Shown here: piece after piece, positions 1-51,722 of the stretch | Layout: the number at the start of each line of letters is the position of its first letter | How positions within the stretch are numbered: the stretch's first letter is position 1 | Assembly (NCBI GenBank): GCA_002753735.1 | Contig: PEAN01000028.1 | Coordinates: 1 to 51,722 of the forward strand | Source of the DNA: Magnetococcales bacterium DCbin4 | GTDB taxonomy: Bacteria; Pseudomonadota; Magnetococcia; Magnetococcales; UBA8363 | Length of the DNA: 51,722 nucleotides | Direction of reading: 5' to 3' | The notes under the pieces: generated by a model | The model's input: the letters and a program-made list of their open reading frames with translations, nothing else | Told to the model about the DNA's origin: nothing | Databases searched by the model: none | Program-made: the position numbers and the translations under genes

Positions 1-1
1 T

Positions 2-1855
2 GATGTGGGGGTGGAGCGGTCACGTCTGGAATCGATGTGCCGTGCCATCGCCCATCGTGGACCCGATGCCCGGGGGGTGCATGTGGCGGGTGGGGTCGGT
101 CTGGGACAGACCCGCCTCGCGGTCATCGACTTAAGCGATGCCGCGGTGCCGCCGTTGACCAATGAAGATGGCACCTTGTGGGTGGTCTTCAATGGTGAAA
201 TCTATAATTTCCAGGCATTGACCGAGACTTTGAAACAACGGGGGCACCGTTTCTCGACCCGCAGCGATACCGAGGTGTTGCTCCATCTGTATGAAGACCA
301 TGGGATCGACATGGTGCACCACCTTCAGGGGATGTTCGCCTTTGCCCTGTGGGACCAGAAGCAGCAGTGCCTGTTTGCGGCACGGGATCGCTTTGGCGAG
401 AAACCTTTTTTCTACCGATATGATTCCAAAAGCTTCCTTTTTGGTTCAGCCATCCGCGCCATTGCTGCCCATGGGGGGATATCCCTTACCCCTGATTGGG
501 TGGCTATCGACCGTTTTCTGACCCATCAATACGTCCCCAGCCCCTTGAGTGCCTTTGCGGGGATTGCCAAATTGCCACCGGGTCATCTGTTGCGGCTGAC
601 GGGCGATGGCACGTTGACCTTGCGGCGTTATTGGTCGCCCGAACCCCGGGAACCTTCTTCGGCCAGCGCCGGGGAACTTCAGGAGGAATTGCTGACCCGG
701 ATGCGGGAATCGGTTCGGATGCGCATGGTGGCGGATGTCCCGTTGGGGGCGTTGTTGAGTGGCGGGATCGATTCGGGCACGGTGGTCTCTCTGATGGCGG
801 GCTTGAGTTCTCGACCGGTGCAAACTTTTTCCCTGGGTTTTGCCGATCAGGCGGATGGGGGGGAATTGCCATTTGCCCGGGCGGTGGCGCAACGGTATGG
901 GACCGATCATCATGAATTGATCCTCGATTCTTCAAGTCTGGCGTTGTTGCCCGAACTGGTGCGGCATTACAACGAGCCGTTTGCCGATCCTTCTGCATTG
1001 CCCGCCTGGCAGATCTCCCGGCTGGCGCGGGAGCGGGTGACGGTGGCGTTGACGGGGGATGGCGCGGATGAATGTTTTGCCGGTTATGCCAATTATGCCA
1101 AAGCGATGCGGGGGCATTGGGGGGATCGATTGCCGTTGGGGGTACGGCAGGGGGTGGGGTGGGCCATGGACGCAATTTCAGCCCGTCTGGGGGCGACCCC
1201 GGTGGCTGCCTCGCTGGCCAAACATGCCATGCGCCTCTCGGGGGGGATCCCGGGGCGTTTTTTGTCGCGGATGGCGATGTTCAATCCGTGGGATAAAAAC
1301 ATGCTCTACGGTGAGGGGATGCGTGCATCTTTGGTTGGGAGCGAGGGGGTGGCGACGGGATTGCCGCCGCCGTGGGAGGTCTCCATGGAGGGATGGGAGT
1401 GGATGATGCGTCATGATCAGAGCAATTATCTGCCCGATTGCCTGATGGTCAAGACCGATGTCGCCTCCATGGCGCATGGTCTGGAGTTGCGTGCCCCAAT
1501 GCTGGACCATACGTTGGTTGAATTCGCCGCTGCCTTGCCGGTCCGGATGAAGCATGATGGTCGGCTGGGCAAGAAGATTGTCCGGGAGGCGGTGGCGGGA
1601 ATGTTGCCGGAGGAGGTGTTGCGCAAGCCCAAGACCGGGTTTGGCATTCCGTTGGTGCGTTGGTTGCGGGAAAAGGATGGCGCATTGTTACGGGAGGTGT
1701 TATTGACGGAGCGTTCACTTTCCCGAGGGTTGTTCAATCCTGAGTTTTTGCGACGGATGGTGGAGGAACAGGTCAGGGGACGGCGAAACCGGGGACGGCA
1801 ATTATGGTCGCTCGTGATCTTGGAACTTTGGCTGCGGGAATTCATCGATCACTAA
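2..1855 (+). CDS. asparagine synthase (glutamine-hydrolysing)-type amidotransferase, 5' partial
   Basis: Transfers glutamine-derived ammonia to a carboxylate activated with ATP; this family makes asparagine or decorates surface polysaccharides. The visible part begins just before HRGPD (about residues 17-21 counted from the GTG at 5), in the class II glutaminase domain. FNGEIYN and SDTEVLL follow, then the ATP-pyrophosphatase P-loop SGGIDS at about residue 252 and a complete synthase domain. Family members start with MCGI, whose Cys2 is the nucleophile. That start is missing, so about 35 residues lie left of the window and the GTG at 5 is not the real start. The downstream glycosyltransferase suggests a polysaccharide-modification role, but this is inference. 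The stop codon runs straight into a dispersed hairpin repeat. Confidence 0.9.
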   Translation, partial: DVGVERSRLESMCRAIAHRGPDARGVHVAGGVGLGQTRLAVIDLSDAAVPPLTNEDGTLWVVFNGEIYNFQALTETLKQRGHRFSTRSDTEVLLHLYEDHGIDMVHHLQGMFAFALWDQKQQCLFAARDRFGEKPFFYRYDSKSFLFGSAIRAIAAHGGISLTPDWVAIDRFLTHQYVPSPLSAFAGIAKLPPGHLLRLTGDGTLTLRRYWSPEPREPSSASAGELQEELLTRMRESVRMRMVADVPLGALLSGGIDSGTVVSLMAGLSSRPVQTFSLGFADQADGGELPFARAVAQRYGTDHHELILDSSSLALLPELVRHYNEPFADPSALPAWQISRLARERVTVALTGDGADECFAGYANYAKAMRGHWGDRLPLGVRQGVGWAMDAISARLGATPVAASLAKHAMRLSGGIPGRFLSRMAMFNPWDKNMLYGEGMRASLVGSEGVATGLPPPWEVSMEGWEWMMRHDQSNYLPDCLMVKTDVASMAHGLELRAPMLDHTLVEFAAALPVRMKHDGRLGKKIVREAVAGMLPEEVLRKPKTGFGIPLVRWLREKDGALLREVLLTERSLSRGLFNPEFLRRMVEEQVRGRRNRGRQLWSLVILELWLREFIDH

Positions 1856-1900
1856 GAAAAAAAAGGGGTCTGGGGGATTGCCCCCGGGGTTTTGATTTTG
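1854..1900. repeat. dispersed hairpin repeat, copy 1 (forward)
   Basis: An A-rich strand, GGGGTCTGGGGG, loop ATTG, CCCCC and a TTTTGATTTTG tail, starting on the stop codon of the amidotransferase gene. The same module recurs at about 9.73, 13.1, 14.4, 17.6, 19.3, 28.1, 28.5, 37.0 and 51.6 kb. In this orientation the hairpin followed by a U-run would lie on - strand RNA. Confidence 0.85.
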
Positions 1901-1933
1901 CTTCAACATCTTCCGGCAAACCCGGAGCGGCCC

Positions 1934-3079
1934 GTGGCCGTCTCTTTTCTGGCGACCTTTCTGCGTCCTGAAATGTTGCATGTCTATCGCCAGGTGACCT
2001 CCCTGGATTCCTTCGAGATGTGGGTCATCACCCGCAGTCGCAGGCACCCTGAACTATTTCCCTTCGCCAATCTGTTGATCCTGAAGAAAAGTCCCTGGCG
2101 TTTCCTGTCCCGGATGTACCATCGGATGCGCAACCGGCGTGTCCCGTTGAGTGCTGTCGAAACCCGGCAGATGATGGCCATGGTCACCCGGTTGCAAGCC
2201 AGTGTGGTTCATGTCTACCTCGGGACCGAAGCGGTGCGCGCCTTGCCCTATCTGCGAAGGGAACACCGTCCCAAGGTGGTGTCGTTTCATGGGGCCGATC
2301 TGTCGGATGACCTCAAAGAGGACGAGTTTCGTCAACTGCTGGCAGTGACCGACCTGTTTCTGGTGCGGAGCGATTCGCTCAAGCAGGCGTTGGTGGCGCG
2401 GGGGTGCCCTGAACAACGGATCCGGATGAATCGTACCGGTGTCCCCATCCCCGACCCGTTCCAGGTCCGCCTGCCCCCTGAATATTCACCGCAACGCCCC
2501 GTTCGTCTCCTTCAGGCGTGTCGCTTTGTCGAAAAAAAAGGGTTGGATGTCACGATCGATGCCCTGGCCCTGGTACGCCAACAGGGGATCCCGGCGGAAC
2601 TGACCTTGATGGGCTCGGGTCCTCGGGAACAGGAATTGCGGCAACAGGTCAAGGCGTTGCAGCTCGATGAGGTCGTCCATTTCCCCGGGTTCGTCGATAA
2701 TCAATCCTTGTTGCAGGCATTGACCCGGTACGATATGTTCCTCCATCCCAGCCGGACGACACCGGGGGGGGATCGGGAGGGGATTCCCAATGCCCTGCTG
2801 GAGGCGATGGCCTGGGGGATTCCCGGCATCGCCACCCGTCACAGTGGCATTCCCGAGGTGATCGAAGATGGCGTCAATGGCCTGCTCATCGATGAATCCA
2901 ATCCCCGGGCATTGGCCCGGGCCATCCAGCGCCTGGCAACCGATCCGGCATTGGCCGCCCGTATTTCCCAGGGGGGACATGAGGTGATCCGGCAACGGTT
3001 CACCATCGCCAGGTGCGTTCAATCCCTGGAGGAGAGTTATCGCCTGGCCATGAAACTGGCCCAAACCAGGGGGATCTGA
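1934..3079 (+). CDS. glycosyltransferase family 4-type (GT-B)
   Basis: Probably transfers a sugar from a nucleotide-sugar donor during surface glycan assembly at the cytoplasmic side of the membrane. The C-terminal half has the Rossmann segment VRLLQACRFVEKKGLD, GSGPREQELR and the E-x7-E donor-site motif in EGIPNALLEAMAWG, typical of GT4 retaining enzymes. The frame is open back to a TTG at 1892, but that lies inside the dispersed repeat. I prefer the GTG at 1934, which has a GGAG seven bases upstream (1924-1927) and starts at VAVSFLATF, where family members begin. It follows the amidotransferase in the same direction and may share its transcript. The acceptor and sugar cannot be deduced. Confidence 0.87.
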   Translation: MAVSFLATFLRPEMLHVYRQVTSLDSFEMWVITRSRRHPELFPFANLLILKKSPWRFLSRMYHRMRNRRVPLSAVETRQMMAMVTRLQASVVHVYLGTEAVRALPYLRREHRPKVVSFHGADLSDDLKEDEFRQLLAVTDLFLVRSDSLKQALVARGCPEQRIRMNRTGVPIPDPFQVRLPPEYSPQRPVRLLQACRFVEKKGLDVTIDALALVRQQGIPAELTLMGSGPREQELRQQVKALQLDEVVHFPGFVDNQSLLQALTRYDMFLHPSRTTPGGDREGIPNALLEAMAWGIPGIATRHSGIPEVIEDGVNGLLIDESNPRALARAIQRLATDPALAARISQGGHEVIRQRFTIARCVQSLEESYRLAMKLAQTRGI

Positions 3080-3125
3080 CTGTAGTGAGGGGATGAAGAC
3101 TGTATGATTTAGAGGGAGAGAAACC

Positions 3126-3695
3126 ATGGCCGGCACTGCACTCAGAGAATTTGTGCGCCTGCAACACGAAAAAGCCTCAAAAACACCTAATAAAGAAATT
3201 GACTGGGATGGGCGCAGGACTGCCTGGATTGAGCAAGTGGAGTCACTGCTTGAACGGATCAGAAAATGGCTGCTACCCCTTCACAAGGAGGCATTGCTGG
3301 ACTTGGTTGAAGGAAAAACCACCTTGGAGGAAGAATTTGTCGGTCGTTATGAAGTGCCTTGGCTTGAAGTACTCATTGGCAGACAACGGGCGCGCATCAT
3401 TCCCAAGGGGACCCTTGTGATTGGCAGTTTTGGCAGGGTTGATCTTGAAGGTCCCATGGGTAAATTGTTGCTTGTCCTTTCAGACACCGGCACTTCACCC
3501 AAGGTCACAGTGCATGTCTCGGTTGGAGACCCTTTTTCCGTTCAGCCCGAAGATCTCGACGAAGAAAATCGATCCAGTGTGGAGATGATCAAGAAATCTC
3601 AGTGGTATTTTGTCTATCCTGATGATAGGAAAAGATTGACACCACTCACGGAAGATACTTTTTCGGACGCTTTGCAACGTGTTCTCCGACCATGA
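3126..3695 (+). CDS. unknown protein, first gene of HEPN-cyclase cassette
   Basis: I do not recognise this 189-residue protein. Residues 5-65 look helical and charged (about 40 residues around WIEQVESLLERIRKWL). Residues 75-135 look beta-rich (LEVLIGRQRARIIPKGTLVIG, then KLLLVLSD, KVTVHVSVG). There is no signal peptide or membrane segment. The start is set by AGAGGGAGAG just upstream. Its stop overlaps the ATG of the HEPN gene by four bases (ATGA), so the two are translationally coupled and probably act together. Base composition is more AT-rich than in the glycosyltransferase before it, as expected for a transferred cassette. A sensor or an inhibitor of the HEPN protein are both possible; this is inference only. 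Confidence 0.7.
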   Translation: MAGTALREFVRLQHEKASKTPNKEIDWDGRRTAWIEQVESLLERIRKWLLPLHKEALLDLVEGKTTLEEEFVGRYEVPWLEVLIGRQRARIIPKGTLVIGSFGRVDLEGPMGKLLLVLSDTGTSPKVTVHVSVGDPFSVQPEDLDEENRSSVEMIKKSQWYFVYPDDRKRLTPLTEDTFSDALQRVLRP

Positions 3696-4237
3696 CAACG
3701 ATTCCATCGATTAAATTGATCTGGGATCTCTATGTCGTTTCCCGCAGTCAAGTGTGGGAACTTCGTGCGGAGGTGCTGGACTGTCTTGCAGGTCGCGTGG
3801 AGAAAACAGATAAAATTGATTCGTATGTGCACTTGCAATCCGATGAAGTGCGCGACATGTTTGATCGGTATCTTGATGAAATGGACAAGTTAATCATATT
3901 GGACTTGTTTACAGCACTAGAGGGTCATGTGCGCGCTGATTTTGATGATCGCGTCCGTCAAAGAAAAAGAGATTCATTAAGCAAATCGTACCGCCTGATC
4001 GAAAAATCGGGAAATAATCAAGGAAGAACACCTTTTGAAGATCTATTTGTTTCCTGGAAGGAACATCGTTCGGCATGCGGGAGTTACGTTGGACGCATCA
4101 GGGGACTTTGGCATTTTCGTAATTGGTTGGCTCATGGCCGCTGGTGGGTGATTAAAAAAGGCCCCATGCCGGACGTGAATAATGTCAAGAGATCGGTTGA
4201 AGGCGTGTTGAATTGTTTAGGAATTCCTTTCTTTTGA
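3692..4237 (+). CDS. HEPN-domain protein, putative ribonuclease effector
   Basis: A 181-residue, largely helical protein whose C-terminal part reads WHFRNWLAHGRWW. R143, N144 and H148 form the R-x4-H motif with a polar residue after the Arg, the catalytic signature of HEPN RNases (toxin-antitoxin, abortive infection and Csm6-type effectors). The N-terminal half has acidic and amphipathic helices (DEVRDMFDRYLDEMDKLI). It is coupled by ATGA overlap to the preceding gene and sits 19 bases before the cyclase-like gene, so the three form one operon. By analogy with other HEPN systems it may cleave RNA when triggered. RNA cleavage is inferred from the motif alone; a non-catalytic HEPN remains possible. 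Confidence 0.75.
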   Translation: MTTIPSIKLIWDLYVVSRSQVWELRAEVLDCLAGRVEKTDKIDSYVHLQSDEVRDMFDRYLDEMDKLIILDLFTALEGHVRADFDDRVRQRKRDSLSKSYRLIEKSGNNQGRTPFEDLFVSWKEHRSACGSYVGRIRGLWHFRNWLAHGRWWVIKKGPMPDVNNVKRSVEGVLNCLGIPFF

Positions 4238-4256
4238 TCATCAATATGGAGGCGAG

Positions 4257-5771
4257 ATGCCTATCCTTCCCATCATGATTGACTGCCTGAAGCGTTCCGG
4301 TATTTCAACGCTCTCCGTCGATGATTTACGCTTGGTAGCCGGCATTGACAAATTTATTGAGAAATGTGCCGATGTCTCGCTTTCTGAAGCGCATACACTT
4401 GCCTTGCTGCTATTGACAGTAAATAGTCAGGCGGATAATTTTCAGGCAATCAAGGCTGCATACGGAGATAGGATGTCCAATAATGTCAGAATGATGAGTG
4501 GGCTAATCAATGCTGAATGGTCTATTAGATATAATGAACTTAGAAACAGATTGAACGATCCTGACCCTGTCTCTACTGCCGCAGCGGCTCTCCTGTACAG
4601 CGATTTTTTCTATTACTCTTATAGAAACGATAATAATTCCGAAAACCGTATTCAATCGTTGCGATCAATCTTATCTTGCGACAAAAACAATAATCATTGT
4701 CAGTGTCTTGTTCAATTAATGAATTCCGTTGCTTTACCGACGGTCGATGTCGATAAGGAAAATTCCTTCAATGATTCTAATAATTCCAGGAAATCCATGA
4801 GGATGATTTCACTCTCCATGGATCTTGGTGGTTCCACTGAAGCCAAATCAGCCATGGTGCGAATTGCCGGAGTAGAGGGTGACAGACTCCAGGAGCTTTA
4901 TGCAACTTATTATCTTCGGTTTTTGGAGATCGAGGATCGCTTTTATTCATCTATTTTCCAGAAAGATAGTCAGAAACACGAACCTTTGGACTTTTCAAGA
5001 TTGTTTCTGATCAAGGGTATTGGCGATGAATTATGGATGGTTTACCATCTTGAGTCAAAGGATTCGACTGAATTGAAACACGCCATGTCCAGGATATTGC
5101 CGGCAGCTTTGGACGCGGCTTCACGAAGTGTTTGTCTGTTCGCGACCGAGAAACCTGATAATCCACGTTTCGATCCTCTGACTGAGGATAAGGATCTTGG
5201 CCGTTGTGAGTTGGTGTGCTCTCCGATAAAAATCCATATCGATCTAATTGAGGATGCCTATGAGATTTCACAACCTCGTGGAGAATTTTTTCTCTCGAAA
5301 ATAGCAAAATATTATAATTGCGATGGTAACTCTGAGAGGGGTTTCCAGACCCTTGATAAGAGGCATGCCGAAGTGTCGAACCGTTTGACTCTTGGGGTTT
5401 CTGAATCTGGGTTGCGACAATACCGCACATATCGTCGGACAGATTATATAGGCCACGAGATTGATCGTTTTTTCAGGATTGGAAAATTTGCCAAGCCTGG
5501 ACTGGTCACCATTGGAGATTCTCTTTTCAAGGAAATGGATATTGCATCAACAGAAATAATAGATGGTAAAACTCAGATTCGCCTTGGATTCCCATTTTCC
5601 AGAAGAAATCGAAACAGTTTTGCATATGAAAAATTTTCAGTTTACAAGGAAACAGCAACCGGCATGAAAGGGGTCGGATATGCATATGATCTTCATCATT
5701 TCGTCGATCCTTTTTTCCTTTTGACGTTGGATAATATGCACCAGCAAGATGATTTAAGTAAATATTTATAA
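4257..5771 (+). CDS. class III nucleotidyl cyclase-like protein
   Basis: A 504-residue protein with an unrecognised N-terminal region (1-180) and a C-terminal region matching the landmarks of a class III cyclase catalytic domain. SMDLGGST has the first metal Asp at D189. LIKGIGDELW has K253 and the second metal Asp D257. PIKIHIDLI is a core strand near 323-331. TDYIGHEIDRFFRIGKF has D396 and R407 spaced like the base-selecting Asp and transition-state Arg of adenylyl cyclases. The usual Asn four residues before that Arg is D403. The start has GGAGG at 4248-4252. It is AT-rich and has no membrane segment. It probably makes a cyclic nucleotide that signals to its partners, as in Pycsar systems; substrate and role are inference. 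Confidence 0.72.
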   Translation: MPILPIMIDCLKRSGISTLSVDDLRLVAGIDKFIEKCADVSLSEAHTLALLLLTVNSQADNFQAIKAAYGDRMSNNVRMMSGLINAEWSIRYNELRNRLNDPDPVSTAAAALLYSDFFYYSYRNDNNSENRIQSLRSILSCDKNNNHCQCLVQLMNSVALPTVDVDKENSFNDSNNSRKSMRMISLSMDLGGSTEAKSAMVRIAGVEGDRLQELYATYYLRFLEIEDRFYSSIFQKDSQKHEPLDFSRLFLIKGIGDELWMVYHLESKDSTELKHAMSRILPAALDAASRSVCLFATEKPDNPRFDPLTEDKDLGRCELVCSPIKIHIDLIEDAYEISQPRGEFFLSKIAKYYNCDGNSERGFQTLDKRHAEVSNRLTLGVSESGLRQYRTYRRTDYIGHEIDRFFRIGKFAKPGLVTIGDSLFKEMDIASTEIIDGKTQIRLGFPFSRRNRNSFAYEKFSVYKETATGMKGVGYAYDLHHFVDPFFLLTLDNMHQQDDLSKYL

Positions 5772-6429
5772 AAAAACTATTGGTTTCATTACCTTAATGA
5801 GGCAATCGATGCTGTGCGGAAAGTAACCGTTTAGAACCCCTCTCCTTCCGGGAGAGGGGTTGGGTGAGGGTGAGTGGAAACTCCATCATTTGGAGACTGT
5901 CGCGATTCGTGAGGGACAGTTTCAATGGTTTGATGCTACGATTCCTCCGTAGGTTCCGATCTACTCCGACGTGAGCTGGGGCATTGGCCGATGTGGTATT
6001 CGCCATCGATATGAGGGTTATCGTCAGCTGTGGTCCAACACCCCGGTGGTCAATTGCGTCCGGGCGCTTTCTTTTGCGCAACCTATCGGACACCGATCTG
6101 GCGGCATAGCTGCTTTCCGAGGTGCTGGCGGCCTTGATCATCTCCGTCAGCATGTGTTCAAGGTCTTCCCGACCATTGCCAATCTGGCTGAGCAATCGGA
6201 AAGGGGGGAGATCACCCTTACGGATGGGGGGTGGAACCATGATGGATACGACGAAACGTAGTTTCGGAACACGGTTGATAAGTTGTTGGATGAGCCGGAT
6301 GTCAGATCGACGAATTAAAGAGCCGTGGTTTTTCATTCTCTGGATCAGGAGGATCGGACACAGAGCCTCCATCATGAACGATATGTTATATTTCATTCAT
6401 TTTTATTAAATATCAACAGGCCCTGTCGC
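5772..6429. other. gene-poor stretch after the cassette
   Basis: Beyond a REP-like hairpin at 5835-5861, no frame here has a convincing start, ribosome binding site or recognisable product. Moderately long open frames exist on both strands (for example about 5794-6396 on -), but they overlap one another and none matches a family I know. A decayed gene or mobile-element scar marking the right edge of the inserted cassette would fit; this is a guess. Confidence 0.4.
5835..5861. repeat. REP-like perfect hairpin
   Basis: AACCCCTCTCC pairs perfectly with GGAGAGGGGTT around the five-base loop TTCCG and is followed by GGGTGAGGG. Palindromes of this style are scattered in many bacterial genomes as REP-like elements. 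It is a different family from the dispersed GGGGTCT repeat. It lies 63 bases after the cyclase stop and could also act as a 3' stabiliser of that transcript. Confidence 0.7.
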
Positions 6430-7377
6430 ATGTTGAAAAAAAAGGTTTACAGCACCCTTTTTGCAGGATTGTGCAATCGGCTTGAAGCCCTGCCGGTCTG
6501 TTTTGCCTTTCATGAATATTTTGGCCATGAGGTGATGCTCGACTGGCCCGAATTTCATGATTTGCAGGTGATCGGTGCCCGGTATTGCCGGTTGCGGCCC
6601 TGGATGAAACTGGGGGCCAAACGGTTTTCCGTACCCGACCCCGAAGAATTCGTCCGTATGGGACGGTATCGGATCCTGATCCAGAAAGGATTGTTCGGCG
6701 GCATCCCCCGGATCAACCGCAGGCTTTATCTGGCGACGGCGGCCCGGCTGCGGCTGCACCCCCGGCTGATCCTGGAATTGACCCGCCAGTTCACCCCCCA
6801 TGACGATTCCTTCATGGGGGGGGGTCACATCCGCCGCGGCGATTATCGCCCGGGGCCGGAAGAGGATCGGTATGACCTGGACCATCACATTCATTCCCGG
6901 GTTCCGCTCTGGTGGTATGAATACGCCATGAAGGAGGTCATGCGCCGTTATGGCAAGGTGACGTTCTATCTGGCCCACAATGGTCTGACCCGGGACGAGG
7001 AGACCCATCTGGAACACACCTTTCCCATCATCCAGGCCCCCCGGGACAACCCTTATCACCCTAAACGGCAAGGGCACCAGGCGGGTGCCAACCCGGTGCG
7101 TGACCTGTTTGCCCTGGCCTGCTGTCCCATCATCATCGGTACCCCCATGTCCAGCTTCACCCACTATCCCGCGCATGCCCTGGGTCGGGAAACCCTGGTG
7201 ATCCAACCGTTGCGCCGCACGTTGCGTTCCTCGCCGCAAATGGGGTACAGCCTTTTGTTCGGCAAGGATCTCCAGGCATGGATGGATACCCTCGACAAAG
7301 GATCCTCATTCCATGAGGTGACGACCATTTCCGACCTGCCTGAAGTCGCGTATCGTCAGGCACTGGAATGGTTGTAG
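6430..7377 (+). CDS. fucosyltransferase-like GT-B protein, copy A
   Basis: Resembles the NodZ / protein O-fucosyltransferase / GT11 superfamily: N-terminal GLCNRLEALPVCFAF matches the G-x-x-NRL loop and HIRRGDY is the GDP-fucose-site motif. FALACCPIIIGTPMSSF is the C-terminal conserved stretch. It would transfer a sugar, perhaps fucose, onto a glycan or protein. A frame is open from 6325, but the added 35 residues do not look like the family. The ATG at 6430 gives the same N-terminus as the paralogue at 8736. It overlaps the next gene by ten bases and forms an operon with the SGNH hydrolase and the second paralogue. The sugar donor is not certain. Confidence 0.75.
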   Translation: MLKKKVYSTLFAGLCNRLEALPVCFAFHEYFGHEVMLDWPEFHDLQVIGARYCRLRPWMKLGAKRFSVPDPEEFVRMGRYRILIQKGLFGGIPRINRRLYLATAARLRLHPRLILELTRQFTPHDDSFMGGGHIRRGDYRPGPEEDRYDLDHHIHSRVPLWWYEYAMKEVMRRYGKVTFYLAHNGLTRDEETHLEHTFPIIQAPRDNPYHPKRQGHQAGANPVRDLFALACCPIIIGTPMSSFTHYPAHALGRETLVIQPLRRTLRSSPQMGYSLLFGKDLQAWMDTLDKGSSFHEVTTISDLPEVAYRQALEWL

Positions 7378-8711
7378 TGGACCCTCGAAATGATGTTGCA
7401 ACCCCCGGGAGTGATCATCCAGTGAAGGATCCGCAAACAGGTACCGAGAATCCTGGGGTGCGGGGCAACCGGTTCGAGCGGCCGGTGGTCCGGTATTCGG
7501 TGACTTTTCTTCTGGGATGGGTTGCGATCATCGCCTCGCTCTATCTTGCCAACCTGATTGCCGTGGGGTGGACCCCACCCTGGCCCGTCATCGGTCTGCA
7601 CGGGGTGGCGCCAAACATGGGGCGGCAGGGGTGGGGACGGATCCTGACCCTGGAAGCGGGGCAGGAATTCAACTCATGGGGGCAGCGGGATCGGCCACGG
7701 GAATTGCAACCCGCACCTCAGGTGCGGCGGATTGCCTTCGTGGGGGATTCCTTTCTGGAAGAATCGGTGCCGGTACCGGTGTCGTTGGTGGTGGAGGAAA
7801 AGCTCGGGCGCAAGGATCTGGAGGTGGTCAACTTCGGGGTATCGGCGACCGGAACCAGTGATTATTTCTACCGCATCAAAAATGTGGTGATCCCCCTGGG
7901 TGCCCGTGAGATTTTTCTCTTCTTTTATGTGGGGAATGATTTCGCCCCCGACAAACTTTCGACCCGGCTGGCCATCTTTTCAACCTATCCCAAGGATTCC
8001 ATCGCCTCACGCATGGGATTGCTGGCCCTCAATCACCTGGTGACCAACCGTCATCGCAATGTATTGCGTGTTTGGCAACCCGAATCGGTGGACAACCTGC
8101 ATGCCCGGGAACAGGCGATGATGCAACGGTTCCAAACCCTGGATGACGATGGGGTGCGCATGGCGTTGCTCGACCTGTCCCATTTCGAGGGGGCGCAAAA
8201 GGAGCGTCTACGGCAGATCCTCGCCCGTCCTGAAAGCTCGGCCCTGTTCGCCGCCCTGCGTCATCCCGACAGCGGATTGTTTCGCAGTTACATGTTTGAA
8301 TCGTTGTTTCATTGGGCGGTGGGGGAAGGGTATAGAGAAGAAGATACCCCTCCCGAAGAACTGGTCATGGGGATTTATCCGCGGGTTCTGGCGATGAAAC
8401 AGGTGTGTGATGCGGCTGGCGTGGCGTTCTCCCTGGTCGTGGTTCCCATGGGGTTCCATGTCGATCCCAGATATGCCGAAACCTGGTCGCTGTTCGGTGA
8501 TCCCTACCGGTTTGGCCACAATCGACGCCTGGCGACGCAACAGTTCAAGGATCTGTTGCAACGGGATGGCATTGTTGTTCATGACCTGACATCAGCCTTA
8601 CAGGGGGTGCGGGGGGCCTACCTCAATGTGGACGGTCATTGGTCCCGGCAGGGGGTGGACTCCGTGGCGGCCGTACTCACCCGGATCATCCAATCGAAAA
8701 TTGCCCAATGA
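7368..8711 (+). CDS. membrane-anchored SGNH/GDSL hydrolase-family protein
   Basis: Predicted esterase or acyl (often acetyl) transferase acting on a surface glycan. It has one N-terminal membrane segment (VTFLLGWVAIIASLYLANLIAV, near 46-67), so the catalytic part is likely periplasmic. Block I is FVGDSFLEES, block III is YVGNDF (G-x-ND), and the C-terminal block is DGHWSRQG, which places the catalytic Asp-His as in AlgX/AlgJ-like proteins. The start ATG at 7368 lies inside the 3' end of the preceding gene. Being sandwiched between two related transferases suggests that the three modify the same glycan. Substrate unknown. Confidence 0.78.
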   Translation: MVVVDPRNDVATPGSDHPVKDPQTGTENPGVRGNRFERPVVRYSVTFLLGWVAIIASLYLANLIAVGWTPPWPVIGLHGVAPNMGRQGWGRILTLEAGQEFNSWGQRDRPRELQPAPQVRRIAFVGDSFLEESVPVPVSLVVEEKLGRKDLEVVNFGVSATGTSDYFYRIKNVVIPLGAREIFLFFYVGNDFAPDKLSTRLAIFSTYPKDSIASRMGLLALNHLVTNRHRNVLRVWQPESVDNLHAREQAMMQRFQTLDDDGVRMALLDLSHFEGAQKERLRQILARPESSALFAALRHPDSGLFRSYMFESLFHWAVGEGYREEDTPPEELVMGIYPRVLAMKQVCDAAGVAFSLVVVPMGFHVDPRYAETWSLFGDPYRFGHNRRLATQQFKDLLQRDGIVVHDLTSALQGVRGAYLNVDGHWSRQGVDSVAAVLTRIIQSKIAQ

Positions 8712-8735
8712 CGGCTTCCATGAAGGAGGAAGGTC

Positions 8736-9677
8736 ATGTGGTTCAAGCGGATCATCAGTACCCAGTACACCGGCCTGTGCAATCGACTGGAAGGATTGGC
8801 ACTCTGCTTTGCCTTTCAGGAACTGTTTGGCCATCAGGTATGTCTGGATTGGCCCGACATCGCTGGACTGGAAGTGGCGGGTGCCCGGCGCTGGAAGTAT
8901 ACCCTGCTGGATAAATGGATGGGGTACAAGGTTCGGGACCCCGATGCCGCAACGTTTCACCGGTTGGGGCGCCATCGGGTTCTGATCCAAAGGGGGACGA
9001 CGGGGGGGGATCAGGGGATCTTGGAACGTCTGTATCGACCGACCATGGCGCGCTTGCGGCTGCATCCCGATGGCCGCAAAGGACTGCGTTCCCATCTGTC
9101 CCGGATCGGAAATGCCATGCTGGTGGGGGTGCATATCCGGCGGGGTGATTTCCTGGGTGGGGAGGAAGACCATTATGACATCCATGCCAGCCGTCATCCC
9201 CGGGTTCCGTTATGGTGGTATATCCATGCCATGGAACAGGTCAGGCAACGCTTCGGCCATGTGGTGTTCCTCCTGTCCCACAACAGTCCGGACGGCGCGG
9301 AGGAGGGGGTATTGCGTGAACGGTTCAAACTCCTGCCATCGTTGGCGGATGGCCGATACAATGCCAATGGTGGTCATGCCGCTACCACCAATCCGGTGAT
9401 CGACCTGTTTGCGTTGGCCTGCTGCCCCGTGATCATCACCACCCCCATGTCCACCTTTTCCCACTTTGCCGCCAATGTCCTCGGTCCCCCCAGTCTGGCG
9501 ATCCAACCCCTGCCGGTCATGCATCGTGCAGCTCCCGGCCTGGGGATCACCTGCCTCTTCGGCCAGCGTTCCCCCGCCTGGTTTTCCAGCCTCAAGCAAG
9601 GGACCGCCTTCCAGCCCATGATGGAAACGGCGGCCCTGCCCGATCCGGGTAGCCGGGTTCATCTGGATTGGTTATGA
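8736..9677 (+). CDS. fucosyltransferase-like GT-B protein, copy B
   Basis: Paralogue of the protein at 6430-7377, with the same order of motifs: GLCNRLEGLALCFAF, HIRRGDF, VPLWWYIHAMEQV and FALACCPVIITTPMSTF. A strong AAGGAGGA at about 8723-8730 sets the ATG at 8736. The two copies share blocks over their whole length but differ in the region between the N-terminal loop and HIRRGD. That pattern is expected if they use similar donors on different acceptors. It is the last gene of the three-gene operon; a dispersed repeat follows. Confidence 0.75.
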   Translation: MWFKRIISTQYTGLCNRLEGLALCFAFQELFGHQVCLDWPDIAGLEVAGARRWKYTLLDKWMGYKVRDPDAATFHRLGRHRVLIQRGTTGGDQGILERLYRPTMARLRLHPDGRKGLRSHLSRIGNAMLVGVHIRRGDFLGGEEDHYDIHASRHPRVPLWWYIHAMEQVRQRFGHVVFLLSHNSPDGAEEGVLRERFKLLPSLADGRYNANGGHAATTNPVIDLFALACCPVIITTPMSTFSHFAANVLGPPSLAIQPLPVMHRAAPGLGITCLFGQRSPAWFSSLKQGTAFQPMMETAALPDPGSRVHLDWL

Positions 9678-9728
9678 AATCGTCGGAAAAGGATCTTGAC
9701 AAGTCGGACGAGTCCTAGCAATCTTGAA

Positions 9729-9778
9729 ATAATTAAGAAAAAAAAGGGTCTGGGGGATCGCCCCCAGGGTTTTGATGT
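9729..9778. repeat. dispersed hairpin repeat, copy 2 (forward)
   Basis: AAAAAAAAGGGTCTGGGGG, then ATCG and CCCCCAGGGTTTTG, with one G fewer before TCT than in other copies. It lies between the second fucosyltransferase-like gene and the Rpn gene and artificially lengthens the Rpn frame to 9696. Confidence 0.82.
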
Positions 9779-9812
9779 TCTGCCCGAGGGGCGTTCTGTA
9801 CGGAGTTTTTCC

Positions 9813-10817
9813 TTGTCGGATCAAGACTCAGGCTACAAACTGCTGTTCAGCCATCCTGAAATGGTGCGTGACCTGCTCCGAGGTTTTGTCAAGGAGGCGT
9901 GGGTCGAACGGTTGGAGTTTTCCAGCCTGGAGAAGGTGAGCGGCAGCTATGTGGCCGACGACCTTCGTGACCGCGAGGATGATGTCATCTGGCGCGTGCG
10001 GTGGGGCACGGAATGGCTGTTCATCTATCTGCTCATGGAGTTTCAATCCACGGTGGATTGGACCATGTCGGTCAGGACGGATGCCTATGTGATGCTTCTG
10101 TACCAGGATCTGGTCAAGTCTGGAACGGTAAAAAGCGGACATCGACTGCCACCGGTCCTGCCCATCGTGCTGTACAACGGCAAGCCGGAATGGACGGCGG
10201 CCATGGATGTGGCGGACCTGATCGCACCGGTGCCCGGAGGGCTTGACCGTTATCGGCCACGCATGCGCTATCTGCTGATCGACGTGGTACGGTATGGAAA
10301 TGCCGAGTTGGCCTCCATGCACAACCTTGTCGCGGCGCTGTGCCGGTTGGAAAAAAGCCAAACGCCCGAGGAAATTCGTGTCGTGGTAAGGCTTTTGGTC
10401 GATTGGTTAAGCGCACCGGAGCAATTGGGTTTGCGGCGGGCGTTCACGGTGATGCTGGGGAGGGTGTTGCTGCCCCGGCGCGTTCCCGGGCAGATGATCC
10501 CTGAGTTGAATGATTTGAAGGAGGTTGATGCCATGCTGGCTGAAACTGTTCGAGAATGGACGAAGGAGTGGGAAGCAAAAGGTTGGCGTGAAGGCAAAAA
10601 GGAAGGCAAACAGGAAGGCAAACAGGAAGGCAAACAGGAAGGCAAAAAGGAAGGCGAGGCCATCATGTTGACACGTCAATTGCAACGCCGGTTCGGTTCC
10701 GTACCCGAATGGGCCCATCAAAAAATCGCCGGGGCTGAACCCCCCTCTCTGGAGGAGTGGAGCCTTCGAATATTGGATGCCCAATCCATGGAAGAAATTT
10801 TTGCTGAAAAGACATGA
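9813..10817 (+). CDS. Rpn-family recombination-promoting nuclease / DUF4351-type protein
   Basis: Belongs to the PD-(D/E)xK 'Rpn/transposase-like' proteins, DNA endonucleases linked to recombination and often mobile. YKLLFSHPEMVRDLLRGF near the N-terminus is the family opening. EDDVIWRV and LLMEFQS give the acidic residue and the E-x-Q of the nuclease core. The tail has lysine/glutamine-rich EGK repeats, then LQRRFG and WSLRILDA, typical of the C-terminal DUF4351 part. I place the start at TTG 9813 (MSDQDSGYKLLF), with GGAG at 9802-9805. The longer frame from 9696 translates a dispersed repeat. It lies between glycan genes and is probably a mobile passenger. Confidence 0.82.
   Translation: MSDQDSGYKLLFSHPEMVRDLLRGFVKEAWVERLEFSSLEKVSGSYVADDLRDREDDVIWRVRWGTEWLFIYLLMEFQSTVDWTMSVRTDAYVMLLYQDLVKSGTVKSGHRLPPVLPIVLYNGKPEWTAAMDVADLIAPVPGGLDRYRPRMRYLLIDVVRYGNAELASMHNLVAALCRLEKSQTPEEIRVVVRLLVDWLSAPEQLGLRRAFTVMLGRVLLPRRVPGQMIPELNDLKEVDAMLAETVREWTKEWEAKGWREGKKEGKQEGKQEGKQEGKKEGEAIMLTRQLQRRFGSVPEWAHQKIAGAEPPSLEEWSLRILDAQSMEEIFAEKT
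10589..10658 (+). repeat. 12-bp in-frame tandem repeat in the Rpn gene
   Basis: About five to six copies of GAAGGCAAACAG/GAAGGCAAAAAG, each coding for EGKQ or EGKK. The unit is a multiple of three, so copy-number change alters the linker length without breaking the frame. This kind of linker is common between nuclease core and tail in this family. Confidence 0.85.
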
Positions 10818-10984
10818 AGGCAGCAGGCAGTGTTCCCTGAAGTGAAACATGAACCTTCGGCGGGATGGGGACTGGATCATCGTTTGGGCTGCCATTACCT
10901 ATGCAAATGCCGCATCGATCTCTGGCCACGGTTGGTGTGTGGAGGGATCGCCCAGGAAGTTCCAAAATCAACCGGTGATTCTGC

Positions 10985-12025
10985 ATGAAAATCAGTCTTG
11001 GCATGAACCTCCAGTCGGGGGCCTGGGGTGGGGGGAATCAGTTTGGCAGGACATTGACCCGGTATCTGACCGATTGCGGCGAACAGGTGTGTCATGACCT
11101 GAAGCCCAGGGATCTGGATATGGTGTTGCTGGCGGAACCCGACGCCAGGTTGAAGATTTCCGCTTATGACCACCGTGACATTTTGCGCTACCTGTTGCGC
11201 AGCAACCGCAAGGCCATCGTGGTCCACCGGATCAACAATACCAGTGAGGCTCGTGATGATGTGGCGAAAACGTTCAACAGATTTCGTATCCATGCCAACC
11301 GGATTGCCGATCATACCGTGTTTGTCAGCCATTGGGTGAAGGAGCGTTATGTCGAGGCTGGTTTTGATCCCCTTCGTCCCTGGAGCGTCATTCTCAATGG
11401 CAGTGATCATCACCTGTGGCACCCTGGCGAACCCAAACCCCGGGGGCAACGGTTGCGGTTGGTGACCCATCATTGGAGCAATCATTGGAACAAGGGGTTT
11501 GACATCTACCAGCGATTGGACCAAATGCTGGCCGATCCCCATTGGTCTTCCCGGATTGAGTTGACCTATATCGGTCGTCTTCCCGATGGATTTCATTTTG
11601 AACAGGCACGGCATGTCGAACCGTTGTCGGGGGAACCCCTGGCGCAGGAGTTGCGTCGGCATGATGCCTACATTACCGCCTCCCGGCATGAATCGGGGGG
11701 GCATCACAACCTTGAGGCGGGATTGTGCGGTTTGCCGTTGTTGTACCTTAAGAGTGGCGCGATGCCCGAATATTGCAATGGATACGGGATTGAATATACC
11801 TCGGAGACCCTGGAGGCCAAATTGGAAGAGTTGTGCGCCACCTGGTCGGATTGGGTGATGCGCATGGCCGATTTCCCCCATACCGCCGAACGCATGTGTC
11901 AGGGGTATCATGAACTGTTTCAACAACTCATGGCGCAACGTCCGCAGGTATTGGCCCGGCGCCGATGGTTGCGGCGCCTGCCCTGGATCTGGTCCACCCT
12001 GACACGAAACGGTGGGTTTTCCTGA
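10985..12025 (+). CDS. GT-B glycosyltransferase
   Basis: A 346-residue glycosyltransferase-like protein. The N-terminus LGMNLQSGAWGGGNQFGRTL resembles the glycine-rich first loop of GT-B enzymes. FVSHWVKERYVEAGF and VILNGSDHHLWHP are typical linker blocks, and HESGGHHNLEAGLCGLP contains the E-x7-E motif. It should transfer a sugar to a cytoplasmic lipid-linked or protein acceptor. No strong ribosome binding site is seen before ATG 10985, but the protein starts in register with the family. Its TGA overlaps the ATG of the deacetylase by one base, so the two are co-translated. The 167 bases upstream (10818-10984) hold nothing I recognise. Confidence 0.8.
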   Translation: MKISLGMNLQSGAWGGGNQFGRTLTRYLTDCGEQVCHDLKPRDLDMVLLAEPDARLKISAYDHRDILRYLLRSNRKAIVVHRINNTSEARDDVAKTFNRFRIHANRIADHTVFVSHWVKERYVEAGFDPLRPWSVILNGSDHHLWHPGEPKPRGQRLRLVTHHWSNHWNKGFDIYQRLDQMLADPHWSSRIELTYIGRLPDGFHFEQARHVEPLSGEPLAQELRRHDAYITASRHESGGHHNLEAGLCGLPLLYLKSGAMPEYCNGYGIEYTSETLEAKLEELCATWSDWVMRMADFPHTAERMCQGYHELFQQLMAQRPQVLARRRWLRRLPWIWSTLTRNGGFS

Positions 12026-13092
12026 TGGATCCGGTCTTGAATGGGGATGGATGGCCCGGGTTGCAATCGGTCATCGAACGGACATCGGTATCGCCACGCC
12101 CCCGTGTTTCGAGTGGGTGGGGCTTTCTGCGGAAAAAGCGGGAATCGTTTCCAACCGGTATCTATATTCTGGTGTACCACAGCGTTGTCGATCCGGATCA
12201 TCGCACCCTTTGGGAACAGGGATATCGCAAAGGGGAGGTGACGGTGATGCAACTGCGGGGTCAGCTTGAATTCATGCTGACCCACATGACGCCTCTGGCA
12301 TTGAGTGAACTGCCCGCGGTGTGGGCCAGTGGCGGACCGGATCGGCCCTTGTTTGCGGTGACGTTTGATGACGGCTTCACCAATAATCTGACCCATGCCC
12401 ATCCGGTGATTCGATCCCTGGGGTTGAAACCCACGGTGTTCGTCTGTTCTGAATTTGCACGGGGACGGGAATATTTTTTTCGAGTATTGGCGTCAATGTT
12501 GGTGCAGCAGGGGCACGCGGTTCGCCTGGCTGCCAATCTGCGTTCTCTGGCTTCAGAGGTTGGATGGCCCGATGATGGGGAAGAATTGTTGGGCAGAATG
12601 AAAGATTTTTATGTGGCTGATGGGGTCGAAGCGGCGACCGACAGGATGTACCGGGAATGTTTGGGGGATCCTGCGTTGCTTGATCTCCATCTCAATCGGG
12701 ATGGCGTGGAACATTTGTGGCGCGCGGGTTGGGAGATTGGCAATCATACCGCGGGTCATCGTCTCCTGGCGTATCAGTCTGCATCGCAGGTGGCCTGTGC
12801 CATCGAGGATAATGCACGGTATTGGCGACAGGAGGGGATCGAATTGATTGACTTCCTTGCCTATCCCATCGGTCGTTCCAGGGACGTGGGACCGGCGGTG
12901 GCGGATTGGATGGCGCGGTCGCCCGGCATCCACGGTATGTTTGCCAACGGTGGCATTAATTTTTCGTTGCGCCGCAAGGAGTGGTTGCGCTTCAGTCTGG
13001 GCCGGCACATGGACCCGGCGTCGTGTGAACGGGTGGTGCGCGATCAGATTCAACGGACCTGTCTGGCTTGGGACCGGATCGGGGAACAATAG
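12025..13092 (+). CDS. polysaccharide deacetylase (carbohydrate esterase 4 family)
   Basis: Probably removes N-acetyl groups from a glycan using a metal ion. ILVYHSVV opens the NodB-type domain, VTFDDGF supplies the catalytic-base and metal Asp pair, and GNHTAGH supplies the H-x3-H metal ligands. LAYPIGRS is the following conserved motif. A longer frame reaches back to 11965 inside the glycosyltransferase gene. I choose ATG 12025, which overlaps that gene's stop as TGATG. There is no signal peptide, so it may act on cytoplasmic precursors. A reverse-oriented hairpin repeat 30 bases downstream would serve as terminator on this strand. Confidence 0.86.
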   Translation: MDPVLNGDGWPGLQSVIERTSVSPRPRVSSGWGFLRKKRESFPTGIYILVYHSVVDPDHRTLWEQGYRKGEVTVMQLRGQLEFMLTHMTPLALSELPAVWASGGPDRPLFAVTFDDGFTNNLTHAHPVIRSLGLKPTVFVCSEFARGREYFFRVLASMLVQQGHAVRLAANLRSLASEVGWPDDGEELLGRMKDFYVADGVEAATDRMYRECLGDPALLDLHLNRDGVEHLWRAGWEIGNHTAGHRLLAYQSASQVACAIEDNARYWRQEGIELIDFLAYPIGRSRDVGPAVADWMARSPGIHGMFANGGINFSLRRKEWLRFSLGRHMDPASCERVVRDQIQRTCLAWDRIGEQ

Positions 13093-13119
13093 GGGGTCAA
13101 CTGCCCACGTCATTTTGCG

Positions 13120-13204
13120 CAGGTGGGGATTTACCCCGGGGCAATCCCCCAGCCCCCTTTTTTCTTTCAATAATCCATAATTTAATGAATGAGTCAAAGT
13201 AGAA
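13120..13204. repeat. dispersed hairpin repeat, copy 3 (reverse) with AT-rich leader
   Basis: CCCCGGGGCAATCCCCCAG, then CCCCCTTTTTTCTTTC, and an AT-rich leader ending in AGTAGAA. It lies between convergent genes. On + strand RNA it forms a GC hairpin followed by a U-run and so could terminate the deacetylase transcript. The leader matches those at 19249 and 28048 read on the other strand. Confidence 0.8.
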
Positions 13205-14371
13205 CTATAATTCCTTCCCAAGAAAGGCCCCTTCCAGCACCAGTCGCCGACGGAGCCAGGGGGAACGGCACAGGTGATGGACCATGGAACGGCGAACGGG
13301 GAGGGGGAGTCGTTCCAGGAATCCACCCATGGCGGAAAAGAGGCCGTTGCCCTGAAGTTTGGCCAGGCTTTGGGTGTAGGGGTCCATGCTGCTACCCGGG
13401 GATGGATGTCTGAATGCCCCGGAACGGATGAAAGCGGCGGCCAACAAACCGCTCTGGACCGCCGGACCGATCCCTTCACCGCTGAAATCGTGGGCCAGTC
13501 CGGCGGCATCGCCGATCAGAAGATGTCTGGGACCTGCGAGGGGATGGCGAAATCCGCGCCAGACGGCATAGGAATGGCCGGTGAACGGTGAGAGCTTCCA
13601 CGAGGAGGGGAGAATCCCGCTTCGGATCAGACGCTCAAGAAAACGTTGCCGCCGCAGAGGAATGGCAAGGCCACCGGCGAGTGCGCCGACGCCAATATTG
13701 AGGTAATCCCCTTTGGTGAAATACCAGGCGTAACCATCGCATTCAGGTTCGGGAAACAGGACAGGCATTCCGGTTCCCAATCCCGACTGTTCCAGCAGGT
13801 GATGACCAATATGGGTTTCGCTCATCTGTGATCCCACCCGGGTTCGTTGCTTCCAAAACGATTTTCCTTCCGCCGCCCGCGCCACCGGGCAGGCGGCCCC
13901 TCCTGCCCCCACAACCAGGGATCCCCGGATTGAATTCGTACCGGAATGGATGATGACTTCATCGGAGCAGAGTTCCACCCGATCGACCCGGCAACCCAGA
14001 CGTACTTCGGCGCCTGCCGCCTTGGCCCGACGCAGGAGGAGATCATCCAGTTCCCGTCGCAGAATGCCGTAGCTGACCGCTTCAGGCCACTGGGTGACCT
14101 GAAGACCCTCCTCCAGACCGATGGCGACCCGGGTGATGGGGGTCAGCAGGTGGGGATAGCTGGTTTCATCCAGTTCCATGTCACGCAGGGCGGCACGGGT
14201 GATCCAGCCGGCGCAAGGCTTGGGCCGGGGGAAGGTTTTGGCATCGAGGAGCAGCACTTCGTAACCTGTCCGGGCCAGGGTCCACGCCGTCATGGCGCCT
14301 CCGGGACCACCACCGACGATGATGATTGGGCGACGGTGGGGGGCGGTGGGAGGGTGCGGGAGATCATTCAT
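13205..14371 (-). CDS. FAD-dependent oxidoreductase, geranylgeranyl reductase family
   Basis: Flavoprotein of the type that reduces isoprenoid double bonds or related substrates. IIVGGGPGGAMTAWTL is the FAD-binding dinucleotide fold near the N-terminus, and PRPKPCAGWITRAAL is the family's conserved Cys-Gly block. LIGDAAGLAHDFSGEGI is the second FAD motif, with the flavin-binding GD. I start at ATG 14371 (MNDLPHPP). The frame extends to 14455, but the extra 28 residues translate a dispersed repeat. It sits downstream of the aminopeptidase gene on the same strand with a repeat between them. The exact substrate (quinone, lipid or other) is unknown. Confidence 0.82.
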   Translation of the reverse strand: MNDLPHPPTAPHRRPIIIVGGGPGGAMTAWTLARTGYEVLLLDAKTFPRPKPCAGWITRAALRDMELDETSYPHLLTPITRVAIGLEEGLQVTQWPEAVSYGILRRELDDLLLRRAKAAGAEVRLGCRVDRVELCSDEVIIHSGTNSIRGSLVVGAGGAACPVARAAEGKSFWKQRTRVGSQMSETHIGHHLLEQSGLGTGMPVLFPEPECDGYAWYFTKGDYLNIGVGALAGGLAIPLRRQRFLERLIRSGILPSSWKLSPFTGHSYAVWRGFRHPLAGPRHLLIGDAAGLAHDFSGEGIGPAVQSGLLAAAFIRSGAFRHPSPGSSMDPYTQSLAKLQGNGLFSAMGGFLERLPLPVRRSMVHHLCRSPWLRRRLVLEGAFLGKEL

Positions 14372-14383
14372 GTTGAAAAACTT

Positions 14384-14440
14384 TTGAAAGAAAAAAGGGG
14401 GCTTGAGGCAATTCCCCGTCCCCCTGTTTCTTTCAATAAA
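14384..14440. repeat. dispersed hairpin repeat, copy 4 (symmetric)
   Basis: TTGAAAGAAAAAAGGGGG on the left and CCCCCTGTTTCTTTCAA on the right form one long, nearly perfect palindrome around CTTGAGGCAATTCCCCGT. Both flanks match the A-rich arm of the family, so this copy could terminate transcription in either direction. Confidence 0.8.
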
Positions 14441-14488
14441 TGTATTGAATGTCAATGCATTCTTGAAGTTGAATGAACATTTTGTGCG

Positions 14489-15856
14489 TCAAGGGGAGGA
14501 GAAGAATCCCGTCAGCAGGGATTGCAGGTGGTTGAGATCGTTCAATCCCGCCGTTTCCCGGATGGAATGCATGGCCCAGGAGGCGATCCCCAGATCGACG
14601 GCGTGCAGACCCAGTTTGGCCGAGAGCATGGGGCCGATGGTGCTGCCGCAGGGCATGTCGGCACGCATGGCGAACTCCTGCCAGGGGATGGCGCGGGCAC
14701 GGCACAACCCTTTAAGCATTCCTTCGGCGACGACGGAGTGGGCATAGCGCTGATTGGCGTTGCGTTTGAACACCACTCCGGCATTCAATATCGGGGCGTT
14801 GTTGCCATCGTGCTTGTCGGCAAAATTGGGGTGGACGCCATGGGCGGCATCGACCGAAATCATGAGCGAACGGGACAGGGTGCGTTCGAACCGTCCCGGC
14901 AGGTGCAACAGCCGTTTGAGTACCGATGATAGAAAATTGCTCTGTGCCCCGACGTGGCTCAGACTGCCGCTCTCCTCATGATTGAAACAGGCCAGCATCG
15001 GCAGGATGGGGGCTTCCGGGTTCGTTTCGGTGGTGGCATCGGCCAGGGCGGTGACCGCAGCGAAACAACTGAGCAGGTTGTCCAAACGCCCCCCCGTCAC
15101 CCATCCTTTCGTCCCTCCCATGTATTGTGGTCCGACGACATCGTACAATGACAGATCCCAGGAAATCGGTTCCCATCCCTGAATCGCTTCCCCGGGATGT
15201 CGGGTGCCCAGGTATTGCAGGATTCCGTTGCGAAAAGCGGTTGAGGGATCCTGGTCCCGGGAAAAAAATGGATGCAAAAGCATGGGGGAAAGGTCTTCAT
15301 GCTTGCGTATCTTGTACCCTTCATTGGCTTCGCGGTTGAGGTGAATGGCCAGGCTGGGAAGAATGGCAACCGGTTCGCCGAAGTCGATCAGGTGCTGTCG
15401 CAAACCACCATCGGGACCGATCAGGGTGACGTGCCCTGCCAGCCCCAGATCACGGTCAAACCAGGTGGACAACAGCGGTGAACCATAGACCTCGACATCC
15501 AGGACCAGATTGCCCGCTTTGCGCTTGCAGGGGATGGGTTTCAGATTCAGTCCGGGGCTGTCGGTATGGGCGCAGGCCAAGTGAATCCGGGGGAGGTCGT
15601 CGGGTTGGCTTGAGGGGGTCTCCGGGGGGATGATGAAGGCGATCAGTGCCCCCGGTTGGCGCCTGATGATATAACGCCCCCCCGGACGCAACGACCAGAC
15701 GGATTCTTCGCTTAACACGGAAAAACCACGGTCCGACAGCATGCGTTCCATGTGAACCACGGCGTGCCATGGTGTGGGTGAGGATTGCAGAAAGCGGGTC
15801 AATTGTTCCACAATGATGGCCTGTCGTTGTGCCGGTTGGTGTCCGGCTCGTTGCAA
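14489..15856 (-). CDS. apeB: M18 family aminopeptidase (aspartyl aminopeptidase-like)
   Basis: Zinc aminopeptidase that removes N-terminal, often acidic, residues in the cytoplasm. The family metal and catalytic blocks are all present in order: ACAHTDSPGLNLKP, FNHEESGSLSHVGAQS, ISVDAAHGVHPNF and CGSTIGPMLSAKLG with a late His-Ala-Val-Asp-Leu-Gly. Length 455 is close to the family's usual 430-460. The only plausible start is a TTG at 15856, giving MQRAGHQPAQRQAII, which lines up with family N-termini. It is divergent from the OsmC gene, with 47 bases between starts for two promoters. The symbol is by family resemblance. Confidence 0.87.
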   Translation of the reverse strand: MQRAGHQPAQRQAIIVEQLTRFLQSSPTPWHAVVHMERMLSDRGFSVLSEESVWSLRPGGRYIIRRQPGALIAFIIPPETPSSQPDDLPRIHLACAHTDSPGLNLKPIPCKRKAGNLVLDVEVYGSPLLSTWFDRDLGLAGHVTLIGPDGGLRQHLIDFGEPVAILPSLAIHLNREANEGYKIRKHEDLSPMLLHPFFSRDQDPSTAFRNGILQYLGTRHPGEAIQGWEPISWDLSLYDVVGPQYMGGTKGWVTGGRLDNLLSCFAAVTALADATTETNPEAPILPMLACFNHEESGSLSHVGAQSNFLSSVLKRLLHLPGRFERTLSRSLMISVDAAHGVHPNFADKHDGNNAPILNAGVVFKRNANQRYAHSVVAEGMLKGLCRARAIPWQEFAMRADMPCGSTIGPMLSAKLGLHAVDLGIASWAMHSIRETAGLNDLNHLQSLLTGFFSSP

Positions 15857-15903
15857 TGTTGATGTCGATTGTCTTGTTCGTTCAACCTGATGGAGAATCA
15901 GCC

Positions 15904-16329
15904 ATGGCTATTGGATTGCCGGATATTCACGTTCATTTTCCCGGTGGCAAGAAGGTCGATGCCATTTTCGACCAGTTTACCGTCAATACCGACCAGAAGG
16001 TCAAGGATGGTGGTGAAGAGTCGGCACCATCGCCGTTTTTATTGTTTCTTTCATCCTTGGCGACCTGTGCCGGGATTTTCGTTCTGGGCTATTGTCAGAG
16101 CCGTGGCATGGACACGACCGGTATTTTTCTGACCCAAACCCATGAATTCGTCCCCGATGGCCCCACCAGGATGCGTTTGGGTAAAATCGGTATCCAGATT
16201 ACGGTCCCTCCCGGGTTTTCGGAAAAGGAAAAAGCAATGCTCATCCGGGTTGCAGAACAATGTGCCGTCAAGAAGGTTCTGGAGAATCCCCCTGATTTCA
16301 CAGTGGAAACGGTCGTCGGGTCGGTATAG
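15904..16329 (+). CDS. OsmC/YhfA-like protein
   Basis: A 141-residue protein of the OsmC fold, a dimeric family that often reduces organic hydroperoxides through two cysteines. One Cys is in LSSLATCAGIFVLGY and the other in VAEQCAVKKVLENP, at the family positions. I chose ATG 15904 with GGAG at 15892-15895. A longer frame from 15829 adds 25 hydrophobic residues that overlap the divergent aminopeptidase start and are not part of the family. No regulator is adjacent. The YhfA-like branch is less well characterised than Ohr/OsmC, so peroxidase activity is only likely. Confidence 0.83.
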   Translation: MAIGLPDIHVHFPGGKKVDAIFDQFTVNTDQKVKDGGEESAPSPFLLFLSSLATCAGIFVLGYCQSRGMDTTGIFLTQTHEFVPDGPTRMRLGKIGIQITVPPGFSEKEKAMLIRVAEQCAVKKVLENPPDFTVETVVGSV

Positions 16330-16423
16330 GTGGTGACTGCGGTGTTGAAATCATTGTCCAAAACCCTCCTTTTGCGGTTATCATGACGGGTCGATTTCTT
16401 TTGCCCCAGGAGATTGTGTTCCC

Positions 16424-17548
16424 GTGCCCCAAAAACTCAGCATTGTCATACCGTGCTTCAACGAGGAAAAAACGCTGACCCAGTGCGTCCATCGGGTGTT
16501 GGCCATCGCCGATGATGAACTCGATCTGGAACTCATCATCGTCGATGATGCCTCCTCCGATGCGAGTCTTGCGCTTGCCCGGGAACTGGCGGGGAAACAT
16601 CCACAGGTCATGGTTTGTCACCATGAGGTCAATCAAGGCAAGGGAGCGGCCCTCAGAACCGGATTTAAACATGCTACCGGAGATTACGTCGCCGTTCAGG
16701 ATGCCGATCTGGAATACGACCCCCGCGACCTGAAACAATTGATCCAACCCATGCGGCAAGGGTTGGCCGATGTGGTGTTCGGCTCCCGGTTCCTGTTTAC
16801 CGGTTGTCACCGGGTCCTTTATTTCTGGCATGCCATGGGCAATCGGTTTTTGACGTTCTTGTCCAACATGTTTACCGATCTCAATCTGACCGACATGGAA
16901 ACCTGTTACAAGGTGTTCAAGCGGGAGATCATCCAACAGATCGACATCCAGGAAAACCGGTTCGGATTTGAACCCGAAATCGTCGCCAAGGTTGCCGATC
17001 TACGCCTCAGAGTCTATGAAATGGGGATTTCCTACCACGGCCGTACCTATGACGAAGGGAAAAAAATCGGTATTCGTGATGGTTTTCGCGCCCTGTACTG
17101 TATCTTGCATTATAATTCCCACAAGGCACCGGTACCGCTGCAATTCCTCATCTATCTGTTCATCGGTGGCCTGTCGGCGGCGTTCAATCTGATCGTGTTT
17201 TTGCTGTTGTTGGGCGTAGGGGTTGCCCTTTCCTGGTCGGCCCCGATTGCTTTTGTGTTGGCGGCAGTGCTTAATTATCTATTGTGTATTTTGTTGTTGT
17301 TCCGCCACAGGGCACAGTGGAGTGGTCCTGTCGAAGTGGTGCTGTATTCCCTTCTGGTCGTCGTCGTCGGTGGCGCGGACCTGTGGATGACCACTTTTTT
17401 CATGGGGATTGGCCTGGGGCCCGCCAAGGCCAAGTTGATCGCCACCCTGTTGGGATTGGTCCTCAATTTCGCGGGGCGCAGGCTTCTGATTTTTTCCGAA
17501 AAGGGGCGGGGCAACTGGTTGCCCCAGCGTGATCTCAAGGAACCATGA
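16424..17548 (+). CDS. GT2 glycosyltransferase fused to a GtrA-like membrane domain
   Basis: The N-terminal half is a dolichyl-phosphate-mannose-synthase-like GT2 domain: LSIVIPCFNEEKTL, IIVDDASSD (nucleotide-sugar Asp), VAVQDADLEYDP (the D-x-D-type metal site) and the acceptor block TDMETCYKVFKREI. From about residue 240 there are four membrane segments (FLIYLFIGGLSAAFNLIVFL, the following alanine-rich helix, VVLYSLLVVVVGGADLW, and KLIATLLGLVLNFAGRR), as in GtrA proteins. It probably makes and flips an undecaprenyl-phosphate sugar for glycan modification. The start is GTG 16424 with AGGAG upstream. A hairpin repeat behind it would end the transcript. Confidence 0.88.
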   Translation: MPQKLSIVIPCFNEEKTLTQCVHRVLAIADDELDLELIIVDDASSDASLALARELAGKHPQVMVCHHEVNQGKGAALRTGFKHATGDYVAVQDADLEYDPRDLKQLIQPMRQGLADVVFGSRFLFTGCHRVLYFWHAMGNRFLTFLSNMFTDLNLTDMETCYKVFKREIIQQIDIQENRFGFEPEIVAKVADLRLRVYEMGISYHGRTYDEGKKIGIRDGFRALYCILHYNSHKAPVPLQFLIYLFIGGLSAAFNLIVFLLLLGVGVALSWSAPIAFVLAAVLNYLLCILLLFRHRAQWSGPVEVVLYSLLVVVVGGADLWMTTFFMGIGLGPAKAKLIATLLGLVLNFAGRRLLIFSEKGRGNWLPQRDLKEP

Positions 17549-17600
17549 GGATTGTTGACCCTTTTTTTCGTAACTGCACCGGTATCCTCCGGGTTCAATT

Positions 17601-17660
17601 ATTGAAAGAAAAAAGGGGTCTGGGAGCAATCTCCCAGCCCCCTTTTTTTTCTCAATAATC
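17601..17660. repeat. dispersed hairpin repeat, copy 5 (symmetric, terminator-like)
   Basis: GAAAGAAAAAAGGGGTCTGG, then GAGCAATCTCCCAG, and CCCCCTTTTTTTTCTCAA: a long palindrome with a T-run on each strand's 3' side. Located 53 bases after the GT2-GtrA stop, it is a likely bidirectional Rho-independent terminator. Confidence 0.8.
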
Positions 17661-17781
17661 CCGAGCCGGGGGATGCCTGGGCCGTTACACAAAATCAATG
17701 AAGAGGATTTCCTGGAAATGGCCACCCCTCCTGCTGAGAATTGAGGACAACGCGTACAGCGAAAAAACGGGAGCCGAAGTT

Positions 17782-17991
17782 ATGGTCAAGGAGGAGAAAC
17801 TGAAGACGGGCATCGAAAAATTCATTCTCCATTGGTCCAGCGCCACGGGACGGGACATCAAGGCGCTGGCAGAAGCAGACGGCATGAAGGCGTCCCGTTG
17901 CGCGCGATGGAGGAATGATTCCGAACCCGCCGGTTGCGGGGGGATGCCCATGGAGTCGAATCGTCTGCATGGAGCGGGAGGTTGCCCATGA
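17782..17991 (+). CDS. short doubtful ORF
   Basis: A 69-codon frame starting MVKEEKLKTGIEKFILHW and overlapping the start of the next gene by four bases (ATGA). The N-terminal half looks like a plausible helical peptide with a balanced composition, but the tail is rich in Gly and Cys and there is no clear ribosome binding site. It may be a small coupled gene or chance. The rest of 17549-17987 holds only the repeat before it and no feature I can name. Confidence 0.25.
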   Translation: MVKEEKLKTGIEKFILHWSSATGRDIKALAEADGMKASRCARWRNDSEPAGCGGMPMESNRLHGAGGCP

Positions 17992-18608
17992 CGCCCGCCA
18001 TGACCGGTTACATGGCGGCCTGGATCCTCTTCTGTCTGTGGGCGGCCTGGATCCTGGCGCGCCACTGGCGCACTTTCCCTTGGGCCGATGCGGCCTACTG
18101 GCGGCATCTCTTCCGCTTATGGAAAGCAGTCACCTTCGCCGTGGCCGGGGTGGGCATGGTGGCCGTTGCGCCCTACACCGACGACCCCACCTGGGACTAT
18201 TGGGATGCCGGGTTCATGTCGCTGCTCACCTATACCACTGCCCCGGCGGCGGTGGGGATGCTCTACCGGGGGATGTGCCGGGAGGAGTCCTGGCGGCGCA
18301 TCGGCGTCGCCGTCTGCGTCTGGATGTTCTCCGCCAGCTGGAGCTATGATGGCTACATCCTCTGGCGGGACGGCGTCTACCCCGTCACATGGTGGAGCAA
18401 CATCATTCTCTCCTCCATTCTGTATTGGGCGGCGGGATGCCTGTGGAGCCTGGCATGGACCCGGGAGCTGGGGGCCCATTTCGCCTTCCAGGTGCCCGCA
18501 TGGTACCGCGCCGGAGATGATGGCGGCGGCAGTGGCGGGCTGGTCTGGTTCACGCTGCCCTTCATGCTCCTGGCGGGCGGCATGATCCTGGCTTTCCTGG
18601 TGCCGTGA
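17988..18608 (+). CDS. six-helix integral membrane protein of unknown function
   Basis: A 206-residue very hydrophobic protein with about six membrane helices. The first is MAAWILFCLWAAWILARHW, others include FAVAGVGMVAVAP, MSLLTYTTAPAAVGMLY, AVCVWMFSASWSYDGYIL and NIILSSILYWAAGCLWSLAW, and the last is FTLPFMLLAGGMILAFLVP. Tryptophans cluster at helix ends. I start at ATG 17988, with GGGAGG upstream. No family is recognised. It is convergent with the gene at 18658-19197, and both are GC-richer than the flanks with a strong preference for C/G-ending codons. They may have entered together. Confidence 0.65.
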   Translation: MTPAMTGYMAAWILFCLWAAWILARHWRTFPWADAAYWRHLFRLWKAVTFAVAGVGMVAVAPYTDDPTWDYWDAGFMSLLTYTTAPAAVGMLYRGMCREESWRRIGVAVCVWMFSASWSYDGYILWRDGVYPVTWWSNIILSSILYWAAGCLWSLAWTRELGAHFAFQVPAWYRAGDDGGGSGGLVWFTLPFMLLAGGMILAFLVP

Positions 18609-18657
18609 TGTCCGGGTCTGACTGGGTGGCGTGGTTGCGAAGGGTTCCGGCGCGCCG

Positions 18658-19197
18658 TCAGTCGTACAAGCGCGGCGGCGACGCTGCGACGATTCGGGCG
18701 TTCCCATCGAACTCGACATCAATTACGCCCCACAGGAACCCGAACTCCTGGTGCAGGAACACCTGCATACGCCGGCATTCCGGGAACCCCGCCAGATGGG
18801 ACGCGAGGTCACGCAGCAGGTGTTCCTGTGCCGCCGCGACTGTGCTGGTCCGGTCCATGCCGCCTCCGGCGCGGCGCACCACCCAGTCCGCACTCCCCCG
18901 TTTGCGGGCAACCCGCATGCAGAGCGTTTCATTCATCCACTCCCCGGTGGTCCCCTGGTGGACTGCCAAGTCCAGCCACCCGTGCCCCGGCAGGATGATG
19001 TCACCCAGGGGCGTTCCCGGGGTCATCCGCTGCTGGAGTTCGTGAATGGCGGTTTCCGTCCGGTACTGGTCAAGACCTATGATTACGCCAAGCAGCACGC
19101 CAAGCAGCAGAATGGCACCCACTCCCCGCACCAAGTGCCCGAGCGCCCGAAGAAAAGCGTGCAGCCAGACGATGGGTCGTGTCGTGAGAGGTACCAT
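18658..19197 (-). CDS. single-pass membrane protein of unknown function
   Basis: About 179 residues with one membrane segment near the N-terminus (VGAILLLGVLLGVIIGL), then a mixed alpha/beta soluble part (LGDIILPGHGWLDLAVHQ and MQVFLHQEFGFLWGVIDVEF) that would lie outside the membrane. The frame is open to 19245. I prefer ATG 19197, which has GGAG nine bases upstream, over ATG 19245, which has none. No family recognised. Convergent partner of the six-helix protein, 49 bases between stops. A dispersed repeat leader lies just upstream. Confidence 0.6.
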   Translation of the reverse strand: MVPLTTRPIVWLHAFLRALGHLVRGVGAILLLGVLLGVIIGLDQYRTETAIHELQQRMTPGTPLGDIILPGHGWLDLAVHQGTTGEWMNETLCMRVARKRGSADWVVRRAGGGMDRTSTVAAAQEHLLRDLASHLAGFPECRRMQVFLHQEFGFLWGVIDVEFDGNARIVAASPPRLYD

Positions 19198-19248
19198 ACG
19201 CCAGAACTCCGGATAGTGTGCGTCACCATTCAGATCTCCCCACATTAA

Positions 19249-19354
19249 TTCTACTTTATCACATTCATTAATCAGGGATTATTGACACTCAAAAAATTAT
19301 TGAAAGAAAAAAAGGGGTCTGGGGGATTGCCCCCAGGACTTTGATTTTGTTTTT
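19249..19354. repeat. dispersed hairpin repeat, copy 6 (forward) with AT-rich leader
   Basis: The leader TTCTACTTTATCACATTC, then TTAATCAGG and TTGACACTC, runs into ATTATTGAAAG, the A-run, GGGGTCTGGGGG, ATTG and CCCCCAGGAC. The same leader occurs upstream of the copy at 28048. It shows that the full element is about 100 bp rather than just the hairpin. Confidence 0.85.
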
Positions 19355-20066
19355 CACGCGCCATTTCACCCGAAGCGATCTTCCCGTATGGGTTTTGCGG
19401 GAAGATCGCGTAGGCGCGAGCCTTGGTTTGCCTTTCTTCGCGCTTATGATTGATGCCTGCTCAATGGAATTCCAGTCTCGTGCCTTATGTGATCGACACC
19501 GTATCCATCCTAACACTTTTCTACCGATGGCGGAAAGTGGTCTTCGATGGGATGCCTTCTCTCTTTGAGTCCAGACAAGACTCGGAAGCGGCCAAGCTTC
19601 GGCAACGGAGGGAATGTGTGCGTTTTGAAACTCCGCTCGATCAATTTGGAGGGACGCGACCCATTGATCCTTGACGGAACGTCAACGCAAACCGGCTGCG
19701 GCCCGGGAACGTCGGGAAATGAAGCGGTCAAGTTGATCGGGTGAAGAATAAAACCGGTACAACGATATGAAACCTATTGACTTTTCAATCAATACGGAAG
19801 AGAGTTCCGCCACAGGCTGAAACCGGGGCTTGGCATCTGCTGGCGAGCAAACCTCCAAGGGATAACCCGGTTGGACTCGCCGAGTCGGGCATGTACGAGG
19901 GGTTGAATGTCCCCCGGTTTCCACCCATCGGACGGTAGACCCATCATGACTGAGAAAACGCAGTTCTCGTTGCGTGAATGTGCTGAAGAGAGACTGAAAG
20001 CCAGCTTATACGGGATCGCCGTTTGTCGGATTTGCGCCGAACCAGCCCAAAAAGGATGAAATCGCC
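19355..20066. other. gene-poor stretch, no confident gene
   Basis: Contains a perfect 12-bp hairpin at 19375-19409 and small frames on both strands without ribosome binding sites. One 37-codon frame (19947-20060, MTEKTQFSLRECAEERLK) ends just before the next gene, but its start has no clear binding site and I cannot support it. The stretch may be a decayed gene. The ribosome binding site AAGGAT of the next gene lies at its right end. Confidence 0.4.
19375..19409. repeat. perfect 12-bp inverted repeat
   Basis: GCGATCTTCCCG and CGGGAAGATCGC around an 11-base loop (TATGGGTTTTG). There is no T-run behind it on either strand, so an operator site, a structured RNA or a mobile-element end fits better than a terminator. 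No gene starts close by. Confidence 0.6.
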
Positions 20067-21611
20067 ATGAACCGGTTGGCTCAAGCCATGCTTGCACTCG
20101 TTGCGACCGTGTTTGTGGCATTGTCATTTTTTGTCTGGCCCTCCTCCGATGATTTTGGGTTTGCCAACAGTTATCGCACCCAATCTCTGGTGACCTGCAC
20201 CAAGGCAACAAACGATGGGGTCATTGCCGTCGATTTCCCCTGTCACCGATACTATTCTTTTGACCATCCCCTCCGTCACGCCACGTTGTTGGACCTGGCC
20301 GCCAATGAATATCTGACCTTCGTCGGCCGATATTTTACCAATCTGCTGGCATTTGCCATTCAGGGGGAATTGGCATTGCATTGGGGTACGCTTGAGGTGT
20401 TTGAACTCTATCCGGCGCTGCCCGTGTCCATGTTGCTACTTTTTTTCCTGTCGGCCCGGGTATTTGCCCGGCAATGGGGATACGAACCTGAAATCGTCTC
20501 GCGCGGGGGGCTGCTCTGGGGTGCGCTGGGATTTGTCGTCCTGTTTTTGCAACACATGCCCCATTTGGCCTCCTCCTTTTATCAAGTGTCGCAACTGTTG
20601 ATGCATCAAACCTGCAATGCCTTGTCATTGCTTTGGTTGGCGCTGCTCATGGTGCACCATCGGTTGCCCGCGGGAGGGTACCGGAAGACTGCCGGGGTTC
20701 TGATCATGTTGTTGATCGTTGCGATCATGGGGGCCAGCGAAATCATTCTCTTCTGGAATGGCATGTTTGCCTTCATGATCATGGCCGTGGCAACCTGGAA
20801 ACGCCATCCCCGGCGTCGTTTCCATCAATTCATGTTTCTCCTGGCGGCTCTGGGGGGGGCGGCAGTCGTATTGGCCCCGGGGACCCTGTCGCGAATCGGC
20901 GAAACCGCATCACCCTCAGTCCCGCTCTGGATCCCTCTGGCGCACAGTCTTTCCTGGAGTCTCCGTTATCTGTTCTCCTGGGTACTGAGTCCAACCCTGT
21001 GGGTGATGACACTGTTTTTGCTGCCCTATGCCATCCAAGTGGTGCAGCGTCAATTCTGGTGTCGAAACCTGCGGCATTACCATTGGATCGCTTTTGTCCT
21101 GCTCTGGGTCGGGATGATCTGGATCTCCTGGCTGTTGCTGGCTGGCATCGGCAGGGAAATGCCGATGCGGGTGGTCAACGGCATTTATTTCTATTTTTTG
21201 TTGGGTTGGTTTATCGGGGTACATTTGATCATTGCCGCCTTCAGGATCTCTTCGGCACCCGCTTGGATTTCACGTCGGGTCGGGAACGTGTTTTTGCCCC
21301 TATTGTTGTGTGTTTCCTTCCTGTTCCCCGGTTCGGGATTTTTGCGGCCTCCCAATAATTTTCTTCAGGCCATCTCCGACTTTAACGGTCCTTTGTGGCA
21401 CTATCGGCAACAACAGTTGCAACGTTTGGATCAGATTCGCGTTGCGCTTGCCGCTGGATCACCTGAGGTGGTGGTTGCTCCGTTTCAGGATAAGCCCGGA
21501 TCGGTCTTCTATGAAGACATCCTCCCCGGGCAACCGAACAATTGGCGTAACCGGTTCATGGGATCGTTTTATGGTTTGCGGACGGTTCATCTGGATGCGT
21601 CCGGCAAGTGA
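20067..21611 (+). CDS. DUF6056-type polytopic membrane protein
   Basis: A 514-residue protein with about ten membrane helices and an N-terminal FFVWPSSDDFGFANSY block. The SSDD motif just after the first helix is typical of DUF6056/GtrII-like lipid-linked sugar transferases, where the acidic pair sits on the periplasmic side. The last 80 residues are soluble (DQIRVALAAGSPEVVVAPF). AAGGAT precedes ATG 20067. A role in glycosylating a surface polymer is likely given the glycan genes upstream; the substrate is unknown. It shares direction with the following DUF4922 gene, 61 bases apart. Confidence 0.72.
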   Translation: MNRLAQAMLALVATVFVALSFFVWPSSDDFGFANSYRTQSLVTCTKATNDGVIAVDFPCHRYYSFDHPLRHATLLDLAANEYLTFVGRYFTNLLAFAIQGELALHWGTLEVFELYPALPVSMLLLFFLSARVFARQWGYEPEIVSRGGLLWGALGFVVLFLQHMPHLASSFYQVSQLLMHQTCNALSLLWLALLMVHHRLPAGGYRKTAGVLIMLLIVAIMGASEIILFWNGMFAFMIMAVATWKRHPRRRFHQFMFLLAALGGAAVVLAPGTLSRIGETASPSVPLWIPLAHSLSWSLRYLFSWVLSPTLWVMTLFLLPYAIQVVQRQFWCRNLRHYHWIAFVLLWVGMIWISWLLLAGIGREMPMRVVNGIYFYFLLGWFIGVHLIIAAFRISSAPAWISRRVGNVFLPLLLCVSFLFPGSGFLRPPNNFLQAISDFNGPLWHYRQQQLQRLDQIRVALAAGSPEVVVAPFQDKPGSVFYEDILPGQPNNWRNRFMGSFYGLRTVHLDASGK

Positions 21612-21672
21612 TCTTCGATCATTGATCGTATAGGGAAAAATACCTGTTTTCGTCTGTGAGGAGCAGCTCCGC

Positions 21673-22812
21673 ATGACTGATACTTATGGCATGGCACAGT
21701 TTAACCATCAACGATTCGAGGCGCTCTGGCTGGCGTTGCGTGAGGAACTGGACACGATCTTCCAGAAGGATGGTTTGGTGGGGGTGATCGAAGCGTTGAA
21801 ACTGCAACAATTGGATGGGGGGTTTATCCAGGACGATCTGAGTGGTGTCATCAAATATCGGATCATTGATGAGGGTGATCCGGGACGTTATTTCATTGTG
21901 CAGTACAATCCCAGGCGTGCCATGCGTTTTTCGGGGGCGGGTCGCCGGATTCCACCTCCGGGGTTGGTCGCCGTCCATGGGGGGTGTTTTTTGTGTCGCG
22001 ACAACATCCGCTGGCAGCAGCGTGGGATCGAGTGTGGTTATGATGTTTTTGTCGATTCTCCAAAGGGTCAGAATCATTATATTATCTGGATGAACCCCTT
22101 TCCCCTGATGCACAACCATGTCACCGTGGCGATGGCCAATCATCGTCCTCAGGCATGGTTGCTATCCAGTATGGAGCGTGGTGGTTTGCTGACCCGCATG
22201 GATGAGATCGGTCATGATTTTTTAAGTTTGTTGGAGCAGATGCCGGGATATGTGGGGTTTTACAATGGTGATGGGGCGGGTGCCACGATTCCCCATCATT
22301 TTCATTTCCAGTTTTTTCGGCGCATGGATGGCCAGGGTGATTTTCCTCTGGAACGGGCTGCGCGTCGTGGTGGGGAGCATGGGTTGGAGGATGGTCCCTG
22401 GCTGGTTCCCGACTATCCCATTACGGCCATCCATTTCCGTGGACCCAAGGAGCGGGTGGAGGCGCAACTGCTTGATGTCGTTGGCACCTGGGAGGGAATG
22501 TTTACCGATCCCCAGGTCGTAACCGCCAATCTGGTCGGTGCCCTGGATCCCAAAAATCGTGAGATTTTCGATCTTTATTTCATCCCTCGGGATAAAACCT
22601 TCAATCGGGGTCCAGGGATGGTGGGGGTGATTGCCGGATTGGAATTGTTGGGCGAGGTGGTTTATTCGACCGAGGAGGAAAAACAATCTTTGGATCGTGG
22701 CCAGGTCAATTATGATTTCGTTGCTCGGATCATTGCTTCGGTGGAGGCACCACGGGCGCGTGAATTGTGGCATGCCTTGCGGGAGCGGTGGGATGGGGGA
22801 GGTGTTGATTGA
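21673..22812 (+). CDS. DUF4922 / HIT-like nucleotidyltransferase-family protein
   Basis: A 379-residue cytoplasmic protein related to the diadenosine-phosphate and GDP-hexose phosphorylases of the HIT superfamily. GGCFLCRDN (a C-x-x-C), NPFPLMHNHVTVAM and PHHFHFQFF (the H-x-H-x-Q catalytic motif) occur in the expected order. It could cleave or transfer a nucleotide on a sugar phosphate, but the substrate is unproven. GAGGAG precedes ATG 21673. A hairpin with a short T-run follows the stop. It is convergent with ftsW. Confidence 0.78.
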   Translation: MTDTYGMAQFNHQRFEALWLALREELDTIFQKDGLVGVIEALKLQQLDGGFIQDDLSGVIKYRIIDEGDPGRYFIVQYNPRRAMRFSGAGRRIPPPGLVAVHGGCFLCRDNIRWQQRGIECGYDVFVDSPKGQNHYIIWMNPFPLMHNHVTVAMANHRPQAWLLSSMERGGLLTRMDEIGHDFLSLLEQMPGYVGFYNGDGAGATIPHHFHFQFFRRMDGQGDFPLERAARRGGEHGLEDGPWLVPDYPITAIHFRGPKERVEAQLLDVVGTWEGMFTDPQVVTANLVGALDPKNREIFDLYFIPRDKTFNRGPGMVGVIAGLELLGEVVYSTEEEKQSLDRGQVNYDFVARIIASVEAPRARELWHALRERWDGGGVD

Positions 22813-22820
22813 AATAAGAG

Positions 22821-22850
22821 GGGGGCTAAAGGGATCGCCCCCATCGTTTT
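22821..22850 (+). terminator. Rho-independent terminator of the DUF4922 gene
   Basis: GGGGGC (22821-22826) pairs with GCCCCC (22837-22842), followed by ATCGTTTT, nine bases after the stop. It looks like a degenerate copy of the dispersed hairpin repeat that now serves this gene. Confidence 0.6.
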
Positions 22851-22921
22851 GACTTAAAAGACAAAGTAAAAAGCGGAGCATATGAAACTTTTTGTTTAAA
22901 GTCAAAATAAAAATCAAAGTC
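22851..22921. repeat. second repeat module, copy 1
   Basis: GACTTAAAAGACAAAGTA, then AAGCGGAGCAT, GAAACTTTTTGTTTAAA and TCAAAGT. A close relative lies at 36964-37030. Both adjoin a GGGGTCT-type hairpin, so the two modules may be parts of one larger element. Confidence 0.7.
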
Positions 22922-22974
22922 TTTACTGTAATACCTTGAATCATTTTTCTTTTAATCGTTCAAGCTGGCACGGT

Positions 22975-24216
22975 CTAACTGGTTCGGGATGAAAATGGCC
23001 TTTTGAACGAAAATCCTGTCTTGTTGAATGAAAACCCTGGCTTATCCGAAACCGGCAAGGTGCGGGAGAAGGCGAGCAATAGACCGATGGCTCCCAGGGT
23101 GACGATGATCGAGGTTCCACCATAACTGACCAAGGGCAAGGTCAACCCCTTCGGTGGCAACAATCCCATCACCACTCCCATGTTGGCCACCGATTGCGCC
23201 CCTAAAAGGACCGCCAGTCCGGTGGAGGCCAGGCGGACAAACCGGTCGTCCGCCATTCGGGCAATATGAAGGGCACGCCAGATCAAAACGGCAAACAACA
23301 GAATGATCAACAGGATCCAGAACAGTCCCAATTCTTCGCCAATGACGGCGAAGATGAAGTCGGTGTGGGATTCAGGGAGATAGAACTGCTTTTGCTGCCC
23401 TTGTCCCAGTCCCGTCCCCGTATAGCCACCGTTGCCGAACGACAACAAGGATTGCACCAACTGGAAATCGCTGTCCAGGGGATCATCCCATGGATCGAGG
23501 AACGAGGTGACCCGGCGGAAACGGTACGGTGCCATGATGACCCCCGCCGCCGCCAGAGGGACTGCGGCCACGACGAGTCCGATGATCCATGACAGCGGGA
23601 TGCCCGAAACAAAAATGATTCCAAAAACGATGGCCGCACTGATCATGGTGGCCCCGAAATCGGGTTCGGCCAACAGCAGGGCTGCACCCATGCCGAAGAG
23701 CATGAACAGGGGGACGATCCCGGCAAAGAAATAGCGCGACCGGGCTGGATTGAGCGCCAGGATATGGGCCATGTACAACGCCAGGATCACCTTGTAGGGT
23801 TCAGAAGGTTGAATGGTGGCAAAACCGATGTTGATCCAGCGCCGTGCGCCACCTCCCTCCAGTCCGACACCGGGGATCAGCGTCACGACCAGGAGCATGA
23901 TGATGATCCAGAATCCCCATTGTCCTGCACGCCGGATCGATGTGATCGATTGGCGACTGATCAATACCAAACCAATGAGTCCGAGCAGGGAAAAAATACC
24001 GTTGCGCAGGGCATAATGGGATGCATTGCCAAAATTGCGCAGGGCAATGGGGGCAGAAGCGGAATACACCATGACCAGACCGATGATCAGGAGGCAAAAG
24101 GCGGCTCCGGCGGTCCACAGGTCCATGGTGCCGACCCGTTGTTTGTCGGCAGAGGGTTCCCAGTTGGGAGGAGGGGCCTTTTTTCCGGCAGATCGGGTGG
24201 AAGGTCTAAAGAGCAT
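22975..24216 (-). CDS. ftsW: cell division SEDS protein FtsW
   Basis: Polytopic glycosyltransferase that polymerises lipid II at the septum with FtsI. About ten membrane helices; ARRWINIGFATIQPSE, the periplasmic loop with FYLPESHTDFIFAVIGEE, and PLVSYGGTSII near the C-terminus are SEDS signatures. I start at ATG 24216, which overlaps the 3' end of murD by eleven bases and has GAGG six bases upstream. A longer frame to 24300 runs inside murD. The soluble N-terminal tail before the first helix is about 30 residues, slightly long. It is the last dcw gene present: murG and the later genes do not follow. Confidence 0.96.
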   Translation of the reverse strand: MLFRPSTRSAGKKAPPPNWEPSADKQRVGTMDLWTAGAAFCLLIIGLVMVYSASAPIALRNFGNASHYALRNGIFSLLGLIGLVLISRQSITSIRRAGQWGFWIIIMLLVVTLIPGVGLEGGGARRWINIGFATIQPSEPYKVILALYMAHILALNPARSRYFFAGIVPLFMLFGMGAALLLAEPDFGATMISAAIVFGIIFVSGIPLSWIIGLVVAAVPLAAAGVIMAPYRFRRVTSFLDPWDDPLDSDFQLVQSLLSFGNGGYTGTGLGQGQQKQFYLPESHTDFIFAVIGEELGLFWILLIILLFAVLIWRALHIARMADDRFVRLASTGLAVLLGAQSVANMGVVMGLLPPKGLTLPLVSYGGTSIIVTLGAIGLLLAFSRTLPVSDKPGFSFNKTGFSFKRPFSSRTS

Positions 24217-25573
24217 GAACCGCCTCGCTGAATTTTTCGCCACGGTCTTCAAAATTTTTGAACATGTCAAATGAAGCACAGGCGGGTGACAGCAGTACAA
24301 TGTCTCCGGGTTGGGCCAGGTTCAAGGAGGTGGCGACCGCTTCCTTCATGGAGCCGGCACGGGCGGTGGGGGCGACGTTTGACAAGACCTGTTCCAGATC
24401 ATTTGCCGCTTCGCCGATGAGTACCGATCCCCGAAGACGTTGACGTGCCGCCTGTTCGAGGGCGGAGAAGTCGGTCTTTTTGGCGCGTCCTCCGGCGATC
24501 AGCACCAGGGGGCGGTCGAAGGAAGCCAGGGATTCAACGACGGCACCCACGTTGGTTCCTTTGGAGTCGTTATAAAAATCAACACCATTGATGGTGCGAA
24601 CCCATTGCATGCGGTGGGGCAGGCCGGGAAATGTTTCCAATACCCGGGCAATGGTTTCCCTGCTGGCGCCCCGGCTCAGGGAGATGGCAGCAGCAGCGGC
24701 GGCGTTGGCGAGGTTGTGTCGTCCCTTGATGCGGATGCGGTTGATTTCCATGATCGGTTGTGGTTGGGGACCACGGTGGTCGATCAACTGGCCATCCTGG
24801 ACATAGACCCCGCCCGGCACCGGTTTTTCGATGGAAAATCCGACGATGACGACGCCCTGCCCGCATGCCGCAGGGCCTGCGGCGGGCCAGAGTCCGGGAT
24901 CATCGGTGTTGATGATGGCCACATCGCCCGGTCGTTGATTGCGGAATACCCGGAGCTTGGCTGCCAGATAATCTTCCAGCCGGGGATAACGGTCCATGTG
25001 ATCGGGGGACAGGTTGAGCAATGCGGCACTGTCGGCGCGAAATTCATGCATGCTTTCCAATTGGAATGAGGAAAGCTCCAGGACATACATGCGGGTTTCC
25101 TCATGGTACAGGGAAAGCGCTGCCTGTCCCAGGTTGCCACCGGTCTGGGTTTGGAAGCCGGGGGCTGCAAGCATTTCCCCGGTCAGGGTGGTCACCGTCG
25201 ATTTGCCGTTGGTTCCGGTGATGGCGACGAACCGGGGTGGGGGATTTTGGTGCTGTACCTCACGGAACAACCATTCACAGTCATTCATGACCGGAGTGCC
25301 GCGCGTGATCAATGAGGCAACTCCCGGATGGGTACGGGGAATGCCGGGGGATAACAGGATCGATTCGCAGTGCCACAGGCGTTGTTCGGGGAACGGACCG
25401 TTCAGAATCTCGACATTGGCCAGGGTATCCACGCCATCCAGGGGAACCGTTCCCTGGTCCCAGGCGATGACCGGGGTTCCACGATCGGAAAGAAAACGGA
25501 CGGCTGCCAGGCCGGAGCGACCCAGGCCCAGCACACCCACCGGACGGGGAGAAGCAGTATGAAGTTTGGTCAT
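24206..25573 (-). CDS. murD: UDP-N-acetylmuramoyl-L-alanine--D-glutamate ligase
   Basis: Adds D-glutamate to UDP-MurNAc-L-Ala in the cytoplasm, using ATP. ITGTNGKSTVTTL is the Mur-ligase P-loop, LELSSFQLE and NLSPDHMDRY are the central-domain blocks, and DFYNDSKGTNVGA lies in the C-terminal substrate-closing domain. GVLGLGRSGLAA is the N-terminal nucleotide-sugar-binding fold. Length 455 is normal. One base separates it from the mraY stop and it overlaps ftsW, so it is in the middle of the operon. Confidence 0.96.
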   Translation of the reverse strand: MTKLHTASPRPVGVLGLGRSGLAAVRFLSDRGTPVIAWDQGTVPLDGVDTLANVEILNGPFPEQRLWHCESILLSPGIPRTHPGVASLITRGTPVMNDCEWLFREVQHQNPPPRFVAITGTNGKSTVTTLTGEMLAAPGFQTQTGGNLGQAALSLYHEETRMYVLELSSFQLESMHEFRADSAALLNLSPDHMDRYPRLEDYLAAKLRVFRNQRPGDVAIINTDDPGLWPAAGPAACGQGVVIVGFSIEKPVPGGVYVQDGQLIDHRGPQPQPIMEINRIRIKGRHNLANAAAAAAISLSRGASRETIARVLETFPGLPHRMQWVRTINGVDFYNDSKGTNVGAVVESLASFDRPLVLIAGGRAKKTDFSALEQAARQRLRGSVLIGEAANDLEQVLSNVAPTARAGSMKEAVATSLNLAQPGDIVLLSPACASFDMFKNFEDRGEKFSEAVHAL

Positions 25574-25574
25574 G

Positions 25575-26657
25575 TCAGCGTATCTTCAGTGTAGCCAGCC
25601 CGATGAGGGCCAGGATGATGGAGATGATCCAAAAACGGACGATGATCTTGGGTTCCGCCCACCCTTTGAGTTCAAAGTGGTGATGAATGGGGGCCATGCG
25701 GAAGACCCGTTTCCCGGTCAGTTTGAACGAGGCCACCTGGAGGATGACCGAAAAGGTTTCCAATACGAAAATGCCACCGATGATGGCCAGAACGACCTCA
25801 TGGCGGGTGACCATGGCGATGGCCCCCAGCGCTGCCCCCAGGGACAGCGAGCCGACATCGCCCATGAATACCTGGGCCGGATAGGTGTTGAACCATAAAA
25901 AACCGAGGGCGGCGCCGACCATCGCACCACAGAAAATCGCCAGTTCTCCCGCCCCCGCCACATAGGGAATCCCCAGATAGCCGGCAAAATGGACATGACC
26001 GACGACGTAGGCGATGATCATGAAACTGGCGGCGGTCAGCATGGAGGGACCGATGGCCAGGCCATCGAGACCGTCGGTCAGGTTGACGGCATTTCCTGCG
26101 CCGACGATCACCAGAATGGTGAAGGGAAAGAACCACCAACCCAGATCCAGAACCTGTTTGGTGAAGGGGAAACTGAGGTACCCAAAGGTATTGCCATCGC
26201 TCCATTCAAGTCCTGCCGCCATGAGCAGGGCAATGGCCGATTGCAGCAGGAAGCGGGTTCGTCCCGAAACCCCACGGCTGTGCTGGCGGGTGACCTTGAC
26301 GTAGTCATCCCAGAAACCGATGGCACCGAATCCCAGGGTGACCATCAACACCATGATGACATAGGGATTGGCCAGGTTGGCCCATAAAAAGGTGGGGACC
26401 GACACCGCCAGGAGGATCAGGGTTCCCCCCATGGTCGGGGTCCCTTTCTTTTCCAACAGATGACGTTGAGGGCCATCTTCCCGGATCGGTTGTCCGCCCG
26501 CCTGAACCGCTTGAAGGCCCCGGATCAGCAGGGGCCCCAGGAGAAACGAAAGCACCAGAGCGGTCAGCGCGGCGGCGATGGAACGCAACGTGATGTATTT
26601 CAACAGGTTCAAAAAGTTGAATTGGTCACTCAGTGGATAGAGCAGATTATACAGCAT
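25575..26657 (-). CDS. mraY: phospho-N-acetylmuramoyl-pentapeptide transferase
   Basis: Integral membrane enzyme making lipid I from UDP-MurNAc-pentapeptide and undecaprenyl phosphate, with Mg. [17 protein letters not shown] has the D-D pair, [13 protein letters not shown] is the nucleotide-binding loop, and [16 protein letters not shown] is the third catalytic block. About ten helices; 360 residues is the family length. The start overlaps the end of murF by eleven bases, and its stop is one base before the murD start. Confidence 0.97.
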
Positions 26658-28032
26658 GATGGCAAAGATCCTCGACGATACGTTCCATTTTCATTCCTCT
26701 TGATCCCTTGACCAGGATGAGATCACCTGGCTGGCACAACCCGGGCAGAACTCCGATCCATTCGCCGGCATCCTGGCGATGTTCAACCTTCAGGTTGGGG
26801 TGTTGGGCAAGAAGCCGGGCGAGATGATGCATGAGGGGGCCGGTGGCGAACAACCGCGAAACCCCGGCCTTGATGACGGCGTCCGCCAACTCCAGATGCA
26901 GTTGTTCTGCGGATGTCCCCAGTTCGAGCATGTCGCCGAGTACGGCGATGCGGCGATGCCGGGTTCCGCTGCCCAGGCGTACCAGGGCTGCGGTCATGGA
27001 ACCGGGATTGGCATTGTAGGTGTCATCGATGACCCACCATCCTCCGGGGGCGGCGATGACCTGACCCCGTCCCTTTTGCAGGCGGAATTCCGCCAGGCCA
27101 CGGACAATGGCGGCAACAGGGGTGCCGGCGGCGTGGGCTGCGGCTGCGGCTGCCAGGGCATCATCGACGAGATGTTGTCCCGAGGCTTCGAGCCGTACAT
27201 GGGCTGCCGTTTCTCCCGGAAGGTGAAGCTCGAACGTCACCCATCCCCCGTGATCTTCGATGGCCCTGGCTGTGACCTGGGCCTGTTCGTCCACGCCAAA
27301 ACCGAGCCGGCGTTTTGGTGTGGTCATCTGTGTCAGAATGGGGGTTTCCCACCGTTTGGCAGGAAGAATCGCGACTCCGTCGGCGGGGAGTGCCTGCAAC
27401 AGCTCACCTTTGGCCCGGGCGATGTCGGCCAGACTGGAAAAGGCGGCGATATGGGCCGGGTGAACATTGGTGACGACACCGATCCCGGGTTCGGCGATGG
27501 TTGCCAGATGGGTGATCTCTCCTGCGGCGCTCATGCCCATTTCTGCCACCAGGGCCTGACAATTGGACGGCATCGACAGCAAGGTCAATGGCAGGCCGAT
27601 ATGATTGTTCAGATTGCCGCGTGTGGCATGGACCTGGTGAACATGCTGCCCGAGACACAGGGAGAGCATCTCCTTGACGGTCGTTTTGCCGCTGGAACCG
27701 GTCACGGCGATCACGATGGGATCGACCTGTCGCCGCCAGGCCCGGGCCAGGCGGGTGAGGGCGGCGAGAACCCCACGGACCCGAATGATCGGTACGGGCG
27801 CCGTTCCTTGCCATTCCTCTTCCACCAAAAGTGCGCGTGCCCCGTTTGCAATGGCTTTGGGAATGAATTCATGCCCGTCAAAGCTGGGTCCCGACAGGGC
27901 GGCAAACCATTGGCCGGGGACCAGGGTACGGGTATCGATCGAGACCCCTTCCAACTCCAGGTTGCCGCCGGAGGGGATGTTTTCCATGACAGGGTTCAAT
28001 GTGCGTTGGATAAAGCCCAGATCGGGTTTCAT
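26647..28032 (-). CDS. murF: UDP-N-acetylmuramoyl-tripeptide--D-alanyl-D-alanine ligase
   Basis: Joins D-Ala-D-Ala to the UDP-MurNAc tripeptide. [15 protein letters not shown] is the ATP-binding loop, [21 protein letters not shown] is the central-domain block, and [17 protein letters not shown] leads into the C-terminal domain. I start at ATG 28032, with AAGGAGG seven bases upstream; the TTG one codon earlier is too close to that site. The strong own ribosome binding site contrasts with the coupled starts elsewhere in the operon. It fits the 0.5 kb repeat element that separates it from murE. Confidence 0.96.
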
Positions 28033-28047
28033 CAAAATACCTCCTTG

Positions 28048-28535
28048 ATTCTACTGTATCATATTCATTAATCAGAGACATTGACATTCAAAAAATTATT
28101 GAAAGAAAAAAGGGGTCTGGGGGATTGCCCCCAGGGTTTTGATTTTGGTTTTGACTTTGTTTTTGATTTTACAGCCCCCACAGGGGGTGTGGGGGACGAA
28201 GTCCCCCTGGTTTTGTGTTTTTCTTTTCCCGAACCCGGGACGCATTTTGAAATCAGAATCAAAACCAACCCCCTGGAGGCAATTTCCCGGATTCATGGGG
28301 AAAAGATGAGACCAAAACCAGGATCAAAAGCAAAACCAGGATCAAAAGCAAAACCAGGATCAAAAGCAAAACCAGGATCAAAAGCAAAACCAGGATCAAA
28401 AGCAAAACCAAAACCTGGGGGACTTCGCCCCCCCCACACCCCCTGTGGGGGCTGTAAAATCAAAACCAAAATCAAAATCAAAATCCTGGGGGCAATCCCC
28501 CAGACCCCTTTTTTCTTTCAATATTTTTATACATA
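28048..28535. repeat. composite palindromic repeat element between murE and murF
   Basis: This 0.5 kb spacer is built from nested inverted copies. The outer arms are the dispersed hairpin repeat, forward with leader at 28048-28149 and reverse at about 28484-28520. Inside are a CAGCCCCCACAGGGGGTGTG block (about 28172-28210) and its inverse at about 28412-28457. In the centre is a five-copy 18-bp tandem repeat. A long frame crosses it on each strand only because the repeats lack stops; I do not call a gene. It interrupts an otherwise tightly overlapping operon. Confidence 0.85.
28315..28404. repeat. 18-bp tandem repeat, five exact units
   Basis: Unit AAACCAGGATCAAAAGCA, five contiguous copies with no spacers, so not a CRISPR array. 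It sits at the centre of the murE-murF composite element. The forward frame would read KPGSKA repeats. Confidence 0.95.
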
Positions 28536-28564
28536 TCATTCAACGGTCAGCCATCCTTCCCAGT

Positions 28565-30067
28565 TTAGGATGGGCGGGAAAAACCCAGTTCCTTGAGATG
28601 GTGAAGTGCCCATTGGCGATCATCAAAGGGAAGGGTTTGTGCTCCGATGATCTGAACGGTTTCATGCCCTTTGCCGACAATCAATACACAATCCCCCGGT
28701 TGTGCCAATCCAAGGGCATGACCGATGGCCCGGGCACGATCAGGGATTTCTTCAGCCCGGTTGCCGCCACGGATGACACCGCGCAACACGGCGGTACGGA
28801 TTTCCCCGGGCGATTCATTGCGGGGATTGTCGTCGGTGACGATGACCCGGTGGGCCAACCGTCCAGCCAGCTCTCCCATGATGGGACGTTTGGCGGCATC
28901 CCGGTTGCCGCCACACCCGAAGACCAGGATGATCTGCCCTTGAAGCGCCATCGCCCCGACGGTTTCCAATAAATTTTTCAAAGCATCGGGGGTATGGGCA
29001 TAATCGACGAAAACACTGAAGGGTTGACCTCGGTTGACCGGTTCCATCCGTCCTGGCTGGGGGGTGAAGCGGGCCAGTCCCCGGGCAATCGATTCCAGGC
29101 TGGCCCCCAGCCGTCCTGCCAGGGCGGCGGCAGCGACTGCATTGGCAATGTTGAAGGCGCCGCAGACCGGCAGACGGATCGCCCGGGATCCCTGGGGGGT
29201 GGCGAGGAGAAAATGACTCGCATCCCAATCCATCCGGATCTCTTTGGCCCGATAATCGCCCCGTGCCGGTGCCCGTTGCAGGGTGAATCCCAACACTTCG
29301 GTATGAGGTGCTGCCATGCGTGCCAGTTCGCGGCCATGGGGGTCGTCCAGGTTGATGATGGAAAACCGGGGCGGGCGGTCGAGGAACAGGCGGGCCTTGG
29401 CGGTAAAATAGGCATCGACATCACCATGATAATCCAGGTGATCATGGCTCAGATTGGTGAACACGGCGCACTGCCAGGCGATGGCTTCGGTCCGCTGTTG
29501 TTGCAGGGCGTGGGAGGAAACTTCCATCACCACTGTCCGGCATTGTGCCTGCGCCATCCGTGCCAGCAAGGCGTGCAGGGTGGGTGCATCGGGCGTCGTC
29601 ATGCCGGTTTCCGCCGTCATCCCCGGGGCGCGGACCCCCGTCGTTCCGATGACTCCGGTGGCGATGCCCTCCTGCCTGAGGATCGTTTCGGTCATGGCGG
29701 CTACGGTGGTCTTGCCGTTGGTACCGGTAATGGCTGCCATGGCCATGCTGCGGCAGGGATGGCCATGAAAGGCGGAGGAGAGACGTGATAATGCCTTGGC
29801 GGGGTCGGGATGGATCAAATGCGCAAGCGTTGGGGGAAGTCGGGTCTCCCCCTGATCCAGAATGGCCGCTGCCTGCCGCCGCATCGCATCTTCAATGAAC
29901 AGCGTCCCGCGGGAACGCCATCCGGAAAGGGCCGCAAACAGATGCCCGGGACGGATCTGGCGCGAATCACACACCAGGCCGGAAATCTCGCGATCACTTC
30001 CTTCGTAACGCAATCCTTCAAGGCCTGAAAGTTCGATCAATCTGGAAACATGGATCAAAGGGGTCAT
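28565..30067 (-). CDS. murE: UDP-N-acetylmuramoyl-L-alanyl-D-glutamate--2,6-diaminopimelate ligase
   Basis: Adds meso-diaminopimelate to the growing peptidoglycan peptide. ITGTNGKTTVAAM is the ATP loop, TTPDAPTLHALLARM and VSSHALQQQR are substrate blocks, and DDNPRNESPGE carries the D-N-P-R motif that selects diaminopimelate over lysine, so the wall is probably the standard Gram-negative type. The start ATG overlaps the ftsI stop by four bases (ATGA). The stop is followed by the composite repeat, which could uncouple or partly terminate transcription before murF. Confidence 0.96.
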   Translation of the reverse strand: MTPLIHVSRLIELSGLEGLRYEGSDREISGLVCDSRQIRPGHLFAALSGWRSRGTLFIEDAMRRQAAAILDQGETRLPPTLAHLIHPDPAKALSRLSSAFHGHPCRSMAMAAITGTNGKTTVAAMTETILRQEGIATGVIGTTGVRAPGMTAETGMTTPDAPTLHALLARMAQAQCRTVVMEVSSHALQQQRTEAIAWQCAVFTNLSHDHLDYHGDVDAYFTAKARLFLDRPPRFSIINLDDPHGRELARMAAPHTEVLGFTLQRAPARGDYRAKEIRMDWDASHFLLATPQGSRAIRLPVCGAFNIANAVAAAALAGRLGASLESIARGLARFTPQPGRMEPVNRGQPFSVFVDYAHTPDALKNLLETVGAMALQGQIILVFGCGGNRDAAKRPIMGELAGRLAHRVIVTDDNPRNESPGEIRTAVLRGVIRGGNRAEEIPDRARAIGHALGLAQPGDCVLIVGKGHETVQIIGAQTLPFDDRQWALHHLKELGFSRPS

Positions 30068-32817
30068 TGCATGATCAACCGTGGCGGCCCTTCTTTTGGG
30101 GTTTCCAAGGATTTGACGACACCATACCCCTGGATCTGGGGCACGATTCCCTGTTGGGTCAAAATTTCCAATGCCCGGCTGAGACTGACATTTTCGATGA
30201 TATCGTTGGCCGGGGGCGGATCCATCAGGTCGGGCAATGGGGGGGGGGTATGGGTGTCGGGGAAAATGGAGAGCCGTGGCAGGATTTCCTGGGCGATCTC
30301 CTTAAACACCGGGGCGGCCACCTTGCCGCCATAATAAATGCCGGAGGGTTCATCGATACTGACAAAAATGACCACCTTGGGCTTTTCGACCGGAATGAAC
30401 CCGACAAAAGAGGCATAATAGCGTCCACGAACATACCCCTGACCGGGAATCGCCTTGCGGGCGGTTCCGGTTTTCCCTCCCACCTGATATCCATCCACCG
30501 CCGCTTCGATGGCGGTACCCTCGGGGGTGACCACCGATTGCAGGATGGTTCGTAGTTTCTTTGAGGTCTCCTCGCTGATGACTCGATGCGGGGCATGTTG
30601 TTTGTGCAGGGGAACAACGACCCCATCGACGACCTTCCCCCGGATCAGCGTGGGTGGATAAAAAATGCCACCGTTGATGGATGCACCGAAGGCGGCGGCG
30701 ATATGCAATGGGGTCGTGGTGATTCCGTACCCGTAGGAACGGTTGGCCACACCCACTTTCTGATAATGGGTGATGTCGGGAATCGATCCACCGGGATCGG
30801 AGGGGAGTTCAACTCCGGTAGGGGCGCCAAAACCATACAAACGAATGAATTTCTCCAAATTTTTGTGTCCCAGTTCCAGGCCGATCTTGGCGGCTCCGAC
30901 GTTGGAACTGCGTTGCAACACCTGGCTGACGGTATGATAACGTTCACCACGGTGAAAGTCGGTGATGATCCGGTCGGCAACCCGGGTTTTTCCATATTCG
31001 ATGTCGATGACGGTGTTGGGTGTGACCGTTCCCTCTTCCAGGGCGGCGGCGATGGTGAATACCTTGAAGGTCGATCCCGGTTCAAACAGGTCGGTGACGG
31101 CCCGGTTGCGGCGGTCGTTGGATTTGCTTTGGGCCAGATTGTTCGGGTTGAAGCTGGGCTGGTTGACCATGGCGAGAATCTCGCCATTGTCCGGGTTCAG
31201 CACCACCGCCATCCCCGCCTTGGCCTGGCTGGCCTGGACCCCTTTGAGCAGGGCACGGTAGGCGATATATTGAATCGTGGTGTCGATGGTGATGGCCAGG
31301 TCACTGCCTGGATGGGGTTCGGTCACCGTCTTGACCATCGGCATGGGGCGTCCCAACCGGTCATGGCTGATGACCTGGGCACCGTTGATGCCGTGGAGTT
31401 CGTCCTCAAATGACCGTTCCAGCCCTTCACGCCCCCGTCCTTCATGATTGACGAATCCTAAAATGTGCCCCGTGATTTCACCCATGGTATAGAAACGGCG
31501 GCTTTCCGGAATGAAAAACAGGGCGGCGTGGTCCAGGTTACGAATCTTTCTGGCGGTTTCCGGCGACAATTGCCGTTTGAGAATCGGGTAACTTCCCGGT
31601 TTGAACGATTGCAGCCGACTGCGCAATTCCGATTCCGGCACGTTGATGATCGGTGCCAGGTTGCGCGCCAGTTGATAGCGATCTTCAACCTGGTCGATGT
31701 CAACCGACAACGAGTGCATCGGCAGACTGATGGCCAGGGTCCGTCCATTCCGGTCCAGAATCCGACCACGGTTGGCGGTCATGACGATCTTCTTTTTGTG
31801 TTGATTGAGTGCCCGTTGCTTCAACGAGTCGGCCTGAATGATCGTCAAATCGACCGCGCGCAGACTCAGGACGAAAAATGCCAGCATGAACACCCCGGAC
31901 AAAAACATGAGCCGGGATTGGGGGTTGGTTTTGTCTACATAGGGGGCATTGGGGGTGCCGACCGAGGGGACGCGTAAAAAGGATCGGCGCGGCGCCGTCC
32001 TGCTCTTGTCGTTGCGGGCGAACAACCGTTTCACCAGCACAGGGATTCCCCGCGACACCGGGGGTGATGCCGGCATCCGGGGCAATGGTGCGCGTTGCGG
32101 CGTACGCTGTGGCGAAGTCAACAGCCGTTCGATCAGGGGTGGGGTGTCCCTTTTGACCGTGGCGACACTTTCTCGTGGTGGTGGGGCGACCGGAGCCCGG
32201 GGTGCCGGGGGGCGTGGTGCTGAAGGTGGGGATTTCGGAACCGCCTGCGCAACCTTCTTGAACAGGCGTTGCATCAAGGGCAACCCTTGCCGGCCTCCTG
32301 CAACAGAACGTTCCCGCGGGGCGGAGGGTGCAACCGGTGGTGTCGGTGCCGGGGATGCGCCCCTTTTGAACAGCCGTTCCAACAGCGGTTTCTTTTGTCG
32401 TTGCGACGTGAAAACACGTCCCCTGGAGGGGTCCATTCCCGGGGGGACCGACGGCGCCGACGGCTCGGGATGCCGGGTGGGAGCCGACCTCTGGCCGGGT
32501 AAATGTTGCGGTATGCCCTCAAGCAACCGGCTGAACATTGATCTTTGTTCCCGCTGGGGCGCGGGTTTATGCTCCCTGGGGGGTGGGGTTCGGGTGACGT
32601 TGGGTTGACGTGGCTGTCCCGATGGCAGAATGGCACCGAGCAACCTTTTGATCAACGGTACTGTCTTCCGGGTCACCGATACCGCACCGGAAATCCGGTT
32701 CTGCGTCTGTTGCCATGGTTTTCTCTTGGCAACCGCACCGCGCTGGCGTTTGACGGGCGATTTGCGTTCGGGGGGATCGGGACGGTGCCGGTTCTGACGC
32801 AATATGGCCATCTTCAT
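30064..32817 (-). CDS. ftsI: septal peptidoglycan transpeptidase FtsI (PBP3) with a long repeated N-terminal extension
   Basis: Cross-links septal peptidoglycan; class B penicillin-binding protein. Membrane helix at about 302-321, dimerisation/pedestal region from about 345 (ANRGRILDRNG). Catalytic motifs are S582-T-F-K585, S637-S-N639 and K782-T-G-T785. A PASTA-like tail follows from about 858. The family is usually near 580-650 residues; this protein is 917. The first 300, cytoplasmic, are rich in Pro, Arg, Lys and Ser. They carry six PLxxRL[LF]-like motifs, near residues 54, 94, 144, 180, 227 and 259. The start overlaps the ftsL stop as ATGA, supporting the long form. Confidence 0.94.
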   Translation of the reverse strand: MKMAILRQNRHRPDPPERKSPVKRQRGAVAKRKPWQQTQNRISGAVSVTRKTVPLIKRLLGAILPSGQPRQPNVTRTPPPREHKPAPQREQRSMFSRLLEGIPQHLPGQRSAPTRHPEPSAPSVPPGMDPSRGRVFTSQRQKKPLLERLFKRGASPAPTPPVAPSAPRERSVAGGRQGLPLMQRLFKKVAQAVPKSPPSAPRPPAPRAPVAPPPRESVATVKRDTPPLIERLLTSPQRTPQRAPLPRMPASPPVSRGIPVLVKRLFARNDKSRTAPRRSFLRVPSVGTPNAPYVDKTNPQSRLMFLSGVFMLAFFVLSLRAVDLTIIQADSLKQRALNQHKKKIVMTANRGRILDRNGRTLAISLPMHSLSVDIDQVEDRYQLARNLAPIINVPESELRSRLQSFKPGSYPILKRQLSPETARKIRNLDHAALFFIPESRRFYTMGEITGHILGFVNHEGRGREGLERSFEDELHGINGAQVISHDRLGRPMPMVKTVTEPHPGSDLAITIDTTIQYIAYRALLKGVQASQAKAGMAVVLNPDNGEILAMVNQPSFNPNNLAQSKSNDRRNRAVTDLFEPGSTFKVFTIAAALEEGTVTPNTVIDIEYGKTRVADRIITDFHRGERYHTVSQVLQRSSNVGAAKIGLELGHKNLEKFIRLYGFGAPTGVELPSDPGGSIPDITHYQKVGVANRSYGYGITTTPLHIAAAFGASINGGIFYPPTLIRGKVVDGVVVPLHKQHAPHRVISEETSKKLRTILQSVVTPEGTAIEAAVDGYQVGGKTGTARKAIPGQGYVRGRYYASFVGFIPVEKPKVVIFVSIDEPSGIYYGGKVAAPVFKEIAQEILPRLSIFPDTHTPPPLPDLMDPPPANDIIENVSLSRALEILTQQGIVPQIQGYGVVKSLETPKEGPPRLIMQ

Positions 32818-33095
32818 TCACCCAATGGAAGCCATTGGTCATGACGCAATGGCTTCATGCCCAGTTCTTCGCGGGCACGGCGTTCGACGGTATTGAGATC
32901 GGTTCGGGTCACCAGCTCCAGTTTGAGTTCCCGTTCTTTGTCCAAATGCTGCAAAAGCAGTTTCTCCTCGTTGCGTAGCTCTCGGTGGCTTTCCAGCATC
33001 CAGGTTCTCGATGTGACCGTGATGGCGGCCGTCAGTACCAGCAGCAGGACCAGGAATACGGGAATGAAGGTGTCCAGTTTCATGGCATCGTCCAT
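32814..33095 (-). CDS. ftsL: cell division protein FtsL
   Basis: Small bitopic divisome protein (93 residues) that bridges FtsB/FtsQ to FtsW-FtsI. A single membrane helix near residues 10-28 (IPVFLVLLLVLTAAITVTS) is followed by a charged coiled-coil (HRELRNEEKLLLQHLDKERELKLE) and an RREELGM-type C-terminal block. Sequence identity in this family is low; position between rsmH and ftsI settles the call. Overlaps rsmH by one base and ftsI by four. Confidence 0.9.
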   Translation of the reverse strand: MDDAMKLDTFIPVFLVLLLVLTAAITVTSRTWMLESHRELRNEEKLLLQHLDKERELKLELVTRTDLNTVERRAREELGMKPLRHDQWLPLGE

Positions 33096-34060
33096 CAGGA
33101 GGGCGCACGGCGTTGAATGATGCGCAGTTTTGCGCTTCGGGCACGCGGATTGGTCCGCAGTTCATTCTCACCTGGGATTCTGGGTTTGCGCGTGACCAGC
33201 TCAAATGGTGGGGCGGGTAACCGCACATGCGGCAGCAGACGCAGGGGGCCTTCAACGGGAGGGGGGGTGCTGGCCGCCTTGAATACATGCTTGACCAGCC
33301 GGTCTTCCAATGAATGAAAGCTGATGACCGCCAATCTTCCACCCCAGGCCAGGTGTCTCATGGCAGCTTGAATTCCCTGTTCCAATTGTTCAAGTTCCTG
33401 ATTCACCGCCATCCGCAATGCCTGGAACACACGGGTCGCAGGGTGTAATCCCGGTCGTCCACCCGGGAGCTTCTCTTCCAGAAGAGTGGCCAGTTGCCGG
33501 GTCGATTGCAACGGTTCCCTGCTTCGGGCCAGGACGATGGCCCGCGCAGCCCTTTTGGCGTGCGGCTCTTCTCCCAGTTGAAAAAACAACCGGGTCAATG
33601 CGGTGACGTCCAACTCGTTGACGAGGTGGGCCGCCGTTTTCTGGGTTTGTCTCCCCTGATCCATACGCATATCCAATGGTCCGTCAAAACGGAACGAAAA
33701 TCCACGTTGCGCCGTATCCAACTGTTGGGAGGAGACTCCCAGATCAAAAATGGCGCCATCGATCCGGTCCCAGCCATGCTCCGACAGGGCTGTGGCGAGG
33801 TCGGCAAATGGTGTTTCATACAATCGGATGCGCCCACCATATCGGTCCGTCACCGATTGTCCCCGTTCAATGGCGGCGGGGTCACGGTCCAACCCGAGAA
33901 CCTGACCGTCGGGGGCCGAGGCGTCCAACAGGGCCATCGCATGTCCACCAGAACCAAAGGTGGCATCCAGGTAGCGCTTTCCCGCCACGGGTTCCAGCCC
34001 TGCCACCACTTCGGCGATCATGACGCCCAGGTGACCCCCTTCCTGCACCGTTGACCTCAT
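33095..34060 (-). CDS. rsmH: 16S rRNA (cytosine1402-N4)-methyltransferase
   Basis: Methylates N4 of C1402 of 16S rRNA using S-adenosylmethionine. LDATFGSGGHAMALLD is the SAM-binding loop, GLDRDPAAI supplies the ribose-binding Asp, and FDLGVSSQQLDTAQRGFSF plus AVISFHSLEDRLVKHVF are family signatures. Length 321 is typical. First gene of the dcw operon here; the usual mraZ before it is missing. A possible promoter lies about 60 bases upstream. Confidence 0.96.
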   Translation of the reverse strand: MRSTVQEGGHLGVMIAEVVAGLEPVAGKRYLDATFGSGGHAMALLDASAPDGQVLGLDRDPAAIERGQSVTDRYGGRIRLYETPFADLATALSEHGWDRIDGAIFDLGVSSQQLDTAQRGFSFRFDGPLDMRMDQGRQTQKTAAHLVNELDVTALTRLFFQLGEEPHAKRAARAIVLARSREPLQSTRQLATLLEEKLPGGRPGLHPATRVFQALRMAVNQELEQLEQGIQAAMRHLAWGGRLAVISFHSLEDRLVKHVFKAASTPPPVEGPLRLLPHVRLPAPPFELVTRKPRIPGENELRTNPRARSAKLRIIQRRAPS

Positions 34061-34118
34061 GGTCCCTCTTGTGGTCTCGCGATGGTATCAGGTTGAACTT
34101 CTGCCAGATTCACCCCCT

Positions 34119-34147
34119 ATATTATCGTGAGCATGACCCCAGGCCAA
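34119..34147 (-). promoter_or_regulatory. candidate sigma70 promoter for the dcw operon
   Basis: On the - strand, TTGGCC is followed after 17 bases by TAATAT, with the rsmH start about 60 bases further on. It is the best match in the 227-base gap between alaC and rsmH. The -35 half is weak. Confidence 0.4.
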
Positions 34148-34210
34148 GGTTTGGCAATATTTTCTTGAACAACGTCGGGAGGAGCGGTGGGGTTGGAAAG
34201 AATAATGATC

Positions 34211-34240
34211 AAAAATCAAGAAAGGGGATCCCCCTTTTAC
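34211..34240 (-). terminator. Rho-independent terminator of alaC
   Basis: On the - strand AAAGGGG-GAT-CCCCTTT is followed by CTTGATTTTT, 50 bases past the alaC stop. The T-run is interrupted, so efficiency may be partial. Confidence 0.55.
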
Positions 34241-34287
34241 GGCAATGATGGGAGACTTCTCCTGGGGGTTGATTTCGTGTTCTTCAA

Positions 34288-35478
34288 TCAGGCCGCAACA
34301 TCGGCTCCGGCATTGAGAAAACGTCGGATATTTCGAACCGCCTGGCGGGTGCGGTGTTCATTTTCGATCAAAGCGATCCGGACGAATGAATCGCCGAACT
34401 GGCCAAAACCGATTCCCGGACTGACGGCCACCTTGGCTTCCTTGAGCAACCGTTTGGCAAATTCCAAGGAGCCTCCCTTGACGAACGGTTCGGGAATCCT
34501 GGCCCAGACAAACATGGAGGCCAATGGCAGTTCCACTTCCCATCCCGCACGGTTAAGACCTTCCACCAGCACGTCGCGACGGGATTGATAGAGCTGTCGT
34601 ATTTCATCCACACAATCCTGCGGGCCGTTCAAGGCGACGGTCGAGGCGATCTGAATCGGTTGAAACATGCCATAATCAAGATAGGACTTGATTCGTGCCA
34701 GGGCGCGCACCAGGGTGGGATTGCCCAGGGCAAAGCCGACGCGCCAACCGGGCATGTTGTATGTTTTGGACAGGGTATAAAATTCGATGACCCGATTCTT
34801 TGCACCTTTCACCTGAAGCATGCTTGGGGAGCGGTAGCCATCGAAGCAGATTTCGGAATAGGCAATGTCGGAGATGACGTAAATATTGTATTCCTCCGCA
34901 AACGCTACCATCTTTTCATAAAAATCAAGATCCACCACCATGGCGGTCGGATTGGAGGGGAAATTGACGACGACCGCCTTGGGCCTGGGCCAGGCACTTT
35001 CCATTGCTTTTTTCAAACTGGCAAAAAAATCGTCCGGTTTGTTGAGGGGGACATGTAAAATGTCGGCACCCGCCAGGACAAAGCTGTAGACGTGGATCGG
35101 GTAGGTCGGATTGGGAACCAGAATGGTATCGCCCGGCTGGGTCATGGCGAAGGCGAGATGCGAAAATCCTTCTTTGGAGCCGATGGTGACGATGGCTTCG
35201 CTGACGGGATCCAGATCAACATCGAACCGGCGTTTGTAATAGGCGCAGATGGCCCTTCTCAAGCCACCGATACCGACTGAAAGGGAGTAGCGATGGTTGC
35301 GGCTGTCATGAACGGCCGCAACCATCTTGTCAACGATATGCTGTGGCGTTGGCTGGTCCGGATTGCCCATGCCAAAGTCGATGATGTCTTCACCGCGGTG
35401 TCGAGCGGCATACTTCAATTCGTTGACCACCGCAAACACATATGGCGGCAACCGGCGCAGGCGATAAAACTCTTCCAT
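34288..35478 (-). CDS. alaC: alanine transaminase (class I/II aminotransferase, AlaC type)
   Basis: Pyridoxal-phosphate enzyme converting pyruvate and glutamate to alanine and 2-oxoglutarate. IIDFGMGNPDQPTP near residue 35 is the family opening. NFPSNPTAMVVD, SDIAYSEICFDGY and TLSKTYNMPGWRVGF (the Schiff-base Lys in S-K-x-x-N-M-x-G-W-R) are the cofactor-binding blocks. A related possibility is an LL-diaminopimelate aminotransferase-like enzyme, but the SKTYNMPGWR pattern favours AlaC. It precedes the dcw operon and ends at a likely terminator. Length 396 fits. Confidence 0.86.
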   Translation of the reverse strand: MEEFYRLRRLPPYVFAVVNELKYAARHRGEDIIDFGMGNPDQPTPQHIVDKMVAAVHDSRNHRYSLSVGIGGLRRAICAYYKRRFDVDLDPVSEAIVTIGSKEGFSHLAFAMTQPGDTILVPNPTYPIHVYSFVLAGADILHVPLNKPDDFFASLKKAMESAWPRPKAVVVNFPSNPTAMVVDLDFYEKMVAFAEEYNIYVISDIAYSEICFDGYRSPSMLQVKGAKNRVIEFYTLSKTYNMPGWRVGFALGNPTLVRALARIKSYLDYGMFQPIQIASTVALNGPQDCVDEIRQLYQSRRDVLVEGLNRAGWEVELPLASMFVWARIPEPFVKGGSLEFAKRLLKEAKVAVSPGIGFGQFGDSFVRIALIENEHRTRQAVRNIRRFLNAGADVAA

Positions 35479-35574
35479 GAATCATCCAAATCCCTGGTTA
35501 CATCATACCCCCATGCGAACAATCAACCACGCAAAATGACAGGCGGGAGAAACGATGGTATGGTTGATGGGCGG

Positions 35575-35808
35575 CTAGCGTGGTTTGGCGTAGAACGCAC
35601 CCTGAGCCAACTGTTCTCCCTGGAGTGAAATCTGGAACGCCTCCTTGGAAAAACTTTTGGCCCGATCAGAGACCGCAATGGCACCTTCGGTTCCTTTCTG
35701 ATCAAACATGGTATTGAGTTCGCTGGCAAGGTTGCGAATCTTGTCCAAAACCTGTTCCGGCGGTTTGGCAGCCTGCGCGTTGACGTTGTTTAATCCGGTT
35801 AAGCTCAT
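35575..35808 (-). CDS. small protein of unknown function
   Basis: A 77-residue soluble, mostly helical protein (PPEQVLDKIRNLASELNTMF) ending in an alanine/glutamine-rich tail. I start at ATG 35808, with AAGAGAGAGAG about nine bases upstream; the open frame to 35946 has no such site. No family recognised. Orphan between alaC and the broken NYN gene, on the same strand. Confidence 0.6.
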   Translation of the reverse strand: MSLTGLNNVNAQAAKPPEQVLDKIRNLASELNTMFDQKGTEGAIAVSDRAKSFSKEAFQISLQGEQLAQGAFYAKPR

Positions 35809-36035
35809 TGTTTTTACTCTCTCTCTTGAGGGATTTATCAGGGTCATCCCAATCCCTGGGGGGGAATCATCCTGATCATTTCGTCGGTCGTTCCCCGGAA
35901 AAACTTGAGCGGAATATTGACTTGTCGCCGAGGTGAAAAAGATCACACCCGATCCATGCCGAAATCCACATTGTCATGTTTCTCAGGTTAATATTGCCAC
36001 AATGACGAACCCTCCGGCAACCGGATCGTCATCGT

Positions 36036-36738
36036 TCAGAGTTCTTTCTGCGCGCGCCTTGTGGCGATGAGATCTTTGACAGCGTTCACGAACCGGCCTC
36101 GGAGGTGTCGCATCTGCTTGGCTGCGGTTTCCAAACTGGTTGTCTGAGCGGCTGGATGGGGTGCGTTGATGGGCACCCGTGGCTCGGGCGTATTCAGGTC
36201 AAAGTGCCGGGTGAACCAGGCGGACTCAAGGACCTCTACGGAGTCGGCCTCCATCAGAAATGCCGGACTGACGTTTTTCATGGGATCACCGACTGCGAGG
36301 ATATGCATCCGCACGCCAAACGATTGGGCAACCTGAAAGGCGATGCGCAAATCCTCGTCGCCGGTAACCACCACGGCGTCAGAGATCGCCCGGTTCCTGG
36401 CAAGGTCGATGATGTCGGTCACAATGAGGGAATCGACCCCCTTTTGCTTGCCAACACTGTTCATGGCACCGAGTCTCAGTTCAACACCAGACAGTAAGGC
36501 GAGGGTCGATTGATCAAGGGATGCGCGTGATCCCGGTGCGGCGTCGTACCAATAGACGCGCAGCAAGGGGAGATTGTCGGACATTGCCGATGCCGCCTGA
36601 CAAAGATCATCCAGCATCTTGCGCGGCGACTTTACCGAAATCTGCTTGCGGGCGAAGGGGAGACCTGAGACCTGCGGCGGCCTGGGCACCGGCAACGAAA
36701 AAATAGCCGGCATCGACAAAGATTGCGTACCGATCCAC
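36036..36738 (-). pseudogene. NYN-domain (PIN-like) protein gene, frameshifted
   Basis: NYN proteins are predicted RNases of the PIN fold. From GTG 36738 (AAGGAAG upstream) one frame reads VDRYAIFVDAGYFFVAGAQ, the family N-terminus with its catalytic Asp. The rest is in another frame: FARKQISVKSP, then KGVDSLIVTDIIDLA and VVVTGDEDLRIAF with more acidic catalytic residues. The switch falls on a perfect tandem copy of a 7-bp sequence at 36660-36673. Removing one copy joins AAAGLPFARKQ in frame. The open frame from 36719 therefore starts with a wrong N-terminus. It is either a true pseudogene, a reversible slippage site or a sequencing error. Confidence 0.82.
36660..36673. repeat. 7-bp tandem duplication causing the NYN frameshift
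   Basis: GAGACCT occurs twice in direct contact (36660-36666 and 36667-36673). Seven bases is not a multiple of three, which explains the shift in the NYN gene. Confidence 0.9.
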
Positions 36739-36770
36739 AGCCTATCTTCCTTTCGGAATCATAAAATAAT

Positions 36771-36790
36771 AAAGCCCCTTTCGGGGCTTT
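36771..36790. terminator. short hairpin, possible terminator
   Basis: AAAGCCCC-TTTC-GGGGCTTT, a perfect 8-bp stem. On the - strand it is followed by ATTATTTTATG. It would act ahead of the NYN gene, so it may end a transcript arriving from the right or attenuate NYN expression. Confidence 0.45.
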
Positions 36791-36963
36791 GTGTAGGCTG
36801 TCGCGCCAAGTAACGTAGTGGACGAACGACAGCAATGAAATTCAGACTATCTGAAATTTCTGCAAGAGTCAATCAGCTTTTGTTTCGTTCTCAGAGCAAT
36901 CGCATTTGCAATTGGCATGCATGGTGAGATGATTGAAAGAAATTTGCTTCTGATTTCGTTTAT

Positions 36964-37030
36964 GACTTTAAAAACAAAGTCAAAAGCGGGGCATGGAAAC
37001 CTTTTTGTTTAAATTCAAAAACAAAGTCAA
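36964..37030. repeat. second repeat module, copy 2
   Basis: GACTTTAAAAACAAAGTC, AAAAGCGGGGCATGG, AAACCTTTTTGTTTAAA and ACAAAGTC match the module at 22851-22921. A dispersed hairpin repeat follows directly. Confidence 0.75.
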
Positions 37031-37080
37031 CACCCTGGGGGCAATCCCCCAGACCCCTTTTTTCTTTCAATAAAATTTTT
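37031..37080. repeat. dispersed hairpin repeat, copy 9 (reverse)
   Basis: CCTGGGGGCAATCCCCCAG, then ACCCC, TTTTTTCTTTC and AATAAA. On + strand RNA it looks like a terminator, yet no + gene lies before it; the genes on both sides are on -. Confidence 0.85.
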
Positions 37081-37093
37081 AATTACATCAAGA

Positions 37094-37122
37094 GGGGGAA
37101 GCCCCTGACGGGTGCTCCCCCC
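37094..37122 (-). terminator. putative terminator of aprBA
   Basis: On the - strand GGGGGAGCACCC can pair imperfectly with GGGGCTTCCCCC, 15 bases after the aprA stop. There is no long U-run behind it, so this is a moderate call. Confidence 0.45.
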
Positions 37123-37136
37123 TTCGATGATCCTTC

Positions 37137-39104
37137 TTACGGCTTGGTCACCAAATCCTTGTGTGCCCGCTTGAAGGCCGTCCATTCACCCGTGGCCGGA
37201 TTGATCTTGCTGTTGACGAAACATTTCCAATTCTTTTCGTCAACGAAGTTGTAGGTCATGTTGTAGTAGAATCCCGGATAACGGGTCTCTTTGCGGAACA
37301 GCATGTGCCGCAAATGGGCTTCACCCGCATAGATCCGATGATAGTTTTCCCAAGCCCGCATCAATTCGTGCAGGTCACGGGCCATCATCTTTTCCGAGTC
37401 TTTCTTCAGTTCACCCAACTTGTTGACGGCAATTTCCATCATCTGCTCGTTGGTGACATACATCGTACCCACGCCCGCCACGTACTCGTCCATGATCTTC
37501 TGCAAACGGGTCTGCAACATCTTCGGGGTGATCAAATGGGGATTGACCTCCTCCATCGTGCTGTAATCCTTGTGCTGCATCCAGTTGCGCACCGGCAGAT
37601 AGATCTCTTCCGCCAGTTCCTTGGCCGTCTTGGACAACGTCGGCTTGAAGCCCTTGTGATCCAATACCCAGGCCAACATCGATTTGGCAGCGATCCGCCC
37701 TTCGGCATGGGATCCCGAGGAGAATTTGTGACCCGAAGCACCCACACCGTCGCCGGCGGTGAACAAACCTTTCACCGTCGTCATCCGATTGTAGTTCTTC
37801 TGACCCGGTGCCGGATCCTTGCCCGCTTCGGGAGGATTGTCACCCCATTGCCATTCGGGCGGCGCGAGGTCGGAGGGACCCGTCGTCCAAATGCCGCAGC
37901 AACCCGAATGCGATCCCAGGAAGTACGGTTCGGTCGGCATCAATTCGGAAGGAACCTTTTCCGGCTCGATGTTCTCACCGGCCCACACACCCGCTTGGCC
38001 AATACACATGTCCAAAAAGTCTTCCCAGGCTTCCGCTTCCAAATGCTTGATCTTCTTCTTGGCTTCCTTGGAACCGAATTCTTCCTCGTAGGATTTGGCC
38101 AATGCCTGCAACGCCGTGTCGGTTCTCATGTAGATCGGGCCACGGCCTTCACGCATTTCCTTCATCATCAAGTGGTTGCGCAGGCAGGTCGCCGGAACCT
38201 TCGCCAGTCCATACGGGGGATAGTCCTTCAACATCTCGGCGTTGGTCTCCATGTAGACCTCACCCTTGACGTTGGTCGCCTTGGCTTTGAACAGCAAAAA
38301 CCACGCACCCACCGGACCATAACCATCCTTGAACCGGGCCGGAACGAACCGGTTTTCCATCATGGTCAATTCACCGCCCACCTGGGCCACCATCGCATAG
38401 GTCGAACCCGCATTCCACACCGGATACCAGGTCCGCCCCATTCCTTCACCCACCGACCGGGGACGGAACACGTTCACCGCGCCACCCGCCACGCACAAAA
38501 TGGCGTTGGCTTTGTACACGAAAATTTTGTCTTCCCGGTTGGAGAAGCCGACCGCGCCCGCGATCCGGTTGGATTCGTTGGCGTCCAACAACAGCTTCAC
38601 GATGAAGATCCGTTCTTGGATCCGGTCCATCCCCAGCGCCTTCTTGGCCGCTTCGGCAACGATGGTCTTGTAGCTTTCACCGTTGATCATGATCTGCCAT
38701 TTGCCTGAACGGACCGGCTTGCCACCCTCTTTCAAGGTCTTCTCTTCGTCACCCGGCTGTTTCCAAATGGGCAGACCCCATTCTTCGAACAATTGCACCG
38801 AGTTGTCCACATGACGACCCACGTCGTAGATCAAATCGTCACGGACGATTCCCATCAGGTCATTGCTCACCATCCGCACATAGTCGGCGGGATCCTGCTC
38901 GCCAAGGTAGGTGTTGATGGCCGACAAGCCCTGGGCAACCGCACCACTGCGCTCCATGGCCGCCTTGTCCACCAGCCGCACCGTCACCCCTTCGGGCACC
39001 CAGCGCATCAATTCGAACGCACAGCCACACGCAGCCATGCCACCGCCAATGATCAAAATGTCGGACTGGACTTCAACAATCTCCGGATTTCCAAAACTCC
39101 CCAT
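37137..39104 (-). CDS. aprA: dissimilatory adenylylsulfate reductase, alpha subunit
   Basis: Interconverts adenosine 5'-phosphosulfate and sulfite plus AMP in the cytoplasm; in sulfur oxidisers it runs toward APS. DILIIGGGMAACGCAFEL is the FAD fold at the N-terminus. ETNAEMLKDYPPYG, GSHSGCCGIWTTGPSDL and LFTAGDGVGASGHKFSSG (second FAD block) are AprA landmarks. Length 655 is normal. It follows aprB after 71 bases. No sat, aprM or qmo gene is beside it; the nearby adk and hppA handle the AMP and PPi. Oxidative or reductive lineage needs a tree. Confidence 0.96.
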   Translation of the reverse strand: MGSFGNPEIVEVQSDILIIGGGMAACGCAFELMRWVPEGVTVRLVDKAAMERSGAVAQGLSAINTYLGEQDPADYVRMVSNDLMGIVRDDLIYDVGRHVDNSVQLFEEWGLPIWKQPGDEEKTLKEGGKPVRSGKWQIMINGESYKTIVAEAAKKALGMDRIQERIFIVKLLLDANESNRIAGAVGFSNREDKIFVYKANAILCVAGGAVNVFRPRSVGEGMGRTWYPVWNAGSTYAMVAQVGGELTMMENRFVPARFKDGYGPVGAWFLLFKAKATNVKGEVYMETNAEMLKDYPPYGLAKVPATCLRNHLMMKEMREGRGPIYMRTDTALQALAKSYEEEFGSKEAKKKIKHLEAEAWEDFLDMCIGQAGVWAGENIEPEKVPSELMPTEPYFLGSHSGCCGIWTTGPSDLAPPEWQWGDNPPEAGKDPAPGQKNYNRMTTVKGLFTAGDGVGASGHKFSSGSHAEGRIAAKSMLAWVLDHKGFKPTLSKTAKELAEEIYLPVRNWMQHKDYSTMEEVNPHLITPKMLQTRLQKIMDEYVAGVGTMYVTNEQMMEIAVNKLGELKKDSEKMMARDLHELMRAWENYHRIYAGEAHLRHMLFRKETRYPGFYYNMTYNFVDEKNWKCFVNSKINPATGEWTAFKRAHKDLVTKP

Positions 39105-39175
39105 GCGTCTTACTCCTTAGGATCTTGCTTGATTTGACGTTTCAATACCGAATGGCCAATCACGAATCCGGGCAA

Positions 39176-39607
39176 TTACTTCGCCATGGTCCGGACCGGG
39201 GCGTCGTGATTGAAAAAGCCGGGGTCGCTCAACTTGGACATGTCCGCCTTCGGCTTGCCGGCATAGGGATCGATTGAACCTTCGGCAGTGGTCCGGATCG
39301 GGAACTTGAACCGTTTGACGTTGCCATTGCGGAACTTGATGGTCCACATGATGGAATCGGAACCACGCAGCGGAATCACCGCGCCGCCCATGGGGACGAT
39401 GTCGGCATAGGCGCGGACTTCAATCGCCTGCTGCGGGCAAATCTTGACGCACGAATAACATTCCCAGCATTGCTCCGGTTCCTGATTGAACCCCTTCATC
39501 CGCCCCTTGTCGAGCTTCATCAGGTCGTTCGGGCAAATATACATGCAGGCCGTCTTGTCCTGGCCCTTGCATCCGTCACATTTTTCCTGGATCACAAAAC
39601 TTGGCAT
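39176..39607 (-). CDS. aprB: dissimilatory adenylylsulfate reductase, beta subunit
   Basis: Iron-sulfur partner of AprA that passes electrons to or from the flavin. Two 4Fe-4S sites: C10-x2-C13, C21 and C25 (CDGCKG then ACMYICP), and C47, C50, C53, C57 (QCWECYSCVKICP). The C-terminal tail (DPGFFNHDAPVRTMAK) wraps AprA in known structures. At 143 residues it is close to the family size. First gene of the aprBA pair; a clear terminator of hppA lies upstream, so it has its own promoter. Confidence 0.96.
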   Translation of the reverse strand: MPSFVIQEKCDGCKGQDKTACMYICPNDLMKLDKGRMKGFNQEPEQCWECYSCVKICPQQAIEVRAYADIVPMGGAVIPLRGSDSIMWTIKFRNGNVKRFKFPIRTTAEGSIDPYAGKPKADMSKLSDPGFFNHDAPVRTMAK

Positions 39608-39704
39608 GTTTTTTCTCCGGCTGATTTTTGGTCCGTTTGATGCGTTGCAACTAATGAATAAAAATTATTGATTGATAATAGATCAGGATAATGACAAATG
39701 CCAG

Positions 39705-39741
39705 AAAAAAAAAGCCCCTCTTTAAATTCTAAAGAGGGGCC
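39705..39741 (-). terminator. Rho-independent terminator of hppA
   Basis: On the - strand GCCCCTCTTT and AAAGAGGGGC form a ten-bp stem, followed by nine Ts, 33 bases after the hppA stop. It separates the hppA transcript from aprBA. Confidence 0.9.
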
Positions 39742-39773
39742 TGGAACATGTCGTGTTGCGTAGTGCTACAGCA

Positions 39774-41819
39774 TCAATTGTTGGCGATCAGACCCACGAT
39801 CAGAAGGGCCACGATATTGGCGATTTTGATCATCGGATTGATTGCGGGACCCGCCGTATCCTTGTAGGGGTCGCCCACGGTGTCGCCGGTGACGGCGGCT
39901 TTGTGCGCGGGAGAACCTTTGCCGCCGAAGTGACCTTCTTCAATGTACTTTTTGGCATTGTCCCATGCACCACCACCCGTCGTCATGGAGATGGCGACAA
40001 AGATGCCGGTGATGATGGTTCCCATCAACACACCACCCAGTGCCTTGGGACCAAGCATGATTCCCACGAGGATGGGGGCCAGCACCGGGAGCAGCGACGG
40101 TACGACCATTTCCCTGATGGCCGCTTTGGTCAGCATGTCCACGGCACGGGAATAATCGGGTTTGGCCGTCCCTTCCATGATGCCCGGGATTTCCTTGAAC
40201 TGCCGACGTACTTCAATGACCACGCTGCCGGCGGCACGACCCACCGCTTCCATGCCCATGGCACCGAAGAGGTAAGGCAACAGTCCACCGATGAACAACC
40301 CGATGATCACCATGTGATCCGACAGGTCGAACACGATGCCCTGTTTGAAGGTCGCCAGTTCATGGGTATAGTCGGCAAACAACACCAGCGCCGCCAGACC
40401 GGCGGAACCGATGGCATACCCCTTGGTCACCGCCTTGGTGGTGTTGCCCACCGCATCCAACGGGTCGGTGATGTTGCGGATTTCGGGGGGGAGATTGGAC
40501 ATCTCGGCAATACCACCGGCATTGTCGGTGATGGGGCCGTAGGCGTCCAGGGCCACGATGATCCCCGTCATGGACAACATGGAGGTGGCGGCAACGGCAA
40601 TGCCGTACAGACCACCCAGTTCATGAGAAACCAGGATGCTGACGCAGACCGCCAACACCGGGGCGGCCGTCGATTTCATGGAGACGCCCAGACCGGCGAT
40701 GACGTTGGTGCCATGACCCGTTTCCGAGGCTTTGGCAATCAGGCGCACCGGCGAATAATCAGTACCGGTATAATATTCGGTGATCATCACCATGGCGGCC
40801 GTCAAGGCCAGACCCATCAACGCACAGGCATAAATGGCACCGACGCTGTAGGTTCCATTGCCCGCCATCAACCATTTGGTTGCGGGATAGAACAAGACTG
40901 CCGCGATGGCACCGGCCACGACCAGGCCACGGTACAACGCGGACATGATTTTCTTCCCTTCTTCCGCTTTGACCGCATACACGCCGACAATCGAGGCGAG
41001 AATGGCGATACCGCCAAGAACCAGGGGATAGATCAGGGCGTTGCTGAATTGAGGCATGACCAGCGAACCCAGAAGAATCGAGGCGATCACGGTCACGGCA
41101 TAGGTTTCAAACAGGTCCGCCGCCATACCGGCACAGTCGCCCACGTTGTCGCCCACGTTGTCGGCGATCACCGCGGGGTTGCGTGGGTCGTCCTCGGGGA
41201 TGCCCGCTTCCACCTTACCCACCAGGTCGGCGCCCACGTCGGCACCCTTGGTGAAAATGCCACCACCCAGACGGGCGAAGATGGAAATCAAGGAACCACC
41301 GAACGCCACACCCACCAGCGGCTTGAGCAGCGATGCGGAAGCGGTGTCACCCGTTTTTAAGAGAATCATCAAAAAGACGGTCACACCCAGAAGACCCAGG
41401 CCCACGACGAGCATGCCGGTAATGGCACCACCACGGAAGGCGACCTGCAGGGCACTGTCCAAACCACCCTTCGCCGCTTCAGCGGTACGAACGTTGGCCT
41501 TGACCGAAATGCCCATGCCGATGAAACCCGCCATCGCTGACAGGATTGCACCCACGGCAAAACCCAGGGCGGTGGAAATCCCCAAAAACATTGCCAGAAG
41601 AACGAAGAGGATCACACCGACGTAGGCGATGGTGGTGTACTGGCGTTTCATGTACGCCCGTGCCCCTTCCTCTACGGCCCCTGCGATCCGTTGCATCTCG
41701 GCGGAACCCGCAGGCAGATTCAAAATCCAGTTGCGCGAAATATAGCCATAGACAATGGCTCCTATTCCGCAAAAAATCGACAGGTACAATCCCTGCCATC
41801 CACTTGCCGTTATTTCCAT
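39774..41819 (-). CDS. hppA: membrane-bound proton-pumping pyrophosphatase
   Basis: Uses pyrophosphate hydrolysis to pump protons. Some 15-16 membrane helices over 681 residues; [24 protein letters not shown] holds the substrate-site D-V-G-A-D-L-V-G-K, and [21 protein letters not shown] the metal-binding Asp set. [17 protein letters not shown] has Lys where potassium-dependent enzymes have Ala, which indicates the K-independent, proton-pumping type (family knowledge). Downstream of adk by 55 bases and probably co-transcribed. It would recover energy from PPi made in sulfur or biosynthetic metabolism. Confidence 0.95.
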
Positions 41820-41874
41820 GTTCGTAGATCCCCTTTGAGTTTAAGATTGTTCAAGTTGCCGCGGGCGGATTCCT

Positions 41875-42516
41875 TCAGCCGATGATGGCGCAAAGATTCT
41901 TGAAGACCGTGTCCATTTCCTGCATTCCATCGACCGTCTTGAAGGCACCCTTGTGCCGGTAATGGTCGATGACGGGAGCGGTCTGTTGATCGTACACGGA
42001 AAGACGATTGCGAACGGTTTCCTCGTTGTCGTCGGCCCGGGTGGTCAAGGTTCCACCGCATTTGTCACATACACCCGCTTTCTTGGGTTTCTTGTGTTCC
42101 TTGTGATACCCTTCGCCACAGCCGGCACAGGTGCTGCGCCCGGTGATGCGGGCGACCAGGGCCTCGGTATCGCAGGTGATGTCGATCACATGGTCGATCT
42201 TCAGTTTGCGTTCCATCAACATTGAATCCAATGCCCGGGCCTGGGCAACCGTCCGGGGGAAACCATCCAGGATGAAGCCTTTCTTGCAATCGGCGTCACT
42301 GATCCGGTCGGCGATGATCCCCACCACGATGTCGTCGGTCACCAGGCCACCGCTTTCCATGGCTGCCTTGGCTTTGCGTCCCACTTCCGTTCCCGCCTTG
42401 ACCGCCGCACGCAGCATATCCCCGGTAGATAGTTGGGGAATACCATATTTATCCGCGATTTGTCTGGCCTGGGTGCCCTTGCCCGCGCCGGGGGGACCCA
42501 TGAAAATAAGATTCAT
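41875..42516 (-). CDS. adk: adenylate kinase, zinc-lid type
   Basis: Balances AMP, ADP and [12 protein letters not shown] at about residues 7-15 is the P-loop, [13 protein letters not shown] is the AMP-binding block, and the lid has CAGCGEGYH and CDKCGG, four Cys for zinc. I start at ATG 42516 (MNLIFMG), with GAGGAGA upstream; the frame to 42579 adds residues not in the family. 213 residues is typical. Next to hppA and aprBA it fits removal of AMP made or used by Apr. Confidence 0.95.
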
Positions 42517-42657
42517 TTTACCTTCTCTCCTCTTGAGCATGAAAAAAATAAACGCATTGGCGTTGTGAATTTGTGGCACTCACGGCTGCAATTGGGGCGG
42601 ATTATAGCGACTACCCGGCCCGCTGTCATAGTTGAAACCGGATCCCCGTCCATTATT

Positions 42658-42951
42658 TTATTCTGCCGGTCCCCTTTGCTCGCGTTTGAACCGTGCCAGA
42701 TGTTCAAGATCGGTCCGGTTCACAAAAACCGGTGGTGGTTTGACCCCCGTCAGCCAGTCGAGCAGATCGGCATCCGAATGGTTGAGCAGTTCCATGAAAC
42801 GGTCACAGGCATCATCCTCCATCTGCGCCAGTTCCTGGGCGATGAACCGCTGCATGATTCGTTCAACTTCCGCCATTGAGCGGCGTAACGCCCGGAATAA
42901 TAGAACCTTCTGTTTGGGGCGCAACGGGATGTCGGGCATTTCCGGAATCAC
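42658..42951 (-). CDS. sdhE: FAD assembly factor SdhE-like protein
   Basis: Small helical protein (97 residues) of the family that helps attach FAD to the succinate dehydrogenase/fumarate reductase flavoprotein. LLFRALRRSMAEVERIMQRF matches the start of the family and FMELLNHSDADLLDWLTG its conserved end. The usual R-G-x-x-E motif reads R24-S-M-A-E28, with Ser for Gly. No sdh or frd gene is in the window. A diverged but real member is most likely. Confidence 0.75.
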   Translation of the reverse strand: MIPEMPDIPLRPKQKVLLFRALRRSMAEVERIMQRFIAQELAQMEDDACDRFMELLNHSDADLLDWLTGVKPPPVFVNRTDLEHLARFKREQRGPAE

Positions 42952-43001
42952 GCGGATTCTCCATCAAACTTGAGCCTTCGCCTTGGCGAACGGGATCCCC
43001 A

Positions 43002-43050
43002 GGGAGCAAATGTCATCACCCGGAGGGCCGTCCTTTGCTCCCCTTTTTTT
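43002..43050 (+). terminator. hairpin with T-run on the strand without genes
   Basis: GGGAGCAAA and TTTGCTCCC form a nine-bp stem around a 23-base loop, then C and seven Ts. Terminator-like on + only, but korB and sdhE are on -. It could be a decayed member of the dispersed hairpin family (CCCC then T-run) or a stop for antisense transcription. Confidence 0.5.
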
Positions 43051-43096
43051 CTTGATGGTTTCAAGACAGGGTTTCCTTGCTGATGCAAGAATATTC

Positions 43097-43975
43097 TTAT
43101 GGGCGATTCAAGTCAACGATTTGGTTCAGGTCATAATCGGGATGTCCACCAACCTGGTCGATCATCACCTGCATCCGTTGATCGAGTGTTGGCCGTTCCA
43201 CCTTGTACAACAGGCCCATGGGTGCTTTTCCTTCACTGGACTGCCGTGCAAGGGTGATGGCAGCACCCAGATCGGTCACATCATGGTCCCTGGGAACCGA
43301 TTCCATCAGATCCCGATAATGGTCGATGGTGTCAACCTTGTTGAACGAGGGACACTGGGAATAAATATTGATATAGGAGAACCCGCGGTGCTCCAATCCC
43401 CCCCGGATCAGTTCGGCACAGATGCCCGGTTTGCCCGCAAACGCCTGGGCGACGTAGGTAGCCCCATAGGTCAACATGTAGAGGAGGGGGTTCATGGGTT
43501 CTTCGGGACCCCCATAGGGGGTGGTATAAGCTTTCATTTCCGGGCGGGATGTGGGGGAGTATTGTCCCTTGGTCAATCCATAGATGCCGTTGTCGAACAG
43601 CACATAGGTGATATCGACGTTTTTCCGTGCCAGGTGGGGCATGTGGCCACCGCCGATGGAAAAACCATCGCCATCCCCACCCAATACCATGATGGCAAGG
43701 TCGCGCCGGACCAGTTGTGCCCCGGTGGCGACGGCACCTGCCCGCCCATGGAGGGTGTGCATTTTGTAGGAATTGATGAAATAGGGACTTCTGGAAGAGC
43801 ATCCGATTCCAGAAATGCAGATGAGCTGGCTGGGATCCACCCCCGCTTCGGAAAGGGCACGGTAGATGGCATTGAGAATGCCGTAATGCCCGCACCCCGG
43901 ACACCAGACCACTGGCACTTCCGACTTGTAATCCTTGGGTTTGAGGTCAACCTTGTTGACCGCCATGATGGACAT
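43097..43975 (-). CDS. korB: 2-oxoglutarate:ferredoxin oxidoreductase, beta subunit
   Basis: Thiamine-diphosphate-binding subunit; with KorA it makes 2-oxoglutarate from succinyl-CoA and CO2 with reduced ferredoxin, or the reverse. WCPGCGHYGILNAIYRAL, CISGIGCSSRSPYF and GGDGDGFSIGGGHMPHLAR (the G-D-G ... N-type cofactor motif) are in order. Length 292. The ATG overlaps the korA stop by one base (TGATG). With sucCD upstream this is an rTCA step, though both directions are possible. Confidence 0.93.
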   Translation of the reverse strand: MSIMAVNKVDLKPKDYKSEVPVVWCPGCGHYGILNAIYRALSEAGVDPSQLICISGIGCSSRSPYFINSYKMHTLHGRAGAVATGAQLVRRDLAIMVLGGDGDGFSIGGGHMPHLARKNVDITYVLFDNGIYGLTKGQYSPTSRPEMKAYTTPYGGPEEPMNPLLYMLTYGATYVAQAFAGKPGICAELIRGGLEHRGFSYINIYSQCPSFNKVDTIDHYRDLMESVPRDHDVTDLGAAITLARQSSEGKAPMGLLYKVERPTLDQRMQVMIDQVGGHPDYDLNQIVDLNRP

Positions 43976-45687
43976 CAGAGCATCTCCTTGACCTTGTTCA
44001 TGATCTGGATCGGGGTAAACGGAATTCCGCCGCAGATGGTCAGAGAGATCGGGGTGATGTTGGTTTCGGCCCGGATGAAATGGGCCAGTTGTCCTTGAAA
44101 GTTGACCTCCGGAACCAAAATTTTGCCACAGGTTCGGGCAAACGCTTCATATTGTGCGACCGGCATGGGCCACATCAATTTGGGATAGAACCCCTTGACC
44201 TTCACCCCTTCCTGGCGCAGGCGGATGACCGCTTCGCGTACAACACCGATGGTACTGCCCCAGGCAATGATTCCCACATCCGCATCGCCGTCGCCGTCAA
44301 TCTGGGTCGGTGCGACAAAATCGACCACCGTATTGAGCTTGCCAAACCGTTTACGGTGCATGGCGGCATGGTTGGGTGGGGAATAGTTCGGCGCACCCGT
44401 CGGGCCATGTTCCAGGCCGGTGGCGACATGCATGCCACCCGGGGTCCCCGGATCGACCATGGGGGAAATTCCGTCTTCCGTCATGCCATAGCGTTGATAT
44501 TCCCCGGTACCGTCCCAACGCTTGCGGTCGATGATTTTTATCCGGTCCGGTTTCGGGGCGGGAACGGTCTGGGTGGAAAAGGCCAGCGATCCATCCGACA
44601 GCAGAATGACGGGACATTGATAATGTTCCGCCAGATTGAGTGCTTCCACCGTCATGTGGATGCAATCGTTGACATCCTCGACCGCCATGACGATGCGTGG
44701 TGCATCTCCGTGGCTGCCATGGATGGCCAGGAACAAATCCGATTGTTCATGCTTGGTCGGCATTCCCGTGGCAGGTCCGCCCCGTTGCACATCAACCACC
44801 AGTGCCGGGGTCTCGCTCATGGAGGCCATCCCCAACATTTCGCTCATCAACGCCAGACCCGGTCCGGAGGTCGCCGTCATGGACCTTTTCCCGGCATAGG
44901 AGGCTCCCAGCACCTGGGAGATGGAGGCGATTTCATCTTCCGCCTGAATGAGAACACCGGCAACCTTGGGGAGGTGGACGGCAACGAATTTGGCAATTTC
45001 GGTCGCGGGCGTGATGGGGTAGGCGGAATAAAATCGCAATCCACCCAGAATGGCTCCCAATCCGACCGCATCGTTGCCGGAGATGATCAACACATCTTTG
45101 GGGGGGACTGGATCAGCGATGCGCCAGGGGTCGGTCTTGGCCACATCCTTGACCAATGCCTGCCCTTTCTTGAAGGCTTCAAGATTGAAATTCAGATTTT
45201 CAGACCCTTTGGACTGAAATTTGTCATGAATGACGTTCAGCAATGTTTCTTCGTTGATATTGAACAATCCCGACAAGGCGCCCAACGCCACCATGTTCTT
45301 GGAACGGTAGGATTTCAGCTCCTTGGCCGTTTTGGACATGGGGACGGGATAGGCATGAACGCCAGGAGGGATTTCGGGTTCAAATCCCCCTTCCGGATAA
45401 TCGTAGACGAATGCCGTCCCCGGAAGGAGCAGGTGACGATTGATCTGATAGGCTTCACCGTTGAATGCACAAAGGATATCAAAGGTGTCGCCCTGGTTGA
45501 ACAGAGGGTCCAGGGAGGTACGCACCTGATACATGGCGTACCCCCCTTTGATCTCCGCAGGAAACGTTTTGATGGTATAGACTTCCTGGCCAGCCCGGGC
45601 ACATGCGGCGGCAATGAAGTCTCCGGTGGAGATGACCCCCTCACCCCCCTCGCCGGCGACTCTGATGACCAGATCCTTTTTCCCCAT
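43975..45687 (-). CDS. korA: 2-oxoglutarate:ferredoxin oxidoreductase, fused gamma-alpha subunit
   Basis: Partner of KorB. The N-terminal gamma domain (about 1-180) begins with IRVAGEGGEGVISTGDF. The alpha domain begins near 190 (VLIISGNDAVGLGAILGG) with FYSAYPITPATEIAKF and VDVQRGGPATGMPTK. I start at ATG 45687 (MGKKDLVIRV), with AAGGAG six bases upstream, not at 45702. 570 residues is the fused size. No delta (ferredoxin-like) subunit gene is next to it, as usual for this type. Confidence 0.93.
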   Translation of the reverse strand: MGKKDLVIRVAGEGGEGVISTGDFIAAACARAGQEVYTIKTFPAEIKGGYAMYQVRTSLDPLFNQGDTFDILCAFNGEAYQINRHLLLPGTAFVYDYPEGGFEPEIPPGVHAYPVPMSKTAKELKSYRSKNMVALGALSGLFNINEETLLNVIHDKFQSKGSENLNFNLEAFKKGQALVKDVAKTDPWRIADPVPPKDVLIISGNDAVGLGAILGGLRFYSAYPITPATEIAKFVAVHLPKVAGVLIQAEDEIASISQVLGASYAGKRSMTATSGPGLALMSEMLGMASMSETPALVVDVQRGGPATGMPTKHEQSDLFLAIHGSHGDAPRIVMAVEDVNDCIHMTVEALNLAEHYQCPVILLSDGSLAFSTQTVPAPKPDRIKIIDRKRWDGTGEYQRYGMTEDGISPMVDPGTPGGMHVATGLEHGPTGAPNYSPPNHAAMHRKRFGKLNTVVDFVAPTQIDGDGDADVGIIAWGSTIGVVREAVIRLRQEGVKVKGFYPKLMWPMPVAQYEAFARTCGKILVPEVNFQGQLAHFIRAETNITPISLTICGGIPFTPIQIMNKVKEML

Positions 45688-45789
45688 CGCGCGCTCCTTC
45701 ATCCTTTCTTGAAAAATGCTTGTTATTGGGACTCCTCGATACCGTATGACCTGGGGGCCAGGGTCACACGCATCACCTGGGGACCAGGA

Positions 45790-46662
45790 TTATTTTTTCA
45801 AGGATTGCTTGACCACCGTTCCCATTTCGGCCGGGGAACGGGCAATGTGAACACCCGCGGCCTTGAGGGCGGCAAATTTTTCATCCGCAGTTCCCTTGCC
45901 CCCGGAGATGATCGCACCGGCATGCCCCATCCGTTTCCCTTTGGGGGCGGTGGCCCCGGCGATGAAGGCGGTGACCGGCTTGGTCATGTTCTTCTTGATC
46001 CAGTCGGCGGCCTGTTCTTCAGCGGTGCCGCCGATTTCACCGATCATGATGACGGCTTCGGTTTGCGGATCCTTTTGGAACATGGAAAGGCAATCGATGA
46101 AATTGGTTCCGTTGATGGGGTCGCCACCCAGGCCGACGCAGGTGCTTTGGCCCAATCCCACTGCCGAGGTTTGTGCCACTGCTTCGTAGGTCAGGGTTCC
46201 GGAACGGGAGACCACACCGATGGAACCTTGACGGTGAATGTGACCGGGCATGATACCGATCTTGCACTCACCGGGGGTGATGATGCCGGGGCAGTTGGGT
46301 CCGATGAGACGGCAGTTCTTGTCGGCCAGAAACCGCTTGACCGCAACCATGTCCATGACCGGAATCCCTTCGGTGATGCAGACGATCATGCGGATTCCCG
46401 CATCGGCCGCTTCCATGATGGCATCGGCGGCGAAGGGAGGGGGGACGAAAATGACCGAAGCATCCGCTCCGGTGGCATTGACCGCCTGGGCCACCGTATT
46501 GAAGACCGGCTTGCCGATGTGGGTGGTACCACCTTTGCCGGGGGTGACACCGCCAACCAGTTGGGTACCATAGGCGATGGCCTGCTCCGAATGGAACGTT
46601 CCGTTGGCACCGGTGAATCCCTGGCAAATCACTTTTGTATTCTTATCAACAAAGATGCTCAT
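45790..46662 (-). CDS. sucD: succinyl-CoA synthetase, alpha subunit
   Basis: Makes or uses succinyl-CoA with Suc[20 protein letters not shown] is the CoA-binding opening, [20 protein letters not shown] the next block, and [17 protein letters not shown] carries the phospho-histidine. 290 residues. It follows sucC after 14 bases and precedes korAB, so succinate is activated to succinyl-CoA and then carboxylated by Kor in the rTCA cycle (inference). Confidence 0.96.
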
Positions 46663-46676
46663 TCTTTCATCTCCTT

Positions 46677-47840
46677 TCAGGCGGCCAGGGCAGCGACGGC
46701 CTTGGTGGCGGCGTCATCGAAGTTGGATGCGGCAATGATGGCCAGTCCGGAATCGGCCAGGATCTGTTTGCCTTTTTCGACATTGGTCCCTTCGAGGCGA
46801 ACAACCACGGGGACATGGATGTTCAATTGTCTGGCTGCGATGACGATCCCTTCGGCGATGACATCGCAACGCATGATGCCGCCGAAAATATTGACCAGGA
46901 TGCATTTGACCTGGGGATCGGAGAGGATCAGCTTGAAGGCATTGGTGACGTTTTCCGTCGTGGCACCGCCGCCGACATCCAGGAAGTTGGCGGGGCTGCC
47001 GCCCTTGAGTTTGATCAGGTCCATGGTGGCCATGGCCAAGCCGGCGCCGTTGACCATGCAACCGATCTGGCCGTCGAGGGCGATGTAGTTGAGTTCAAAC
47101 TTGGAAGCTTCGATTTCCTTGGGATCTTCCTCGTTGAGGTCGCGCAGGGCAACGATGTCCTTGTGCCGGAAGAGGGCATTGCTGTCGAAGTTCATCTTGG
47201 CGTCCAGGGCGATGATGTCGCCATCACCGGTGACCACCAGGGGATTGATTTCGGCCAGGGAAGCATCGGTGGCGATGAAGGCTTTGTAGAGGGCGGTCAT
47301 GAAGCTGACGGCCTTGTTGACCTGTTTGCCTTCCAGCCCGAGGCCGAAGCACAGGTTGCGGGCCTGGTATCCCTGGAAGCCGACTGCCGGATCGATGGCT
47401 TCCTTGAGAATTTTTTCCGGGGTACGGGCGGCGACTTCCTCGATTTCCATCCCACCTTCGGTGGAGGCCATCATGGTGACCCGGCCATTGGCACGATCAA
47501 TCACCATGCCAAGGTAGAGTTCACGGGCGATGTTGCAACCCTCTTCGACGTAGATCCGTTTGACTTCCTTGCCTTTGGGGCCGGTCTGTTTGGTGACGAG
47601 GGTCATGCCCAGCATCCGTTTGGCTTCGGCGCCGACTTCCGCGACGCTCTTGACCACCTTGACGCCGCCGCCTTTGCCACGGCCGCCCGCATGGATCTGC
47701 GCCTTGACGACGAACACCTTGCTGCCCAGCTCCGTTGCCGCCTTTTCCGCTTCCTCCGGCGTGAAGGCGACCTTGCCACGGGGCACCGTTACGCCAAATT
47801 TGGCCAGGATTTCTTTTGCCTGATATTCATGAATATTCAT
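46677..47840 (-). CDS. sucC: succinyl-CoA synthetase, beta subunit
   Basis: ATP-grasp subunit binding nucleotide and succinate. [17 protein letters not shown] opens the protein, [16 protein letters not shown] is an ATP-grasp block, [19 protein letters not shown] a metal-site block, and [16 protein letters not shown] the C-terminal block. I start at ATG 47840 with AAGGAG upstream; an 89-residue extension in frame to 48107 is not part of the family. 387 residues is exactly typical. Confidence 0.96.
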
Positions 47841-48205
47841 GGGACTCCTTCTCGCTCCAAAAGTAGTGTCTTGAACCGTGGCCGGAACATCCAACACCGG
47901 CACCCTTCCCGAGTGATTGGGGAGGATAAGCGATTTGATGTTAAAATTGAAGGATCCTTCGGTGCCATTGTCCGGCAAAATTCCCGGATCCGGGGGGAAT
48001 TTTGACTGTAATCTGTTTGTAACATTATGAAACAGAAAGATAAAAATAAGTCCAATATTTTTTTGGCCAAGGGAGGGATTGCAGCGTTCATGGCCGACCG
48101 GCGCCATGGAATGATGGTATCTGTTGACATTGCCATGAACGGTTGTTAATCTGATTGCTGACGATTTGACATGATTTCTTACAAATCGAGGAGAATGCGT
48201 GCGTC
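47841..48205. other. divergent intergenic region of sucC and the PilZ gene
   Basis: No gene. Must carry the sucC promoter on - and the PilZ-gene promoter on + (see 48124). A TTTTTTT tract at about 48058 and TCCGGGAATTTTGCCGGA-like partial symmetry near 47970-48000 are the only structure I see. Confidence 0.5.
48124..48152 (+). promoter_or_regulatory. sigma70 promoter of the PilZ gene
   Basis: TTGACA (48124-48129), 17 bases, TAATCT (48147-48152). The predicted transcript starts near 48159, leaving about 47 bases with GAGGAG before ATG 48206. Confidence 0.6.
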
Positions 48206-48556
48206 ATGGAGCTTCAGGTTCATCCTTTGCATGTTCCATTGACTTCGGCCAAGGACAATTTTTTTCATCGTGCCCAGCGCATTGAATTGCAGGCCAGGGT
48301 TGTCCTTGAACTGAGTGAGCGTCGCGCCCTGATCGGGAATACCCGGGACATCAGCGAAAGCGGTGTTTTCTTCACCATCGGCTACCCTCCCTTCCATGCC
48401 TCGCTGCAGGAATATGGCTTCCTTCATCTGATGCCGCTTGTCGGCCATCCCCCACTCCCCTGCCAGATTGCCCGGCTGACCGACGATGGTGTCGCTGTCC
48501 GTTTCATCGACCACTGTCCTCCAGACCTGGTTTCTGAACTGGTCGCGAAAAGATAG
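48206..48556 (+). CDS. PilZ-domain protein, putative c-di-GMP receptor
   Basis: A 116-residue single-domain protein. RAQRIELQARVVLEL (about 22-36) corresponds to the arginine arm and N-T-R-D-I-S-E-S-G-V-F-F (45-56) to the D-x-S-x-x-G motif of PilZ. The first motif is R-x-x-R rather than the usual R-x-x-x-R, so binding may be altered. It may regulate motility, adhesion or glycan export. It is a monocistronic unit between sucC and feoA; the next gene is 245 bases away. Confidence 0.72.
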   Translation: MELQVHPLHVPLTSAKDNFFHRAQRIELQARVVLELSERRALIGNTRDISESGVFFTIGYPPFHASLQEYGFLHLMPLVGHPPLPCQIARLTDDGVAVRFIDHCPPDLVSELVAKR

Positions 48557-48709
48557 ATCCATTCCGCATTGCCCCCGTTTCTCTTCGACATGACCTGCCT
48601 GGATTGCTGCCGGAACCGCATCCCTCCCTTGTCAGGGGATGTGTCGCCATCTTTTTGCCTTCTTTGAACTTTCGCGGCAATCTTGCGCCCCGTCTCGATT
48701 TGATATTAT

Positions 48710-48741
48710 TTTGTAAATTGAGAATGATTCTCATTTACAAA
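48710..48741 (+). promoter_or_regulatory. Fur box before feoABC
   Basis: A 32-base near-perfect palindrome: TTTGTAAAT, T, GAGAAT, G, ATTCTC, ATTTACAAA. The centre GAGAATGATTCTC is the core of the Fur consensus. A TATTAT (about 48704) just upstream could be the -10, so Fur-Fe would block RNA polymerase when iron is ample. It starts 60 bases before feoA. Confidence 0.88.
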
Positions 48742-48801
48742 TGTCCCATGTTCCGCTACAGTCAACATTCATGCGTTATCACTCAACATGGAGATCCATT
48801 C

Positions 48802-49029
48802 ATGACCATCGGCGATCTGGAAGTGGGGGCGAAGGCCCGTGTCATCGGTTATCGCAAGGGGTCCAGTTCCTATCGGACCCGGCTCCTGGCCATGGGGGTC
48901 ATGCGTGGGGAATCCATTCAGGTCCGCAGAGCCGCCCCCATGGGCGATCCGGTGGAAATCCTCCTCAAGGGGTTTGCCCTGGTGTTGCGCAAGGAGGAAG
49001 CGTCCGTGGTCCTGGTGGAAAGGATGTGA
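48802..49029 (+). CDS. feoA: ferrous iron transport protein A
   Basis: Small SH3-like cytoplasmic protein (75 residues) that helps FeoB. LEVGAKARVIGYRKGSSSYR, LLAMGVMRGESIQVRRAAPMGDPVEI and LKGFALVLRKEEA are in family order. ATG 48802 has GGAG upstream; a longer frame to 48604 crosses the Fur box and is not coding. Three bases separate it from feoB. Confidence 0.92.
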   Translation: MTIGDLEVGAKARVIGYRKGSSSYRTRLLAMGVMRGESIQVRRAAPMGDPVEILLKGFALVLRKEEASVVLVERM

Positions 49030-49032
49030 ACC

Positions 49033-51372
49033 ATGAACAATAACGCGGTGATCGGCATCGTCGGTAACCCCAACTGTGGCAAAAGTACCCTGTTCAACCA
49101 CCTGACGGGGGGGAATCAGCGGGTCGGCAACTGGCCCGGGGTGACGGTGGAACGCAAGGAGGGGTTGTTGCGTGCGGGTGGGTGGAACATCACGGTGGTG
49201 GACCTGCCCGGGGTGTATACCCTGGCGGCGCAGTCACCCGATGAGCGGGTGGCTCGGGAGTTCGTGCTTGCGGGCAGGTTCGATCTGATCGTCAACATCG
49301 TCGATGCCTCCAATCTGGAACGCAATCTGTACCTGACGGTTCAACTCATGGAGATGCGGATCCCGATGTTGGTGGTCCTGAACATGATGGACGTGGCTCG
49401 GGAAAAGCAGATGTTGTTGGATGTCCCCTCCCTGGAGCGGATGTTGGGGTGTCCGGTGGTCTCGGTCGTGGCCAAACGCAAGGAAGGAATGACCGAGCTG
49501 GTGGCTGCCTTGAAGAAGACCCTGGATCGTAGCGTGCGTCCCATGCCGCTCGTACCACCGTTGCCCGACGTATTGGTTCGGGCGGTCGGTCCCTTGCGTC
49601 GTGATGTGGCGGATGCAGCCTTCGAACGCAACATGGATGCCGGCTGGATTGCCCTGAAACTGATTGAAGGGGATGCCGAATTATCTGCCTTGTTCCAGGG
49701 GGAGGGGATCGAGGAACGGGTGGTGCAATGGCGGGTGTTCCTGGAACGGGAATCGGGTGATGAGCCTGACATCTTGGTGGCCGATGCCCGTTATCGTTTC
49801 ATCGGCGAGGTCATGAACGGGGTGGTGCATCGCCGTGGTGAACTGTCCCATGCCTTGACCGAGCGCCTGGACCGTTGGGTGTTGAATCGAATCCTGGGGA
49901 TTCCCATTTTTCTCGGGGTCCTCTATCTGATGTTCATGTTCACCATCAATCTGGGGGGGGTGTTCATCGACTTTTTCGACATCGTGTTTGGCACCCTGTT
50001 CGTTGAAGGGACACGGGAACTCTTGACCCGGGTGGGGGCTGCCGAATGGTTCATCACCTTGTTGGCCGATGGGTTGGGCGGGAGTATTCAAACCCTGTCC
50101 ACGTTCATCCCTCCCATTGGTTTCATGTTTTTATTCCTTTCATGGTTGGAGGATTCGGGCTACATGGCCCGGGCCGCCTTCATCCTGGACCGTTTGTTGC
50201 GCTTCATCGGACTGCCTGGCAAGGCGTTCATCCCCATGATGGTGGGATTTGGTTGTAATGTCCCGGCGATCATGGGAACGCGTACCTTGGAACACCAGCG
50301 GGATCGAACCTTGACCATCATGATGAACCCTTTCATGTCGTGTGGCGCCCGCATGCCGGTGTATGCCTTGTTTGTCGCCGCCTTCTTTCCCCTGGGGGGG
50401 CAGAATGTCGTATTCGGTCTGTATCTGACCGGGGTTATGTTTGCAATCTTTACCGGGTTGACCTTGCGGCACACGTTGCTCAAGGGGGAGCCGACCCCTT
50501 TTGTCATGGAACTTCCCCTGTATCACCTGCCGTCGTTGCAGACGGTCATGCTGCATGCCTGGGAGCGGCTCAAGGGGTTCATCACCCGGGCGGGGCGGGT
50601 ATTGATTCCGGTGATCATGGCTTTGAGCTTTCTCAATTCATTGGGGACCGATGGCAGTTTTGGCAATGCCAATACCGACAAATCGGTGTTGAGTGTCGTT
50701 GGCCGTAAAATTACGCCGGTGTTCGATCCCATGGGGATTCAGGAAGACAATTGGCCCGCCACGGTCGGTTTGTTCATCGGGGTGTTTGCCAAGGAGGCGG
50801 TCGTGGGGACGTTGGATGCCATGTATGGTCAGATGAGTGGCCGGAGTGGTGATGCGGGGGGGCGAGCGGGGTTTGATCCGATGGCCCGGTTTGGCGAGGC
50901 GGTGACTTCCATCACGGACAAGGCGGGTGAATTGGGGGGGAGGGTTTTGGATCCTCTGGGTTTGGCGGTGCAACGTTACGATTCCCTGGAAGAGGCGGCC
51001 AGTGCTGCCAAGGTGTCTCAGGGAACCTTCGGTGCCATGGCGCAACTGTTCGATGGGCGGGTTGGGGCCATCGCCTATATGCTGTTTGTGTTGCTGTATT
51101 TCCCTTGTGTCGCTGCCACTTCGGCCATCTTTCAGGAAACGGGATGGCGCTGGACCCTGTTTGCGGGGGTCTGGACGACGGGACTGGCCTGGTCGGCGGC
51201 AACCGTGTTTTACCAGTTGGGGACTTTTGCCCGGCATCCTGCCATTTCATTGGCCTGGGCCGGGGTGTTGGTGACGGTCTGGGTTGGTGTTGTGGCATTG
51301 ATGCGTCGTTTGGGGCGTGAATCATCCCCCGCATCCCCGACCAATCTCTTTATGGTTTGCAAGGAGGCTTGA
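49033..51372 (+). CDS. feoB: ferrous iron transporter B
   Basis: Inner-membrane Fe(II) importer with a G-protein-like domain. GNPNCGKSTLFN is the G1 loop, DLPGVYTL the G3, and NMMDVAREK the G4. The membrane part has two gate repeats (LEDSGYMARAAFILDRLLR with MVGFGCNVPAIMGTRTL, and PATVGLFIGVFAKEAVVGTLDAMY) and ends at about 779. Co-transcribed with feoA and feoC under the Fur box. Uptake of iron fits a high-iron-demand lifestyle. Confidence 0.96.
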   Translation: MNNNAVIGIVGNPNCGKSTLFNHLTGGNQRVGNWPGVTVERKEGLLRAGGWNITVVDLPGVYTLAAQSPDERVAREFVLAGRFDLIVNIVDASNLERNLYLTVQLMEMRIPMLVVLNMMDVAREKQMLLDVPSLERMLGCPVVSVVAKRKEGMTELVAALKKTLDRSVRPMPLVPPLPDVLVRAVGPLRRDVADAAFERNMDAGWIALKLIEGDAELSALFQGEGIEERVVQWRVFLERESGDEPDILVADARYRFIGEVMNGVVHRRGELSHALTERLDRWVLNRILGIPIFLGVLYLMFMFTINLGGVFIDFFDIVFGTLFVEGTRELLTRVGAAEWFITLLADGLGGSIQTLSTFIPPIGFMFLFLSWLEDSGYMARAAFILDRLLRFIGLPGKAFIPMMVGFGCNVPAIMGTRTLEHQRDRTLTIMMNPFMSCGARMPVYALFVAAFFPLGGQNVVFGLYLTGVMFAIFTGLTLRHTLLKGEPTPFVMELPLYHLPSLQTVMLHAWERLKGFITRAGRVLIPVIMALSFLNSLGTDGSFGNANTDKSVLSVVGRKITPVFDPMGIQEDNWPATVGLFIGVFAKEAVVGTLDAMYGQMSGRSGDAGGRAGFDPMARFGEAVTSITDKAGELGGRVLDPLGLAVQRYDSLEEAASAAKVSQGTFGAMAQLFDGRVGAIAYMLFVLLYFPCVAATSAIFQETGWRWTLFAGVWTTGLAWSAATVFYQLGTFARHPAISLAWAGVLVTVWVGVVALMRRLGRESSPASPTNLFMVCKEA

Positions 51373-51374
51373 TC

Positions 51375-51614
51375 ATGGTGACCTTGACTGAGTTGAAGGA
51401 TTTTCTGAGCCGCCGTGGTCGTATCCCCCTGATGGATTTGGCGCATCATTTCAATAAGGATCCGGCGGTGCTGCGTGACATGCTCGCTCATTGGGAAAAA
51501 AAGGGGCGGGTACGGCTGACCAAGGTGGCGCTCCCTTGTTCGACCCAATGTTCGGGGTGTGGCTCCGGTCCTTCTGAAGTCTGTGAATGGTTGGATCCGT
51601 CTCAGGCACGTTGA
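51375..51614 (+). CDS. feoC: FeoC-like [Fe-S] regulator
   Basis: A 79-residue winged-helix protein: LTELKDFLSRRGRIPLMDLA and LRDMLAHWEKKGRV are the helix-turn-helix and wing. It ends with C55-x3-C59-x2-C62-x7-C70, the Fe-S-type cysteine set of FeoC. It may sense iron or oxygen and adjust FeoB. I start at ATG 51375 with AAGGAGG (51361-51367); the frame to 51357 lies inside feoB. Confidence 0.85.
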   Translation: MVTLTELKDFLSRRGRIPLMDLAHHFNKDPAVLRDMLAHWEKKGRVRLTKVALPCSTQCSGCGSGPSEVCEWLDPSQAR

Positions 51615-51622
51615 TAAAATGA

Positions 51623-51722
51623 TCAAGAAAAAAAAGGGGTCTAATGGTATGGTCCGCCCCGTTCCCAACGGCCTCGAAATGGGCCAAGATGGAGTTTCTA
51701 ACCAACCATCGAACAGAGAACG
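51623..51722. repeat. truncated dispersed repeat and unresolved right edge
   Basis: GATCAAGAAAAAAAAGGGG, then TCT, starts nine bases after feoC, but the usual TGGGGG does not follow. From about 51643 the sequence is unrelated (AATGGTATGGTCCGCCCC). The join may mark an insertion; the window ends before a gene can be seen. Confidence 0.6.

Follow-up and report, generated by a model that had tools for sequence, protein, structure and literature searches.

A composite palindromic element lies between murE and murF in the cell-wall operon of a Magnetococcales bacterium, and we consider it likely that this element is a mobile, terminator-bearing, MITE-like copy that lowers read-through into murF-mraY-murD-ftsW. 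The element was found in a stretch of 51,722 nucleotides (the window), which is contig C138 of G000, a 4.52-Mb draft genome of 148 contigs. The family to which it belongs is a mobile-type repeat and not an operon-specific device. Judged from its letters, the element is a composite, MITE-like repeat of a known kind, of a family that is unreported and in a variant that is unusually elaborate.

The operon is encoded on the minus strand in the order mraW, ftsL, ftsI, murE, element, murF, mraY, murD, ftsW. The genes flanking the element are MurE-like and MurF-like according to their Mur-ligase domains (Pfam) and their position between the FtsI-type transpeptidase and MraY. The murE gene (28565-30067, minus strand, 500 amino acids) was placed using its Pfam Mur ligase domains and the corresponding junctions in relatives; a MurE of 75% identity is found in L057 (contig JADFZF010000137, labelled Magnetococcales bacterium). 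The murF gene (26647-28032, minus strand) likely begins with the ATG at 28032, the mechanical ORF being 26647-28035, and the Shine-Dalgarno sequence AAGGAGG is located just upstream of this ATG. A sequence-only reading had proposed that a composite palindromic element interrupts an otherwise compact operon at this point while leaving murF a strong ribosome binding site, and both parts of this proposal are borne out. According to the ORF coordinates, mraW and ftsL have 1 base in common, the ftsL/ftsI and ftsI/murE junctions are overlaps of 4 bases, and mraY and murD are separated by a gap of 1 base. AAGGAGG is in place, and GGAGGTAT also precedes murF in the element-free relative G007. The bounds given in that reading, 28033-28564, hold in part: the element proper, with its nested repeat, extends from 28049 to about 28567, and the start at 28033 was too early, taking in the murF Shine-Dalgarno sequence, which resembles that of G007. 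As the element reaches about 28567, it includes the murE stop codon; the TAA at 28565-28567 aligns inside the right end of the element.

Repeat analysis recovered all the nested inverted repeats and the 18-bp array that had been described at first. Three pairs of inverted-repeat arms were detected, at 28082-28164/28456-28538 (83 nt, 88% complementary), 28141-28195/28431-28485 (55 nt, 95%) and 28175-28220/28404-28449 (46 nt, 80%), together with an 18-bp tandem array at 28313-28410 (plus strand, 5.4 units, 100% matches). Reading from the murF side, the left outer end, denoted TIR1 (28049-28066, plus strand), has 3 mismatches to TTCTACTTTGTCACATTC and is flanked by TTGA, which is YTAR with one change. 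The left inner end (28081-28105, plus strand, TTGACATTC..ATTATTGAAAG) resembles TIR2, the terminal repeat of an IS5-family element. Next come the left copies of three hairpins: the core hairpin HP_A (28110-28135, plus strand), an exact match, HP_B (28175-28195, plus) and HP_C (28191-28210, minus). Their right copies follow in mirrored order, HP_C at 28414-28433 (plus), HP_B at 28431-28451 (minus) and HP_A, again exact, at 28485-28510 (minus). The right end, of the type denoted RE (28515-28567, minus strand), lacks its outermost TIR1 part, and the murE stop lies in the remainder; no readable target duplication was found at this copy. The loss of the right outer terminal repeat and the mismatches in the left one are consistent with an old, dead insertion that is tolerated since read-through suffices and that has no regulatory role. 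We regard this explanation as possible and rather doubtful, because both core hairpins are exact and the arms have remained 80-95% complementary.

The mechanical frame of 171 amino acids over this copy had no Pfam match, and a search of a plasmid collection yielded no match. An Rfam search of the whole window returned an rpsB sRNA match over the element, which was rejected as its identity: at 29.3 bits (E 0.062) it is below the gathering score of 40 and was taken as chance.

The stems have the features of intrinsic terminators. A scan detected 10 terminator-like sites in the window element, where 1.8 were expected. Among the distinct core hairpins retrieved, 135 of 138 carry an outward T tract (at least 5 T in 8, read outward from the hairpin), compared with 5.9% at random places of the same sequence, so that a GC-rich hairpin is joined to a T tract as in an intrinsic terminator. 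Under a strict rule applied to seven minimal elements, one had a terminator in both directions, five in one direction and one in neither. On sequence grounds, this anatomy of hairpins with T tracts points to transcription termination more specifically than to an RNA hairpin alone.

Group II introns provide a further line of evidence. Domain V of these introns (Rfam RF00029) was detected in all six loci examined with Rfam. At three of them, one in the own genome, the sequence 3' of the intron (the 3' exon) is a T tract followed by a TIR1 or TIR2-like end; the intron-bearing stretches are L153:1-67, L272:1825-1895 and L273:1307-1377. The 5' exon of the intron in L272 is the core hairpin plus AGACC. 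At L274, L275 and L276 no intron was found at an element T tract, the hairpin in L275 being some 550 bases away. Class C group II introns are described as inserting at intrinsic terminators (in the part of PMC4424553 consulted), and because of this target site we infer that the introns at the element T tracts are class C. The positions of the introns thus independently support the terminator reading of the stems.

The strand transcribed from murE to murF is predicted to fold with a minimum free energy of -274.9 kcal/mol, compared with -165.0 (sd 5.9) for 100 dinucleotide shuffles (z -18.7, none as good), in agreement with the strong RNA folding anticipated at first. Through such a fold the MurE to MurF ratio might be altered, as the sequence-only reading suggested. 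This fold and the long, nearly complementary arms would also suit a processed RNA, in which the read-through transcript folds and RNase III cuts the stem, leaving separate murE and murF mRNAs of different stability. RNase III cleavage of transcripts containing Correia elements is described (PMC10969869, as excerpted). We hold such processing, which is argued by analogy, to be the less probable course, since the T tracts and the introns inserted there are features of terminators that RNase III does not need; both processes may occur.

The sequence-only reading had made its proposal depend in part on whether the same element recurs elsewhere in the genome, and the genome-wide search revealed many further copies. 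With an E cut-off of 1e-3, blastn against the own genome found at least 157 matches, a lower bound because scoring covered 40 of the 481 candidates of the first look. The core hairpin AAGGGGTCTGGGGGATTGCCCCCAGG, allowed up to 3 mismatches, matches 225 places in the 4.52 Mb (none for the backwards-pattern control), and the outer end TTCTACTTTGTCACATTC has 159 matches genome-wide (5 for its backwards control). Many of the places among the matches listed are near contig ends, suggesting that the family tends to break assembly. An element match was detected in 29 of the 61 genomes searched, the own genome included, and every one of the 8 genus members is in that number. Ten loci from other families of the order were viewed, and in 8 the stem could be seen by eye, with no TIR1 or TIR2 alongside; the remaining two, L036 and L052, are something else. 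The window itself holds a second, truncated copy (19245-19420, plus strand), with TIR1 at 19249-19266 and HP_A at 19312-19337. Its interior is of another type, with a hairpin flanked by GCGCC..GGCGC and a TTTTGCG-like loop. A 12-bp tandem array of 5.5 copies was also seen at 10590-10655 of the window.

In the retrieved stretches the complete TIR1 elements measure 168 to 509 bp; two shorter TIR1 pairs span 72 and 97 bp, and one row of 229 bp spans two neighbouring ends. The order of parts, read inward, is a YTAR flank, TIR1, an inner end and the stem GGGGTCTGGGGG. Inner ends are of two types, LE with the motif TTGACACTC and RE with GGATGGCTGG, and the LE motif resembles TIR2 (GGGCGTGTTGACATTC), with which a separate class of copies terminates. 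In L008 and L010 the stem is enclosed by an outer end of a third kind, which is GTAACTGCCCGGGTACC-like. As TIR1, TIR2 and GTAACTGCCCGGGTACC-like ends are all found around one stem, the stem is carried by several kinds of ends. Two TIR1 ends stand in tandem, 23 bp apart, in L129 (G000:C31:58-98) and L194 (G000:C127:31580-31620), an arrangement that could come from duplication of an end or from the insertion of one element next to another.

The interior varies between copies. Tandem arrays are present in 42 of 139 retrieved clusters, with units of 12 and 18 bp that differ from copy to copy. The interior hairpin stems of L157:1488-1996, L126, L034, L038 and L044 likewise vary, each being still complementary, and their loops (CGCG-TTTTT-GCG-like) and flanks are alike. 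The site directly after gatB in another genus allows copies at one position to be compared: an element is found there in 3 of the 9 genomes examined (L289, L290, L291), and G027 and G033, whose GatB proteins are 98% identical, have outer stems in common around interiors that differ, the third genome with an element downstream of gatB being G046. This is an indication that copies exchange their loop cargo, and only an indication, because it comes from one locus.

To learn about the mobility of the family we considered the ends and their flanks. At 75 distinct TIR1 ends the flank follows YTAR, with Y at -4 in 64, T at -3 in 72, A at -2 in 62 and R at -1 in 63. TTAA is present on both sides of L156, L171 and L201, the flanks of L140 and L151 are CTAA/TTAA, and those of L131, L139, L154, L157, L196 and L205 do not match on both sides. 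A YTAR-type target is typical of IS5. The target of the TIR1 ends is of this type, and an IS5-family insertion sequence of the sister genomes is flanked by CTAG. TIR2 is the terminal repeat of that complete 852-bp element (L224:1095-1946), which has CTAG at both ends and two overlapping frames that both score above the cut-off of the NCBIfam model NF033580 (IS5-family transposase) and also match Pfam DUF4096 or DDE_Tnp_1. A search of the 8 genus genomes detected transposases of this type in 5, mostly as fragments, and none in the own genome; decayed copies of the L224 insertion sequence were seen in sister genomes. The 30 DDE_Tnp_1, 11 Y1_Tnp and 9 DDE_3 loci of the genus yielded no insertion sequence bounded by TIR1, and the lone TIR1 matches in L229, L239 and L248 had no partner on the other side. 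TIR1 copies would be mobilised in trans. An IS630-type (DDE_3) transposase was rejected as the mobiliser, its 9 loci showing no TIR1 and one loose TIR3-like match (L285), and so was a Y1 transposase, whose 11 loci lack the core hairpins. The copies are short and non-coding, the complete ones have terminal inverted repeats (the window copy being without the right outer one), their target is fixed according to the YTAR consensus and the TTAA pairs, and they are dispersed, with empty sites in relatives, all of which are the attributes of a MITE.

To determine gene context, genes in the retrieved stretches were called by a simple codon-score method, which gets murD in the window wrong. Of the 139 clusters, 136 contain a core hairpin or TIR1, and 47 of these have a called gene on one side only. 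The 89 clusters resolved on both sides comprise 37 at convergent, 44 at tandem and 7 at divergent junctions and 1 inside a called ORF; in the same stretches 16 of 128 background gene pairs are convergent (Fisher p 1e-6). The bias gives p 5e-5 with non-overlapping pairs and 6e-4 with background gaps of at least 50 bp, and weakens to 0.04 at gaps of at least 100 bp and 0.06 at 150 bp or more; the sample is non-random, exact and best matches having been fetched first. Copies favour convergent gene junctions. Intergenic palindromes enriched at such junctions recall REP/BIME-type repeats, which are spread by a Y1 transposase (RAYT), REPs being found mainly between convergent and unidirectional genes according to the consulted portion of PMC3733652. 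We consider membership in this class improbable. Here the units measure 168-509 bp, far from the 20-40 bp of a REP, and have IS-type ends flanked by YTAR; the own genome has one weak Y1_Tnp match and G002 none, and 10 of the 11 Y1_Tnp loci are without ends or core hairpins, the eleventh having one TIR1 match.

Examination of the murE-murF junction in relatives showed that it is empty in 5 of the 7 other genus members: murE and murF overlap by ATGA in G007, G006 and G002 and are 13 bases apart in G001 and G005. The remaining two, G003 and G004, have a related element with TIR2-type ends, inside which lie the start of the murF contig and the end of the murE contig, and we infer that the two contigs join at this element. 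These data also bear on whether the junction in the window is an artefact, a collapsed repeat having joined unrelated contigs at murE and murF of a metagenome bin. Family copies are often at contig ends and long palindromes are hard to assemble; however, murE and murF are adjacent in relatives, and the contig ends of G003 and G004 show a related element both at murE and at murF, which makes such a misjoin highly improbable.

In trees built from the combined MurE and MurF of 13 genomes, G003 and G004 are sisters (UFBoot 100) and G000 is placed elsewhere; a group of six without G000 and G006 has UFBoot 92, and the place of G003/G004 within it is weak (51). A single ancestral insertion common to G000, G003 and G004 is disfavoured by the different ends and by trees that do not group the three. 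Since a history of two gains is more parsimonious than one of a single gain with two losses, and since the ends differ, the same junction was probably hit twice, independently, by related elements. MurE ends about 5-6 residues earlier in the three element-bearing genomes than in G007 and G002, but that of the element-free G001 and G005 ends equally early, so a shortened MurE is not diagnostic.

A putative promoter is located in the murF-side end of the element. ATGTCA-18-TATGAT (28087-28058, minus strand), a consensus match that was picked post hoc and points at murF, is the sole promoter-like site that the operon strand has between 22900 and 35600, an interval in which both strands together hold 8 such sites against 5.1 expected, near chance. 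The consensus end reads TGTGAC at the position of TATGAT (42 of 67 ends), and TATGAT occurs in the mur copy alone; outward promoter-like sites of any kind were found at 4 of 67 ends. By the same rule no promoter-like site was detected within 150 bases upstream of murF in the seven other genus members, the sequence scanned being 109 bases in G004 and 123 in G003. Promoter supply as a general rule is unsupported, the elements of G003 and G004 having no promoter-like site. As read from the motif, the murF-side end of the copy in the window perhaps carries a promoter. That a related insertion is tolerated at this junction in G003 and G004, where no promoter is recognisable, would also fit the dead insertion considered above.

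Together, the evidence favours a mobile element that brought terminators into the operon. As we picture it, the element is built in shells, with outer terminal inverted repeats at YTAR targets and, inside them, a stem whose halves, read outward, would each present hairpins and then T tracts, forming predicted terminators in both directions; the loop would hold additional palindromes and short tandem arrays, both varying among copies. A transposase working in trans probably placed the element close to the end of murE. At present the element appears to provide the murE stop codon, and the insertion seems to have left the murF ribosome binding site intact. At least three terminator-like hairpins in the direction of the operon would stand between murE and murF, and read-through from the upstream genes is most likely lowered or stopped. 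Expression of murF-mraY-murD-ftsW would then rely on the read-through that remains or on a promoter closer by, for which ATGTCA-18-TATGAT is the candidate.

Several known repeats share part of this design, and the comparisons follow the excerpted descriptions of each. BrickBuilt of Porphyromonas gingivalis is an intergenic MITE with a 23 nt minisatellite, IS5-family-like terminal repeats and 19 copies (PMC4596501). The present element is like it in being intergenic and in having an internal minisatellite and IS5-family-like ends, a likeness of description and not of sequence; unlike BrickBuilt, for which the excerpt describes no nested terminator stems, hundreds of hairpins are found here. Chunjie of Geobacter uraniireducens is a MITE of 178-235 bp (PMC10969869) that resembles the present family in its high copy number and in having one copy inside an operon, but its description, in the portion consulted, includes neither the nested hairpin nor the tandem array that the present element has. 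The same source, as excerpted, describes the Correia elements of Neisseria as MITEs near genes with promoters and RNase III sites; host and architecture differ from ours, and terminators are not among the features it gives for Correia. It also describes the pneumococcal BOX, RUP and SPRITE as intergenic repeats that insert into one another, SPRITE being rho-independent terminator-like; these are clusters of separate elements, whereas here concentric shells lie in one palindrome. REPs, extragenic palindromes of 20-40 bp for which an RNA function is proposed (PMC3733652, as excerpted), share with the present family the extragenic position and the bias towards convergent and unidirectional genes, but here the units are larger and no RAYT association was seen at the 11 Y1_Tnp loci. 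Thus IS5-type ends combined with a minisatellite, location in an operon and the presence of promoters or RNase III sites are each known already from MITEs, and repeats that are nested or terminator-like are known as well. The literature search returned no paper describing the Magnetococcales family, the concentric combination, the repeated murE-murF hit or the intron association, and family sequence strings appeared only in papers with unrelated titles.

A wider hypothesis, which we offer as speculative and on the whole unlikely to hold in every part, is that the family acts as a mobile terminator cassette across the Magnetococcales, borrowing the ends of insertion sequences, swapping loop cargo and rewiring operons, with an end that may become a promoter; it would have struck the same essential-gene junction independently in two lineages and would serve as a landing pad for class C introns. 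Its concentric architecture would show how non-autonomous elements exchange the ends that mobilise them, and group II introns at the stems would offer a natural means of locating terminators in bacteria that have not been cultured. Should the terminators prove functional, the coupling of an essential cell-wall operon has been broken twice at one junction by a mobile-type repeat, which would make it possible to test how tight the coupling of MurE and MurF expression must be and how repeats break operons.

Follow-up and report, generated by a model that had tools for sequence, protein, structure and literature searches.

An essential and broadly conserved division protein, FtsI is generally regarded as having only a short, minor tail on its cytoplasmic side. 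In E. coli this tail comprises 18–23 residues (PMC7840769, PMC4038516), which bears out the statement of the first-pass annotation that cytoplasmic tails of FtsI are usually short. In the window analysed here, a stretch of 51,722 nucleotides from Magnetococcales bacterium DCbin4 (contig PEAN01000028.1), the ftsI gene encodes an ordinary division penicillin-binding protein with about 300 extra cytoplasmic residues before the sole membrane helix.

The ftsI locus and its product

The ftsI product possesses both expected Pfam domains, PF03717 (3e-19) and PF00905 (2e-74), and both lie after residue 345. The active-site motifs STFK, SSN and KTG, corresponding to SxxK, SxN and KTG, are all found. The sequence before residue 345 matches no Pfam family and likewise no NCBIfam family, and a PDB search with the tail returned no meaningful relative. 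For these reasons the protein is read as an ordinary penicillin-binding protein with an added tail. The complete protein scores below every NCBIfam equivalog cut-off. An Rfam search of the window gave 0 matches, and no plasmid records were found. The open reading frame had been annotated in the first pass at exactly 30064–32817, the strand being minus (32817 to 30064). The sole membrane helix, which had been placed at residues 302–321, is confirmed at about 302–323, with the FtsI domains after it.

The gene order is mraW-ftsL-ftsI-murE with overlapping ends, ftsI lying between ftsL and murE as in the dcw cluster, and ftsW is also in the window. In this genome the division cluster is split (window 21673–24300, L159, L161), with mraW to ftsW in the window and murC-murB-ddl-ftsQ-ftsA-ftsZ on another contig. 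A non-cluster gene follows ftsW. In genome G018, ftsI and ftsZ are 14 kb apart on one contig. Additionally, an element with inverted ends (GAAAAAAGGGGTCTGGGGGATTGCCCCCAGG) lies between murE and murF at 28080–28530 and contains an 18-bp unit repeated 5.4 times; an end-like sequence occurs again at 1856–1882.

Table 1. Positions in the window of ftsI, its neighbour ftsL and the regions of the FtsI protein
Feature	Position	Strand	Basis or remark
ftsI (division-specific class B penicillin-binding protein, 917 aa)	30064..32817	-	ORF, Pfam
ftsL	32814..33095	-	stop overlaps ftsI start (ATGA)
PBP dimerisation domain, PF03717	31342..31779	-	Pfam
Transpeptidase domain, PF00905, with STFK, SSN, KTG	30292..31215	-	Pfam and motifs
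Single transmembrane helix, residues ~302-323	31849..31914	-	alignment, AlphaFold2
Cytoplasmic N-terminal extension, residues 1-301	31915..32817	-	Arg/Pro-rich, mostly predicted disordered
Most conserved tail block, residues 3-30	32728..32811	-	alignment across genus
Motif 1 PLIKRLL, residues 54-60	32638..32658	-	predicted helix
Motif 2 SMFSRLL, residues 93-99	32521..32541	-	predicted helix
Motif 3 PLLERLF, residues 144-150	32368..32388	-	predicted helix
Motif 4 PLMQRLF, residues 180-186	32260..32280	-	predicted helix
Motif 5 PLIERLL, residues 227-233	32119..32139	-	predicted helix
Motif 6 VLVKRLF, residues 260-266	32020..32040	-	predicted helix, weakly amphipathic

Coding status and distribution of the tail

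The ATG of the window ftsI overlaps the ftsL stop, and the starts in relatives fall within a few bases of that stop, and in all seven genomes of the genus where the tail start can be read it abuts ftsL. As the start common to the relatives corresponds to Met3 of the window reading frame, translation may truly begin at residue 1 or at residue 3. The dN/dS of the tail is 0.07 in the closest pair (L003/L004) and 0.26 for L005/L006. All pairs other than the closest span 0.18–0.31, compared with 0.05–0.09 in the rest of the protein, the distant pairs being near synonymous saturation. Within the tail, conservation is highest in a 28-residue N-terminal block, present in most members as MAxLRQNRHRPDPPERKSxxKRQRGAV, followed by the motifs described below and then by the linkers, which diverge between members and vary in length. 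The motif columns are more conserved than random tail blocks (permutation p 0.012). By these measures, the tail in this genus is real coded protein under purifying selection. The first-pass annotation had proposed a comparison with related genomes, in which the relatives might have started at the membrane helix with no such motifs; instead, the relatives within the genus carry both the tail and its motifs.

The ftsI locus was found in all eight genomes of the genus, two of them incomplete, with G002 cut by contig ends and G007 broken in frame downstream of the tail. Members of the genus are uncultured, and the named records are Magnetococcales metagenome bins. In the seven genomes with a readable tail start, the tail before YVDK is 256–495 residues long. 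Other Magnetococcales possess basic tails of about 47–103 residues without the array. Two other groups (L012–L018 and L155) have long tails of unrelated sequence. In genus g17 (family f7) the tails are about 260–290 residues; the same array was sought there and rejected because the sequence differs and the predicted model differs as well, with longer helices and a hairpin. In G010 (family f4) the tail is about 310 residues with added hydrophobic stretches, which could be membrane helices. Among the matches listed for a sample of the phylum, FtsI frames outside the order are mostly 560–720 codons, the longest being 791, although these lengths run from stop to stop and serve only as a guide; no comparable tail was found among these matches. 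Judged from sequence, the tail with its helix array is a genus-specific extension of FtsI. In one metagenome bin (L038 and L156) the ftsI frame is broken and the region of the SxxK active site lacks about 27 residues, which is probably an assembly fault.

Outside the genus, several of the order's short basic tails contain, by eye, one motif-like stretch, for example GGLFTKLFPAP, GFLSRLPNPL or GLLGFLKSQRK. From these single similar stretches, the array may be an expansion.

The motif array and its predicted helices

The first-pass annotation described six PLxxRL[LF] motifs before the membrane helix. The array itself stands, with six copies under a looser pattern, while the exact pattern matches only four of the six and SMFSRLL and VLVKRLF are variants. 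The four strict matches in the window tail compare with a shuffle mean of 0.002, and the six looser matches with a mean of 0.05, a number reached in 0 of 5000 shuffles. Other open reading frames of the window longer than 200 amino acids have at most two matches each. When one fixed pattern was applied to four relatives, each had 3–5 matches against shuffle means of 0.03–0.05, and 0 of 3000 shuffles equalled them. Across the genus the consensus is [SP][LF][LIF]xRL[LF]. Among 29 copies taken from five different members, 22 have Arg at position 5 and 26 have Leu at position 6; Ser or Pro stands at position 1 in 26 copies and an acidic residue at position 4 in 5. These copies were aligned or hand-picked, so the logo partly reflects selection by eye, from which the fixed-pattern counts are free. 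The identity of the hydrophobic residues drifts while the pattern stays. Motif 5 is the best conserved across the genus and motif 4 the least, being missing in L003/L004. Four of the window copies, checked for recent tandem duplication, are 71–86% alike at the DNA level. A second protein with the same array was sought in the window genome and rejected, as it gave weak matches only (E ~0.01 or worse).

The tail is strongly basic, with a net charge of +45 and 19% Pro in the window and net charges of +31 to +46 in the genus. An AlphaFold2 model from seven members of the genus, numbered with an offset of two residues from the window reading frame, has short helices at model residues 53–61, 89–98, 143–148, 179–188, 226–231 and 258–267, plus the long membrane helix. 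After correction for the offset, each of the six short helices lies on one motif, and the tail has no further helix. The mean pLDDT outside the membrane region is 53 and the pTM is 0.22, giving low confidence to the overall arrangement; such a low pLDDT is expected of a disordered tail, and the helices stay predictions. The motifs also have the character of amphipathic helices with a basic flank, motif 6 weakly so. When each copy was compared with shuffled versions of itself, the amphipathic moment reached p<0.1 in 22 of the 29 copies, and the combined p of ~5e-13 is indicative only, as the copies are related to one another. The strongest moments in the window tail fall on the motifs (0.48–0.67), and the same computation gave 0.55 for the MinD helix and 0.61 for the FtsA helix of E. 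coli.

The motifs appear to most resemble the membrane-targeting helix of the genus's own FtsA. In the genus, the FtsA C-terminus reads VFQRLVDG[IF][KR]NAF or close to it, and in most other families it is close to VFQRMREWFGEIF. When the core of the genus FtsA helix (VFQRLVDGI) is used as a profile, it finds the motifs in four of five tails better than nearly all shuffles, and in three of these (the window, L005 and L038) better than 300 of 300; it is weaker in L002 and is not significant in L003, where 50 of 300 shuffles are as good. Any amphipathic pattern would beat shuffles to some degree, however, and this could alone explain the likeness. A profile of FtsA built outside the genus fits the FtsI motifs weakly. 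As an observation on FtsA itself, its helix is of the VFQRLVDGI type without Trp in the genus and of the VFQRMREWF type in the rest of the order (L117, L119–L121, L124, L125, L127, L128). Based on this change, membrane tethering may be partly redistributed between FtsA and FtsI in the genus.

Candidate functions and known systems

Taken together, these features suggest that the tail helices probably hold the enzyme at the division site, against either the membrane or a partner. We put the chance that the tail binds the anionic inner membrane multivalently at about even. Each motif would be a membrane-targeting helix like those of FtsA, MinD and MreB, though a weak one, and helices and basic linkers together would make the tail lie flat against the anionic inner leaflet, close around the membrane helix. 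Such multivalent contact would slow the diffusion of FtsI and favour the cardiolipin-rich, curved septal membrane, confining the septal synthase to the division site. Some helices may switch between lipid and a divisome partner. The one-to-one match of helices and motifs, the moments, the net charge and the genus FtsA profile argue for membrane binding, as does the retention of the pattern while its hydrophobic residues drift. Known proteins are consistent with the individual steps. Two tandem helices of MreB bring GFP fully to the membrane while a single helix does so slightly (PMC3163269), indicating that weak helices gain effect in tandem. Mycobacterial FtsK has a basic disordered extension that binds the lipids cardiolipin and phosphatidic acid and thereby keeps FtsK confined to the septum (PMC13277299), an example of a divisome protein restricted in place through lipid binding by such a tail. 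Additionally, FtsZ end-tracking requires slow diffusion of FtsI in a model (PMC7840769), which offers a possible purpose for the tail. The whole path that leads from an amphipathic helix through membrane binding to slower diffusion is one that we infer, and it is rather unlikely, in our estimate, that an array of FtsA-like membrane helices sets both FtsI diffusion and septal confinement in the genus. Against membrane binding, the Arg at position 5 and the acidic residue at position 4 in some copies seem more specific than lipid binding needs, although hhQR is likewise the reading of FtsA helices in the order. FtsI is already anchored by a transmembrane helix, and the need for extra anchoring is not obvious. 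The weak fit of the non-genus FtsA profile and the lack of significance of the genus FtsA profile in L003 also count against it.

That same Arg at a fixed position, together with the conserved block at the N-terminus, leaves protein docking as a possible though less probable explanation. Here the motif helices would bind a groove on a cytoplasmic divisome or shape protein, such as FtsA, FtsZ, a protein of the Zap group or a scaffold specific to the genus, and the number of copies would give avidity along a filament. The fixed Arg5 and Leu6, the Ser/Pro helix cap and the conservation of motif columns above random tail blocks all fit such binding, and the N-terminal block fits a specific partner. 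In M. tuberculosis FtsQ, a single helix of the disordered tail attaches to acidic lipids as well as to the GTPase domain of FtsZ (PMC10036325). However, a profile built on the C-terminal peptide of FtsZ (DVPTFLRRQ-like), tried as a candidate for mimicry, misses the motifs in the window, where 205 of 300 shuffles are as good (L002 and L003 are marginal), and FtsZ, FtsQ and FtsL look ordinary in length and termini. The first-pass annotation had proposed a multivalent docking array for a cytoplasmic divisome or cell-shape partner; that the tail is disordered, cytoplasmic and bears a conserved multivalent array is upheld, while docking becomes one of two good readings. The copies, as short basic amphipathic helices, resemble membrane-targeting helices at least as closely. 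Membrane binding is somewhat favoured over docking, and one helix could do both.

A mutual binding of motifs, by which FtsI tails would cluster or condense at the septum, is decidedly unlikely. Although hydrophobic stickers alternate regularly with Arg/Pro-rich spacers, short isolated helices self-associate weakly, and the low pTM gives little confidence in the overall arrangement of the model. Binding of DNA or RNA by the basic tail, as a sensor of the nucleoid at the septum, is highly improbable. The net charge of about +45 would suit it, and another division cue may exist because true MinD exceeds the family cut-off in only one of 21 Magnetococcales genomes (G014, L131), most of the order seeming to be without a classical Min system. 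Nevertheless, nucleic-acid binding leaves the conserved hydrophobic motifs unexplained, and in mycobacteria the basic extension of FtsK showed no DNA binding (PMC13277299). Finally, there is very little chance of a mis-called start or of low-complexity drift without function, a reading that the divergent linkers of variable length might invite but that is already contradicted by the start abutting ftsL, the tail dN/dS of 0.07–0.31 and the conserved block and motifs.

Searches of the open-access literature found no report of an FtsI whose cytoplasmic tail is long and carries helices, and such a helix array on FtsI appears to be previously undescribed. A multivalent tail conserved in this way would provide a natural experiment on how FtsI movement and septal confinement are controlled by its contacts in the cytoplasm or at the membrane, within a group whose true MinD mostly goes undetected. 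The protein resembles E. coli FtsI (PBP3) in its place after ftsL, single membrane helix, PBP dimerisation and transpeptidase domains and active-site motifs. In contrast to the short E. coli tail, that of the genus has about 300 residues with a helix array. The motifs share with the helices of FtsA, MinD and MreB a short, basic, amphipathic character, the core hh(Q/K)RLh and moments in the same range. Those helices, however, are terminal and sit on soluble polymerising or dimerising proteins, whereas about six internal copies are carried by a membrane-spanning protein here. Like the mycobacterial FtsK extension, the tail is lineage-specific, positively charged, disordered and cytoplasmic on a membrane divisome protein, but the protein and the lineage are different. 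The M. tuberculosis FtsQ tail (PMC10036325) likewise belongs to a bitopic divisome protein, is disordered and bears an Arg-rich helix. This tail has one 29-residue Arg/Ala helix, while FtsI of the genus has about six Leu/Phe helices of 7–10 residues.
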